Shown piece after piece: positions 1-41,871 of a stretch of DNA of 41,871 nt (the stretch's first letter is position 1; each line of letters begins with the position of its first letter). The position numbers were made by a program, and so were the translations under genes. Source of the DNA: Syntrophaceae bacterium. GTDB lineage: Bacteria > Desulfobacterota > Syntrophia > Syntrophales > UBA2185. The notes under the pieces are model-generated. The model did not search any database and was not told the origin of the DNA. It saw nothing but the letters and a program-made list of their open reading frames with translations. The DNA lies in NCBI GenBank assembly GCA_003153775.1, contig PMBI01000042.1, forward strand, positions 33,029-74,899. The letters run 5' to 3'.

Positions 1-2003
1 TCCAGGTGCGCAATTTCCTCAGCGCCCGCCACAATCACGGCAGGACTCGAAACAGTCATGAGCTCTCTGTTCTTGAAATGATTGATGGCCCCAATGTCAT
101 TGCAGACTGTTTCACAGACGCGACACTCGCAGCAGGAACTGCAGTGCAGACAGCGTGAGGCTTCAGCCACCGACTGCTCCTCGGTCAGTCCCAGTTCCAC
201 TTCTTTAAAATCACGGCGTCTCTCTGTCGCCTGCCTTCGCGACATTTCGGGTCGCGATTTTCGGGGAGTGTCCCCGGAGATTTCCACATATTCTCCGGCG
301 CCGCGGGATTCATCGGGTAGCGCGCCCCACGGGGGAGATGTGCCGGTAAGATATTCGACAGCCCGCGCAGCGGCCCGGCGGCCCTGAGACATGGAGCCTA
401 CCACCGTATCGGGTCCCGTCACAGCATCCCCGGCGGCAAAAATGCCCGCCTGTGAAGCTGAGAGTCGCGCATCCACATTAATCGTCCCGGACCGGCCCGT
501 AATCAGCTCTTTTCCGAGCCCTATATCTGACAAGGACGGCTGTTGTCCGATGCCGATGATTACCGTATCCGCAGGCCGGAAAAACTCTGACCCTTTGACC
601 GGTTCCGATCTTCTCCGTCCGCTTTCATCGACGGCGCCCTGCTTCATACGGATCATGTCAAGGCCGGTCACTCTTCCCCTCTCGGAAACGATCCGGACGG
701 GCGCCGCGAGGTATTCAATCCTTACTCCTTCCTCCTGCGCTCTCCGTATCTCCGATCCGTGCGCCGGCATATCGTTGCGTTTACGCCGATAGCAGATGAT
801 GACGGATTTAGCTCCCAGCCGGACAGCGGAACGGGCTGCATCAATGGCGGAGTTGCCGCCGCCGATGACAATCACATTGCCCCGGATGTTGGGCTTGCCG
901 CCGGTGTTGAGTTTCTTCAGCATCTCCAGTGCGCCATGTACGCCCCTCGCATCTTCACCGGGGATATTGAGGCGGAGGTCCCGGTGGGCTCCTGTGCACA
1001 GAATGACGGCATGGAAACCCTGATCAATCAAATCTCTGATGGAGAGGACCGGCGTGCCCGTGCGTATCTCCACACCGGCATCTTCAATGGCCTGTATTTC
1101 GGCATTCAGGACGGCGCGGGGAAGTCTGAAGGCATTGATTCCCATCCGCAGTATTCCTCCCGCTTCGCGATAGGCCTCAAATATGGTTGCGCTGAAACCC
1201 TCCCGGTTGAGGAAGTAAGCAGCCGCAAGACCGGCGGGACCGCCGCCGACTATGGCCACTCTTTCCGGCCTTCCCGGTTTTTGAGCGCCCGGCAGCCGGG
1301 GCCGGCGCTCCGCCATTTCACGGTCGGCAAGAAAACGTTTGATACTGCAGATGGCAACCGCCTGGTCCAGTGAACTGCGGCGACAGGCGTCCTCGCAGGG
1401 GTGGTGGCAGACGCGCCCGCATATGCCCGGCAGGGGATTGTCCTGCCTGATGACATCAAGGGCCTCGTCGAATCGGGAGGCTGCAGTGAGCGCCAGATAG
1501 GCCTGGACGTTCACGCCGAGCGGGCAGCTTATCCTGCAAGGTGCGGGCTTGCGCTTATCCAGATCAAGCGCACGGGAAGGGCAATAGGCCGGTGTTCTTC
1601 GCAGGGGAGGATGACTCGAATCCTGAAGGGGACACACATCCATACAGCGGCCGCATCCGGTGCACAGGTCGTAGTCCACATATACGGGATCTTGAGTGAT
1701 GACCGCCCTGTAGCCATCGGGACCCCGTTTGATGGCCTCGATGCGTGCATGGGTTAAGGCGGTGACCAGGGGATGGCGCGTTACCTGCAGGTACAGCGGG
1801 CGGAACTGGAAATCCAGATCCTCAGGGTAATCTGTAAAAGGCGCGGCTCCCCGGGGGTGTTCGAGGAAGTGAATCGCTTTCGTGACCCAGACCAGGGGCA
1901 GCCCGGATTGCGACAGGTCCTGCGCCACCTTAAGGGCGCCATAACCGGAGCCTACCAGGAGAACTGCTTTTTTCAGGTTGCTGGTTGAGGAACTCCTATG
2001 CAT
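1..2003 (-). CDS. HdrA/GltD-like FAD and Fe-S oxidoreductase, C-terminus cut by window edge
   Basis: The minus strand is open from ATG 2003 to the left edge (667 codons, no stop). In order I see: an N-terminal dinucleotide fold with GSGYGA (residues 18-23) resembling the start of HdrA; a [4Fe-4S] motif CTGCGRCMDVCP (114-125); a GltD-like N-terminal Fe-S region with Cys 156, 160, 195, 199, 203 and 207; an FAD site VGGGPAGLA (252-260); an NAD(P) site IGGGNSAIDAA (380-390); the FAD closing motif FAAGDAV (522-528); and a Cys-rich ferredoxin-like stretch from residue 618. The start lies 2 nt after the korC stop, with AAGGGA 6 nt further back inside korC, so it is the last visible gene of the kor operon. 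By analogy with flavoproteins that link 2-oxoglutarate:ferredoxin oxidoreductase to ferredoxin or NAD(P) (BzdV type) it probably moves electrons out of KorAB. The exact acceptor is not visible. The protein continues beyond the window. Confidence 0.85.
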   Translation of the reverse strand, partial: MHRSSSTSNLKKAVLLVGSGYGALKVAQDLSQSGLPLVWVTKAIHFLEHPRGAAPFTDYPEDLDFQFRPLYLQVTRHPLVTALTHARIEAIKRGPDGYRAVITQDPVYVDYDLCTGCGRCMDVCPLQDSSHPPLRRTPAYCPSRALDLDKRKPAPCRISCPLGVNVQAYLALTAASRFDEALDVIRQDNPLPGICGRVCHHPCEDACRRSSLDQAVAICSIKRFLADREMAERRPRLPGAQKPGRPERVAIVGGGPAGLAAAYFLNREGFSATIFEAYREAGGILRMGINAFRLPRAVLNAEIQAIEDAGVEIRTGTPVLSIRDLIDQGFHAVILCTGAHRDLRLNIPGEDARGVHGALEMLKKLNTGGKPNIRGNVIVIGGGNSAIDAARSAVRLGAKSVIICYRRKRNDMPAHGSEIRRAQEEGVRIEYLAAPVRIVSERGRVTGLDMIRMKQGAVDESGRRRSEPVKGSEFFRPADTVIIGIGQQPSLSDIGLGKELITGRSGTINVDARLSASQAGIFAAGDAVTGPDTVVGSMSQGRRAAARAVEYLTGTSPPWGALPDESRGAGEYVEISGDTPRKSRPEMSRRQATERRRDFKEVELGLTEEQSVAEASRCLHCSSCCECRVCETVCNDIGAINHFKNRELMTVSSPAVIVAGAEEIAHL

Positions 2004-2005
2004 CG

Positions 2006-2602
2006 TTAATCCCTTGCCAACCTGCCCTGTTTTGCCCGGCTCTTGAGGGTGGCCTTACCGTATTCACTGCCGCGCTCGAAGGCCCGTGAATTCATTTCCC
2101 GCGTTGGCGCCGGCACAGATGTTTGCACGGCTTTGCGCAAAGCCTCTGCGCCCACTAAATTATATACAGCGGCAAGAAATCCGAGCGTGACGATGTTCGC
2201 CATCATTTTATTGCCCAGTTCTTCGGCGAAGCGGGTCGCCGGTATATCGTATGCAATTATGTCTGAAGAAATTTTTCTTGCCTGTATGAGATCCGCATCC
2301 AGAATAAGCATACCGCCTTCACGCAGACTGCCGATATTCTTGGCATAGCCTTCCTGGCTCAGACAGATCAGGACATGCGGCTCCTTTACGTAAGGGAAAA
2401 GGACTTCCTCTTCGCTGATAATAATCTGGGCCGAGCAGGCGCCGCCCCGGGCCTCCGGGCCGTAGGCCTGCGTCATGGTGGCAAATTTTCCGTCGTAAAG
2501 GGTGGCTGCCGTTCCAAGGATGTCGCCGGCCATGATGACCCCCTGTCCACCGAAGCCCGTTATGAGAATGTGCTTTTCCTTATTCATGATAGTATAGCTC
2601 AT
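2006..2602 (-). CDS. korC: 2-oxoacid:ferredoxin oxidoreductase, gamma subunit
   Basis: This is the gamma-type subunit of a thiamine-diphosphate 2-oxoacid:ferredoxin oxidoreductase, about 198 residues, the normal size. The signature GFGGQGV is close to the N-terminus, followed by the AYGPEARGG segment typical of this family. The family oxidises a 2-oxoacid and CoA to an acyl-CoA, CO2 and reduced ferredoxin in the cytoplasm. ATG 2602 shares one base with the korB stop (TGATG). A GTG at 2605 and an ATG at 2587 are alternatives, but the latter has no ribosome binding site. The four-subunit arrangement with korD, korA and korB favours 2-oxoglutarate as substrate, though a branched-chain 2-oxoacid cannot be excluded from sequence alone. 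Confidence 0.9.
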   Translation of the reverse strand: MSYTIMNKEKHILITGFGGQGVIMAGDILGTAATLYDGKFATMTQAYGPEARGGACSAQIIISEEEVLFPYVKEPHVLICLSQEGYAKNIGSLREGGMLILDADLIQARKISSDIIAYDIPATRFAEELGNKMMANIVTLGFLAAVYNLVGAEALRKAVQTSVPAPTREMNSRAFERGSEYGKATLKSRAKQGRLARD

Positions 2603-3495
2603 CACCCTGCCTGATTTTCCGGCACAATCGTGCCTTCAAAATCCGGCCAGTCCCCGATCAGATTCTTACAACTCAACTGATAGTTATCCAAAAATGTCGG
2701 TCTTTCCGTGTCCACAAATTTTCCCACCACAATATTGTTGCCGAAGTCTATCGGCGCCTCTTTCGGGTCGATGTCGTTGCGAATAACGGAGCGCTCATGA
2801 TAGAACTTCAAAGTTTCGAGGGCAGTGCCTATCTTGTTACGGCGCCCGAAGGAGGTGGGGCAGGGAGTAAGTATCTCGACGAATCCGAAACCGCGCTTCT
2901 GCATTGCTTCCGTGATGGAGTTCGTGAGTCTGCGGATATGCAAAGATGTCCAGCGTGCAACGTAAATTGCCCCGCATGCAGAGGCCAGATAACAGAAATT
3001 GAACGGCTCCTCCGGACAGCCCGTGACGCTTGTGGTAGTCTTAGCCCCGAAAGGCGTACTGGGAGCGAGTTGCCCGCCCGTCATCCCATAATTTAAGTTG
3101 TTCACGCAGATGACCGTGATGTCAATGTTCCTGCGGGCCGCATGGATGAAATGGTTGCCCCCTATGGCAAGCAAGTCGCCGTCACCGGAGACGACAATCA
3201 CCTTCAGCTCCGGATTCGCCAGCTTCAGGCCTGTGGCAAAGGGCAGGGCGCGGCCGTGCGTTGTGTGAAAGGAATCGAGCCGGATATATCCGGCCATCCG
3301 CGCTGTACAGCCAATGCCGGAAACTATGGCTGTCTTGTTGAGATCGTATCCCGATTTCTGTATAGCTCCTATCACGGACCCGAAAACGGTGCCGATGCCG
3401 CAGCCGGCGCACCATATATGGGGAAGCCGCTCACTCCGGATCAATCCTTCCATGGGATGCTCCGGCGCGGTATGTTCTGCTTTTTTTGTTTTCAT
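2602..3495 (-). CDS. korB: 2-oxoacid:ferredoxin oxidoreductase, beta (TPP) subunit
   Basis: The thiamine-diphosphate-binding catalytic subunit, 297 residues. The N-terminal region carries WCAGCGIG and a later IGCTARM, which supply the cysteines of the [4Fe-4S] cluster of this family. The TPP/Mg motif is GDGDLLAIGG followed by NNLNYGMTGGQ. The open frame runs further upstream, but ATG 3495 is chosen because AAGGGA lies 6 nt before it and it overlaps the korA stop by four bases (ATGA), a typical translational-coupling arrangement. The reaction is CoA-dependent oxidative decarboxylation of a 2-oxoacid with electrons going to ferredoxin, or the reverse carboxylation. Together with korA it forms the catalytic core. 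Confidence 0.93.
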   Translation of the reverse strand: MKTKKAEHTAPEHPMEGLIRSERLPHIWCAGCGIGTVFGSVIGAIQKSGYDLNKTAIVSGIGCTARMAGYIRLDSFHTTHGRALPFATGLKLANPELKVIVVSGDGDLLAIGGNHFIHAARRNIDITVICVNNLNYGMTGGQLAPSTPFGAKTTTSVTGCPEEPFNFCYLASACGAIYVARWTSLHIRRLTNSITEAMQKRGFGFVEILTPCPTSFGRRNKIGTALETLKFYHERSVIRNDIDPKEAPIDFGNNIVVGKFVDTERPTFLDNYQLSCKNLIGDWPDFEGTIVPENQAG

Positions 3496-4652
3496 TTCTT
3501 TCCCTTTATAGAGTCTTCGATGGCGCGAAGGATGGTTGCCGGGTGGATTATGGAACCGCCCAAGTGTGATACAAGATGAACTGGACACGCGCCTCCGGCG
3601 CACCGCTGCACTTCAAGCACCATCTGGCCTGCGTTAATTTCCGGCATAATGAGGGCGCGCACCCTGCCGGCGACGTCTCTGATAAGTGCTTCCGGAAAGG
3701 GCCACACCGTTTCCAGTTTGATTAGTCCCGCGCGTATGCCTCTGGCGCGCGCATCGCGCACGGCCTGCCTGGCGGACCGCGCGCTGATCCCGTAGGCGAC
3801 TACAACGACATCAGCATCATCGAGGTACACATTTTCCGTCCGGATGATCTTGTCCCTGTTATTTACGATTTTTCCGATCAGGCGATTGACCATCTGCGCC
3901 TGTGTCTTCTCGTCCATTCCCGGATAGCCGCGCTCATCATGCGTCAGACCTGTGATATGGATCCTGTAGCCGTCGCCGCAGTTGGCCATAGGTGCGACCC
4001 CGTCTGGGTCCGGATGATAGGGCAAATATTTGTCCGGAGATACTTTGGGCTTCCGCCGCCCGACAATCTCGATTTCCTCTCTCCGCGGGATGACGACGCG
4101 CTCGTTCATGTGGCCGACCACCTCGTCCGCCATAATCATGACGGGTATGCGGTATTGCTCGCTCAAGTTGAATGCACGGATGGTCAAGTCGAACATCTCC
4201 TGAGGACTGGACGGAGCAAGCGCAATGACCTCGTAATGCCCGTGTGACCCCCAGCGGGCCTGCATCATATCTCCCTGGCCGACGAGTGTCGGGAGCCCCG
4301 TAGAAGGCCCTGCCCGCTGCACATTACAGATCACACACGGCGTCTCCGTACAGATTCCGAGACCGATATTCTCCATCATCAGGGAAAAGCCCGGGCCGGA
4401 CGTGCTGGTCATGGCCTTCACGCCTCCCCAGCTTGCGCCCAGGATAGCCGACATGGATGCAATCTCGTCTTCCATTTGTATAAATATGCCGCCGAGCTCG
4501 GGCAGCCTGCGGGACATGCGCTCTGCAATCTCCGTTGCCGGGGTAATCGGATACCCTGCGAAAAATCGGCAGCCCGCAGCCAGGGCGCCCTCACAGCAGG
4601 CATAGTCGCCGTTCATGAAATAAGTCCCCGTCATTACGGCCTTGTCAGCCAT
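3492..4652 (-). CDS. korA: 2-oxoacid:ferredoxin oxidoreductase, alpha subunit
   Basis: Alpha subunit of the same complex, 386 residues. The family signature GYPITPATEIAE is close to the N-terminus, followed by the EDEIASMSAILGASWGG and TSTSGPGFSLM stretches of the pyrimidine-binding domain; domain II lies in the C-terminal half. ATG 4652 is preceded by GAGGTGA at good spacing. The frame extends to a GTG at 4673 without a better ribosome binding site. It follows korD by about 60 nt and overlaps korB by 4 nt. No gamma domain is fused, so this is the split KorDABC architecture rather than the two-subunit form. Confidence 0.93.
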   Translation of the reverse strand: MADKAVMTGTYFMNGDYACCEGALAAGCRFFAGYPITPATEIAERMSRRLPELGGIFIQMEDEIASMSAILGASWGGVKAMTSTSGPGFSLMMENIGLGICTETPCVICNVQRAGPSTGLPTLVGQGDMMQARWGSHGHYEVIALAPSSPQEMFDLTIRAFNLSEQYRIPVMIMADEVVGHMNERVVIPRREEIEIVGRRKPKVSPDKYLPYHPDPDGVAPMANCGDGYRIHITGLTHDERGYPGMDEKTQAQMVNRLIGKIVNNRDKIIRTENVYLDDADVVVVAYGISARSARQAVRDARARGIRAGLIKLETVWPFPEALIRDVAGRVRALIMPEINAGQMVLEVQRCAGGACPVHLVSHLGGSIIHPATILRAIEDSIKGKK

Positions 4653-4710
4653 GCGCTTCACCTCGCTTAGCACATACTTTTTTACCTGACATGAAGTAAG
4701 CTCCCTTTGC

Positions 4711-5013
4711 CTATTTGTGCTTCCTTCGAGACCGGGCAGTCTTGCCCTGCGCTGCTTCCGTTGCCTCTATAGAGAATATTGCAAATTCCGGACACAGGGC
4801 CTCGCAGAAATGGCAATTGACGCATTTTGACTCGTCTATAACTGCCGGCGTATGATAGCCTCTTGCATTAAAAACCTGAGACATGGCAAGCACATCGCGC
4901 GGACAGTAGGCGATGCAGAATCCGCACCCTTTGCATCGATCCTCAACAATGATGACCTTCCCCCTGCTCGCCTTGATGCTCTCTAAATCAAGGGGTTTTC
5001 TCCAGTATTTCAT
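4711..5013 (-). CDS. korD: 2[4Fe-4S] ferredoxin subunit of 2-oxoacid oxidoreductase
   Basis: A 100-residue ferredoxin with two [4Fe-4S] motifs, CKGCGFCIAYCP and CVNCHFCEALCP, and a basic C-terminal tail (ARSRRKHK). It is the delta subunit or dedicated electron acceptor of the KorABC complex. ATG 5013 is chosen because GAGAGG lies about 9 nt upstream; a TTG two codons earlier is less likely. It is the first gene of the kor operon, about 50 nt downstream of the predicted transcription start. The lysine/arginine tail may assist docking to an acidic partner; that is inference. Confidence 0.9.
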   Translation of the reverse strand: MKYWRKPLDLESIKASRGKVIIVEDRCKGCGFCIAYCPRDVLAMSQVFNARGYHTPAVIDESKCVNCHFCEALCPEFAIFSIEATEAAQGKTARSRRKHK

Positions 5014-5069
5014 GCGCAATGCCTCTCTTCTGCTTCACGCCCTTCGCGAATTTGGCAAACAAAAGGATT

Positions 5070-5098
5070 TATATATGAGAAATGTATGCATATGTCAA
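5070..5098 (-). promoter_or_regulatory. Sigma-70-type promoter of the kor operon
   Basis: On the minus strand TTGACA (5098-5093) is separated by exactly 17 bp from TATATA (5075-5070). The implied start site is about 50 nt upstream of korD. The -35 region reads TTGACATATG, a word also found upstream of fdhA and, as GACATATGT, upstream of the hydrogenase operon. Confidence 0.65.
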
Positions 5099-5193
5099 TA
5101 GCGCATGTAGGCTTCGACTCTGCGTTGTAATTTCGGTAAAATACGGATATAAGCAGGTGGGACCGTTGTTGAGTCACGCCGCGAGTGAAGGAG

Positions 5194-5322
5194 ATGCGGG
5201 CGGGGGTCTTTACCCAGAACAAGAATGAAATAAACTACACATTCATAATCATGGAAGGCGGAGGCGTCACTGTCTATGACGTCCCCGCATCCCGTATAGA
5301 TCACATGCTGCAGGGGGAATAA
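5194..5322 (+). CDS. Possible small protein of 42 residues, unknown function
   Basis: A short plus-strand frame, ATG 5194 to TAA 5322, lying opposite in orientation to both neighbours. The translation begins MRAGVFTQNKNEINYTFIIM and ends VYDVPASRIDHMLQGE. The composition is protein-like: alternating hydrophobic beta-strand pattern, then an amphipathic end. AAGGAG sits immediately before the ATG, which is too close for ideal initiation; a GTG at 5185 is in frame. I do not recognise a family. It could be a real small protein or a chance frame. Confidence 0.3.
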   Translation: MRAGVFTQNKNEINYTFIIMEGGGVTVYDVPASRIDHMLQGE

Positions 5323-5344
5323 GAGAATCAGGCTGGGAGGGTGC

Positions 5345-5686
5345 TTATCCTATGGCCTTGCCGCCCCGTTCGCCTGTGCGGATCCGGATAACATCGTAGA
5401 GGTCCAGCACGAAGATCTTCCCGTCTCCGATCTCACCCGTCCGCGCTCCCTTGATGATCGCCTGTACCGTAGGCTCCACAAAATCCTCGTTGCACGCTAT
5501 CTCCAGCTTTATCTTCTTCAGCAGGCTCCCTACCTCCTTCGCGCCACGGTATACCTCCGTCAATCCCTTCTGCCTGCCGCGTCCGAGCACATTCGATACG
5601 GTCACCAAGTTCACCTCCACGTCCTCGAGGCTTTTCATCACCTCGTCCAGTTTGTGGGGCTGTATTATCGCGATTATGTATTTCAT
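5345..5686 (-). CDS. glnK: P-II nitrogen regulatory protein lacking Tyr51
   Basis: A P-II signal protein of 113 residues, the usual length, starting [17 protein letters not shown]. The T-loop region [14 protein letters not shown] and the C-terminal [13 protein letters not shown] and [10 protein letters not shown] segments are typical of ATP/2-oxoglutarate-binding P-II proteins. Tyr46 (TEVYRG) is present. The residue aligned with the uridylylated Tyr51 of E. coli GlnB/GlnK is Glu (RGAKEV), so classical GlnD control by uridylylation should not operate. It lies 14 nt after amtB with a strong AAGGAGG ribosome binding site. Its expected role is to bind AmtB and block ammonium transport according to 2-oxoglutarate and ATP/ADP levels. 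The order amtB-glnK is reversed relative to E. coli. Confidence 0.92.
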
Positions 5687-5700
5687 ATCTGTTGACCTCC

Positions 5701-6936
5701 TTATTCTACGACCGTGTAGGCGGCTTCGCTCTGCTGTGTCAGGTCAAGGCCGATAATCTCATCGTTCTTTTCAACCCTAATGCCTACCAAGGCGTCTACG
5801 AATTTGAAGATTATCCAGGTCATGACACCCGCAAATACGGCGGTCACAACGATGAGCATCAGCTGAATCAGAAACTGATGAACATCCCCGAAGAACAAAC
5901 CGTTTCCGCCGGCTTCGTTCACGGCTTTTTCGGCAAAAAGACCCGTTGCGATGGTTCCCCACATCCCGCCGACGCCGTGCACGCCGAAAACGTCGAGCGC
6001 ATCATCATATTTGAATAGTACCTTTATCTTGGCAATGGCAATGTAGCAGAAGACACTGACGAGAGCGCCTATGAATATGGCGTTCATAGGGTTCACAAAT
6101 CCGCAGGCCGGTGTAATGGCGACGAGGCCAGCAACCGCGCCTGTCGCCGCTCCCAGGATGGTCGGGGCACCGTGCTGCTGCCATTCGATAAGCGCCCAGG
6201 TCAATCCCGCAGCGGCTGTCGCCGTGTTGGTCGTGATAAAGGCATTTGCCGCCAGTTCGTTTGCCGCCAGCGCACTCCCGGCGTTAAATCCGAACCAGCC
6301 AAACCAGAGCAGCGCCGCCCCCAGCACAGTAAAGGGCAGATTATGTGGCCGGAAAGGCTGTTGCTGATAGCCTATCCTCTTGCCGATGAGCAGCGCCATC
6401 ACGAGCGCCGATATGCCGGAACTGGTATGAACGACGATGCCGCCCGCGAAATCAAGGGCGCCCAGATTCTTCAGCCAGCCTCCCATTCCCCAGACCCAGT
6501 GGCCCAAAGGATCGTATACAAATGTCGACCAGAGAATCGTAAAAAGAAGGAAGGCGGAAAATTTAATCCGCTCCGCAAAGGCGCCTACAATCAATGCCGG
6601 TGTGATGACGGCAAACATGCATTGAAAAATCATGAAAACGCTGTGGGGGATTGTCGCAGCATAATCAGCGTTGGGCTGCCCCCCTACACCCCTCAATCCC
6701 ACCCAGTCGAAGCCCCCGATGATGCCATGACCTGTATCCGGACCGAACGTTAAGGAGTACCCGTATAAGATCCACTGCAAGCTGATGACGCACAATATGA
6801 TAAAACACTGCATCAAGAGGGAAAGAACATTTTTCCGCCGCACCAGGCCGCCGTAAAAGAAGGCCAATGCAGGCACCGTCATAAGCAATACCAATGCTGA
6901 CGATGCCAATACCCATGCTGTATCGCCTGAATTCAT
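5701..6936 (-). CDS. amtB: Ammonium transporter AmtB
   Basis: An Amt/Mep/Rh-family ammonium channel of 411 residues in the inner membrane, with about eleven hydrophobic segments. The twin pore histidines are visible in [13 protein letters not shown] (about residue 168) and [10 protein letters not shown] (about residue 318). The N-terminus [18 protein letters not shown] begins directly with the first membrane helix, so there is no long cleavable signal peptide. ATG 6936 has AGGAGGT about 8 nt upstream and lies about 50 nt downstream of a consensus sigma-54 promoter. It is cotranscribed with glnK, whose product probably gates it. Confidence 0.95.
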
Positions 6937-6983
6937 ATTAAGTACCTCCTGATTCTTGAAATCCGTTTCTGATCTCTACAATA

Positions 6984-6998
6984 GCAAGGAGGGTGCCA
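6984..6998 (-). promoter_or_regulatory. Sigma-54 (-24/-12) promoter of amtB-glnK
   Basis: On the minus strand the sequence TGGCAC-CCTCC-TTGC (6998 down to 6984) matches the consensus TGGCAC-N5-TTGC exactly. The expected start site is near 6973, giving a leader of about 37 nt before amtB. Such promoters need RpoN and an enhancer-binding protein, usually NtrC, at nitrogen genes. Confidence 0.88.
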
Positions 6999-7028
6999 TG
7001 CATAAAAGCTGTTGATTATATTAATTAA

Positions 7029-7107
7029 TGTGCTATAGGAGTGGCTGCGGGCAGGAATCAATGTGACATTTTTGTGCTATATGGACATGAGTTTGACAAA
7101 AATGTGA
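7029..7107. repeat. Paired short direct repeats upstream of the sigma-54 promoter
   Basis: TGTGCTATA occurs at 7029-7037 and again at 7073-7081 (44 bp apart, about four helical turns). A second word, AATGTGA, occurs at 7060-7066 and 7101-7107 (41 bp apart). They sit 30-125 bp upstream of the amtB -24 element, where enhancer-binding proteins normally bind, and also overlap the region upstream of the divergent gene at 7201. Binding function is inferred. Confidence 0.45.
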
Positions 7108-7145
7108 TTACCGTGTACCTGCCGGTATCAGATCCTCTTTTTCGT

Positions 7146-7174
7146 TTGACACAGAAGCTTGAGTTACTAATAAT
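7146..7174 (+). promoter_or_regulatory. Sigma-70-type promoter of the mtnA-like/dap operon
   Basis: TTGACA (7146-7151), 17 bp, then AATAAT (7169-7174; five of six consensus bases). The predicted start site is near 7181, about 20-30 nt before the first gene. Confidence 0.6.
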
Positions 7175-7200
7175 GAAGCAAATATTTTTTCAAAAGGTGG

Positions 7201-8238
7201 ATGAACATCGTGAGGGCTGACGAAGGACTGCCATTCCTCCTGCGCTATGAGAATGTGGCGGATTACAGGGACGGCGAGGTGTGGATATTGGACAGGCGAA
7301 AATATCCTGCGAGAGAAGAGTTTGTGCGCTGCGCGGATTATCGGGAGGTTGCCCGGGCTATCGCAGACATGGTAACTCAGAGCGGGGGACCCTGGCTCGC
7401 AGCTGCTTATGGAATGGTAAACACTGCGAGGCGGGTGCGTAACCTTTCTCATGCAAAGGCTAAGGAAGAACTGAAGCGCGCGGCAGACGTGCTGATCTGT
7501 GCACGGCCGACCACATCGGCAAATATGAGAATCCACATCATGCGAATTTTCAAGAAAGCGGAGGAAGCAATTGACCGCGGGGAAGACGCAGAATCCGCCA
7601 CATATGTCTATGTGCAGAAGAATCTGGAAAAGCGCTACCGCAATTCACGCCAGATTGCAGCGTATGCCGTAGACCTGATGCCGGATGACGTGAGCATACT
7701 CACCCAGTGTTATGCGGAAACCCTCATCGGGTTTGTGCTGCTAGTCTCTCAGGAGAAGGGGAAAAAAGTATCTTTGATTTGCCCGGAGACCAGGCCGTAT
7801 CTGCAAGGGGCCAGATTGACAGCCAGTGTGGCCTGTGACATGGGTGTGCCGGTGACGGTTATTACCGACAACATGCCCGCATACGTCCTGTCTAAAGGAA
7901 TGGCGCAGACATTCATGTCCGCCGCAGACGTCATCACGCTCGATGGTTATGTTGTGAACAAGATCGGCACCTTTCAGATAGCCCTGGCGGCACATTTTTA
8001 CAACGTGCCTTTTTACGCTCTTGGTACGCCATCGGCAACGAATCCCGACCTCTCGAAGGTTGAGATTGAAGAAAGAGACCCCGAAGAAACGGTGCATGCC
8101 ATGGGAATCCGTACGGCTAAATCCGGCGTGAAAGGCTATTATCCTGCTTTTGATATCACGCCCCCCGGGTTGATACGGGCCGTGGTCACGCCGAAGGGTG
8201 TTTTCCCGCCGTCCGGCTTGGAGGCATATTTTTCATAG
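7201..8238 (+). CDS. MtnA-family aldose-1-phosphate isomerase
   Basis: A 345-residue member of the eIF2B-alpha/MtnA isomerase family, which converts 5-methylthioribose-1-phosphate, 5-deoxyribose-1-phosphate or ribose-1,5-bisphosphate into the ketose phosphate. The catalytic Cys is in ILTQCYAET and the catalytic Asp in AADVITLDGYVVNKIGT, followed by the YNVPFYALGTPSATNPD segment. All correspond to conserved MtnA blocks. ATG 7201 lies directly after AAAAGGTGG; a GTG at 7210 has better spacing and may be the true start. The class II aldolase gene follows by 23 nt, so the pair suits a salvage route for 5'-deoxy or 5'-methylthio nucleosides. Substrate is inferred from context only; ribose-1,5-bisphosphate isomerase is an alternative. 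Confidence 0.8.
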   Translation: MNIVRADEGLPFLLRYENVADYRDGEVWILDRRKYPAREEFVRCADYREVARAIADMVTQSGGPWLAAAYGMVNTARRVRNLSHAKAKEELKRAADVLICARPTTSANMRIHIMRIFKKAEEAIDRGEDAESATYVYVQKNLEKRYRNSRQIAAYAVDLMPDDVSILTQCYAETLIGFVLLVSQEKGKKVSLICPETRPYLQGARLTASVACDMGVPVTVITDNMPAYVLSKGMAQTFMSAADVITLDGYVVNKIGTFQIALAAHFYNVPFYALGTPSATNPDLSKVEIEERDPEETVHAMGIRTAKSGVKGYYPAFDITPPGLIRAVVTPKGVFPPSGLEAYFS

Positions 8239-8261
8239 ATACGATCCCGGAGAGGTTTTGC

Positions 8262-8900
8262 ATGTTATACGAGGATGCGCGAAAGGCACTACTTAAATGC
8301 GTCTTGAGGCTTTGCCAAAAAGGCCTTGTTCAGTTTAATTCGGGCAATATCAGCGTCCGCGTATCAGAGGAGCATCTTGTCATCACACCGACGGGGATAT
8401 CCTATGATGAAATGTCGGAAGAAGATCTGGTGGTAATTGACCTCAATGGCAGCCTGGTTGAGGGAAAACACAAACCCTCATCCGAAACGCCAATGCACGC
8501 AACTATATATAAGAATATACATGACGTGAAGGCAGTTGCGCATACTCACTCGCCTTATGCGCTCGCTTTTGCCACAGTCGGAAAAAGCATTCCTGTCATC
8601 AGCACCGAAGGACTGGCTGTGCGCGGGCCCATACCGGTTGCCGATTATGCGTGTCCCGGCACGGCGGCACAAGGCTGGGCGGCGATTAAGGCCATGAAGG
8701 GACCGCCCCCTGTGATGGGAACATTGCTCAAGAACCACGGCGTCCTCGTCACAGGAGGAAACCTGTCCCACGCATATTCCATAGCCTGCCGCATCGAAAT
8801 GGCGGCAAAGGTTTTTTTTCTGGCCCTGCAGATAGGAGAACCCGATATCCTTACGGACGACCAGATCAAGGAGATCAGAAGCGTATATTTAAGAAAATAG
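8262..8900 (+). CDS. Class II aldolase/adducin-family sugar-phosphate aldolase
   Basis: A 212-residue zinc-dependent class II aldolase of the fuculose-phosphate aldolase/AraD/MtnB superfamily. Visible residues are GLVQFNSGNISVR near the N-terminus, the acidic catalytic position in SSETPMH, the zinc histidines in AHTHSPYA, and NHGVLVTG towards the C-terminus. Directly after an MtnA-like isomerase it could cleave 5-deoxyribulose- or 5-methylthioribulose-1-phosphate to dihydroxyacetone phosphate and an aldehyde (Ald2-type shunt). MtnB dehydratase belongs to the same superfamily and is the alternative. No mtnC, mtnE or oxygen-requiring mtnD is seen nearby, so I favour the aldolase. The start ATG 8262 has GGAGAGG about 8 nt upstream. 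Confidence 0.8.
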   Translation: MLYEDARKALLKCVLRLCQKGLVQFNSGNISVRVSEEHLVITPTGISYDEMSEEDLVVIDLNGSLVEGKHKPSSETPMHATIYKNIHDVKAVAHTHSPYALAFATVGKSIPVISTEGLAVRGPIPVADYACPGTAAQGWAAIKAMKGPPPVMGTLLKNHGVLVTGGNLSHAYSIACRIEMAAKVFFLALQIGEPDILTDDQIKEIRSVYLRK

Positions 8901-8936
8901 GTGAAGCTGTCCCTATTCATCGCGAGGTTGGCACCC

Positions 8937-9767
8937 ATGATAGATTTCTTTAAAATGAGCGGCAGCGGCAACGATTTTATCCTGATCGATAACAGGGAGC
9001 AATCCCTGGCCGTCGGAAACATCGCACAATTCGTGAGAGCCGTCTGCGAACGTAAGGTATCGGTGGGCGCAGACGGGTTGATCATTATCGAAGATTCGGA
9101 GCGCGCTGATTTCCGGTGGCGGTTTTTCAATGCCGACGGGAGTGAAGTGGATATGTGCGGAAACGGAGGGAGGTGTGCCGCCCGTTTCGCCTGTATTAAA
9201 GGGATCGCAAAGGAAAAAATGTCCTTCGAGACCGGAGCAGGCATCATCGACGCCGAGGTCAAAGGAGATGTAGTAAAACTGAGATTAACAGACCCGCAGG
9301 CCATGAAGGCCAACATATCAGTTATGATCGACGGGAAACCGCTTGAAGTCAGCTTCATCAACACGGGCGTACCCCATGCCGTTTGTTTCGTCCAAGGTCT
9401 CGACAGGTATGATGTATTTAACACGGGCCGGAAGATTCGCCGCCACAGGGAATTCCAGCCTGAGGGCACGAACGCGAATTTCATGGAAGTGATAGACAGG
9501 CACACTATCAGAATCAGGACGTATGAGAGAGGCGTAGAAGACGAAACCTTAGCCTGCGGCACCGGCGCCGTGGCATCTGCCCTGATATCGTCCTCGCAGG
9601 GACTGGTGGAATCGCCGGTTGATGCGAGGGTGAAAAGCGGAGAGACATTGAAGATATATTTCCACAAAAAGGACCGGGCTTTTCAGGATATTTATCTTGA
9701 AGGAAAAGCCAATGTGGTTTATGAAGGGCGCATCTGGGACGAGGCTTACAAGCGCCCTCAGACTTAG
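8937..9767 (+). CDS. dapF: Diaminopimelate epimerase
   Basis: A 276-residue DapF, which interconverts LL- and meso-diaminopimelate for lysine and peptidoglycan. The N-terminal FFKMSGSGNDFILID block is typical. The two catalytic cysteines are in MCGNGGRC and ACGTGAVA, and the substrate loop EGTNANFMEV is present. ATG 8937 is chosen over an earlier in-frame GTG (8901) because it begins the conserved MIDFFKMSG block and has GAGG 9 nt upstream. The next gene, dapL, supplies its substrate, so the two form a functional unit. Confidence 0.95.
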   Translation: MIDFFKMSGSGNDFILIDNREQSLAVGNIAQFVRAVCERKVSVGADGLIIIEDSERADFRWRFFNADGSEVDMCGNGGRCAARFACIKGIAKEKMSFETGAGIIDAEVKGDVVKLRLTDPQAMKANISVMIDGKPLEVSFINTGVPHAVCFVQGLDRYDVFNTGRKIRRHREFQPEGTNANFMEVIDRHTIRIRTYERGVEDETLACGTGAVASALISSSQGLVESPVDARVKSGETLKIYFHKKDRAFQDIYLEGKANVVYEGRIWDEAYKRPQT

Positions 9768-9793
9768 ACAGAAAAAACCGGAGGTGTTTTGTT

Positions 9794-10960
9794 TTGCAGA
9801 TTGCCGACCGACTGAAAAAGATTCCGCCTTACCTCTTTGTGGAGCTGAGAAAAAAAATCAACAAGGCGAAGGCTGAGGGCATTGACGTCATCAGTCTCGC
9901 CATCGGAGATCCCGTGGAACCAACGCCGGATTCGATCATCGATGAACTCTGCAGGAGAGCGCGGGACCCGGAAAATCACCGGTACCCTACGGATGAGGAA
10001 AGAGGCATGCTCGCTTTCCGGCAGGAGATTGCCCGGTGGTACAACACGAGATACGGGGTATCTCTCGATCCGGGAATGGAAATCCTTGGTCTCATCGGCT
10101 CTAAAGAAGGCTGCCATCACTTCGTTCTGGGCTGCATAAATCCCGGCGATACCGTGCTGATGACGGATCCTGGATATCCGGCCTACCGTGCCAGCATCCT
10201 GATGGGCGGCGGCGTTCCCTACAACGTGCCGATTCTGGCGGAGAACAGATATCTCCCCGTATTCGAAGACATCCCGACGGATGTCGCAAAGAAGGCGCGG
10301 GGGATATTCCTCAACTACCCCAATAATCCCACCGGCGCCTGCGCAACCAGGGAGTTCTTCGATCGCCTGGTGGAATTTGCCAGGCAGTTTGACATTGCCG
10401 TCTGCTATGACAATCCCTACGGTGAAATCCTCTTTGGCGGACAGGAACGCCTGAGTTTTCTCATGGCCGGCGGGGCCAAGGACGTGGGCGTTGAGTTAAA
10501 TTCCCTTTCCAAACTCTTTAATATGACTGGCTGGCGGATCGGAATGGCCGCAGGTAACGTCGACATCATTTCCGCCATGAGCAAGGTTAAAGAAAATACC
10601 GATTCCGGCATCTTTAATCCTATCCAGTATGCGGGTCTCCATGCACTGAAACATGAAGCAAAGAATATTGACCACATGCTCAATATCTACGGACGGCGAC
10701 GTGAACTGGTGCTCGAAACACTGAGGCGCATCGGGATAGTCTTTGATGCCCCCAAAGGAACATTCTACTTATGGGTGCCCGTGCCCCGGGGTATGAAATC
10801 CCTCGAATTTACAAACCTCCTCTTTGATAAGGCGGCGATCGTCGTTGCGGCGGGCACGGCATATGGCCAGTACGGTGAAGGTTATATCAGGATAGCCCTT
10901 ACCGTGCCGGATGCGAGGCTCAAGGAGGCGATGGAGCGGATCGAAAAGGCGTTGTCCTGA
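9794..10960 (+). CDS. dapL: LL-diaminopimelate aminotransferase
   Basis: A 388-residue fold-type I PLP aminotransferase. The PLP lysine is in NSLSKLFNMTGWRIG; other family blocks are GDPVEPTP, YPTDEERG, FLNYPNNPTGA and the C-terminal GEGYIRIALT. DapL converts tetrahydrodipicolinate and glutamate directly to LL-diaminopimelate, bypassing the acylated intermediates of the DapC/DapE route. It is common in Desulfobacterota, Chloroflexi and methanogens. The start is TTG 9794, set by GGAGGTG at 9780-9786. Adjacency to dapF supports DapL over a general alanine/aspartate aminotransferase. Confidence 0.9.
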   Translation: MQIADRLKKIPPYLFVELRKKINKAKAEGIDVISLAIGDPVEPTPDSIIDELCRRARDPENHRYPTDEERGMLAFRQEIARWYNTRYGVSLDPGMEILGLIGSKEGCHHFVLGCINPGDTVLMTDPGYPAYRASILMGGGVPYNVPILAENRYLPVFEDIPTDVAKKARGIFLNYPNNPTGACATREFFDRLVEFARQFDIAVCYDNPYGEILFGGQERLSFLMAGGAKDVGVELNSLSKLFNMTGWRIGMAAGNVDIISAMSKVKENTDSGIFNPIQYAGLHALKHEAKNIDHMLNIYGRRRELVLETLRRIGIVFDAPKGTFYLWVPVPRGMKSLEFTNLLFDKAAIVVAAGTAYGQYGEGYIRIALTVPDARLKEAMERIEKALS

Positions 10961-11057
10961 TATGGCCTGAACTCTTTCTTCATACAATTTTCCGGGTTGT
11001 CTGTTAGTTAACTATCAAGCGCGTCAAAGATTCCCCTTCGGTACATGACTCTTGCCG

Positions 11058-12170
11058 TCAAAAATGTCTCGCGACGAATTTCCTTATGATCCTTCCGGGA
11101 CATGTCTCCCTCGCATGGAGGGCGCCATAGGGACAAACCTCAATGCAGCAGAAGCAGCGGATGCACCGGTCATAATCAAAGGAGAGCGTCTTTTCACGCA
11201 AAGATATCGCCCCCGCAGGACAGATTTTCCGGCACTCCGCGCACAATTGGCAGTTCACGTTATCGGAAACTGGCCTCTGGAGAAGGTGCCTTCTGATAAA
11301 TCCGTGAAACCTTCGCGGCCCGTACATGAGCGGGCTGATAAGGGGAAGCCTGAAATCGCGAACCATCGGGAGGTCGCCATCAATCTCGATATCAGCTTCC
11401 ATGATGCCCATATCTCTTGCAACCCTCAGAGTCGGCAGTCTATCCGCGTCCAACCCCAGCATCCTGCAAACCGTGCCGTCTACGGCAAAGGCGTCACGGC
11501 TGCCCAGCAAGACGCCCAGCTCTCGCGGCCTGCCGCCTTTCCCCGGACCTTCGCCTTCCATAGCCAGAATCCCATCGAGAATTGTAAATGATGGCCTGAT
11601 TCTCTGATAAATGAGGACGAGGAGCTTTGCAAACATGGTGCGGTTGATGCCTGTCCGCATGTGCCACTCCGCTTTTCTGTAACCGACAATGCAGCCGAAC
11701 ATGTTCTTCACGCCGAGGGTCAGCAGCATCTGACTGTGCGTCTTGAGTTTGGGAAGGTTGATAATCAAGTCTGCGTTAAGGGCGTCCTCGGCCATCTCAA
11801 TTTGATTAAACGGTTCGCCGATATCGGTTCTCAGGAAGTTTTCAAATGCCCTGCAGGTGACGTCAAGCCCCGCAAGCGCACCCCTTATGCCGCTATCCTT
11901 CATTATTTTTTCAAAAGAACCTATGGCGGGGCTATCCGAAACCTGCGGGCGGGCGCCCTTTTGCAGGACATACTCTACTGCAACTTTGACAATCGTGGGA
12001 TGTGTCAGCACAGCATCCCCCGGCGACGCCGGTGAGAGCAGGTTCGGTTTGATGAGGACACGGTTACCCCTTCCGATCAGTCCACCTCCGATTGCGTCCA
12101 TGATCTCGAAGAACAGGGCTTTGACCACGTCATAATCATAGGTGGATTTTCTCAGTATTACTTTCGTCAC
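11058..12170 (-). CDS. DUF362 protein with C-terminal 2[4Fe-4S] ferredoxin domain
   Basis: A 370-residue protein with an N-terminal DUF362 domain (motifs VLIKPNLLSP, INLPKLKTHSQ and GVKNMFGCIVGYRKAEWH) and, in about the last 75 residues, two ferredoxin motifs, CQLCAECRKICP and CIRCFCCIEVCP. DUF362 proteins are widespread in anaerobes and are thought to have redox roles, but their reactions are largely undefined. I assign no function. The start is GTG 12170 with only a weak upstream GAGAAG. It stands alone on the minus strand, convergent with dapL and divergent from the YkuD gene. Confidence 0.85.
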   Translation of the reverse strand: MTKVILRKSTYDYDVVKALFFEIMDAIGGGLIGRGNRVLIKPNLLSPASPGDAVLTHPTIVKVAVEYVLQKGARPQVSDSPAIGSFEKIMKDSGIRGALAGLDVTCRAFENFLRTDIGEPFNQIEMAEDALNADLIINLPKLKTHSQMLLTLGVKNMFGCIVGYRKAEWHMRTGINRTMFAKLLVLIYQRIRPSFTILDGILAMEGEGPGKGGRPRELGVLLGSRDAFAVDGTVCRMLGLDADRLPTLRVARDMGIMEADIEIDGDLPMVRDFRLPLISPLMYGPRRFHGFIRRHLLQRPVSDNVNCQLCAECRKICPAGAISLREKTLSFDYDRCIRCFCCIEVCPYGALHARETCPGRIIRKFVARHF

Positions 12171-12282
12171 GGGTGTGATGGCTTCTCACTCCTTGTTCTT
12201 CGTGTTGCATTCATTTCTTGACAAAAATGAAATTTCAAGTAAAAGCTTCATGCCATTGAGAGGATTGAAGATCAAAATTATG

Positions 12283-12311
12283 TTGTGGTTAACCCGTATG
12301 TCGGATATAAT
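12283..12311 (+). promoter_or_regulatory. Sigma-70-type promoter of the YkuD-M99 pair
   Basis: TTGTGG (12283-12288), 17 bp, then a perfect TATAAT (12306-12311). The predicted start near 12318 leaves a short leader of about 23 nt before ATG 12341. Confidence 0.6.
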
Positions 12312-12340
12312 CAACACCATAATTTTTGACTAAATCATAT

Positions 12341-13561
12341 ATGAAAGATTTCCATATTAATAGATATTCATCGGGACCTGTTTATTTAAAGGTCGGCGTC
12401 GTCGTAATCGTACTCTTGCTTCTTTCAAACCTGCTTTTAATATACCTGTTTGTCAAAGAAAGAAGTAACAATAAGAATCTCATCGGTCTTGTCGATAGAG
12501 CAGGCAAGGACTTTAATCAAATCCATGAATCATTGAAGCAGAAGGATATGCAAAAGGCCTTCCGGTATCTGACGGAGGCGCAAAAACAGGTGGTGGCGAT
12601 GCTGCCGCCCGCGCCCGTGCCGGCAGAAAAGGCGGTGACGGAGACAAAAGAGCAGCCGCCCGCGCAGCCGACACAGACTAAAGCAGCGGTCACGACTGTC
12701 GCAAGTACACCCGTCTCTCCCCAGGATGCGCCCTATACCTTTGTCTTTGCCGATACGGGCGAATACCTTCTCATCTGTGAAAAAGATACAAAAATTCTCT
12801 ACATCTTCCGTTTTTCAGACGGCAGGTTCTCCCTCGTAAAGCAGTACCCGTGTGTCATCGGGGCGAATAATCATGGAAAGATGAGGGAAGGAGACTTTGC
12901 AACTCCCGAAGGGGTTTACTTCTTCTTAAGATTTACACCGGGCAAGTCACTCGCCGAAAACTATGGTTATGGGGCCTTTGTTTTAAATTATCCAAATTTC
13001 CTCGACCGGAAGGAAAGAAAAGACGGCGGAGGCATCTGGCTGCACGGCCACAGCGCGGGCAAAGTATTGGGAGCGGATGTACCGGATACAAAAGGCTGCA
13101 TCGTTGTGAGCAATGATGCATTGAGAGAAATGAGCGGTTACCTGAAGGCGAACGGTACTCCCATCGCAATTGTCAACAAGCTCCAGTTTACGAAACTTGA
13201 AAGTCAGAAGGAATCGGCAAAGGAACTGAGGAACTTTATCAATTCCTGGAGGCTCTCTTGGGAGAGCATCAATACGAAAAAATATTTGAGCTTCTATTCC
13301 CCGACATTTGTTAACAGCGAGGGGATGAGCTATAACGCCTTCAAGCATCATAAGGAAAAGACCAACAAGAGCAAGAAATTCATTCGCGTAAAAGTTGACA
13401 ATCTCGCGATCCTTATGCCACCGGAATATGGGGGTAATGTCGCAGTCGCAAGATTTCAGCAAAGATACGCTTCCAACAATTTCAAGAGCGACAGCAAGAA
13501 AATATTCTACCTGAAAAAAGGGCAAGCCGGATGGCAAATCATAGGCGAATCTTCATATTAA
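12341..13561 (+). CDS. YkuD-family peptidoglycan carboxypeptidase/transpeptidase, Pgp2/Csd6-like
   Basis: About 406 residues. In order: an N-terminal membrane anchor (residues about 15-38, very hydrophobic); a Pro/Gln/Thr-rich linker; a YkuD domain with the catalytic His in IWLHGHSAG and the Cys in DTKGCIVVSND; and a C-terminal domain of about 115 residues (LRNFINSWRLSWESIN to the end) that looks NTF2-like. YkuD plus NTF2-like is the arrangement of Campylobacter Pgp2 and Helicobacter Csd6, which trim peptidoglycan tetrapeptides (LD-carboxypeptidase) and set helical cell shape. An ordinary L,D-transpeptidase is the alternative. It overlaps the next gene by 31 bp. ATG 12341 has no clear ribosome binding site; a TTG at 12326 is in frame. 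Confidence 0.82.
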   Translation: MKDFHINRYSSGPVYLKVGVVVIVLLLLSNLLLIYLFVKERSNNKNLIGLVDRAGKDFNQIHESLKQKDMQKAFRYLTEAQKQVVAMLPPAPVPAEKAVTETKEQPPAQPTQTKAAVTTVASTPVSPQDAPYTFVFADTGEYLLICEKDTKILYIFRFSDGRFSLVKQYPCVIGANNHGKMREGDFATPEGVYFFLRFTPGKSLAENYGYGAFVLNYPNFLDRKERKDGGGIWLHGHSAGKVLGADVPDTKGCIVVSNDALREMSGYLKANGTPIAIVNKLQFTKLESQKESAKELRNFINSWRLSWESINTKKYLSFYSPTFVNSEGMSYNAFKHHKEKTNKSKKFIRVKVDNLAILMPPEYGGNVAVARFQQRYASNNFKSDSKKIFYLKKGQAGWQIIGESSY

Positions 13562-14454
13562 TATGCATCACAATTGTCTGTTTTTTTATTGCAACCAATT
13601 CTCTTACAGTTAAGCGGGATGTTTCAGCGAAGCCGGAAAAACCCTCTTGTCAGCTGCAGAAGTTTTTTGCCGGCACAAACCAGGAGGTGGCCGTATATTT
13701 TATTTCCGGAGAAGAGAAAGGCCCCACCCTGCTTATCATCGCCGGAATCCACGGCGATGAATCCGGCGGTTATCTGACGGCAGAAAGATATACAGACATC
13801 AAGGTAAAGAAAGGGACACTGATTGTAGTGCCGCGTCTGAACTTACCCGCCGTAGTGAAGGGAAAGCGGCAGGGTCTGAGCGGCGACATGAATCGCCTTT
13901 TTCACCTCCCTGAAGACACCCATTCCACTCAGGATACGAAAGTTGTGAACCTCGCCAAGTCGCTTATAAAACGCGCCGACTATGTCCTTAATCTCCATCA
14001 AGGTGAAGGGTTCTATTCCCCCAAGTGGATTTCCCACAAGAGAAATCCTTCCAGATGGGGGCAGTGCAACGTCATCGACGCTCCCATCTTCGATCTGCCT
14101 AATGGAGATAAACTTGAACTCGCGAGCTTTGCCAAGAGGATAGCATCCAGTTCGAATTCCAAAATCAAAGATAAAAAATATCATTTTCAGGTCAACAACA
14201 CCAACACGGCGAGCAATAAATCCGTTCACAAGGAGCAGAGAAGATCGCTCACATACTATGCCCTTTATCAGCAGCACAAAACGTCCTTGGCGCTGGAATC
14301 AACGAAGAACTGCACAGTGCCTCAGGCCGTCGGATTTTTAACAATCGCCGTCAATTCAGTGATCGACGCGGTGGGGATTCGAGCAGAGAATCTTCCTTCC
14401 GCAGATCCTGTCAAGATCAGCAAAGAGTTTGCCGGCAGAAAAATTAAAACGTGA
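13531..14454 (+). CDS. M99-type peptidoglycan carboxypeptidase, Pgp1/Csd4-like
   Basis: A 307-residue exported zinc carboxypeptidase. The N-terminus is a signal peptide or anchor (RRIFILICITIVCFFIA). Zinc/catalytic blocks are IAGIHGDESGGYL (His and Glu ligands), GDMNRLFH, and YVLNLHQGEGFY with the third ligand His, followed by RNPSRWGQCNVID. This block order matches my recollection of the M99/Csd4/Pgp1 DL-carboxypeptidases that cut tripeptide to dipeptide stems, rather than succinylglutamate desuccinylases. It begins 31 bp inside the YkuD gene, with AAAAAAGGG about 8 nt upstream of ATG 13531, so the two are likely translationally coupled. Confidence 0.8.
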   Translation: MANHRRIFILICITIVCFFIATNSLTVKRDVSAKPEKPSCQLQKFFAGTNQEVAVYFISGEEKGPTLLIIAGIHGDESGGYLTAERYTDIKVKKGTLIVVPRLNLPAVVKGKRQGLSGDMNRLFHLPEDTHSTQDTKVVNLAKSLIKRADYVLNLHQGEGFYSPKWISHKRNPSRWGQCNVIDAPIFDLPNGDKLELASFAKRIASSSNSKIKDKKYHFQVNNTNTASNKSVHKEQRRSLTYYALYQQHKTSLALESTKNCTVPQAVGFLTIAVNSVIDAVGIRAENLPSADPVKISKEFAGRKIKT

Positions 14455-14560
14455 CATTTCCGCCCATCCCTACCATTGCCAGGCGCGTATTGCTAAGTAC
14501 CTATAATCCGCGTCTGGCTGGAAGGACTCTTTTGAAATTCTCGAGAGTTTCCTTTTGTCA

Positions 14561-14589
14561 TTGACATCTCAATATCTTTATCCTATATT
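14561..14589 (+). promoter_or_regulatory. Sigma-70-type promoter of the GGDEF gene
   Basis: Consensus TTGACA (14561-14566), exactly 17 bp, then TATATT (14584-14589). This leaves a leader of about 140 nt to ATG 14739, in which I recognise no riboswitch. Confidence 0.65.
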
Positions 14590-14738
14590 TATCTCCCGTT
14601 AGGAAAAGAGCGTCAGGCAGTTAATCAGCCTTGCTACACACGTGAGAATATCCTATCTGCTATTTGAGCCCATATCGCCGAAACGGATAATGATAAATCC
14701 AAAAATGATTGAAGATGGCGCGATAAAAGGAACCCTTC

Positions 14739-16094
14739 ATGAAGAATGAGCTGTCTCACGATGAGTTGATGCTTAAGGTCAAGGAACTCGAAAAAATAAT
14801 CTCCGACCATAGGCGGCTTGAAGAGGTTTATCGTTCGGTAGTAGAGTCTACGAGCGATTCCATATATATGGTGGACAAAGAATATCGATATCTCTTCATG
14901 AACAATCAGCACTTGTCCAGGCTTGGTATGCCGGCTGAACAGGTCATAGGTAAACTCTACAGTGAGTTTCACTCTCCCGAGCAGGATAAAATATTTGCAG
15001 AAGCGGTTAACAAGGTGTTTTCAACCGGCAAGTCCATTCAGCACGAGCACAAGAGCCAGAGGGACATGAGATATTTTCTCCGGACGTTCAGTCCTGTAAG
15101 AGATCGCGGCCCCAATGAAGGGATAACATGTGTCGCCATCATTTCCACGGACATAACCGAGCATAAGCTGGCTGAAGAGGCGATCAGGGAAAGCGAGCAA
15201 AAATATAGGACGATTATTGAAAACATTGAAGACGGCTATCACGAGCTTGATTTCTCCGGCAATATCGTTTTCTTTAATGACGCCCTCTTAAGAATGCTGG
15301 GATATTCCCGTGATGAATTTGCAAAGATGAATTACCGAGATATCACTGATGAGGAAACGTCCCGTCAGGTATTGCAGGTCTGCGACGAAGTTTACAAAAC
15401 AGGGAAACCATCCAGAGGCATTGAGATAGAGGTAATGAAGAAAGATGGAACCACGAGGGTGGTTGAGATATCCGTGTCGCTGATCATGGATGCAAGAGGT
15501 CACGAAGCAGGGTTCCGAAATGTAATTCGCGACGTAACTGAACGCAAGAAGTCAGAAGAAACCATCAGACGATTGGCTTATCATGACCCCCTTACGGGAT
15601 TACCCAACCGTCTCTTGTTCACGGACCGTCTTAACATGGCAATAACCAGGGCCAAGCGTAACAAGCAATACCTGGCCGTGATGATGCTCGACCTGGATTA
15701 CTTCAAGGACATCAATGACACACTGGGCCATCACATGGGAGATAAGCTGTTACAAGCTGTGGGCTCTCGTCTGACGGAACTCTTGCGAAAGGGTGACACT
15801 ATAGCCCGCATGGGCGGTGATGAGTTTCTGGTTCTATTGCCGGAAATCACTAATGTGGGAGTTACGACAACGATAGCGCAGAAAATCGTCGAATCGTTCC
15901 AAAGTCCCTTTATAATTGATGATAGTAAACTTCGTATTACGACAAGCATCGGAATTGCAATTTACCCGGACGTTTCGGATGACGTTGAGACCCTCATCAA
16001 GCACGCGGATATTGCAATGTATCGCGCTAAAGGATCTGGACGGAACAACTATCAATTGTTTGCTCCGGAAATGCTCGTTAAAGCCTCGTCGTAA
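14739..16094 (+). CDS. PAS-PAS-GGDEF diguanylate cyclase
   Basis: A 451-residue soluble signalling protein. It has a short N-terminal coiled coil (residues 1-30), PAS domain 1 (about 30-142, ending TDITEHKLAEEAI), PAS domain 2 (about 152-270, ending RDVTERKKSEETI), then a GGDEF domain starting YHDPLTGLPNR. The active-site GGDEF (359-363) is intact, so it should make cyclic-di-GMP from two GTP. The product-inhibition I-site RxxD (Arg350, Asp353) is also present five residues before GGDEF. There is no EAL domain and no membrane segment, so the input signal is cytoplasmic. AAAGGA precedes the ATG. It appears to be monocistronic. Confidence 0.93.
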   Translation: MKNELSHDELMLKVKELEKIISDHRRLEEVYRSVVESTSDSIYMVDKEYRYLFMNNQHLSRLGMPAEQVIGKLYSEFHSPEQDKIFAEAVNKVFSTGKSIQHEHKSQRDMRYFLRTFSPVRDRGPNEGITCVAIISTDITEHKLAEEAIRESEQKYRTIIENIEDGYHELDFSGNIVFFNDALLRMLGYSRDEFAKMNYRDITDEETSRQVLQVCDEVYKTGKPSRGIEIEVMKKDGTTRVVEISVSLIMDARGHEAGFRNVIRDVTERKKSEETIRRLAYHDPLTGLPNRLLFTDRLNMAITRAKRNKQYLAVMMLDLDYFKDINDTLGHHMGDKLLQAVGSRLTELLRKGDTIARMGGDEFLVLLPEITNVGVTTTIAQKIVESFQSPFIIDDSKLRITTSIGIAIYPDVSDDVETLIKHADIAMYRAKGSGRNNYQLFAPEMLVKASS

Positions 16095-16354
16095 CTTTTG
16101 GCTATATTCCGACCATCCCGCAAGAACATCCTTCCGCAGGAAGAAAGATTCTTTGGTCCATTTCTAAGAGTATTTGTTCCTTACGCGGAAGGCTTGGTTT
16201 TACGGGCGAGTCTCTCGCCCTTATCGATGCGAAAGAGTAAAAAATGAGATATCTTTATACCGGGACTGACAAGGTTCATACAACTTCCGGAATCTGGATC
16301 TGACGGGAGAGTATCAGCAGAAGAGGAAGAAAAACATTTTGAGGAGCGTTGAAA

Positions 16355-17629
16355 GTGCCGCTGAAAGTGGATGCAATAGGCAAAAAGATAGGCCCTGTCA
16401 TAAAAGATTATACCTGGAAAGATGTAATTCTGTATGCCCTGGGTATTGGGGCAGGATTTCATGAGATTGATTACACGTACGAAAAAAGACTCAAGGTCAT
16501 TCCCACCTTTTCTGTAGCCATGATATTCGATTTCTTCCGGGAGGTAGCGGCTGCCTCAGAGATCAATATTGCCGGCGTCCTTCACGTCGGGCAGGATATC
16601 ATTTTTCACAACCCTATCCCGCCTTCGGGAACCATGGCGACGGAAGGAATGATCACCAATTACTATGACAAAGGCACAAAAGGCGCACTGGTCGTCGCCC
16701 GAAGCGGGACATCTCATTCCACCGGGGAAAAACTTTTTACAAGCATAACTACGCTGTTCGGCAGACTCGATGGAGGTTTCGGAGGCCGGAATGCACCGCA
16801 TGATATCGTGGATTTCCCGGACAGAGAGCCGGACTTCATGATAGAGGCGCTGCCGTCGCCGGATCAGCCGCTCTTATACAGACTCTCCGGTGACACATTC
16901 GGGCTTCACGTGGACGCTGAATTCGCGAAGATGGTCGGTTTCGAAAAGCCGATTATGCACGGACTATGCACATACGGTTTCGCTTGCCGCGCCCTGATGG
17001 CAAGCCTCACGCCTGGTAAACCGGAAAAGGTCCGGCGTCTTGCCTGCCGTTTCTTGCAGGCCCTCTATCCCGGTGAACCCATAAAGACTCTGGTCTGGAA
17101 AACCAAAGAGGGCACGGCAGTCTGGCGGACGATAAATGCCGGCACCGGAGATGTTGTAATCGACAAGGGCGTATTTGAATATGGTGAAATCCCCTCTGCA
17201 GGAGAGGGTGTGCGGAAACATGAACATACGACTCATTTAACGGGAGATCATCTCCCAACCTCCGGGACGAAGGAGGACAGACCGGCAGTTGCAGCCGAGA
17301 TAGGAGAACTTTCCATGGTAAAGGCTATTTTTGAAAAAATGCCCGGTATCTTCAACGCCGAGGCGGCGAAAGGTGTAGATGCAACATTTCAGTTTAACAT
17401 TTCGGGCGAAGGCGGAGGCGACTGGTACGCCGAGATTAAAGACGGGGCGTGCAAGGTGCAAGCCGGTGTGCATCCTAATCCCACCACCACGATAAAGATG
17501 GATGCGGCAGATTTCGTCGATATGATAAATGGAAAGTTGCCGGCTATGCAGGCCTTCACATCAGGCAAGCTTAAAATCGGCGGAGACATTATGAAGTCAC
17601 AGCTCATCACAAGGCTATTCAAATTTTGA
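16355..17629 (+). CDS. MaoC-MaoC-SCP2 fusion, 2-enoyl-CoA hydratase type
   Basis: A 424-residue fusion. The N-terminal half is the non-catalytic MaoC (hot-dog) domain. The middle is a catalytic hydratase-2 domain with YRLSGDTFGLHVD (Asp/His pair of the hydratase motif) and FEKPIMHGLCTYG. The last ~110 residues form an SCP2 sterol-carrier domain (from SMVKAIFEKMPG to QLITRLFKF). It resembles the hydratase and SCP2 parts of eukaryotic peroxisomal MFE-2 without the dehydrogenase. The expected reaction is reversible hydration of (2E)-enoyl-CoA to (3R)-hydroxyacyl-CoA. The start is GTG 16355, set by GAGGAG at 16341-16346; a TTG at 16349 is too close to it. The next gene is a CoA-transferase/racemase, suggesting branched-chain or sterol-type acyl-CoA metabolism. 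Confidence 0.88.
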   Translation: MPLKVDAIGKKIGPVIKDYTWKDVILYALGIGAGFHEIDYTYEKRLKVIPTFSVAMIFDFFREVAAASEINIAGVLHVGQDIIFHNPIPPSGTMATEGMITNYYDKGTKGALVVARSGTSHSTGEKLFTSITTLFGRLDGGFGGRNAPHDIVDFPDREPDFMIEALPSPDQPLLYRLSGDTFGLHVDAEFAKMVGFEKPIMHGLCTYGFACRALMASLTPGKPEKVRRLACRFLQALYPGEPIKTLVWKTKEGTAVWRTINAGTGDVVIDKGVFEYGEIPSAGEGVRKHEHTTHLTGDHLPTSGTKEDRPAVAAEIGELSMVKAIFEKMPGIFNAEAAKGVDATFQFNISGEGGGDWYAEIKDGACKVQAGVHPNPTTTIKMDAADFVDMINGKLPAMQAFTSGKLKIGGDIMKSQLITRLFKF

Positions 17630-17760
17630 GGATCCTGCAGGAGAAAATTTTCTCTCTTGCTGTTGCCGGAAAATGCGAATACTGATATACGGTAGGCCGT
17701 CAAGGCCTGATCGGCTGCCGGGTTACAACATAAACACTAAAATCCCATGAGGTAAAGGAA

Positions 17761-18942
17761 ATGCCTGGTCCCCTTTCCAATTTGAAAATTCTCGATTTTA
17801 CAACCCTTCTCCCCGGTCCTTACGCTACAATGGCTCTCGCGGATATGGGAGCCGATGTCTTAAAGGTTGTTTCCGGGTCGCGGCCTGATGTGGTCGCCTA
17901 CATACCCCCCTTCGTTCCCGGTACAAAAATGTCCGCCGCCTTCGCCTATCTCGGAAGGGGAAAGCGCTGTATGACGCTCAACCTGAAGGACAGCCGGGCC
18001 ACAAAAATCATACACCAGTTAGTTGCGGACTATGACATCCTGATTGAGCAGTTTCGTCCCGGGGTTATGGCAAAGCTCTCTCTTGACTACCAGAGCCTGA
18101 AGAAAGTAAAACCCTCCCTCATCTACTGTTCGCTTACGGGCTACGGCCAGACAGGTCCTTTTCGCGACAGGGCAGGTCACGATATCAACTATCTGTCCCG
18201 CTCAGGTCTCATGTCCTATTCAGGTAAAAAAGAGACGGGACCGAGTCTGACAGGCATGCAGATCGCCGATGTCGCATCTGGTTCGAACAATGCTGTGATC
18301 GGAATTCTTGCCGCAGTCGTTCACCGCGACAGAACGGGCGATGGCCAGCACATCGACATCTCGATGACGGACGGCATGATAGCCTTCAATGCCATGTTTG
18401 GAGCCGGTTTCCTGGTCGACGGCCAGGACCTTGTACGCGAAAATACACTCCTCAACGGCGGCTCTCTCTATGATTTCTATGAGACCAAAGACGGACGATA
18501 TATCAGTTTCGGCGGTCTCGAACCTCAATTCTTCGCTGCATTTTGTGAAACCATCAATATGCCGGAATTGATTTCCGGAGGAGTCCAACCGAAGGACGGC
18601 GTCAATGTCAAAAAGCGGGTAAGAGAAATATTCAAGACGAAAACAAGGGACGAGTGGACGGAGTTGTTCAAGAAAGTTGACGCCTGTTGCGAACCCGTCC
18701 TCTCCCTCACAGAAGCCTTAAACGATGCTTATACAATAGAACGTGGCATGGTGGTCGAAGTCGATCTTCCTGATGGGAAAAAGGTAAGGCAATTCGCAAG
18801 CCCCATCAAGTTCTCCGAGACAATCCCGGAATACAAGAATGCGGGCGCACCTCCCGGTCTACACACAAAGGAAGTCCTCGTGAAACTAGGCTACAAAGAA
18901 GAGGAAATAGGAGCTTTCGAAAAAACAGGTCTATTCAGTTGA
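17761..18942 (+). CDS. Class III (CaiB/BaiF) CoA-transferase or alpha-methylacyl-CoA racemase
   Basis: A 393-residue family III CoA-transferase-fold enzyme. Motifs are ILDFTTLLPGPYATMALADMG at the N-terminus, YCSLTGYGQTGPFRDRAGHDINYL in the middle, and the catalytic Asp in MQIADVASG. The His of AGHDINYL is the one used, with the Asp, by alpha-methylacyl-CoA racemases, so a racemase is as likely as a transferase. It lies 131 nt after the MaoC-SCP2 gene on the same strand. Racemisation of 2-methylacyl-CoA followed by hydration of its enoyl-CoA would be a coherent pathway, but this is inference. GAGGTAAAGGA precedes ATG 17761. Confidence 0.88.
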   Translation: MPGPLSNLKILDFTTLLPGPYATMALADMGADVLKVVSGSRPDVVAYIPPFVPGTKMSAAFAYLGRGKRCMTLNLKDSRATKIIHQLVADYDILIEQFRPGVMAKLSLDYQSLKKVKPSLIYCSLTGYGQTGPFRDRAGHDINYLSRSGLMSYSGKKETGPSLTGMQIADVASGSNNAVIGILAAVVHRDRTGDGQHIDISMTDGMIAFNAMFGAGFLVDGQDLVRENTLLNGGSLYDFYETKDGRYISFGGLEPQFFAAFCETINMPELISGGVQPKDGVNVKKRVREIFKTKTRDEWTELFKKVDACCEPVLSLTEALNDAYTIERGMVVEVDLPDGKKVRQFASPIKFSETIPEYKNAGAPPGLHTKEVLVKLGYKEEEIGAFEKTGLFS

Positions 18943-19712
18943 TACCAGTAGACATCGTATAGTGACTATCTGAGTCTGCTGGTGCACGTCTATTCCACGA
19001 TGATCTTTCGAGGAAAGCGGGTGTTATCCTACTATGCCTTGAAGACATCTCCTGCCGCCGATTGTACCGGCCAAATCCCTCGCAACTGTCTTTGCATTAC
19101 CCTGAGAAGAACCGCCGAGACCCGCGGAAAGCATGTCCCTGCCACATTCTGTAATGGAATTCTGTTGACATTGAACAAGCCTTGCTTCTGCAATCAGACG
19201 CTTGAAAACTGGTTCTGATCAGATGTCAATTACTTCCATGACCTTTCAAAACACTCGTTGTGACAAGGTGGATTTTCGATAAATCAAGAGTCATATTAAT
19301 GCTGAAAATTACATATATCAATTTTGACATATGTTCCTGATATTACTAACTTTATTAACTATAATTACTTGACATAAAGAAGAAATGCGTGTAAGGGGAG
19401 ACACTTTCGTTACAGTTCGCATAAGTCCTTGTTTCCCGCACTCGAAAACGATATGTGGCAAATAAAATCAACGAGTATCCGCCCGAAATGTATCGAATCT
19501 TTTCTTAGTGATTCAACATCAGGTCGCTCTCCAAGCATATTAGCAGTACACGTCCACATCCATTTGCTGCCTGCAGGAGCGGCGTACAGATTCTGACGTC
19601 AAGCATTCAAGTCTCATTTTTGCGACTTGCACTCGTTTCCGCAGATTTACTCAGAAATAAGGGCACTCGATCGTAACCCGTTAATCTTAAGTCCGTATGA
19701 AAGGAGTAGGTA
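18943..19712. other. 770-bp intergenic region upstream of fdhA
   Basis: No convincing gene. A 78-codon plus-strand frame (18982-19218) has no ribosome binding site, no recognisable pattern and no partner, so I do not call it. The AT-rich middle (about 19300-19380) contains a near-perfect palindrome at 19311-19334 and two TTGACA boxes, the first (19324-19329) followed after 17 bp by TAACTT. A leader of about 350 nt would then precede fdhA. The remainder shows nothing I can name; a structured leader is possible. Confidence 0.5.
19311..19334. promoter_or_regulatory. Palindromic operator-like site upstream of fdhA
   Basis: Two 11-bp arms, ACATATATCAA (19311-19321) and TTGACATATGT (19324-19334), are separated by TT and differ from perfect symmetry at one position. 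The right arm contains a TTGACA -35-like box. This is the usual form of a dimeric repressor or activator site overlapping a promoter. Confidence 0.4.
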
Positions 19713-22409
19713 ATGGAAATTAAGAAGATTTCACTAACCATTGACGGCAAGGAGATCCAAGCCATACCCGGACAGACAATTCTGGAGGTTGCCCGTGCTA
19801 ACGGTATCTATATACCGACACTCTGCCAGTACGCGGGCACCACAAACGTCGGCGCATGCAGGGTATGCGTGGTCGATGTCGCGGGTGCGAGGACCCTTGT
19901 GGCTTCCTGCTGCATGCCGATAAACGCCGGCATGGTCATCAAGACTGATACGCCGGCTGTAAGAGCGGCCCAGCGACTGGTCGTGGAGCTTCTCTGGGCT
20001 TCGGGCGACCACAACTGCCTCACCTGTGAAGCGAACGGGGTGTGTGAACTTCAAAGCCTTGTGTACTGGCTGCAGATAGAAAAACCGCGGTTCAATATCG
20101 AATCTCCCGGTTATGAGATTGAAGAAACCAATACCATGATCCAGAGAGATCTGAATAAATGCGTTCTCTGCGGCAGGTGTATCAGAGCCTGTAATGAGAT
20201 TCAGGTTAACGAAGTTCTCGACTTTGCTGGGCGCGGTTTTCGCACCAAGGTCGGCCCGGCCTTTGACGCGGATTATATCGACTCGGAGTGCGTGTTCTGC
20301 GGCGAATGTGTAGATTCCTGCCCGGTAGGCGCTTTAACTTTCAAGCAGGCCAAATTCCAAGGGCGTCCATGGGAGATCAAAAAGGTGAAGACGACATGCA
20401 CGTATTGCGGCGTCGGTTGCCAGCTTGATCTGAATATACACAACGGAAAGCTGGTAAAGGTCACCGGCAATCATGAATATGGCCAGCCCAATGAGGGCAG
20501 ACTTTGCGTGAAGGGCCGTTTTGGACTGGATTTCGTCCAGCATCCGAACCGCCTCACTACCCCCCTCATCAGAAAAAACGGGGAGCTGAAAGAGGCGAGC
20601 TGGGATGAAGCTTATGAATTCATCGCCAAAAAACTTGCTTCCATCAAGAAAAAACACGGCGCTGACAGTATCGCGGGTTTTTCCTCCGCCAGGGTTACTA
20701 ACGAAGAGAATTATCTCTTCCAGAAATTTATGAGAGCAGTCATCGGAACCAACAATGTCGATCACTGCGCCCGTCTTTGACACTCCTCCACAGTGGCCGG
20801 TCTGGCCGCCGCCTTCGGGAGTGGTGCAATGACGAATTCCATTGATGAAATAGAATATACCAATGCCATCTTTGCCATAGGAACCAACACAACAGAAAAT
20901 CATCCTGTTATCAGTTCGAAAGTGAAAAGAGCTGTTCGTCTTCACGGCGCGAAATTGATCGTTGCAGATCCGAGAGAAATAGACATGGTGAAATACGCCG
21001 CGATCTGGCTGCGCCAGAAGCCCGGCACTGATGTGGCCCTTCTCAATGGAATGATGAACGTCATTATCTCCGAAGGCCTCTATGCGAAAGAGTACGTGGA
21101 AGAGCGTACCGAGGGATTTGACGCGATGAAGAAGATCGTGGAGAAATATACGCCCGCGTATGCCGAAAAGATTACAGGCGTTCCTGCGGACGACATCAGA
21201 ACGGCTGCCCGCATCTATGCGAAGGCGGGCAAAGCGGCGATTCTCTATACCATGGGTATTACCCAGCACATAACAGGGACGGACAACGTCAAATCCTGCG
21301 CTAATCTCGCCATGCTTTGCGGCTATTTAGGCATAGAGGGAGGAGGCGTCGATCCCCTGAGAGGCCAGAATAATGTCCAGGGCGCTTGCGACATGGGCGC
21401 ACTTCCTGTCGTTTTCACCGGCTATCAGCCTGTAGCCAATGATGAGACAAGATCAAAATTTGAAAAAGCCTGGGGAGTCGCTTTACCTCCTAAACCCGGC
21501 CTTACCATTGTGGAAACACTGAATGCTGCGCACGATGGGAAGGTGAAAGCCCTCTTCGTCGTCGGCGAAAATCCCATGCTCTCCGATCCCGACTTAACTC
21601 ATGTAAAAGAAGCCTTGAACCATCTGGATCTTCTTGTTGTGCAGGACATCCTGCTCTCTGAGACGGCTGAACTTGCCCACGTTGTGCTGCCGGCAGCCTG
21701 CTTTGCAGAAAAAGAAGGGACCTTCTCCAATACGGAAAGAAGGGTGCAGCGCGTAAGAAAGGCCCTTGATGCTCCCGGCCAGGCAAAAGCGGACTGGGAA
21801 ATTATTTGTGAACTTTCTACTCACATGGGCTATCCTATGAAATATGCGGCTCCTGAAGATATCATGAAGGAGATCAACCGATTGACTCCGAGTTATGCGG
21901 GGATAACTTATGAAAGGCTTGAAAAGGAGGGTATCCAGTGGCCGTGTCCGAATGCGGATCATCCGGGAACCAAATACCTGCACAAGGACAGATTCACCAG
22001 AGGGCTGGGACTATTCCATGCCCTTGATTACATTCCGCCTGCGGAAGTTCCGGATGCCGCGTATCCGTTTGTCATGACCACCGGCCGCGTCCTTTACCAA
22101 TATCACACGGGGACAATGTCCCGCCTGTCGAAGGGTATCACGGAAAGGTGCCCGGAGTCTTTGGTAGAGATTCACCCCAATGACGCAAAAAAACTGGGAA
22201 TTCAGGAAGGTCAATTTGCAAAGGTCACTTCCCGCCGTGGTGTTGTCCAAGCGAAGGCCAAGGTGACGGAACGTGTGCCCAAAGGGACCATCTTTATGAA
22301 CTTCCATTTCAAGGAAGCGGCCGTTAACTTACTCACGAACCCTGCGCTCGACCCGACCTGCAAAATTCCTGAATACAAGGTCTGCGCCGTTAAAGTGGAA
22401 GCGGCATAG
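19713..22409 (+). CDS. fdhA: Selenocysteine formate dehydrogenase, catalytic subunit
   Basis: A single gene read through an in-frame UGA at 20778-20780, giving 898 residues with selenocysteine 356. In order: an N-terminal [2Fe-2S] domain ([16 protein letters not shown]); a His-Cys3 cluster motif ([15 protein letters not shown]); two [4Fe-4S] motifs ([11 protein letters not shown] and [11 protein letters not shown]); the molybdopterin-enzyme [4Fe-4S] motif CTYCGVGC; then the bis-MGD catalytic domain. The sequence around the [11 protein letters not shown][11 protein letters not shown], is the formate dehydrogenase active site with the conserved His after Sec. The C-terminal MGD-binding domain carries [14 protein letters not shown]. 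It oxidises formate or reduces CO2 in the cytoplasm (no Tat signal). AAAGGAG precedes ATG 19713. No FdhB/NuoF-type partner is adjacent. Confidence 0.95.
20778..20812 (+). promoter_or_regulatory. Bacterial SECIS element directing selenocysteine at UGA
   Basis: Starting 12 nt after the UGA (20778-20780), a hairpin is formed by GTGGCC (20793-20798) and GGCCGC (20804-20809) with apical loop GGTCT (20799-20803). The loop begins 18 nt after the UGA. As I remember the E. coli fdhF SECIS, its GGUCU loop is at the same spacing. This element recruits SelB with Sec-tRNA. Confidence 0.85.
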
Positions 22410-22429
22410 GAAAAAAAACAAATTCATGA

Positions 22430-22460
22430 TTGCCTCGCTTACGGCGGGGCAACTTTAATA
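22430..22460 (+). terminator. Hairpin between fdhA and the MFS gene, possible attenuator
   Basis: TTGCCTCGC (22430-22438) pairs with GCGGGGCAA (22444-22452), nine pairs including one G-T, around a five-base loop. Only a weak, interrupted T tract follows (CTTTAATATT). It could be a leaky terminator or an mRNA-stabilising hairpin that sets the ratio of fdhA to transporter message. Confidence 0.45.
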
Positions 22461-22503
22461 TTACATAAGAGCAAAATATTTCATAATGGAGGGCAAAGGT
22501 ATT

Positions 22504-23742
22504 ATGAGTAATGAAAATTTAGAAAGTAAGAGATGGTTGATTGCAATTGCGGCGATCGTAATGCAACTGTGTCTCGGGACGGTCTATGCCTGGTCCGTCT
22601 TTAAGAAACCCCTCATGACCGCACATGGGTGGGGTGAAACGGCGACCCAGGTGACGTTCATGATCTGTATTGGCATGATCGGTGTCGCCGCCGCTTTTGG
22701 CGGAACGCTGGTCGACAAGAAAGGTCCCAAGTTTGTGGCAACCATTGGCGGTATCCTTTTCGGTGTTGGAACACTCCTTTCCGGCTTGGCCGATCAGATC
22801 GGAAGCATCTGGCTTTTGTATCTTGGTTTCGGTTTCATCGCTGGTCTTGGCAACGGTTTCGGCTATATCACCCCCATTGCCACGCTCATACGCTGGTTCC
22901 CGGATAAGCGCGGTCTGGTGACTGGACTTGCCGTGATGGGATTTGGCGGCGGCGCCTTTTTTATGGGCAAGATTGCTCCTCCTATGGTCATCTCCATGGG
23001 TGTGGCAAACACCTTCTACATCTGGGGCGCGATATTTCTGGTTCTCGTCACCGCATCTGCTCAGCTCTACAAAAATCCACCAAAAGGCTGGCTCCCGGCA
23101 GGCTTTACTCCTAAAGCAACAGGCGTCACGGCAGCGCAGTCGTTTACCTTTGATGAAGCCGTGAAGACTCCCCAGTGGTGGATGCTCTGGACAATGCTCT
23201 TCCTGAACGTGTCCGCCGGACTCGGACTGATCTCCCAGCTCTCCCCGATGGCCCAGGATGTCATCAAGAAAACCGATCCTTTGATCGCGGGAGCGGCGCT
23301 GGCCCTGGCGGGAGGATCGATCCTTGCCTACGCGTCCATCTTTAATGGTCTGGGGCGTCTCTTATGGGCATGGACATCCGATGCTATTGGCAGAAAGAAC
23401 GTGTTTATCATCATGTTTATCACCCAGGCCATTCTTTATGTCCTGCTGCCCCAGATAGACAATCAGTTGATCTTCATCGTCGTCGCGTGTTATCTTCTGG
23501 CTTGTTACGGCGGCGGCTTTGCTACAATGCCGGCATTTGCCGCAGACTCCTTCGGACCCGGCTACATCGGAAAAGTCTATGGGATAATGCTGACAGCGTG
23601 GGGTGCGGCCGGTATTGTCGGACCGCTGGTATTCGCTCAGATTAAGGGAATCGCGGTGTATGTTGCCGCAGGGCTTCTCGCGGCAGGTTTCCTTATTGCA
23701 TTGAGCTACAAGAGACCGGCGCCGAAATCGGCAAAGGCGTAA
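22504..23742 (+). CDS. OFA-family MFS transporter, oxalate/formate antiporter-like
   Basis: A 412-residue major-facilitator protein with about twelve membrane helices. The N-terminus LCLGTVYAWSVFKKPL, the GGTLVDKKGPK loop after helix 2, and GYITPIATLIRWFPDKRGLVTGLAVMGFG are hallmarks of the OFA (oxalate/formate antiporter, OxlT-like) family. Substrates across the family vary (oxalate, formate, lactate, other monocarboxylates). Position directly behind a formate dehydrogenase makes formate or a related carboxylate the best guess, but this is context, not proof. The start is ATG 22504, preceded by GGAGGG and AAAGG; the ATG at 22486 overlaps that ribosome binding site and is unlikely. Confidence 0.85.
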   Translation: MSNENLESKRWLIAIAAIVMQLCLGTVYAWSVFKKPLMTAHGWGETATQVTFMICIGMIGVAAAFGGTLVDKKGPKFVATIGGILFGVGTLLSGLADQIGSIWLLYLGFGFIAGLGNGFGYITPIATLIRWFPDKRGLVTGLAVMGFGGGAFFMGKIAPPMVISMGVANTFYIWGAIFLVLVTASAQLYKNPPKGWLPAGFTPKATGVTAAQSFTFDEAVKTPQWWMLWTMLFLNVSAGLGLISQLSPMAQDVIKKTDPLIAGAALALAGGSILAYASIFNGLGRLLWAWTSDAIGRKNVFIIMFITQAILYVLLPQIDNQLIFIVVACYLLACYGGGFATMPAFAADSFGPGYIGKVYGIMLTAWGAAGIVGPLVFAQIKGIAVYVAAGLLAAGFLIALSYKRPAPKSAKA

Positions 23743-23757
23743 ATACTCTCTCAATGC

Positions 23758-23810
23758 AGGGCGGATTTTCTCTCTTCCAAACGTAATGCGGGGGAATCCG
23801 CCCTTTCCCC
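23758..23810 (+). terminator. Possible terminator after the MFS gene
   Basis: A perfect 10-bp inverted repeat, AGGGCGGATT (23758-23767) and AATCCGCCCT (23795-23804), ends in TTTCCCC. The 27-base loop is longer than usual, so strength is uncertain. Confidence 0.4.
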
Positions 23811-23873
23811 TGCAAGGGCGAAAAACAAGTTGAGAACATCTGTACAAGAAACTGAATGGGAGGAATGAAGAAA

Positions 23874-24338
23874 ATGCAAAATACGCTTAGCTCTGTGCTG
23901 AATATGGCCATTGACAAGGAAAAAGAGGCGTACGATTTTTATATGAACCTCTACACCCTGGTAGAAGATAAAGAGGCGAAAAGCACCCTGAAGTATATAG
24001 CTAAGGAGGAAGCAAAGCACAGAGACTTTCTGACAACCTGCCAGAAAGGCCGCTTCTGCTCGGAAGTCTTGAACATGGAAACACCAATCGCATACAAAAT
24101 AGTCGAGCATATCGAGAAGCCGGATATAAAGAAGAACATAAAAAGCGCTGAGGTCTACCTCATCGCTGCTAACAGAGAGCTCAACTCACACAATTTTTAC
24201 AAGAGCCTGGCAGACTCCTATCCCGCCGGCGATGTAAAAGATCTTTTGACTAAAATGGCGGGCGAAGAGTTGAAACACAAGGAGAAGATGGAGTATCTTT
24301 ACTCCAATACGGCGTTCCCGCAAACGGCCGGTGGTTGA
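23874..24338 (+). CDS. Ferritin-like/rubrerythrin-type diiron protein
   Basis: About 154 residues forming a predicted four-helix bundle. Diiron ligands are visible as EKEAYDFY on helix 1, EEAKHRDF on helix 2 (ExxH), ANRELNSHNFY on helix 3 and GEELKHKEKMEYL on helix 4 (ExxH). There is no C-terminal rubredoxin domain, so it is not a full rubrerythrin. The likely role is peroxide or iron handling that protects oxygen-sensitive Fe-S, selenium and nickel enzymes encoded nearby; this is inference. GGGAGG (23857-23862) best serves ATG 23874; ATG 23865 and 23856 are in frame but too close to or overlapping it. Confidence 0.85.
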   Translation: MQNTLSSVLNMAIDKEKEAYDFYMNLYTLVEDKEAKSTLKYIAKEEAKHRDFLTTCQKGRFCSEVLNMETPIAYKIVEHIEKPDIKKNIKSAEVYLIAANRELNSHNFYKSLADSYPAGDVKDLLTKMAGEELKHKEKMEYLYSNTAFPQTAGG

Positions 24339-24426
24339 CCGATTCTTTGAGACATATACAAATTTATTTTGCAGAAGTTACATTGACAAAGTCTTCTTAA
24401 GATGCTTGAATTTTTAATATAAACGA

Positions 24427-24876
24427 ATGGAGGGCATAGTAATATTTGCACCGAAAAATATTCTTGTTCCAACCGATTTTTCCAATTATTACAACAAGGC
24501 AATAAAAAAGGCTGTGGAGATTGCATTGCAGCATGAGTTCAAGACTTATATTCTTCATGTTGTTGATGAGATAATGCAGTGCGCCGTAGATTACTGCCTC
24601 GACGTCTCTGTCGTAAAGCAGATCGAAAAGCAAAGCACGAAGTTTGCCGAAGAAAAACTGCGAAAGATAGTTAAGGCTCTTCCCAAGGGCACCAAGGTTG
24701 CTGCTGATATAAAAATGGGAGATACCTATGAAACGATCCTGAAGGAGCGGCAGCGCAAGCGTATCGACCTGATTGTGATCGCATCCCGCGGGAAAAAAGG
24801 ACTGATCCATCGTCTCGGCAGTATTGCAGATAAGGTCATGAGGGGCGCCAAGTGTCCAGTTCTGCTTGTTAAATAG
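24427..24876 (+). CDS. Universal stress protein, UspA family
   Basis: A 149-residue single-domain Usp protein. It begins with the strand KNILVPTDFSNYYNKAIKKA and ends with the nucleotide-binding signature DLIVIASRGKKGLIHRLGSIADKVMRGAKCPVLLVK (key residues G, G and S), so it probably binds ATP. Such proteins act in the cytoplasm in stress and stationary phase; the partner is unknown. The open frame starts at ATG 24427, but GGAGGG lies just inside it and no Shine-Dalgarno precedes it, so the real start may be a few codons downstream. A strong terminator follows. Confidence 0.88.
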   Translation: MEGIVIFAPKNILVPTDFSNYYNKAIKKAVEIALQHEFKTYILHVVDEIMQCAVDYCLDVSVVKQIEKQSTKFAEEKLRKIVKALPKGTKVAADIKMGDTYETILKERQRKRIDLIVIASRGKKGLIHRLGSIADKVMRGAKCPVLLVK

Positions 24877-24894
24877 GAATTAAGTAATCGTCCC

Positions 24895-24930
24895 AAGACG
24901 GCCCGACGTTTCAAAGGCCGTCTTTTTTTC
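24895..24930 (+). terminator. Rho-independent terminator after uspA-like gene
   Basis: AAGACGGCC (24895-24903) pairs perfectly with GGCCGTCTT (24916-24924) around a 12-base loop, followed by a run of T residues. It separates the fdhA-to-uspA block from the hydrogenase operon. Confidence 0.85.
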
Positions 24931-25241
24931 TGTGCAAAGAACAGCAATGTCGATGGCTTTGATCTCGTCAGCCGGCTGTCTCGATCATGTCCGCTTCTAA
25001 CCGGCCTGCATGTGCTGTAACGTATACGATATGATCAACATATCTGACGACACGGGGAATCTGCTCGTCTTAGACTTCTTCTCCCGGCAATAACCTTTGT
25101 TTTTCCCGATTTCACCGCAATGATCATGTACTTGCCCCTCTTCCGGAATGACTATCAAACAAAACCATGTCCCAGTATATGAAGAATTTCTGTCAATTTT
25201 TTCCTTGACACAAGAACCCCTTTCTGATAGTCGAGCGTGAC

Positions 25242-25261
25242 ATATGTCCAAACGGACATAT
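25242..25261. promoter_or_regulatory. Perfect palindrome upstream of hydrogenase operon
   Basis: ATATGTCC (25242-25249), AAAC, GGACATAT (25254-25261): eight perfectly complementary bases per arm. With the two bases before it, it contains GACATATGT, the same nine bases found in the palindrome upstream of fdhA. Most likely an operator; the regulator is unknown. Confidence 0.45.
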
Positions 25262-25406
25262 TCCTCAATCAGGCATAGTCCCCTTTATCTGATGGTCGCA
25301 GCAATTTCAAGCACTTCATATGACGGGAGACCAAATCAGCTATGTTACTGATAGATGCCAAAATCAAAATAAAAAAGATTTCTTTGGAAAGGAGGCGTGG
25401 CAAACG

Positions 25407-27188
25407 ATGACGATGGTCAATATTAACATAAATGGCCAGAAAGTCAGTGCAGCAGCCGGCAGTACCATCCTTAAGGCCGCAAAGCAGGCAGGCATTGACA
25501 TCCCGACGCTCTGTGACCATCCTGCTTTGATTCCAGTTGGTGCTTGCCGAATATGCGTTGTGGAGGTTAAAGGACAACGCACCCTGATCACGGCATGTAC
25601 TTTCCCTATATCTGAGGGATTGGAAATACAAACAGAATCACCACAGGTAGTTAAAGCGCGAAAATTAGTCCTTGATCTGATATTTTCAGAACGAAACCAT
25701 TACTGCCCGTACTGCGAGATGAGTGGAGACTGCGAATTGCAAAATCTGGGGTACCGCTATAGTCTAGATCACTTTATTTATCCGACTTATACAAAGCGTT
25801 TCCCGGTTGATGCTACACGTAAGTACTTCCTCATGGATCACAACCGCTGTGTTCTATGCGGCCGTTGTGAGCGAGCATGCGGCGATCTCGTGGCCAATCA
25901 CACCCTTGGTTTGCGGAATCGCGGTGCCAATTCCATGATCCATGCCGATGCGAATGTTCCATTTGGTGAGTCTACCTGTATCTCTTGCGGCTCATGCCTG
26001 CAGGTATGCCCCACAGGCGCCCTGTGTGATAAACGGAGCGCGTACATGGGACATGACATACAGATGGAACATATCAAGACTACCTGCAATCAGTGCAGTA
26101 TCGGATGCGGCATGGAGATCGTCACCCGCGGCGGCAATGTCTTGAAAATTGTGGGCGACTGGGATGCGGCGGTGAACAGTGGGCTGCTTTGTAAAAACGG
26201 CCGCTTTGATCCTCTTTACGATGAACGTCAACGTATTACCAGGCCTTTGCTCCGGCGAAAGGGTAAACTGGAGCCGGCAAGCTGGGAAGAAGCTATGCAG
26301 GCTGTTGCTGAGCGCGTTGGCAAGGCCAATGCTAAAGACTTAGGGGTGCTCGCTTCCACTTACGCTACGAATGAAGCCCTCTATCTGCTTGCGAAGTTAT
26401 TCCAGAAAGAACTGAAAGCAACCAACGTTGGCTTACTCAACGACGTTGCGCCGAAACTCTCCGATAAACAAGGCTCGCTTGCCGACATCGTCCTCGGCGA
26501 CGTCATTCTTGTGGTCGGTTGTGATTTACTGAAGGATCAGCCGGTTTCCTCTTTCTTTGTCAAACGATCCGTTGACAGGGGTGCACGGCTCATCGTGGTG
26601 GACGGTAAAGACAACGGACTGGCGCCATTCGCCTATATGAATCTTGGGATGGCCGAGATAAGCAAGGCCATCGAAATAGCACAGCGTGCCTCACATCCGG
26701 TCGTGCTGTATGGCGCGGGTGTCACGGACAAGGCTGCGACGGCGCTGAAAAAGCTCCAGGGGAAGGCCTCTTTCGTGGCAATAGAAAATGGCGTCAACAC
26801 GCGGGCGGCGGCGGCTTTGGGACTAAACAACGGATTCAAGCCCTCTGCCGTAAAAGTATTGTATGCCTTGCTTGGTGAACAAAAGCTCGACGACAAGGAC
26901 GTATCCAAAAATGTTGACAATAAAGCGTTCGTAATAGCGCAGGCCAGCTTCGCATCTCCTCTGACCGAACGAGCCGACGTGGTGTTGCCTATGGCAATAT
27001 GGTCGGAGCGAGCAGGCAGCCTTACAAATACAGAAGGTAGCGTACAGCAAGTTAACAAAGCTGTAGAACCTGCGGGTGAAGCTAAGCCAGACTGGGAAGT
27101 CATCTCCTTGCTGGCAGATAAACTGGGAAAGAAGCTTGGCGCTTCGCTAGGCGAGATTTCGGCTCGCGCAACCCAGGAACTCAAGTGA
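25407..27188 (+). CDS. NuoG/HoxU-like Fe-S electron-transfer subunit of hydrogenase
   Basis: 593 residues from ATG 25407, placed by AAAGGAGG about 11 nt upstream. The N-terminal [2Fe-2S] domain (LCDHPALIPVGACRIC) is followed by a His-Cys3 cluster (RNHYCPYCEMSGDCELQ), two [4Fe-4S] motifs (CVLCGRCERACG and CISCGSCLQVCP), the CNQCSIGC [4Fe-4S] motif and a shortened molybdopterin-type domain. Aligned with FdhA in this window, the Sec/Cys active-site segment is missing (ATNVGLLNDVAPKLSDKQ stands in its place), so, like NuoG, it should conduct electrons without a molybdenum centre. It takes the place of HoxU in the hydrogenase operon but is about twice HoxU's length. hoxY follows by 14 nt. No HoxF/NuoF or HoxE gene is present. 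Confidence 0.88.
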   Translation: MTMVNININGQKVSAAAGSTILKAAKQAGIDIPTLCDHPALIPVGACRICVVEVKGQRTLITACTFPISEGLEIQTESPQVVKARKLVLDLIFSERNHYCPYCEMSGDCELQNLGYRYSLDHFIYPTYTKRFPVDATRKYFLMDHNRCVLCGRCERACGDLVANHTLGLRNRGANSMIHADANVPFGESTCISCGSCLQVCPTGALCDKRSAYMGHDIQMEHIKTTCNQCSIGCGMEIVTRGGNVLKIVGDWDAAVNSGLLCKNGRFDPLYDERQRITRPLLRRKGKLEPASWEEAMQAVAERVGKANAKDLGVLASTYATNEALYLLAKLFQKELKATNVGLLNDVAPKLSDKQGSLADIVLGDVILVVGCDLLKDQPVSSFFVKRSVDRGARLIVVDGKDNGLAPFAYMNLGMAEISKAIEIAQRASHPVVLYGAGVTDKAATALKKLQGKASFVAIENGVNTRAAAALGLNNGFKPSAVKVLYALLGEQKLDDKDVSKNVDNKAFVIAQASFASPLTERADVVLPMAIWSERAGSLTNTEGSVQQVNKAVEPAGEAKPDWEVISLLADKLGKKLGASLGEISARATQELK

Positions 27189-27202
27189 AAGGAGAATGGA
27201 CG

Positions 27203-27748
27203 ATGGCAAGAGTTAAAGTCGCCACTGACTGGTTGGCTGGATGTGCTGGATGTCATATGTCTTTTTTAGACATTGATGAACGCATTGTCAAATTGTTGGA
27301 ACTGGTGGAATTTACGTCGAGTCCTGTGACGGACCTAAAACATCCACCCAAAGAGGGTGTAACTGTTGGTATACTTGAAGGGGCCATCTGCAACACACAC
27401 AACATCGAAGTTGCTAAGCAAATGCGCGAGCGCTGCCAGATACTTATCGCCGTTGGTGATTGTGCCACTTTTGGAGGTGTCCCTGCTATGCGCAACTTGT
27501 GCGGCACAGATGAGGCACTGAAGCGCGCGTATCTGGATACGGAAAGCGTCGTGGACGGACTCATTCCTGACTCTCCGGAGCTTGGGAAGCCCCTTGAAAT
27601 GGTTACGGGCGTTGGTGAAGTAGTAAAGGTTGACCTCTTTATTCCCGGCTGCCCACCGAGGGCTGATGCTTTTTGGTACGCATTGACAGAACTACTCGCC
27701 GGGCGAGTGCCTATTGTTTTGCCACGTGAACTTTTTACATATGATTAG
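27203..27748 (+). CDS. hoxY: [NiFe]-hydrogenase small subunit, HoxY-like
   Basis: A 181-residue small subunit. The cysteines for the proximal [4Fe-4S] cluster are in WLAGCAGCHMS, GDCATFGG and PGCPPRAD. It lacks the Tat signal and the C-terminal medial/distal cluster domain of membrane-bound hydrogenases, so it is the short cytosolic group 3 form. It passes electrons from HoxH to the NuoG-like subunit. ATG 27203 is chosen because AAAGGAG (27188-27194) lies 8 nt upstream; an earlier GTG overlaps the stop of the preceding gene. Confidence 0.9.
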   Translation: MARVKVATDWLAGCAGCHMSFLDIDERIVKLLELVEFTSSPVTDLKHPPKEGVTVGILEGAICNTHNIEVAKQMRERCQILIAVGDCATFGGVPAMRNLCGTDEALKRAYLDTESVVDGLIPDSPELGKPLEMVTGVGEVVKVDLFIPGCPPRADAFWYALTELLAGRVPIVLPRELFTYD

Positions 27749-27760
27749 AGGAGAATATCT

Positions 27761-29191
27761 ATGGAAGCTCGAAAGATAACCATTGAACCTATAACACGCA
27801 TCGAAGGTCATGGGCGAATCACGATCCATCTAAATGAAGAAGGCAAAGTAGATCAGTCCTTTTTTCACGTTGATGAATTCCGTGGTTTAGAGAAATTTAC
27901 TGAAGGTCGCCCATACTTTGAGATGACACAGATCACTCAGCGCATTTGCGGTATCTGTCCGGTAAGCCATCACCTGGCCGCAGCGAAGGCCTGCGATGGC
28001 GTCGCCCGTGTGGATCCTCCGCGGCCGGCTAAGCTGCTGCGTGAGTTGCTGCATATGGGGCAATATGTGCAGTCCCACGGGATGCATTTTTTCCACCTGG
28101 CAGCGCCTGACCTCGTCCTGGGTTTTGATGCCGACCCCGCCATACGGAATGTTTTCGGGATCATCGGAGCGAACCCCGAACTGGCATTGAAGGCAGTGAA
28201 TCTGCGCCGCTTCGGACAGCAGATCATTCAAAGACTGGGTGGGAAGCGTGTACATCCCAATTTTGCTGTTCCCGGTGGGGTTAACGCACCTCTCTCCCCC
28301 AAGGATCGCGATGAAATACTGGCCGAGTTCGATACCATGGTTGGTATCGCCAAGGTGGCGGTGAGCATCGGCAAGGACTGGCTGGGATCCAACAAAGAGC
28401 TGGCTTCTGTCTTTGCATCTTTCCCTTCCAATTATATGGGTCTCGTGGACATGGAAGGCGGCCTGCAGCTTTACGATGGTGAGATCCGGGTAAAGGATGC
28501 CGACGGCAACTTTGTAGCACAGTTCAAGACGGATCATTACCTGTCATATATAGCCGAGCATGTGGAGTCCTGGTCCTTCCTCAAATATCCTTACTTGCGC
28601 AAGCTCGGTTGGCCCGACGGAACCTATCGTGTAGGACCGTTAGGGCGCTTGAACGTTGCGGATAAGATTGGCACACCCTTGGCAAACGAGGAACTCAAGC
28701 TCTTCAAACAGATCAATGGCGGCAAGCCTGTGGAAGGCTCTCTCTATTATCACTATGCCCGGTTGATAGAACTTGTCTACGCCTTAGAACGCATTGCTCA
28801 GTTGCTGGACGATCCGGATATCATGTCCAACGACATCCGCGCGTATGCAACACATACGCAGCTTCCGAGCCAGGGGGTTGGCGTTGTTGAGGCCCCTCGA
28901 GGGACCCTTTTCCACGATTACGGCACGGACGAGAATGGCCAGTTGACCAGGGTGAACCTCATCGTGGCCACAGGCAACAATAATTGGGCCATGCAAACAG
29001 CCTCAGGGCTGGTCGCAAAAGCCTTCGTTGATGGCACAAAGCTAACCGAAGGCATGTTAAACAGAGTTGAAGCGGCTATCCGTTGCTATGACCCATGCTT
29101 GTCGTGCGCAACGCATGCCATAGGGAAAATGCCCTTGGAAGTTACTCTTATAGGGGCGAACGGCACAGTGCTGGATCGAATTTCCCGGTAA
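27761..29191 (+). CDS. hoxH: [NiFe]-hydrogenase large subunit, HoxH-like
   Basis: A 476-residue large subunit carrying the NiFe(CN)2CO site. The N-terminal ligand motif is RICGICPVSHH (Cys63, Cys66). The C-terminal motif is DPCLSCATH (Cys446, Cys449, His452). A 24-residue extension beginning AIGKMPLEV follows His452 and should be removed by the maturation protease encoded downstream. The overall type matches cytosolic bidirectional (group 3) hydrogenases that use or make H2. It starts 12 nt after hoxY with GAGGAG upstream, and a perfect terminator hairpin lies 30 nt after its stop. No hyp accessory genes are in the window. Confidence 0.93.
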   Translation: MEARKITIEPITRIEGHGRITIHLNEEGKVDQSFFHVDEFRGLEKFTEGRPYFEMTQITQRICGICPVSHHLAAAKACDGVARVDPPRPAKLLRELLHMGQYVQSHGMHFFHLAAPDLVLGFDADPAIRNVFGIIGANPELALKAVNLRRFGQQIIQRLGGKRVHPNFAVPGGVNAPLSPKDRDEILAEFDTMVGIAKVAVSIGKDWLGSNKELASVFASFPSNYMGLVDMEGGLQLYDGEIRVKDADGNFVAQFKTDHYLSYIAEHVESWSFLKYPYLRKLGWPDGTYRVGPLGRLNVADKIGTPLANEELKLFKQINGGKPVEGSLYYHYARLIELVYALERIAQLLDDPDIMSNDIRAYATHTQLPSQGVGVVEAPRGTLFHDYGTDENGQLTRVNLIVATGNNNWAMQTASGLVAKAFVDGTKLTEGMLNRVEAAIRCYDPCLSCATHAIGKMPLEVTLIGANGTVLDRISR

Positions 29192-29220
29192 TATGAAAAT
29201 CTGATATCAACGGGTTTAAC

Positions 29221-29262
29221 AAAAGCGGGTGAACTCAAGAAGTTCACCCGCTTTTAACTTTT
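29221..29262 (+). terminator. Perfect 15-bp hairpin terminator between hoxH and its protease gene
   Basis: AAAAGCGGGTGAACT (29221-29235) and AGTTCACCCGCTTTT (29241-29255) are perfectly complementary around loop CAAGA, followed by AACTTTTTT. It is symmetrical enough to work in both directions. It lies 30 nt after hoxH and 20 nt before the protease ATG, so the protease is made only by read-through or from its own promoter. Confidence 0.9.
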
Positions 29263-29282
29263 TTGGGCTTGCTTGGGATCTT

Positions 29283-29789
29283 ATGCCTCGTACTCTGGTT
29301 ATTGGTTTTGGCAATATAGACCGCGCCGATGATGGCGTTGCATATTTTGTGGTAAATGCCCTGCGGCGGCGCCTGGGTCAGGGGATACTGCATGAAGACG
29401 AGACCGGACTGGAGGAACTGGGCGCACAGATAGATTCCATTTTTCTGGTTCAACTGGCACCAGAGTTAATGGATGTGATGGCTGTTTACGACGAGATCAT
29501 CTTTGTAGATGCCCACGTTTATGAGAACGTAGCGACCCTTCATTGCGCTCCCGTATTTCCCGAATTCACTCCTGCCACATTCACTCATCATCTGACACCT
29601 GAAATGCTTTTTGCGCTTCTCAAGTCACTGCACCATCGAGAGCCCGCGGGGCATATCGTTTCCATCCGCGGTTATGACTTTGATTTCCATCGCAGCCTCT
29701 CTGCCGATACCGAGGCCGTCGTGGAGAAGGCAGTGGATCATATCCTGCAATTGCATGGACCTTCCGTGATGGATCCTGCACTTGATTAA
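29283..29789 (+). CDS. hoxW: Hydrogenase maturation endopeptidase, HoxW-like
   Basis: A 168-residue endopeptidase of the HyaD/HybD/HoxW family. The conserved VIGFGNIDRADDGVAYFVV block contains the first metal-binding acidic residue. IIFVDAHV supplies the second and THHLTPEMLF the histidine that, in this family, recognises nickel in the large subunit. It cuts the C-terminal extension of HoxH after His452 once nickel is inserted. The frame is open upstream through the terminator hairpin, but ATG 29283, the start of the conserved MPRTLVIG strand, is the natural start; TTGGGA lies about 5-10 nt before it. Confidence 0.88.
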   Translation: MPRTLVIGFGNIDRADDGVAYFVVNALRRRLGQGILHEDETGLEELGAQIDSIFLVQLAPELMDVMAVYDEIIFVDAHVYENVATLHCAPVFPEFTPATFTHHLTPEMLFALLKSLHHREPAGHIVSIRGYDFDFHRSLSADTEAVVEKAVDHILQLHGPSVMDPALD

Positions 29790-29970
29790 ATTTGTAATTC
29801 CCCCAGATTATTTTGAGACGCCTGCAAAGTGACCGCCCTTCCGAAACCCAACTTTGATGGCTTTTTCAGAATTAATGTGCTAATTTTGGAAACAGTCTAC
29901 CGGAGAGCTTTCGCAGATAAATCCCATGCGGGAATTTATCCATAAGCAAATCTCTTCAGGACTGCATTTG

Positions 29971-30837
29971 ATGAATATGAGAAAATTTGCTTCTTGCCTG
30001 TGTATCTTTGTTGTCGCGCTTTTTTTCTTCTTCGACGGACAACTCTCGGCTGCGCCCCGCATCAAACTGAAAGCAAAGTCTGCTATTCTGATAAACGACA
30101 CAAGCGGCAAGGTCCTCTATGCAAAAAATCCGGACAGGCCCATGCAGCCGGCTTCGCTGACGAAGATACTATCCCTCTACCTTGTACACGAGGCAATCGC
30201 TCAGGAGAAAATCAATCCCGCAGACAGGGTGAAGATAAGTGTGGATGCCCAGATTACCGGCGGATCGAGCATGTACCTCGTCGATCAAACTGAGGTTGTG
30301 CTTGATGACCTGATAAAGGGCATAGCCGTTGTCTCTGCCAACGATGCCAGCGTTGCCGTGGCTGAATATCTTGGCGGCAGCATCGATAGTTTTGTGAAGA
30401 TGATGAACACCAAGGCAAAGGCCCTCAATATGAAACGCAGTCATTTCGTGAATCCGAATGGACTTCCGGCGAAGGGGCAGGTCACTACCGCCCGGGACAT
30501 TCTCAAGCTCTCCCGCGCTTATATAAGGGATTTCCCGGAGGCTCTGCAAATCCATTCCATGCAGGACTACACATTCGCCAGCATTACCCAGCGCAACAGC
30601 AACAGTCTGCTCGGGCAGTGTGAGGATGTGGATGGATTGAAAACGGGTTTTGTCCGGGCTGCCGGATTTCACCTGGTTGCTACGGCAAAGAGAGGAGATA
30701 CGAGACTCATTGCCGTGGTGATGGGCGAGAAAAATCCCGGAATCAGAACGCGGGATACAACAAGACTCCTGGAAGAGGGTTTCCGCATGGTTGCCGGGAA
30801 GGGAAAGGCTTCCGTATCGATAAAAAATCGCTCGTAG
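29971..30837 (+). CDS. D-alanyl-D-alanine carboxypeptidase, serine-type (PBP5/6 family)
   Basis: A 288-residue exported penicillin-binding protein. The signal peptide (RKFASCLCIFVVALFFFF) has a likely cleavage near LSAAP. The catalytic triad motifs are all present: SxxK as PASLTK (Ser62, Lys65), SxN as SAND and KTG as LKTGFV. It removes the terminal D-Ala of pentapeptide stems in the periplasm. It is shorter than DacA/DacC because the C-terminal beta domain and membrane amphipathic helix are absent, so it may be soluble (DacB/PBP7-like). ATG 29971 has AGGA 9 nt upstream; an earlier ATG at 29926 would add a hydrophilic lead not expected before a signal peptide. Confidence 0.9.
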   Translation: MNMRKFASCLCIFVVALFFFFDGQLSAAPRIKLKAKSAILINDTSGKVLYAKNPDRPMQPASLTKILSLYLVHEAIAQEKINPADRVKISVDAQITGGSSMYLVDQTEVVLDDLIKGIAVVSANDASVAVAEYLGGSIDSFVKMMNTKAKALNMKRSHFVNPNGLPAKGQVTTARDILKLSRAYIRDFPEALQIHSMQDYTFASITQRNSNSLLGQCEDVDGLKTGFVRAAGFHLVATAKRGDTRLIAVVMGEKNPGIRTRDTTRLLEEGFRMVAGKGKASVSIKNRS

Positions 30838-30915
30838 CGTCATCAACGCTCGATCAGCAAGTCTATTTTAGGGAAGACGCCGGCAGTCGAGCTTCAATCG
30901 GTTCACTGATTTAAT

Positions 30916-30944
30916 TTGACGAACTCCCTTCAATAAGGTTAGAT
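30916..30944 (+). promoter_or_regulatory. Possible sigma-70 promoter of the GAF-GAPDH-regulator operon
   Basis: TTGACG (30916-30921), 17 bp, TTAGAT (30939-30944). The predicted leader is about 75 nt before ATG 31027. Confidence 0.4.
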
Positions 30945-31026
30945 TTACAAAGTCAATCAATTATGGAAATTTTGTGACTTGAGAAATCATCACCAGGTAT
31001 TTTCTACAAGATAAGGAGGTAGAAAT

Positions 31027-31590
31027 ATGAAGAAAAAAGAGACGGACTACTTCTCTGCTTTGTACGAAGTGGCCAAGGTTATTAACGCTTCTTTGGACCC
31101 GTCCACCGTTCTGGAAAAGATCGTCCAGAGCGTGGCTCGTGCTATGAACGTCAAGGCGTGCGGCATCAGACTCCTGGATTCAAGGAAGAAGCAGCTTGTT
31201 ATTGGCGCTGCGCACGGGCTTTCCAAAGATTACCTTCATAAAGGGCCTATCCTGATAAAGGAAAGCGGCTTGGATCAGAAGGTTCTTGCAGGCGAGACCG
31301 TGTGGTTGAAGAATGTCCAGACTGACAAGGATTTCCAGTACGGAGCAAAGGCGAAAGCGGAAGGCATTAAATCGGTATTTGCAGTTCCGCTATTGCTCCG
31401 AAGAAATGCCATCGGTGTCCTCAGGGTATACTCGGGAAGCATCCACAAATTCGATGATCAGGAGATCAAGTATCTGGAGGCAGTTGCCAATCTAAGCGCT
31501 ATCGCCCTGGACAATGCCCGACATCACAAGACATTGCAATTACAATGTGATCTGATGGCTGCGCACAAGTATCGCATTGACGACAATTGA
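31027..31590 (+). CDS. GAF-domain sensor protein
   Basis: 187 residues forming essentially one GAF domain (from FSALYEVAKVINASLDPSTVLEKIV to AIALDNARHHKTL), with the usual VKACGIRLLDSRKKQLVIGAAHGLS and IKSVFAVPLLLRRNAIGVLRVYS strands. No enzymatic output domain is attached, so it probably senses a small ligand or redox state and acts on a partner. It is the first gene of a tight operon (12 nt to GAPDH, then 6 nt to an NtrC-type regulator). AAGGAGGT lies before the ATG. Three central cysteines at most; no obvious haem or Fe-S motif. Confidence 0.88.
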   Translation: MKKKETDYFSALYEVAKVINASLDPSTVLEKIVQSVARAMNVKACGIRLLDSRKKQLVIGAAHGLSKDYLHKGPILIKESGLDQKVLAGETVWLKNVQTDKDFQYGAKAKAEGIKSVFAVPLLLRRNAIGVLRVYSGSIHKFDDQEIKYLEAVANLSAIALDNARHHKTLQLQCDLMAAHKYRIDDN

Positions 31591-31602
31591 AAGGAGAACC
31601 CA

Positions 31603-32613
31603 ATGATTCGCCTTGGCATAAATGGTTTTGGACGAATAGGCCGGCAGGTGCTGAAAGCCGTGCTGGAAAGATATCCCAAGTCTCTCTCCGTTACTGCAAT
31701 CAACGACCTCTTTGACGTGGAGACCAACGCCCACCTCTTCAAATATGACACAAATTACGGACGATATCCGGGGGAGGTCAAGACTGCGAAGGACAGCTTT
31801 GTTATTGATGGTCGTCTGATCAAGAGCTTTGCATTTCGCGACCCAGCGGCCATTCCGTGGGATGATCTGGGCGTCGATATAGTTATTGAGAGCACAGGCC
31901 TGTTTCTGACCGGTCCCAAAGCATCGGCCCATATCGAGGCGGGGGCAAAGAAGGTCATCATCACTGCCCCGGCAAAGGAAGAAGACATTACGGTGGTCAT
32001 GGGCGTCAACCATAAAGATTACAAACACGGGAAACATCATATAGTATCCAATGCCTCCTGCACGACCAACTGCCTGGCTCCTCCCGTCCTCGCCGTCCAT
32101 AAAGCTTTCGGCATCAGAAAAGGTATGATGACAACCATTCACTCATACACAAATGACCAGCGTATCCTCGATCTTGCTCACAGAGATCTGCGGCGGGCCC
32201 GCGCGGCAGGGCAGAATATCATCCCGACCACGACCGGTGCGGCAAGGGCTCTGTCACTGGTGATTCCCGACCTCGCGGGTTGCTTTGACGGATACTCACT
32301 GCGCGTACCTACGCCTACAGTATCGGTCGTCGATTTCGTTGCGGAACTCCGGAGCAAGACGACAACGGAAGATCTCAAGAATGTCCTCGAAACCTCTTGC
32401 AGGAAACAGTTCAAGGATATCATGACATGTGAGAAAGCAGGTTTAGTCTCCACGGACTTCAAGGGAAACCCCCATTCCTCCATAATAGACATGGAGTTCA
32501 CGCAGGTTCTTCAGGGCAACATGGCCAAGGTCGTTGCGTGGTATGACAATGAATGGGGTTATTCCTGCCGCGTGGCAGACCTCGCCAATTACATCGCGCA
32601 AAAAGGGCTGTGA
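31603..32613 (+). CDS. gap: Glyceraldehyde-3-phosphate dehydrogenase, type I
   Basis: A 336-residue phosphorylating GAPDH of glycolysis/gluconeogenesis. The NAD-binding motif is INGFGRIGR, and INDLFD supplies the Asp that favours NAD over NADP. The catalytic Cys is in SNASCTTNC, with the matching His further on in [10 protein letters not shown]. The C-terminal [11 protein letters not shown] block is intact. It is unusual in context: it sits between a GAF sensor and a sigma-54 response regulator with gaps of 12 and 6 nt, rather than with pgk. This suggests that its expression is tied to the regulatory genes. GAAAGGAG precedes the ATG. Confidence 0.95.
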
Positions 32614-32619
32614 GCAAAT

Positions 32620-33948
32620 ATGAAACACGGCCGCATTCTGGTAATAGACGATGATGCCGTTGCCTGTGAATTCTTACAGGAAGCGCTTTCACGTGAAGGC
32701 TACAAGGTAGATGCTTTTACATCCGGGAAAGAGGCCCTGAAAAAAGAGCTCTCTCACTACGATCTCCTCATGTCGGATATCAGGATGCCTGAAATCGACG
32801 GGCTTCAGTTTCTCCGGCATGTGCGTGAGAAGTGGCCGGACCTGCCCGTCATCCTGATGACCGCCTACGGATCACTGGAAACCACCATGGAGGCGCTCAG
32901 GCTGGGTGCGTGGGATTATATCAGTAAACCCTTTTCTCCTGAAGCCATTCGCGCTATGGTGCAAAAAGTCCTCGAAGTGCGGGAACTGCGACAGCGCCGC
33001 ATGCAAGGGCAGCCGAAAATATCAGGTGAACCGCAATTTATCGGCTCTTCCGCTACCATGGTCGAATTTTATAAGCAGATCGTGCGCATAGCGGATGCAG
33101 ATGCAAGTGTGCTGATCGAAGGCGAAAGCGGCACAGGAAAAGAACTCGCAACAAGAGCCCTCCATCAGTTGGGCTCGCGGCGGGAAAAACCTTTTATCGT
33201 CGTTCATTGCGGCGCTATTCCCGACACCCTTCTGGATTCAGAATTGTTCGGCTATGAGAAGGGGGCATATACGGGAGCGGACCACAAGCACGAAGGACTT
33301 CTTGCCTCCGCTCATAATGGAACAATCTTCCTTGATGAAATTACGGAAATGTCGCCCTCTCTCCAGGGAAAGCTCTTGCGCTTCATGCAGAATGGAGAAG
33401 TCCGCAAACTGGGCGGTCATGAAGTACTGCACTTCAGCGTCCGTGTAGTGGCGGCTACGAACAGAAATATCGATGAGGAGGTAAAGAAGAGCACGTTTCG
33501 CTCAGACCTTCTCTATCGGTTCGTCGTGCGTATGCATATGCCGCCTTTACGGGAACACAAAGAGGATCTGCCGCAGTTAATCGAATCCCTCCTGAAAAAG
33601 ATTGGCTACCCGTCCGTCCGTATTTCGGATGAGGCGATGGAGCTCTTTATGGCCTATGGCTGGCCCGGCAATGTCCGTGAGCTGCAAAATGTCCTGGAGC
33701 AGACACTGCTCCTGTCGCCCTTCATGGTGATCCTCCCCGAGCACCTCCCCGAAAGATTCCGTCCCAAACGTGATGAGACTCTTCCTCTCTTGCCGCCGCT
33801 CGAGGAAGCGGAAAGAAAGCAGATCATCCAGGCGCTTCAGACCACGTCATGGAACCAGAGCCAGGCGGCTCAACTCTTAGGGATTGACCGAAAGACGCTG
33901 CGGACAAAAATTCAGCGCTACGGTTTATTGAGAAATGGCGCATCGTGA
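32620..33948 (+). CDS. NtrC-family sigma-54 response regulator
   Basis: A 442-residue enhancer-binding protein with three domains. The receiver (1-120) has the acidic pocket IDDDAV, phospho-acceptor Asp in LLMSDIRMP and Lys in SKPF. The AAA+ domain (about 145-370) has Walker A GESGTGKE and Walker B GTIFLDEI, and its sigma-54 loop reads GAYTGA instead of the more common GAFTGA. A Fis-type helix-turn-helix ends the protein (NQSQAAQLLGIDRKTLRTKIQRYGL). It activates sigma-54 promoters when phosphorylated; the partner kinase is almost certainly the convergent gene downstream. Targets are not shown by sequence; the amtB sigma-54 promoter in this window is one possibility only. Confidence 0.95.
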   Translation: MKHGRILVIDDDAVACEFLQEALSREGYKVDAFTSGKEALKKELSHYDLLMSDIRMPEIDGLQFLRHVREKWPDLPVILMTAYGSLETTMEALRLGAWDYISKPFSPEAIRAMVQKVLEVRELRQRRMQGQPKISGEPQFIGSSATMVEFYKQIVRIADADASVLIEGESGTGKELATRALHQLGSRREKPFIVVHCGAIPDTLLDSELFGYEKGAYTGADHKHEGLLASAHNGTIFLDEITEMSPSLQGKLLRFMQNGEVRKLGGHEVLHFSVRVVAATNRNIDEEVKKSTFRSDLLYRFVVRMHMPPLREHKEDLPQLIESLLKKIGYPSVRISDEAMELFMAYGWPGNVRELQNVLEQTLLLSPFMVILPEHLPERFRPKRDETLPLLPPLEEAERKQIIQALQTTSWNQSQAAQLLGIDRKTLRTKIQRYGLLRNGAS

Positions 33949-35513
33949 GACAGTTCCACGGACGTCACGTTCTCGACAATCGGGAAGTACAGAATAATTT
34001 GCGTGCCCTCGGAAGGACCGCTCTTCATCTCAATCTTGCCCCCGTGGACCTTGACGATATCCTGCACTATAGCAAGACCCAGACCGCGCAGACCTTCATC
34101 CGTATGGGTGCTGAAGAAAGGCTCACAGACCCGCGCCAATAATTCAGGCGGTATGCCTGGACCGTTATCCTGAACAGCAATAGCCACGGCATTATCCTGC
34201 GGTACAGCCATAGCTCTAACGGAAATCTTCCCTCCTCCGGACATTGCCTCCAGGGCATTCTGAATGAGATTGAACAGGGCCGTCTGAACACGATATCTGT
34301 CAACAAAGAGAATGGGAATTTTTTCATCCACATCCACATGGAGTTGAACGCCTGATTTCTGCATCAGCGGTTCGACGAGGGGGAGCGTCTCGCTCAGGAG
34401 TTCAGGTACGCTAACGGCCTCAAAGTGCGGCTCCGGAAGGCGCGTGGCATGACGCACATTCTGAATAACCGTATTGAGCCTTTGCGTCTGCTGAACTATG
34501 AGTTCCAGTTTTCTGCCCACGTCAGGCGGCCATGCATCATGTTCCAGGAGCAGCTTGGCCAGGCCCGCAATCGAGTGCAGGGGAGTGCCCAGGTCATGCG
34601 CCAGGGTCGCCGTCAAATGACCCAGTGCTGTAAGCTGTTGCAGCTGGTTCACCTGCTGCTGAAGCTGAACGACATTGTGTGTCGCCTCCTGCACCCTCTC
34701 CTCCAGATGCTTCTGAAGCTCCTGATTCCGCGCCAGCACCCTTTCAATCTCCTCGGCCATTACATTGAAATGATCTGCCAGGTGACCCCATTCATCCAGT
34801 CTCGTAATGGGAATCCTCTTGACATATTTGCCTGCCCGGAAGTCGTCAATAGTGTCAATGATAACGCCGAGCGGCCTGCCGATCAGCCATCTGTAGCCTA
34901 ATGCCAGGACACACAGGATGGCAAACAGAAGACCCATCGTACTGAACAGCAGGAGGCGTTTCGCGCGGGCTAAGATTTCAAATCTGGTTTGCGAAAATAC
35001 AATCACACCGACAAAAACCTGTGTGTCTTTTTCCGATAGAAATGGATACAAAAGACCCAGGGCGGGCCCGCCGTCAGTATTCAGTTCAACGCGCTGTGTT
35101 CTTGATTTGTCCATGGCCGCCCCGATGACATTTTCCGGCCATTCATAGGGAACCCGCCCCGCGCCCACAATATATTCCACTTCGCCGTTTACGATGGAAA
35201 AAAGATCGATGCGCGCCAGTCTGTCATCTGATTTTACGTGGTCTTCCAATGCGTCATCGAGGGCGGATAAACCTTTACCTGTCGGAAAATGCTGGTAGTA
35301 CGTACTGACTGTTTCTGCAAGGTCGTAGAGCCGTTTGACCTGCTGTTCAATAAGAATTACATTAAGCACCCTGAGCTGGATCCAGCCCCAGATGGTCATG
35401 GTTACAGCCAGGCCCAGAACAGTCAAGACAATCAGGCGCGTCCGGACAGTCATATTGGACGCCCTGTATATCGATCTATCGATAAAATTTCTCAGTGTAG
35501 TCAAGACGAGCAC
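33918..35513 (-). CDS. Membrane sensor histidine kinase
   Basis: A 531-residue kinase with two membrane helices (about 25-50 and 185-210) flanking an extracytoplasmic sensor region, then a HAMP domain (RPLGVIIDTIDDFRAGKYV to EEIERVL) and a coiled coil (NQELQKHLEERVQEATHNVVQLQQQVNQLQQL). The phospho-acceptor His is in LTATLAHDLGTPLHSIAG, and the ATPase domain has NLIQNALEA, DNGPGIP, FFSTH and GLGLAIV. Its 3' end overlaps that of the response regulator by 31 bp in opposite orientation. It starts at GTG 35513; ATG 35453 with AGGG upstream is a good alternative that still retains the first membrane helix. Confidence 0.93.
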   Translation of the reverse strand: MLVLTTLRNFIDRSIYRASNMTVRTRLIVLTVLGLAVTMTIWGWIQLRVLNVILIEQQVKRLYDLAETVSTYYQHFPTGKGLSALDDALEDHVKSDDRLARIDLFSIVNGEVEYIVGAGRVPYEWPENVIGAAMDKSRTQRVELNTDGGPALGLLYPFLSEKDTQVFVGVIVFSQTRFEILARAKRLLLFSTMGLLFAILCVLALGYRWLIGRPLGVIIDTIDDFRAGKYVKRIPITRLDEWGHLADHFNVMAEEIERVLARNQELQKHLEERVQEATHNVVQLQQQVNQLQQLTALGHLTATLAHDLGTPLHSIAGLAKLLLEHDAWPPDVGRKLELIVQQTQRLNTVIQNVRHATRLPEPHFEAVSVPELLSETLPLVEPLMQKSGVQLHVDVDEKIPILFVDRYRVQTALFNLIQNALEAMSGGGKISVRAMAVPQDNAVAIAVQDNGPGIPPELLARVCEPFFSTHTDEGLRGLGLAIVQDIVKVHGGKIEMKSGPSEGTQIILYFPIVENVTSVELSHDAPFLNKP

Positions 35514-35587
35514 CCTGCAACAGTGATTACGAACTCTTGACCCTCATACCAGAAAAAAATGGAAAACTCAATTGTTCCATTACATGC

Positions 35588-35621
35588 AAAAATGGCACGG
35601 AGATTAAATCTCCATGCCACT
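35588..35621 (-). terminator. Rho-independent terminator after the small secreted protein gene
   Basis: On the minus strand TGGCATGGAGATT (35619-35607) pairs with AATCTCCGTGCCA (35605-35593), one mismatch, with a tight AT loop, followed by TTTTTGC. It sits between the stop at 35656 and the divergently placed kinase start, ending the minus-strand transcript before the kinase gene. Confidence 0.75.
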
Positions 35622-35655
35622 TTGTTGAAGACAACTTACAATTGTACAACGAATC

Positions 35656-36063
35656 TTATTTCTGGGAAGGGGTTTCAGCGGGCGACGGCCTTGTTTCCTT
35701 CAAGGGAGAAGGTTTTCTTATTATTTTTCTGACAACAACGGGCGTAACTCTGGTAGCTGTATTCTTGCCGTCTTTCTTCAGGTAGTTCACCTTCACCTTA
35801 TCGCCGACTTTGATTTTTTCAACGGCTTTATCCAACGCAAATTCCATTATCTCCGTGTTTCCCCTGACGGTGCGCTCAACCGATATCATTGTACCTGAGA
35901 TATCCTTGACGACTCCCGTAATACTCACCTTTGTAGGCGGTTTCACAATACCTGCCTTGGACGGATCAGTCTTGGCAGGGACCTGTGAAGGTCCGTCAAC
36001 AGCGAAGACGGCAGCGCTGAAAACAAAAACAATGCCTGCCGCAAGTACCATCAGACGTTTCAT
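35656..36063 (-). CDS. Small secreted protein of unknown function
   Basis: 135 residues from ATG 36063, chosen because GGAGGT lies 8 nt upstream and it starts a clear signal peptide (MKRLMVLAAGIVFVFSAAVFA). The mature part has a Pro/Lys linker, then a small beta-rich domain (VSITGVVKDISGTMISVERTV, MEFALDK, VGDKVKVNYLKKDGKNTATRV) reminiscent of OB-fold or DUF5666-like periplasmic proteins, and a Pro/Ser/Lys-rich tail. No catalytic motif is visible. It has its own promoter with an internal palindrome and its own terminator, so it is an independently controlled single gene. Confidence 0.75.
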   Translation of the reverse strand: MKRLMVLAAGIVFVFSAAVFAVDGPSQVPAKTDPSKAGIVKPPTKVSITGVVKDISGTMISVERTVRGNTEIMEFALDKAVEKIKVGDKVKVNYLKKDGKNTATRVTPVVVRKIIRKPSPLKETRPSPAETPSQK

Positions 36064-36122
36064 TCCAGGCGACCTCCTTCTAATATTCTTCAAAATATCA
36101 ATCCCCCGCATTCATTAACGAA

Positions 36123-36152
36123 TTATTACACTAAATGAAATTTTTAGTGCAA
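36123..36152 (-). promoter_or_regulatory. Promoter with a palindrome between -35 and -10
   Basis: On the minus strand TTGCAC (36152-36147), 18 bp, TAATAA (36128-36123). The palindrome CACTAAA-N7-TTTAGTG (36129-36149) fills the spacer, a typical position for a repressor or a spacer-twisting activator. The leader to ATG 36063 is about 55 nt. Confidence 0.5.
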
Positions 36153-36335
36153 TCTGTATACCATATGAAGCCCTGTTATGAGATATTAAACTAACTATAC
36201 ACAATTACGGGAGGTTAGATTAATTTTCTAAATCAGGACAGGGAGCATATCATCAAAAGATTGGAGAATTAAACCCCAGTTGTTGAGTAATTTTTCATCA
36301 ATTCCTTAACAAATACTCCGTGGAGAAAAATATAA

Positions 36336-37271
36336 TTATGATCTTCTTGTAATTATTTTCAAGGCGGCAGGTATGATGTCGGCAACGATCGGTAGAGAGC
36401 ACGGCTGCTCTCCATCGCAATCGACGAGGACGCGCTCGGGAGAGAATGCACTAATCGTTTTCCCGGTCAGAATCGATACGTCTTTGATATCTTTAATTCT
36501 GCCATTATATAATTTAGGGAGATGTCTCACGACCTCGGCGAGACTCAAGTTTCCGATTATAGTTATATGAAACAGACCATCATCAATGACGGCATCCGGA
36601 GCCACGCGCATGCCCCCGCCGTGGTACTGACCGTTAGCCACGGCGATGTTCCAGGCAATGACGTCCCTGCTCCCGGAGTTGTCAATCTCGATGCGTATAT
36701 TTTTCTTGCCGTAGAGGAAAATTGAAACGAGGGTTGCCCAGATAAAGGAAATGAAGGGGCCGAATGCCTTGCTGCTCTTGTTGATTCGCTCGTCAACTTC
36801 GCCTCCCAGACCAAAGCTGACGATATTATGGAAATAACGGATTACTTGATGACCTTGGTCATTCCGGTACCGAAGCCTGCCGGCGTCAATGACCTTCACA
36901 TATCCTTCTTTGATCGTGTCGAGTGATTGTTCGATCCCTGCGGGGATAGGCACAGTCTTGATGAAATCACATCCCGTTCCACCTGGCACAAACCCCAAGA
37001 GAGCGTCATCCCGAATCGGTACGCTTTCATCCATGAAGCCATTTATTACCTCATTAAGGGTGCCATCCCCGCCCACACAAATGATCAGGTCCGCCCCTTC
37101 CATGAGCTTCATGCGGGCGATCCTCGCAGCATCTCCCGGTTTTGCCGTCAGATATGATGTAAAATAACCGAGGCGCTCACGCGCCATAGCCTGAATGCGC
37201 GGCCACCGCCTGCCTGTCGAGCCGTAGCCTGCATGTGGATTAACAATGAAGACAATTCTTTCGGTAGACAA
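36336..37271 (-). CDS. Diacylglycerol/sphingosine kinase-family lipid kinase
   Basis: A 311-residue member of the DAGK_cat/YegS/BmrU family. It begins IVFIVNPHAGYGSTGRRWP and has the nucleotide-binding motif ICVGGDGTLNEVINGFMD and the FVPGGTGCDF block; the C-terminal beta-sandwich domain contains AVANGQYHGGGMRVAPDA and VDCDGE. The likely reaction is ATP-dependent phosphorylation of a lipid alcohol at the inner membrane face. The start is TTG 37271, supported by GGGAGG 7 nt upstream. It lies 83 nt after the terpene-synthase-like gene on the same strand, so a prenyl alcohol or terpene-derived lipid is a conceivable substrate (speculative). Confidence 0.88.
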   Translation of the reverse strand: MSTERIVFIVNPHAGYGSTGRRWPRIQAMARERLGYFTSYLTAKPGDAARIARMKLMEGADLIICVGGDGTLNEVINGFMDESVPIRDDALLGFVPGGTGCDFIKTVPIPAGIEQSLDTIKEGYVKVIDAGRLRYRNDQGHQVIRYFHNIVSFGLGGEVDERINKSSKAFGPFISFIWATLVSIFLYGKKNIRIEIDNSGSRDVIAWNIAVANGQYHGGGMRVAPDAVIDDGLFHITIIGNLSLAEVVRHLPKLYNGRIKDIKDVSILTGKTISAFSPERVLVDCDGEQPCSLPIVADIIPAALKIITRRS

Positions 37272-37354
37272 GCCATAACCTCCCGCCTTTGATGATACTA
37301 CGCTGCCCCGCGAGGGGAGGGATTTCTATAAAATATCTATCTGCATCTTTTTCA

Positions 37355-38413
37355 TTACTTTTTCATGCGTCTATACACCCAGCAGTGCAAAAAGAAAAAA
37401 AGGGTAACCAGTCCGCCCTGACGTATCATCTTCTTTGCGATTTTTCTTACGTCCTTCTGTCGATCCACTTTCTTATCGGCAAGATACATGCCGAGCAGAC
37501 CGCGATTGATCATGTGATGGAAGCGTGCGTTGGGCAGGCGGGAGATGCTTTGGTCTGCCTTCTTATAAAAATGCATTAGCCTCGCGGTCATTTCTCTGCT
37601 GTTGGAATAGTATGAACAGAAATTCAAATCCCCGCCGGCGCGGTCCTCCTCCTGATCGATCAGATAGTCGAGCAGTATATGTAATCCCTGCACCCATGGG
37701 AAATATGCATCTTTGATACTCCCCGCCAGTTCCGTAGAACAATCTTTACGAAATGCATGGGCAACAAGGCAGAAGATGCCGAGTGTGGATCCGGCGCACG
37801 CAGCAAATTCATACCAGCTCATCTCCGGCAAATGGCCCTTGTACTTGTCAAACCACGCCGCGAGACGGGGCACACGGTCTTTGATCCTCACATGCTTGTG
37901 GACCTGCAGTTCGCAATAATAGCCGGCAAGTTCGTGGAGGGCCGGTGCAATCAGATGGTATGTCGGCAACTTCTTGAGAATTTCCTGACAAGTCGCGACA
38001 AGAGAGAGCAGGTAACCGCCGTCATCCTGTTCAATTCGGAGGCGGTAATACGCCTCACCGGATGCGCCAGGAGTCAGGGCATGAGGCATTGATTCATGCA
38101 GGGCGCGAAAATCCTCCGGATCGAGGGACGTGCTGCGATCACATAAATTGTCAAGATAGTCGCTGATGGTCTGATAAGCGACGATGAATCGTATCGCTTC
38201 GTGGTAGCTATCCCCCGCTAATAAGGCATAAATCGACCCGCCTTCACAATGGAATGTCTTTGTCTCAATGCTCATGAGGGCCTGTTTGCGGAGCTCCGGA
38301 TCGGGAATCTCTGCGGCCTTTTTTTTCCACCCCGCCAGATGACGATGGACATCAGGACGCACCCGGAGAATAATTTTTGTTGTCATCGTCCAGAGGAAAG
38401 GTAAATTGTTCAC
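37355..38413 (-). CDS. DUF2600/tetraprenyl-beta-curcumene synthase-like protein
   Basis: About 352 residues, helical throughout. It has two acidic metal-binding motifs of the DUF2600 (YtpB) class IB terpene synthases, SDYLDNLCDR in the first third and LDYLIDQEEDR in the last third. In Bacillus, YtpB cyclises long linear prenyl diphosphates to sesquarterpenes; here the substrate is unknown. The C-terminus is hydrophobic then basic (LVTLFFFLHCWVYRRMKK), suggesting membrane contact. AAGGAG lies just inside the longest frame, so GTG 38413 (9 nt spacing) is preferred over ATG 38431, which has no ribosome binding site. A lipid-kinase-like gene follows. Confidence 0.82.
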   Translation of the reverse strand: MNNLPFLWTMTTKIILRVRPDVHRHLAGWKKKAAEIPDPELRKQALMSIETKTFHCEGGSIYALLAGDSYHEAIRFIVAYQTISDYLDNLCDRSTSLDPEDFRALHESMPHALTPGASGEAYYRLRIEQDDGGYLLSLVATCQEILKKLPTYHLIAPALHELAGYYCELQVHKHVRIKDRVPRLAAWFDKYKGHLPEMSWYEFAACAGSTLGIFCLVAHAFRKDCSTELAGSIKDAYFPWVQGLHILLDYLIDQEEDRAGGDLNFCSYYSNSREMTARLMHFYKKADQSISRLPNARFHHMINRGLLGMYLADKKVDRQKDVRKIAKKMIRQGGLVTLFFFLHCWVYRRMKK

Positions 38414-38701
38414 CAAATGACACTCCTTCATTTCGACCGCTTACCCTTATGGATACAACTGCCCAAAGAGTCTCTCCAGCGCTCGAGCGCCCGGGACAAG
38501 CATCGGGAAACACACGTGCTTGAGCTTCATAACACAAGGTATTTTTTTACACAAGCGCGAGGTGTACAAGTTTCAGGAATTGCCTTGACCCCTTATTTCT
38601 TTTCATGCTACCGCTCACAAAGCATGATTCCATACTATACCCAACCGGCAGAGATGGGGCGTCAGCACAGGCGCTAAACGATAAGATATAACGGGCAGTC
38701 A

Positions 38702-40081
38702 TTGGAAACAAAAACATTTATACACCCGCAAGAAAGTATAATAGTCATTGGCGGCGGAGCCAGCGGCATGATGGCCGCAGGGAGGGCCGCGGAAATGGGT
38801 GCACATGTCACCCTCCTCGAAAGATCCGGAAAACTTGGCCAGAAGATACTCGTGAGCGGGAAGACGCGCTGCAATCTTACAAACGCCAAGGATCTCGATC
38901 ATTTCATTTCCATGTACGGGCAAAACGGCCGGTTTCTCTACAGGGCCTTTCATCATTTTTTTCGTGAAGATCTGATTGCCTTCTTGCATCGCTATCGTGT
39001 GGAAACGAAGATTGAGAGAGGCGGCAGGGTCTTTCCGGTTTCTGACAAAGCCGAAGATGTTGTCAGCGCCTTCGAGAAATATCTGATTGATAACGGTGTG
39101 GAGATATGCAGGCAGACGCGGGTCACGGGCATCGAGACCCGTAACAAACAGGTGACAGGTGTGCTGACGGCAGACGGCAAATTCCGGGCAGGCACCGTCA
39201 TCCTGGCTGCCGGCGGTTCGACCTATCCCGCAACCGGTTCTACGGGGGACGGATATACGATGGCTGCCGCCCTCGGCCATACCATAATTAAACTCCGCCC
39301 TTCATTGGTACCTCTGGTTGTCTCGGAGATACCTCTCGCAAAATCATTACAGGGGGTGAGCCTCAGGAATATCCGTCTCACGGCATTTCAGTGTCGGGCC
39401 GATGAAATTGATCCGTCTCTTGCGCCAGACCATGACACGGGCCGCGGCTCAGGAGAGAGGCGACCACGCCCGCCGGTTATCGAAAGCCGTATGGGAGAGA
39501 TGATGATCACCCACTTCGGGATCGGGGGGCCGATTACACTGCTCATGAGCCTGGCCATTGTCGATGCCTTGCGGCGGGGACCGGTAAGTGTTTCCATAGA
39601 TCTCAAGGCGGCGCTTGACAGGGGAGAGCTCCGCAAGCGCCTCCAGCGGGATTTCGACCGATTCAGCAAAAAAGCATGCCGCAATATCATGTCAGGACTC
39701 GTTCCCGCCAAAATGGTCGATCCCCTTCTTTTAATGACAGGCATCCCACCCGATAAGCCCGGTTGTCAGCTCAACGCAGAGGAACGTGAAAAACTCCTCG
39801 AGCAGCTGAAGTCTCTTCGCTTTAATATCAAGCAGCCTCTTCCGATGTCATCGGCCATAGTGACTGCCGGAGGCATATCCCTGAAAGAAATTGATCCGCA
39901 AACAATGGCGTCGCGCAAGCTAAAGGGTCTCTATTTCTGCGGCGAAGTGATAGACATCGACGCCGATACCGGAGGTTACAATCTCCAGGCCGCCTTTTCC
40001 ACGGGCTTTCTCGCCGGTGAACAGGCTGCAGTCTATGTTAATTCGAGGTTGCCCGCAAGCGACCGCCATATGGATCCCTAA
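38702..40081 (+). CDS. HI0933/YhiN-family FAD-dependent oxidoreductase
   Basis: A 459-residue flavoprotein. It begins with the FAD dinucleotide fold IIVIGGGASGMMAAGRAAEMG and continues with the family signature KLGQKILVSGKTRCNLTNA, RGGRVFPVS, ILAAGGSTYPATGSTGDGY and, near the end, GLYFCGEVIDIDADTGGYNLQAAFSTGFLAG. This family (HI0933/YhiN/BaiN) is conserved but mostly uncharacterised; some members are reported as bile-acid reductases, so I assign only a general redox role. The start is TTG 38702 without a clear ribosome binding site; the next Met is within the FAD motif and too late. It converges on the following charged-repeat gene. Confidence 0.88.
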   Translation: METKTFIHPQESIIVIGGGASGMMAAGRAAEMGAHVTLLERSGKLGQKILVSGKTRCNLTNAKDLDHFISMYGQNGRFLYRAFHHFFREDLIAFLHRYRVETKIERGGRVFPVSDKAEDVVSAFEKYLIDNGVEICRQTRVTGIETRNKQVTGVLTADGKFRAGTVILAAGGSTYPATGSTGDGYTMAAALGHTIIKLRPSLVPLVVSEIPLAKSLQGVSLRNIRLTAFQCRADEIDPSLAPDHDTGRGSGERRPRPPVIESRMGEMMITHFGIGGPITLLMSLAIVDALRRGPVSVSIDLKAALDRGELRKRLQRDFDRFSKKACRNIMSGLVPAKMVDPLLLMTGIPPDKPGCQLNAEEREKLLEQLKSLRFNIKQPLPMSSAIVTAGGISLKEIDPQTMASRKLKGLYFCGEVIDIDADTGGYNLQAAFSTGFLAGEQAAVYVNSRLPASDRHMDP

Positions 40082-40086
40082 AATTA

Positions 40087-40590
40087 TTATTCCTCCTTAT
40101 CCGGCGCTTTCTCCTGCGCCTTCTCCTTCACTTTCTTCTTCTCCGGCTTTGGCTCCTTCTCTGATCTTGGCTCCTTCTCTGGTTTTGGCTCCTTCTCCGG
40201 TTTTGGCTCCTTTTCCGGCTTCGGCTCTTTTTCCGGCTTCGGCTCCTGCCCCTTTTCTTTTTCCTTCTTTTTCTTCTTTTCCTTCCCCTCTCCCGGAGCT
40301 TCCTTCGGTGACTTCCCTTTCTTTGCTGCCCGCTCTTTCGGCATGGCAGCGGCAGCCGCTTTTTCCGCCTTCATCTTTGCCAGCTCTTCCGTCCTTCTTT
40401 CATTGGCTGCGATCGCTTTCAGTCTGTCATTTATGGCCCTGATATTCGCCCGCAATTTCTTAACGAGCGTATCTTTATCGACCCTTGGGGATTCGAACCC
40501 CTTTTTAGACAGTAGGGACAGGCGTTCCTCCAGCCCCCGTTCGAAAGACGCCTTTTGTCTCCCTTGCGCCTCCTTATTTTTCGATCCCAT
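40087..40590 (-). CDS. Highly charged protein with EPKPEK hexapeptide repeats
   Basis: 167 residues, no signal peptide. The N-terminal half is helical and probably coiled-coil (ERGLEERLSLLSKKG, RANIRAINDRLKAIAANERR). A short Ala-rich stretch is followed by a Lys/Glu/Pro-rich tail with six tandem EPKPEK-type repeats (residues 116-151, one variant EPRSEK) and a final KEKAQEKAPDKEE. I recognise no family. The tail should be disordered and extended; such tails act as spacers or bind nucleic acid or polyanions, but nothing specific can be claimed. GGAGGAG lies 6 nt before the ATG. Confidence 0.75.
   Translation of the reverse strand: MGSKNKEAQGRQKASFERGLEERLSLLSKKGFESPRVDKDTLVKKLRANIRAINDRLKAIAANERRTEELAKMKAEKAAAAAMPKERAAKKGKSPKEAPGEGKEKKKKKEKEKGQEPKPEKEPKPEKEPKPEKEPKPEKEPRSEKEPKPEKKKVKEKAQEKAPDKEE
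40138..40245 (-). repeat. Six tandem 18-bp repeats encoding EPKPEK
   Basis: Imperfect 18-bp units (sense consensus GAGCCGAAGCCGGAAAAG-like), six copies in frame. The central units are most alike, consistent with slippage expansion. Copy number is likely to vary between strains. Confidence 0.8.
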
Positions 40591-40926
40591 ATATTCTCCT
40601 CCCTTTCCGATTCACTTGTTTTTTACCGGCAGCCAACAGACTGTGCAGCTTTTTTTCTTTCCTGCCGTCAGATGATTGCTACTTAATATATGTATCAGGA
40701 AACAAGACTAAAAACCATCATATTTCTCCATATGGCAACTGCAATGGGGGATGCCATCTTTTGGATTCGCCGCGAATTAATCAACAGAGCAGGTAAGAGA
40801 GGATTGAAACGTCGCATGCCTTGCACGGCCCGGAAGGGAGCCAGTCGTAACTTTCCCAAAGCTATCGTACCATGATTTACGTATGATTATGTTGTCGGAT
40901 ATTCTTGCTGTCGGGAATTACATCTA
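40591..40926. other. Intergenic region without recognised gene
   Basis: 336 bases between two minus-strand genes. A 61-codon plus-strand frame (40690-40875) has no ribosome binding site and an unconvincing translation. The promoter of the repeat-protein gene must lie here, but I see no clear -35/-10 pair, no hairpin terminator and no RNA gene. Confidence 0.4.
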
Positions 40927-41187
40927 TTACAGATTCTTATATTCAGAGTGCTTTTGAATAATCAACCTTTCGAGTTCATCGAAAAAGGTCAATTGATGGT
41001 CGGTTCTTTGAGACGAACCCTCTTCAGTGATTGTTGATGATTCATATTTCGACCAATCCAATTCCGTCTGCATCTGTTTATCACTACCGGCGACAGGCAA
41101 CAATAGATAGACAAAACAATTTCCTTTTATCCAACCCATGCAATCCTCGCCATAACACCTTCTATTGACAAAAATGCACCATTTCAT
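40927..41187 (-). CDS. Small cysteine-containing protein of unknown function
   Basis: 86 residues. The N-terminus is MKWCIFVNRRCYGEDCMGWI followed by KGNC, giving four cysteines (4, 11, 16, 24) that could bind a metal or Fe-S cluster. Then comes a hydrophobic strand (FVYLLLP) and a polar, acidic helical C-terminus (TFFDELERLIIQKHSEYKNL). AAGGAA lies about 8 nt before the ATG, supporting a real gene. I do not recognise the family, and no enzymatic motif is present. It lies 106 nt downstream of the dihydrolipoamide-dehydrogenase-like gene on the same strand. Confidence 0.6.
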   Translation of the reverse strand: MKWCIFVNRRCYGEDCMGWIKGNCFVYLLLPVAGSDKQMQTELDWSKYESSTITEEGSSQRTDHQLTFFDELERLIIQKHSEYKNL

Positions 41188-41293
41188 ACAGGTTTCCTTT
41201 TCTGTCTGTCTAATCGTTTCCGTTTCATCTATGCAAGGCTACCGCTTTTTTTGAGGGGCCTGCCTGAGATATATCCATTTCGCCGATCAGTAA

Positions 41294-41871
41294 CTAAAGC
41301 ACGTGCAATATTTCACTGAGACTCGGGTGGGGAATAATCCAGTTATTCAGTTCCTTTTTTCCCATGCGGTTTGCCACGGCCAGGCTCATGGAAGCGATCA
41401 GTTCACCCGCATCGTCTCCGACGATAGTTACTCCCATCAGTCTGTCGCCGCAAAAGACCGCCTTTACAAACCCGTTCCCTTTGAGTTCTGTCCTCGCCAT
41501 GATATTAGCGCCGTATTCGACCCTCTTTATTTCCACCTTTAAGCCCAGCTCTCCTGCCCGCTTTTCCGTGATGCCCACGCGGGCCACATTCGGGTGTGTA
41601 TATACCACGGAAGGTACTGCGTCATCCGCGTATGCAATCGAGCGGTCTCCATAGAGGTAGCTTGCAACCGATCTGCCCTGCTGCATAGCCCTGTGCGCAA
41701 GCATGATACCTCCGGTCACATCGCCTACCGCATAGATGCCCTGCACATTGGTCATCTGGCGGTCATCTACAGAGATCCCCTTCTGATCGTACAGTATACC
41801 GCAGTGATTCAATTCTTCTGCATGCAAGAGCGGTTTCCTGCCCGTACACATAAGGACGCAATCGGCGGTCA
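41294..41871 (-). CDS. Dihydrolipoamide dehydrogenase-like flavoprotein, N-terminal part outside window
   Basis: The frame is open to the right edge; about 192 C-terminal residues are visible. TADCVLMCTGRKPLL is the end of the NAD-binding domain. IYAVGDVTGGIMLAHRAMQQG is the FAD-contacting GD motif. The dimerisation domain follows (PSVVYTHPNVARVGITE), ending WIIPHPSLSEILHVL, where the His and Glu form the acid-base pair of this family. It is a pyridine nucleotide-disulfide oxidoreductase, most likely dihydrolipoamide dehydrogenase of the glycine cleavage or a 2-oxoacid dehydrogenase complex. The redox disulfide lies outside the window, so mercuric reductase-like or other relatives cannot be excluded. 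Confidence 0.85.
   Translation of the reverse strand, partial: TADCVLMCTGRKPLLHAEELNHCGILYDQKGISVDDRQMTNVQGIYAVGDVTGGIMLAHRAMQQGRSVASYLYGDRSIAYADDAVPSVVYTHPNVARVGITEKRAGELGLKVEIKRVEYGANIMARTELKGNGFVKAVFCGDRLMGVTIVGDDAGELIASMSLAVANRMGKKELNNWIIPHPSLSEILHVL

What the first reader, a model, noticed from the sequence alone, without database searches (positions are those of the whole stretch)
12341..14454. Overlapping Pgp2/Csd6-like and Pgp1/Csd4-like genes: a cell-shape module outside Campylobacterota
The first protein has the YkuD plus NTF2-like architecture of Csd6/Pgp2. The second has the M99-type blocks GIHGDESGG, GDMNRLF and NLHQGEGFY. In Helicobacter and Campylobacter these two enzymes trim peptidoglycan stems and produce helical form, but as far as I recall they are encoded apart. 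Here they overlap by 31 bp, implying coupled synthesis and perhaps a complex.
Basis: partly seen in the sequence, partly recalled or inferred. Interest (0 to 1): 0.65.

Follow-up and report, generated by a model that had tools for sequence, protein, structure and literature searches.

The report
Overlapping peptidoglycan-trimming gene pair (Csd6-like, M99)
A Syntrophales bacterium carries two overlapping genes for enzymes that probably shorten cell-wall peptides one after the other; this gene partnership was already known, but the second enzyme is a stripped-down, His-liganded version and the 31-base overlap is identical in the 22 genomes found with it.

Summary
ORF1 (12341-13561) is a membrane-anchored YkuD + NTF2-like protein of the Csd6/Pgp2/Bd1075 type. 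ORF2 (13531-14454) is an M99 peptidase, not an aspartoacylase. They overlap by exactly 31 nt. Profiles, AlphaFold models and active-site mapping agree. The genome belongs to Syntrophales (Desulfobacterota). The headline is not new: Pgp1 homologues in deltaproteobacteria were reported in 2012, pgp1-pgp2 adjacency outside Campylobacter in 2014, and a Csd6-type curvature enzyme in Bdellovibrio in 2022. (1) ORF2 is a reduced M99: it lacks Csd4's C-terminal domains and has His where Csd4 homologues are described as having a strictly conserved Gln. (2) The 31-nt overlap is identical in 22 genomes, and the start ATG is kept by an A at a wobble position where A is otherwise 6-31%, so the start is under selection, consistent with translational coupling. 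(3) In other Desulfobacterota the pair is usually Csd6 - TM/coiled-coil protein - long Gln-type M99, often followed by a bactofilin; I found no report of that cluster. Most likely the pair trims tetra- to tri- to dipeptides in the periplasm and influences cell curvature. Activity, a physical complex and shape are untested.

The parts
12341..13561 (+). csd6/pgp2-like gene, 406 aa: N-terminal TM and coiled helix, flexible Pro-rich linker, YkuD (LD-carboxypeptidase-type) domain, NTF2-like domain
12398..12454 (+). predicted membrane anchor of ORF1 (residues 20-38), inside a long predicted helix 14-66
   Evidence: hydropathy maximum 3.03 at residue 20; AlphaFold helix 14-66
12725..13195 (+). YkuD catalytic domain (residues about 129-285); His235 at 13043-13045, Gly236, Cys253 at 13097-13099; Val255 where LD-transpeptidases mostly have Arg
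   Evidence: residue mapping; Arg/Ala/Val note from PMC8938487
13196..13558 (+). NTF2-like domain (residues 286-406) with Pgp2 pocket residues kept: Y315, F323, K338, K387
13517..13522 (+). AAAGGG, Shine-Dalgarno-like, inside ORF1, 8 nt before the ORF2 ATG; AAAGGG or AAAGGA in most short-form loci (also encodes Lys-Gly)
   Evidence: sequence; comparison
13531..13561 (+). 31-nt overlap of ORF1 3' end and ORF2 5' end (ORF2 in the -1 frame)
   Evidence: identical length in 22 genomes
13531..14454 (+). short-form M99 carboxypeptidase gene, 307 aa, single catalytic domain with N-terminal TM/signal-anchor (residues 7-25)
13687..14382 (+). M99 catalytic domain (residues 53-284): metal ligands His74 (13750-13752), Glu77 (13759-13761), His156 (13996-13998); general base Glu256 (14296-14298); Arg113 and Arg122 equivalent to Csd4 Arg86 and Arg94
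   Evidence: alignments; Csd4 residue roles PMC4220969

Best explanation
The two genes form a compact, probably translationally coupled unit for two inner-membrane-anchored periplasmic carboxypeptidases that act in series. ORF1, an LD-carboxypeptidase of the Csd6/Pgp2/Bd1075 type, binds peptidoglycan through its NTF2 pocket and removes the terminal D-Ala of tetrapeptide stems, giving tripeptides. ORF2, an M99 DL-carboxypeptidase, removes meso-DAP from tripeptides, giving dipeptides that can no longer be cross-linked. Local trimming of this kind would let the cell bend its wall. Shown here: family membership, folds, conserved catalytic and pocket residues, constant gene order, an exact 31-nt overlap, and selection on the internal start codon. 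Inferred from homologues: the two reactions and their order. Inferred only: control of curvature, and any physical contact between the two enzymes.
For: Domain profiles. Nearest solved structures are Bd1075, Csd6 and Pgp2 for ORF1 (Z 28.5, 27.2, 25.4) and Csd4 for ORF2 (Z about 33 against 21.5 for aspartoacylase-like 3cdx). Pgp2 His157/Gly158/Cys174, Glu107/Tyr130/Trp155 and pocket Y233/F242/K257/K307 are all present. Csd4 Glu49, Arg86, Arg94, His128 and Glu222 equivalents are invariant across 39 M99 homologues. Every M99-positive genome in the order sample (32 of 149) has the Cds6_C domain nearby on the same contig and strand. The 31-nt overlap is identical in 22 genomes; A is kept at the wobble base that makes the ATG in 21 of 21 loci although third-position A is 0.06-0.31. 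Published: the Pgp2 product is the Pgp1 substrate (PMC3961634). The genome also has a bactofilin gene beside an M23 peptidase gene, the csd1-ccmA arrangement.
Against: ORF2 has His at the metal-ligand position where Csd4 homologues are described as having a strictly conserved Gln. The title of Chan et al. 2015 says helical shape requires that Gln (seen only as a reference), so activity on the same substrate may differ. ORF2 lacks Csd4's second and third domains. No bactofilin or scaffold gene lies next to the pair in this genome. Cell shape is unknown. The wobble test treats related genomes as independent.
Confidence: 0.62

Rival explanations
1. Peptidoglycan turnover and DAP salvage rather than shape: the pair strips stem peptides during wall turnover or as part of DAP balance, with no specific role in curvature.
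For: ORF2-type enzymes release meso-DAP. The DAP genes dapF and an LL-DAP-aminotransferase-like gene lie just upstream (8937-10960) and one or both lie upstream of the pair in five relatives (L032, L033, L035, L036, L038) and in the more distant L046; in L035 and L036 no gene of the window set lies between. The shape proteins bactofilin and X are absent downstream or between in short-form loci.
Against: A periplasmic anchored location and the conserved NTF2 peptidoglycan-binding pocket resemble the shape enzymes. A dedicated LD-/DL- pair is known so far from shape systems. DAP gene proximity was seen only in part of the short-form clade.
Confidence: 0.22
2. The overlap is only genome compaction: it is inherited and carries no functional coupling.
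For: Short overlaps are common in bacteria; a fixed overlap length is hard to change because indels hit two genes; the sample is one related group.
Against: The wobble base forming the ATG is A in 21 of 21 loci, also in GC-rich genes where third-position A is 6-8%, and also where the amino acid changed (Glu, Lys, Arg). This shows selection on the start position, not necessarily on coupling.
Confidence: 0.25
3. ORF2 acts on a different substrate (an aspartoacylase/deacylase-like or changed-specificity M99 enzyme), so the pair is not the Pgp2-Pgp1 pathway.
For: HxxE metal motif as in M14 and AstE/AspA enzymes; AstE_AspA Pfam model scores 52.8 bits over 107 positions; C-terminal domains absent.
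Against: M99 score is more than twice as high (120.7); structure Z 33 for Csd4 against 21.5; Csd4 substrate arginines and the Trp148 equivalent kept; a partner expected to make tripeptide is always encoded beside it.
Confidence: 0.1
4. ORF1 cleaves a protein-peptidoglycan link, like E. coli DpaA, instead of trimming stems.
For: Weak NCBIfam LdtF/DpaA/YafK match, 25 bits against a cut-off of 365; DpaA is structurally related (8ikr, Z 13.9).
Against: Far better matches to Csd6, Pgp2 and Bd1075 over the whole periplasmic part, including the NTF2 domain.
Confidence: 0.04

Closest known systems
Pgp2 (C. jejuni) / Csd6 (H. pylori) / Bd1075 (B. bacteriovorus) LD-carboxypeptidases
   Same: YkuD + NTF2-like architecture, catalytic Cys-His-Gly, non-Arg at Cys+2, NTF2 pocket residues; 24-28% identity over the whole periplasmic part
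   Different: ORF1 has a TM anchor followed by a long helix and a Pro-rich linker in place of Csd6's helical dimerisation domain; Val at Cys+2 as in Bd1075, not Ala as in Csd6/Pgp2
Csd4 (H. pylori) / Pgp1 (C. jejuni) DL-carboxypeptidases, family M99
   Same: Catalytic domain fold (Z about 33), Glu/His metal ligands, general-base Glu, substrate arginines, about 30% identity
   Different: His instead of Gln as first metal ligand; single domain with TM anchor, no beta-barrel or Ig-like domains; translated from inside the partner gene
Published adjacent pgp1-pgp2 pairs (Nitratiruptor, Nautilia, Desulfococcus oleovorans, Persephonella; PMC3961634)
   Same: The two genes are neighbours
   Different: Overlap not described in the passage read; in Desulfobacterota of the long type a third gene usually lies between the pair
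csd1/csd2-ccmA type M23-bactofilin operons (PMC10945521)
   Same: Bactofilin genetically linked to a peptidoglycan hydrolase; present once in this genome at another locus
   Different: There the enzyme is an M23 endopeptidase; in Desulfobacterota long-form clusters the bactofilin follows an M99 carboxypeptidase

Membership tests
Csd6/Pgp2 LD-carboxypeptidase family (ORF1) | YkuD domain with catalytic Cys, His and Gly | tested here: met
   PF03734 above cut-off; H235, G236, C253 align with Pgp2 H157, G158, C174
Csd6/Pgp2 LD-carboxypeptidase family (ORF1) | C-terminal NTF2-like domain with conserved pocket residues | tested here: met
   PF24125 87.5 bits; AlphaFold and fold search; Y315, F323, K338, K387
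Csd6/Pgp2 LD-carboxypeptidase family (ORF1) | No Arg two residues after the catalytic Cys (Ala or Val instead) | tested here: met
   V255; V/A/S/T in all 37 aligned homologues; rule from PMC8938487
Csd6/Pgp2 LD-carboxypeptidase family (ORF1) | N-terminal helical dimerisation domain (Csd6; absent in Bd1075) | tested here: inconclusive
   Predicted long helix 14-66 including a TM segment and helix 70-85; dimerisation not tested
Csd6/Pgp2 LD-carboxypeptidase family (ORF1) | LD-carboxypeptidase activity | not testable with these tools
   needs enzyme assay
Peptidase family M99 (PF17033) (ORF2) | Match to the M99 catalytic profile above the curated cut-off, better than related families | tested here: met
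   120.7 bits, cut-off 27; AstE_AspA 52.8
Csd4/Pgp1 orthologue proper (ORF2) | QxxE...H metal site with Gln | tested here: not met
   HxxE (GIHGDE) in ORF2 and in 24 of the 25 members of its clade; 54 of 56 other loci have Gln
Csd4/Pgp1 orthologue proper (ORF2) | Central beta-barrel and C-terminal Ig-like domains after the catalytic domain | tested here: not met
   ORF2 ends at the catalytic domain; Csd4 domains from PMC4220969
Csd4/Pgp1 orthologue proper (ORF2) | General base Glu222 and substrate Arg86/Arg94 | tested here: met
   E256, R113, R122 invariant in 39 sequences
Csd4/Pgp1 orthologue proper (ORF2) | DL-carboxypeptidase activity on muramyl tripeptide | not testable with these tools
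   needs enzyme assay
Aspartoacylase / succinylglutamate desuccinylase (ORF2) | Whole catalytic profile matched, best hit of the protein | tested here: not met
   Only 107 of 192 positions, less than half the M99 score; structure Z 21.5 against 33

The most novel reading that the evidence does not exclude
Syntrophales carry a natural minimal version of the helical-shape enzyme pair in which the M99 enzyme works with an ordinary His metal ligand and no accessory domains. In other Desulfobacterota the same pair sits with a TM/coiled-coil protein and often a bactofilin: a one-operon shape module linking a cytoplasmic filament to periplasmic stem trimming.
Probability: 0.35. Interest if true: 0.6.

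Novelty: new variant of a known kind. Interest (0 to 1): 0.42.

Why it matters
The pair shows that sequential stem trimming by LD- then DL-carboxypeptidases is a long-lived gene partnership, far beyond Helicobacter and Campylobacter. The His-ligand, single-domain M99 clade is a natural test of the published claim that Csd4 needs its atypical Gln. The long-form csd6 - TM/coiled-coil - M99 - bactofilin cluster would make it testable, from a single operon, how a bactofilin is connected to carboxypeptidases in the periplasm, which is unclear in H. pylori, where the genes are scattered.

Tried and rejected
Aspartoacylase assignment of ORF2: rejected. Programmed frameshift fusing the two proteins at AAAAAAGGG (ORF2 is in the -1 frame and open over that site): considered and rejected by argument only. 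The run is not in a canonical slippery phase, and a fusion would place ORF2's TM helix in mid-protein and put the M99 domain in the cytoplasm. AstE/AspA sequences from near relatives as an outgroup: the search returned mostly the M99 genes themselves and one gene that looks MpaA-like, so the M99 tree was left without a proper outgroup; HpCsd4 sits on a long branch, and I do not claim whether His or Gln is ancestral. Chan et al. 2015 (Csd4 Gln ligand): not held, cited by title only. Literature searches for an M99/Csd4-bactofilin operon outside Campylobacterota found none, which is weak evidence of absence. Promoter and terminator scan: not informative. First-pass reading of minus-strand loci was wrong because they are not reoriented; redone. 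My notebook entry of 20/20 overlaps was a miscount: the order sample gives 19 of 19, and with three further named genomes (L042, L043, L052) 22 distinct genomes.

Full report
OBSERVATION. ORF1 runs from ATG 12341 to TAA 13561 (406 aa) and ORF2 from ATG 13531 to TGA 14454 (307 aa), both on +, overlapping by 31 nt including the stop. A TTG five codons further upstream (12326) is a possible alternative start of ORF1. The pair stands alone as a unit: a DUF362/ferredoxin gene is divergent upstream (11058-12170, -) and a PAS-GGDEF gene follows after a 284-bp gap (14739-16094).

ORF1. Pfam finds YkuD (residues 144-277, 47.9 bits) and Cds6_C, the NTF2-like domain of Csd6 (296-403, 87.5 bits). By sequence the best solved relatives are Bd1075 of Bdellovibrio (4e-38), Csd6 and Pgp2. 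AlphaFold (mean pLDDT 87) gives a long N-terminal helix with a TM stretch, a disordered linker at 95-119, then YkuD and NTF2 domains. Structure comparison gives Z 28.5 (Bd1075), 27.2 (Csd6) and 25.4 (Pgp2) over about 260-270 residues. The Pgp2 residues E107, Y130, W155, H157, G158 and C174 and the NTF2 pocket residues Y233, F242, K257 and K307 are all present; position Cys+2 is Val, as in Bd1075, not the Arg of most transpeptidases.

ORF2. M99 scores 120.7 bits, AstE_AspA 52.8 bits over part of the model. The best solved relative is Csd4; with the family profile Csd4 scores 206 bits and aspartoacylase-like 3cdx 36. AlphaFold (pLDDT 92) matches Csd4 at Z about 33, rmsd 1.8, 241 residues, and 3cdx at Z 21.5. 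Csd4's Glu49, His128, Glu222, Arg86 and Arg94 correspond to E77, H156, E256, R113 and R122, invariant in 39 sequences. Two features differ from Csd4: the first metal ligand is His74 instead of Gln46, and the protein ends after the catalytic domain.

WHERE IT OCCURS. Nearest relatives are Syntrophaceae/Syntrophales MAGs at 89-94% identity. In a sample of 149 genomes of the order, 32 carry M99 and every one of them has Cds6_C within about 1 kb on the same contig and strand; 72 of 149 carry Cds6_C. In this sample the M99 gene never occurs without the partner, but the partner often occurs alone. A scan of named genomes returned at least 563 M99 relatives; the best 80 were kept.

TWO FORMS. Short form (window): Csd6-like gene plus an M99 of about 300-330 aa with HGDE. 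Long form: Csd6-like gene (with two NTF2 domains in some genomes), usually a protein of about 240-330 aa with one TM segment, a coiled coil and no Pfam assignment above cut-off ('X'), then an M99 of about 480-670 aa with QGDE/QGNE and C-terminal extensions, often followed by a bactofilin. In the 56 less similar loci (L056-L111) a Csd6-like gene is present in 42, X in 45, a downstream bactofilin in 26, and all four genes in 21; 54 of 56 have the Gln (several loci are cut by contig ends, so these are lower bounds). On the M99 tree the window's clade (25 sequences, support 99/95) has His in 24, with one Gln member nested within it (L044); the tree has no proper outgroup, so the direction of change is not claimed.

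THE OVERLAP. All 19 short-form loci of the order sample that could be read show exactly 31 nt. With three further named genomes (L042, L043, L052) that makes 22 distinct genomes in at least five families. Exceptions in the same M99 clade are L044, L045 and L054. The ORF2 ATG is made of the last base of the codon before a conserved Trp codon plus the TG of that TGG. That last base is A in 21 of 21 loci, although third-position A in the same genes is 0.06-0.31, and it stays A where the amino acid is Glu, Lys or Arg rather than Gly. Treating loci as independent gives about 10^-15; because they are related this number is not a real probability, but the GC-rich loci alone make neutrality unlikely. 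In loci without the overlap the codon before the last Trp ends in A in 14 of 45, though that position is not strictly homologous. An AAAGGG/AAAGGA stretch lies 8 nt before the ATG in most loci; it also encodes conserved Lys-Gly, so it is only suggestive. I conclude that the internal start is real and selected; coupling of translation follows as a likely but untested consequence.

MECHANISM. Published work shows that Pgp2 cuts tetra- to tripeptides and supplies the substrate of Pgp1 (PMC3961634), that Pgp1 cuts monomeric tri- to dipeptides (PMC3310789), that the Pgp2 NTF2 pocket binds peptidoglycan and is needed for helical shape (PMC8038945), and that Bd1075 is placed on the outer curve by its NTF2 domain (PMC8938487). 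With all these residues conserved, the same two steps in series are the best explanation here. Both enzymes carry their own N-terminal membrane anchor, so they are expected on the periplasmic face of the inner membrane (hydropathy; inference). The same genome has three bactofilins, one beside an M23 peptidase as in csd1-ccmA. The DAP genes just upstream are kept near the pair in several relatives and leave room for a turnover/salvage role as the main rival.

NOVELTY. Distribution outside Campylobacterota and neighbouring placement are published, so the headline is not new. Apparently new are the His-type single-domain M99 clade, contrary to the statement that the Gln motif is strictly conserved in Csd4 homologues; the invariant overlap; and the X-bactofilin-linked long form. 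Literature searches found no account of the last, but the held library is incomplete.

Noticed in passing
L006 517-3521; also L061, L063, L067, L070, L075, L076, L078, L081, L086, L090-L092, L095, L096, L100, L101, L103, L105, L106, L109, L110: Cluster of Csd6-like gene, TM/coiled-coil protein of unknown family, long Gln-type M99 and bactofilin in Desulfobacterota; looks like a one-operon shape module.
   Followed up: partly
own genome G000:C79:74189-74473 and 74536-74820 (minus strand; L123, L126): Bactofilin gene directly beside an M23 peptidase gene, the csd1-ccmA arrangement; two further bactofilins elsewhere in the genome.
   Followed up: no
8937-10960; L035, L036, L046: dapF and an LL-diaminopimelate-aminotransferase-like gene lie upstream of the pair; in L035 and L036 they lie upstream of the csd6-like gene without the divergent DUF362 gene found in the window.
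   Followed up: partly
genomes G014, G076, G082, G110 (family f15): Some genomes of the order carry four to six Cds6_C copies and no M99, so the NTF2-type protein has expanded without its partner.
   Followed up: no
L099, L104: M99 proteins with a one-residue deletion at the metal motif (GMH-NE, GIH-NE instead of GIQGDE); activity doubtful or metal site rearranged.
   Followed up: no
L121: MpaA-like M14 carboxypeptidase (by eye) in a relative, picked up by the AstE_AspA model.
   Followed up: no
40087-40590 (minus strand): Predicted protein with a low-complexity KPEKEP-type repeat, very rich in Lys and Glu.
   Followed up: no

Follow-up and report, generated by a model that had tools for sequence, protein, structure and literature searches.

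A formate dehydrogenase and a [NiFe] hydrogenase of a Syntrophales bacterium as probable modules of one NuoF-GltD flavin hub

In the genome of a Syntrophaceae bacterium (UBA2185, Syntrophales; GCA_003153775.1, contig PMBI01000042.1; habitat, anaerobic sediments) genes for a formate dehydrogenase and a [NiFe] hydrogenase lie close together on one strand, which raises the question of the partner with which the two enzymes exchange electrons. The stretch studied, positions 19713–29789 of the forward strand of a 41,871-nucleotide window (the whole stretch of DNA analysed), encodes a formate dehydrogenase alpha subunit (FdhA), an OFA carrier, a NuoG-like protein (HydA), the small and large hydrogenase subunits (HydS and HydL) and a maturation protease. 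The first-pass annotation had proposed either a flavin-free wire that joins FdhA to the hydrogenase by way of the NuoG-like protein, or docking of both enzymes to a shared NuoEF encoded elsewhere. These possibilities were weighed by taking into account the whole assembly (98 contigs; estimated completeness, 99%), 149 genomes of the order (G-numbers) and a set of loci within and outside it (L-numbers).

FdhA (19713–22409, forward strand, as all features below) scores 915 bits with TIGR01591 and carries an N-terminal NuoG-type Fe-S arm, recognized by profile matches as Fer2_4/NADH-G_4Fe-4S_3/Fer4, confirming its description as a selenocysteine enzyme of NuoG architecture. The in-frame TGA at 20778–20780 (context HCARL-U-HS) is read as selenocysteine from the reading frame, from its presence in each FdhA match of at least 61% identity in the order, among the matches listed, and from a SelB match in the genome (388 bits; cut-off, 242). 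The RNA fold from this TGA onward is weakly better than that of shuffled sequences (z, −1.4; matched or exceeded by 21 of 200 shuffles), the corresponding z values of SECIS-like folds being −0.3 for a second stretch of the window and −2.1 for the C3 copy (matched or exceeded by 6 of 200).

The NuoG-like HydA lies at 25407–27188 in a reading frame that opens at 25320, the ATG at 25407, behind GGAGG, being the most likely start. It contains the Fe-S arm and the Molybdopterin domain and lacks the Molydop_binding domain, and the domain check revealed neither an H-cluster nor a molybdenum site, in agreement with its initial description as molybdenum-free. With respect to HydA of Acetomicrobium hydrogeniformans, one His and all 19 cysteines in the arm and around A5 are kept; these residues are assigned to clusters A1–A5. 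The same 19 cysteines are common to FdhA and HydA. HydS (27185–27748, with the start at 27185 or 27203) has the cysteines of its CAGC, GDC and PGCPP motifs in common with the A. hydrogeniformans locus (L180), and HydL (27761–29191) shows the RICGICPVSH and DPCLSCATH motifs. Behind hydL a strong terminator-like hairpin (29221–29255; 15-pair stem and T-rich tail) was found by pattern match only, followed by the gene of the maturation protease (29283–29789), whose reading frame opens at 29229, inside the hairpin.

The [NiFe] small and large subunits had been called HoxY and HoxH. The subunits are real; the name is not the best one, and HydSL is to be preferred, as the best solved matches of the NuoG-like, small and large proteins are chains A, E and D (subunits A, S and L) of the electron-bifurcating hydrogenase 7t2r (297, 179 and 566 bits), ahead of the Hox enzyme 5xf9 (130, 147 and 422 bits). 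The profile matches listed for the window proteins include no model of a Hox large subunit. In a quick HydL tree, from which duplicates of order loci (L131–L133) and loci without a HydL match over 450 bits were left out, the short-arm Hox loci form one clade of 19 rows (SH-aLRT, 100) with the window outside it; the window HydL is not next to that of Acetomicrobium, and the HydL of G044 (61% identity) falls outside the Syntrophales clade. Assignment to the F420-type hydrogenases was also rejected, the VhuA and VhuG scores (431 of 800 bits and 122 of 450 bits) both being under cut-off.

The absence of a diaphorase, on which the flavin-free wire was predicated, is correct for the contig of the window, where no NuoF (PF01512) was found, and incorrect for the genome, which holds three copies, on contigs C4, C80 and C94. 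That on C80 is inside a transhydrogenase-like cluster and that on C94 follows pyruvate/2-oxoacid oxidoreductase genes, so that both were rejected as partners of HydASL or FdhA, each having neighbours of its own. On C4, the search for NuoE/NuoF or HydA/HydB-like genes that had been suggested at the outset led to the order PHP-HATPase-NuoE-2Fe-2S protein-NuoF/GltD, where the cluster ends with no catalytic subunit beside it; HydL, molybdopterin Fe4S4 domain and [FeFe] domain searches gave no match on C4, and the [FeFe] hydrogenase domain (PF02906) has no match in the whole genome. The NuoF half (residues 1–542) has HydB of 7t2r as its best solved match (808 bits). The B1 ligands (complete) and the B5 ligands of HydB are kept, as are three Cys and the His of B2, with Ser at the semi-conserved B2 site that is Cys or Thr in known enzymes. 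The C-terminal domain with two [4Fe-4S] clusters (B3/B4, the ferredoxin site) is missing, and a GltD domain with its own Fer4_20 domain is found instead, a replacement that suggests NADP(H) as the partner of the hub. One of the three published marks of bifurcation could not be placed in the hub sequence. Since B3/B4 are missing, and bifurcation is considered to require all of B1–B5 (PMC9304861, PMC11406978), the hub may be a plain, non-bifurcating NAD(P)H diaphorase.

An ordinary Hox-type group 3d hydrogenase, with HoxEF lost or missed in the assembly and the C4 hub serving other enzymes, would account for the homology of HydL with HoxH (the 422 bits with 5xf9), and a small assembly gap is possible because the genome is in 98 contigs. 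However, the estimated completeness is high, HydASL is without a NuoF of its own despite contig room in G003, G009, G106, G110 and G139, the HydA arm protein has about 590 residues as compared with about 240 in HoxU, and the window falls outside the short-arm clade, all of which make this explanation improbable.

In the order, the C4-type hub was found in at least 118 of 149 genomes (rows judged C4-type, mostly of 67–100% identity and including partial contigs, with C80-type rows and those of about 50–57% identity left out), and some NuoF-GltD-like match in 140. HydL was found in 28 genomes, 25 of which were considered after dropping G004, G036 and G068 (33–44% identity) and keeping G044; at least 24 of the 25 have the C4-type hub. 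Being nearly universal, the hub gives little weight to co-occurrence, and the argument rests on gene order. HydASL directly follows the hub in G016, G042, G122 and G024, and follows it after an intervening [FeFe] subunit in G048 and G019, while in G046 the GltD end precedes HydA, so that the hub or its GltD end is by HydASL in at least 7 of the 25 genomes. Among the matches listed it was not seen there in the other 18, and G003, G009, G072, G106, G110, G112 and G139 have ample contig upstream yet no adjoining hub. For FdhA, the listed matches of about 61% identity and more were considered along with G006 (54%), other paralogues of 51–58% being left out: in at least 27 of the 149 genomes a window-type FdhA is found no more than 8 kb downstream of NuoF-GltD, and in at least 19 it starts within 202 bases of the hub. 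Depending on the genome, what lies downstream of the hub is HydASL, the window-type FdhA or an [FeFe] hydrogenase. In G045, of the sister genus, an FdhA 85% identical to that of the window comes after the hub, with the OFA gene behind it, and in G016 a single strand carries hub-HydASL-protease-FdhA-OFA. None of the four genomes from the genus of the window has a catalytic subunit behind the hub (only 0.9 kb is visible in G064), so that docking has to be inferred from the relatives.

As to the survey of gene order that had been proposed, G016 does combine the two enzymes, but FdhA is nearby in few HydASL genomes. In G000 and G055 the two sets share a strand at a distance of about 5 kb, which is no more than 1 kb in G016; on the same contig the distance is 6 kb or less in at least 3 of the 25 HydL genomes, plus G064, where FdhA is near HydASL and is cut by the contig end. 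In the window, the OFA-family MFS carrier (22486–23742), a ferritin-like/rubrerythrin-domain protein (23856–24338) and a universal stress protein (24427–24876), the latter two identified by domain matches and probably outside the enzyme, intervene between FdhA and HydA together with 530 free bases ahead of the HydA start, which makes it probable that FdhA and HydASL are separate transcription units. A promoter scan was at chance level (11 found, 11.4 expected), and 19 terminator-like sites were found against 11.2 expected. The carrier does belong to the OFA family, as first stated, but it is no evidence for formate use: it is over the cut-off of the L-lactate transporter family NF049980, its nearest named family (421.7 bits; cut-off, 320), and under those of the oxalate/formate families (218 and 203 bits). 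An OFA gene adjoins the window-type FdhA also at the G045 (L115) and G016 (L058) loci.

These distances are relevant to the possibility that formate dehydrogenase and hydrogenase are two separate NAD(P)-linked enzymes, each with its own hub copies, which exchange electrons through NAD(P)H alone, a reading that overlaps with that of a shared hub, of which it denies only the single particle, and to which we would assign somewhat less than an even chance. It is in line with the rarity of FdhA near HydASL, with the apparently separate transcription units and with the structure of the Acetomicrobium mobile enzyme, in which more than 40 Å separate the cofactors of one pentamer from those of the other (PMC8880783). 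Against it are two Chloroflexota loci in which FdhA lies between NuoF and HydA (L146 and L170), ending 11 and 15 bases, respectively, before HydA. The gap between NuoF and FdhA is 19 bases in L170 and about 0.9 kb in L146, and for L170 at least this arrangement argues for a single assembly. The L146 locus is that of Bellilinea caldifistulae GOMI-1, where NuoEF, FdhA and HydASL form one run; the NuoF proteins of this organism showed no GltD domain. Such NuoEF-FdhA-HydASL runs were found in Chloroflexota, among the loci listed, in a survey outside the order that covered the best 80 of 586 loci. Among the loci listed, 43 named ones, Hox-type included, have 8 kb or more of sequence ahead of HydL, and in 39 of these NuoF is found upstream; FdhA is beside HydASL in 4 of 34 loci with enough flank, three of the four being from Chloroflexota. 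For an assumed 2, 3 or 5 fdhA genes per 3 Mb, the probability of finding FdhA beside HydASL by chance would be 0.00003, 0.0001 and 0.0008, values that are a rough guide only because the loci were taken as independent, which they are not.

The same loci bear on the diaphorase-free alternative, namely a soluble formate hydrogenlyase or CO2 reductase with electrons passing from FdhA to the NuoG-like protein and HydSL with neither flavin nor NAD. HDCR and NAD-free formate hydrogenlyases combine FdhF and a hydrogenase with HycB-type Fe-S linkers, and have no NuoEF; inspection by eye of the window's list of open reading frames revealed no HycB-like linker gene. The positive support for the wire hardly goes beyond the neighbourhood (FdhA near HydASL in G000, G055, G064 and G016, and no NuoF beside them in the window's genus), to which the 19 common cysteines may be added, and formate hydrogenlyase activity is known from soluble Fdh/[FeFe]-Hyd complexes (PMC12905484). 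However, outside the window's genus all the FdhA-HydASL loci with enough flank (L132, L146, L153 and L170) have NuoF upstream, only 1.4 kb upstream being visible in L150, and the arms of FdhA and HydA both appear to be of the NuoF-docking type rather than complementary faces. By taking into account also the orphan hub on C4, this proposal is not supported, and we regard it as very improbable. The notion of a [NiFe] counterpart of formate-H2 complexes is kept alive by the Chloroflexota and G016 runs, though, with a diaphorase present in them, the model would be Clostridium Fdh-Hyt and not an HDCR that works without NAD.

The best fit is the other option originally mentioned, a shared NuoEF encoded elsewhere, backed by the gene order in relatives and by the orphan C4 hub: FdhA and HydASL would probably be two catalytic modules, each docking through its own NuoG-type arm on one NAD(P)-linked flavin hub formed by the NuoE, 2Fe-2S and NuoF-GltD proteins of C4, although FdhA could act alone or use another partner. 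HydASL and the hub would together amount to the gene set of the bifurcating NiFe-HydABCSL enzyme, broken between HydB and HydA. By analogy with published structures, electrons from H2 would pass through [NiFe], S1, A3, A2, A1 and B1 to FMN and NAD, and those from formate through the pyranopterin, A5, A4, A2, A1 and B1 to FMN and NAD, while a low-potential branch may lead from B2 to the GltD domain and NADP(H), which would replace ferredoxin. In a syntroph the direction would be mostly the reverse, from NAD(P)H to H2 and formate. A bolder and rather unlikely extension is that of one bifunctional FdhA/[NiFe] HydASL complex on NuoE/NuoF-GltD that interconverts formate, H2, NADH and NADPH, the low-potential branch of bifurcation having been switched from ferredoxin to NADP(H) by the GltD swap, with a hub that takes FdhA, HydASL or [FeFe] HydA as exchangeable modules across Syntrophales.

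Among known systems, NiFe-HydABCSL (NiFe-Bfu, Type 3) of A. mobile (7t2r/7t30; PMC8880783) provides the best solved match for HydA, HydS, HydL and the NuoF half of the hub. The HydA arm cysteines are the same, and the PHP, HATPase and 2Fe-2S genes near NuoE and NuoF on C4 recur in L180 (PHP-NuoE-HATPase-2Fe-2S-NuoF-HydA-HydS-HydL). It differs in that here the genes are spread over two loci, the HydB-like NuoF has GltD in place of the B3/B4 domain, and FdhA is a neighbour of the hydrogenase genes and probably shares the hub with them. Formate dehydrogenase and hydrogenase are likewise found on one soluble hub in Fdh-Hyt (FdhFeFe-Bfu) of Clostridium autoethanogenum (PMC9304861), called NADP-specific in the title of a reference in PMC7311640, and in the Fdh/Hyd complex of C. 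beijerinckii (PMC12905484), whereas the system predicted here has a [NiFe] HydSL and an FdhA with its own NuoG arm. With HoxEFUYH (group 3d) there is homology of HydSL to HoxYH and of the HydA arm to HoxU, but HydA is long and NuoG-like, no HoxF is adjacent and the window is outside the short-arm clade. As in FdsABG-type and Type 1 Fdh-Bfu enzymes (PMC9304861), members of the order place a NuoG-arm FdhA downstream of NuoE/NuoF; here the partner is NuoF-GltD, and the FdhA of the window is detached from it. The Stn/Nfn-Bfu transhydrogenases (PMC7483475, PMC10482914) also join a HydBC-like module and a GltD NADPH domain, the latter being fused there to the NuoG-like subunit and here to NuoF.

It has long been asked how syntrophs, working at the thermodynamic limit, make H2 and formate from NADH. 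In Syntrophus aciditrophicus and Syntrophomonas wolfei the [FeFe] hydrogenases neither bifurcate nor depend on ferredoxin (PMC7311640, PMC5626996). A shared hub would be a [NiFe] version of the known formate-hydrogen systems, and the single contiguous run of B. caldifistulae GOMI-1 makes the link between formate dehydrogenase and [NiFe] hydrogenase directly testable. If true, the exchange of formate, [NiFe] and [FeFe] modules on a NuoF-GltD hub would provide a further route, one that could draw on NADPH.

FdhA occupies positions 19713-22409 of the window as a single frame, provided that the TGA at 20778-20780 is read as selenocysteine; it spans the complete Fdh-alpha model (915 bits in a profile search), carries a NuoG-type arm and is followed, in this order, by an OFA-family carrier, a ferritin-like protein and a universal stress protein. 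The NuoG-like protein (HydA), most likely starting at 25407 behind a GGAGG, precedes the small and large subunits of a [NiFe] hydrogenase; what the first-pass annotation observed holds in its parts. After the large subunit come a strong terminator-like hairpin (29221-29255) and a maturation protease, whose listed ORF opens within the hairpin and ends at 29789; a start at 29283 is likelier. The 4.8 kb contig C3 of the same genome bears another Sec-FdhA (L018:460-3138; 74% identity across residues 4-606), with an OFA carrier adjoining on the opposite strand; when its TGA is kept open, additional TGAs appear late in the frame, indicating a damaged copy or an assembly error.

Among all solved chains, the top match for the NuoG-like protein, small and large subunits (HydASL) is 7t2r, an electron-bifurcating hydrogenase (NiFe-HydABCSL) of Acetomicrobium mobile (297, 179 and 566 bits, versus 130, 147 and 422 bits with the Hox enzyme 5xf9). 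The earlier reading as HoxY/HoxH thus holds for the [NiFe] small and large subunits, but not for Hox as the type. All 19 cysteines of the HydA arm and A5 region, plus one histidine, are kept with respect to the A. hydrogeniformans operon (L180), and FdhA keeps the same residues. A HydL tree (100 proteins, quick build, SH-aLRT support only, midpoint root) grouped the window with Syntrophales loci on a 56-row side, together with Desulfobacterota, Chloroflexota and Planctomycetota loci; the remaining 44 rows comprised Acetomicrobium, more long-arm loci and a fully supported 19-row clade of short-arm Hox loci, cyanobacteria included. The window hydrogenase is thus HydASL-like in architecture, but the characterised enzyme has nearer relatives.

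NuoF was not found on the window's contig. Three NuoF genes, on C94, C80 and C4, are present in the genome, which comprises 3.13 Mb in 98 contigs and is 99% complete. On C94 (L006:5398-11558), three pyruvate/2-oxoacid:ferredoxin oxidoreductase genes precede NuoE, NuoF and a short NuoG arm, resembling the Por-Bfu type of PMC9304861. The C80 cluster (L005:1490-15848) combines NuoE and NuoF-GltD with a NuoG/dihydroorotate-dehydrogenase-like protein of 835 residues and a further GltD protein, and is transhydrogenase-like with an unusual make-up. It adjoins complex I-like membrane genes, whose large subunit ends in DPCICCMER and is group 4-like [NiFe] as judged by eye; an AIRS-domain protein beside the cluster was read as HypE. 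C4 encodes a PHP protein, a HATPase, NuoE, a 2Fe-2S protein, a 1020-residue NuoF-GltD fusion and a 189-residue protein with zero Pfam matches. Searches of C4 gave no match to HydL, the molybdopterin Fe4S4 domain or the [FeFe] domain, the last not being found by domain search anywhere in the genome. The Acetomicrobium gene set (L180) equals C4 and the window combined, with the break between HydB and HydA.

The C4 trio of NuoE, 2Fe-2S protein and NuoF-GltD, hereafter the hub, is nearly universal in Syntrophales, so that co-occurrence is weak evidence and the argument rests on gene order. HydL matches (E up to 1e-30) were obtained in 28 of 149 genomes, 25 being retained as orthologues or fragments; among the matches listed, a C4-type hub is present in 24 of the 25 (exception, G101), and an [FeFe] A6 hydrogenase in 10. 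In six of the 25 the hub lies upstream of HydASL on the same strand: it is directly adjacent in G016, G042, G122 and G024, whereas G048 and G019 have an [FeFe] subunit in between. In a seventh case, G046, a GltD end stands ahead of HydA at a contig edge. Across the 149 genomes surveyed, an [FeFe] group A6 subunit follows the hub within 300 bases in at least 31, and window-type FdhA within 8 kb in at least 27 and within 202 bases in at least 19, with another catalytic subunit between hub and FdhA in G016 and G006. The order is hub-FdhA-OFA in the sister genus (G045, L115) and hub-HydASL-protease-FdhA-OFA in G016 (L058, same contig as L132). The hub was not seen upstream of HydASL in the remaining 18 of the 25 genomes; some of these contigs are cut, but seven (G003, G009, G072, G106, G110, G112, G139) have at least 4 kb of upstream contig that lacks it. 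No catalytic subunit was seen after the hub in the four genomes of the window's genus (L004, L111, L112, L113; L112 shows only 0.9 kb). Gene order around the hub suggests that it is a common piece, with FdhA, HydASL and [FeFe] HydA as alternative or joint partners.

Among 80 named loci, the best 80 of 586, 43 extend at least 8 kb upstream of HydL; 39 of the 43, Hox-type included, have a same-strand NuoF upstream, and NuoF with GltD stands there in 10 of the 43 and 14 of all 80. FdhA is near HydASL on the same strand in six of these 80: L131 of the window's genus (FdhA cut, no NuoF within 5.6 kb), L132 of G016, the Chloroflexota MAGs L150 and L153, and two loci in which FdhA has Cys instead of Sec and ends 11 bases (L146, Bellilinea caldifistulae GOMI-1) or 15 bases (L170, a Dehalococcoidales MAG) before HydA. 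NuoF ends 19 bases ahead of FdhA in L170 and is separated from it by approximately 0.9 kb in L146; this arrangement hints more strongly than any other at a combined assembly of Fdh and [NiFe] hydrogenase. Still within the best 80 of 586, NuoF lies upstream in all four FdhA-HydASL loci with enough flank (L132, L146, L153, L170), and the diaphorase-free wire initially proposed from FdhA through the NuoG-like protein to HoxYH is not supported. Two consecutive NuoE/NuoF pairs precede HydASL in the Chloroflexota loci L143, L147, L149, L153, L154, L155, L158, L159, L162 and L169, the PHP/HATPase/2Fe-2S set accompanying the first pair only, where visible. A second, distant [NiFe] large-subunit family (approx. 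42-46% identical; L052/L076 of G016, L166, L167, L196) lies near GltD-like and other Fe-S genes.

The NuoF half of the hub best matches HydB of 7t2r (808 bits, residues 1-542), and its other half finds 9bov (chain A) and 8oh5 (chain C), taken here to be Stn-type transhydrogenases; none of the best 60 of 131 chains covers both halves. The four N-terminal cysteines (B5) and the B1 ligands are kept, and B3/B4 are missing. Two Rossmann motifs, GAGPAG and GGGNSA, are retained in the GltD part, as is the stretch RRERKDMP, presumably typical of NADPH. The low-potential branch would end at NADP(H). Of the B2 set of HydB (Cys438, Cys476, Cys531, Cys536, His525; PMC8880783), three Cys and the His are kept, with Ser at the semi-conserved position. 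PMC7311640 gives three sequence marks for beta subunits that bifurcate; two of them are present (Ala/Met near NADH, and GGPSG), and the position of the third, Phe367, could not be assigned. Against NADP(H) as the end of that branch, the full B1-B5 set is regarded as necessary for bifurcation (PMC9304861, PMC11406978), and HydAB of Syntrophus aciditrophicus works with NADH and does not bifurcate (PMC7311640). It is thus quite possible that the hub is a plain NAD(P)H diaphorase.

PMC9304861 distinguishes types called NiFe-Bfu, Fdh-Bfu and FdhFeFe-Bfu, with no Fdh-NiFe type in the examined parts, and its main text lacks the terms 'GltD' and 'fused'. In the Stn type, GltD is fused to the NuoG-like subunit (PMC7483475, PMC10482914), whereas in the Syntrophales hub it is on NuoF. 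Among the open-licence papers listed in the searches, none had a title or abstract opening that mentions a NuoF-GltD hub common to Fdh and hydrogenases, which is no proof of novelty.

The alternative of a shared NuoEF encoded elsewhere is supported by the C4 hub and by the pairing of the hub with FdhA or HydASL in relatives. A single Fdh-[NiFe] particle is possible, and FdhA and HydASL probably share the hub.
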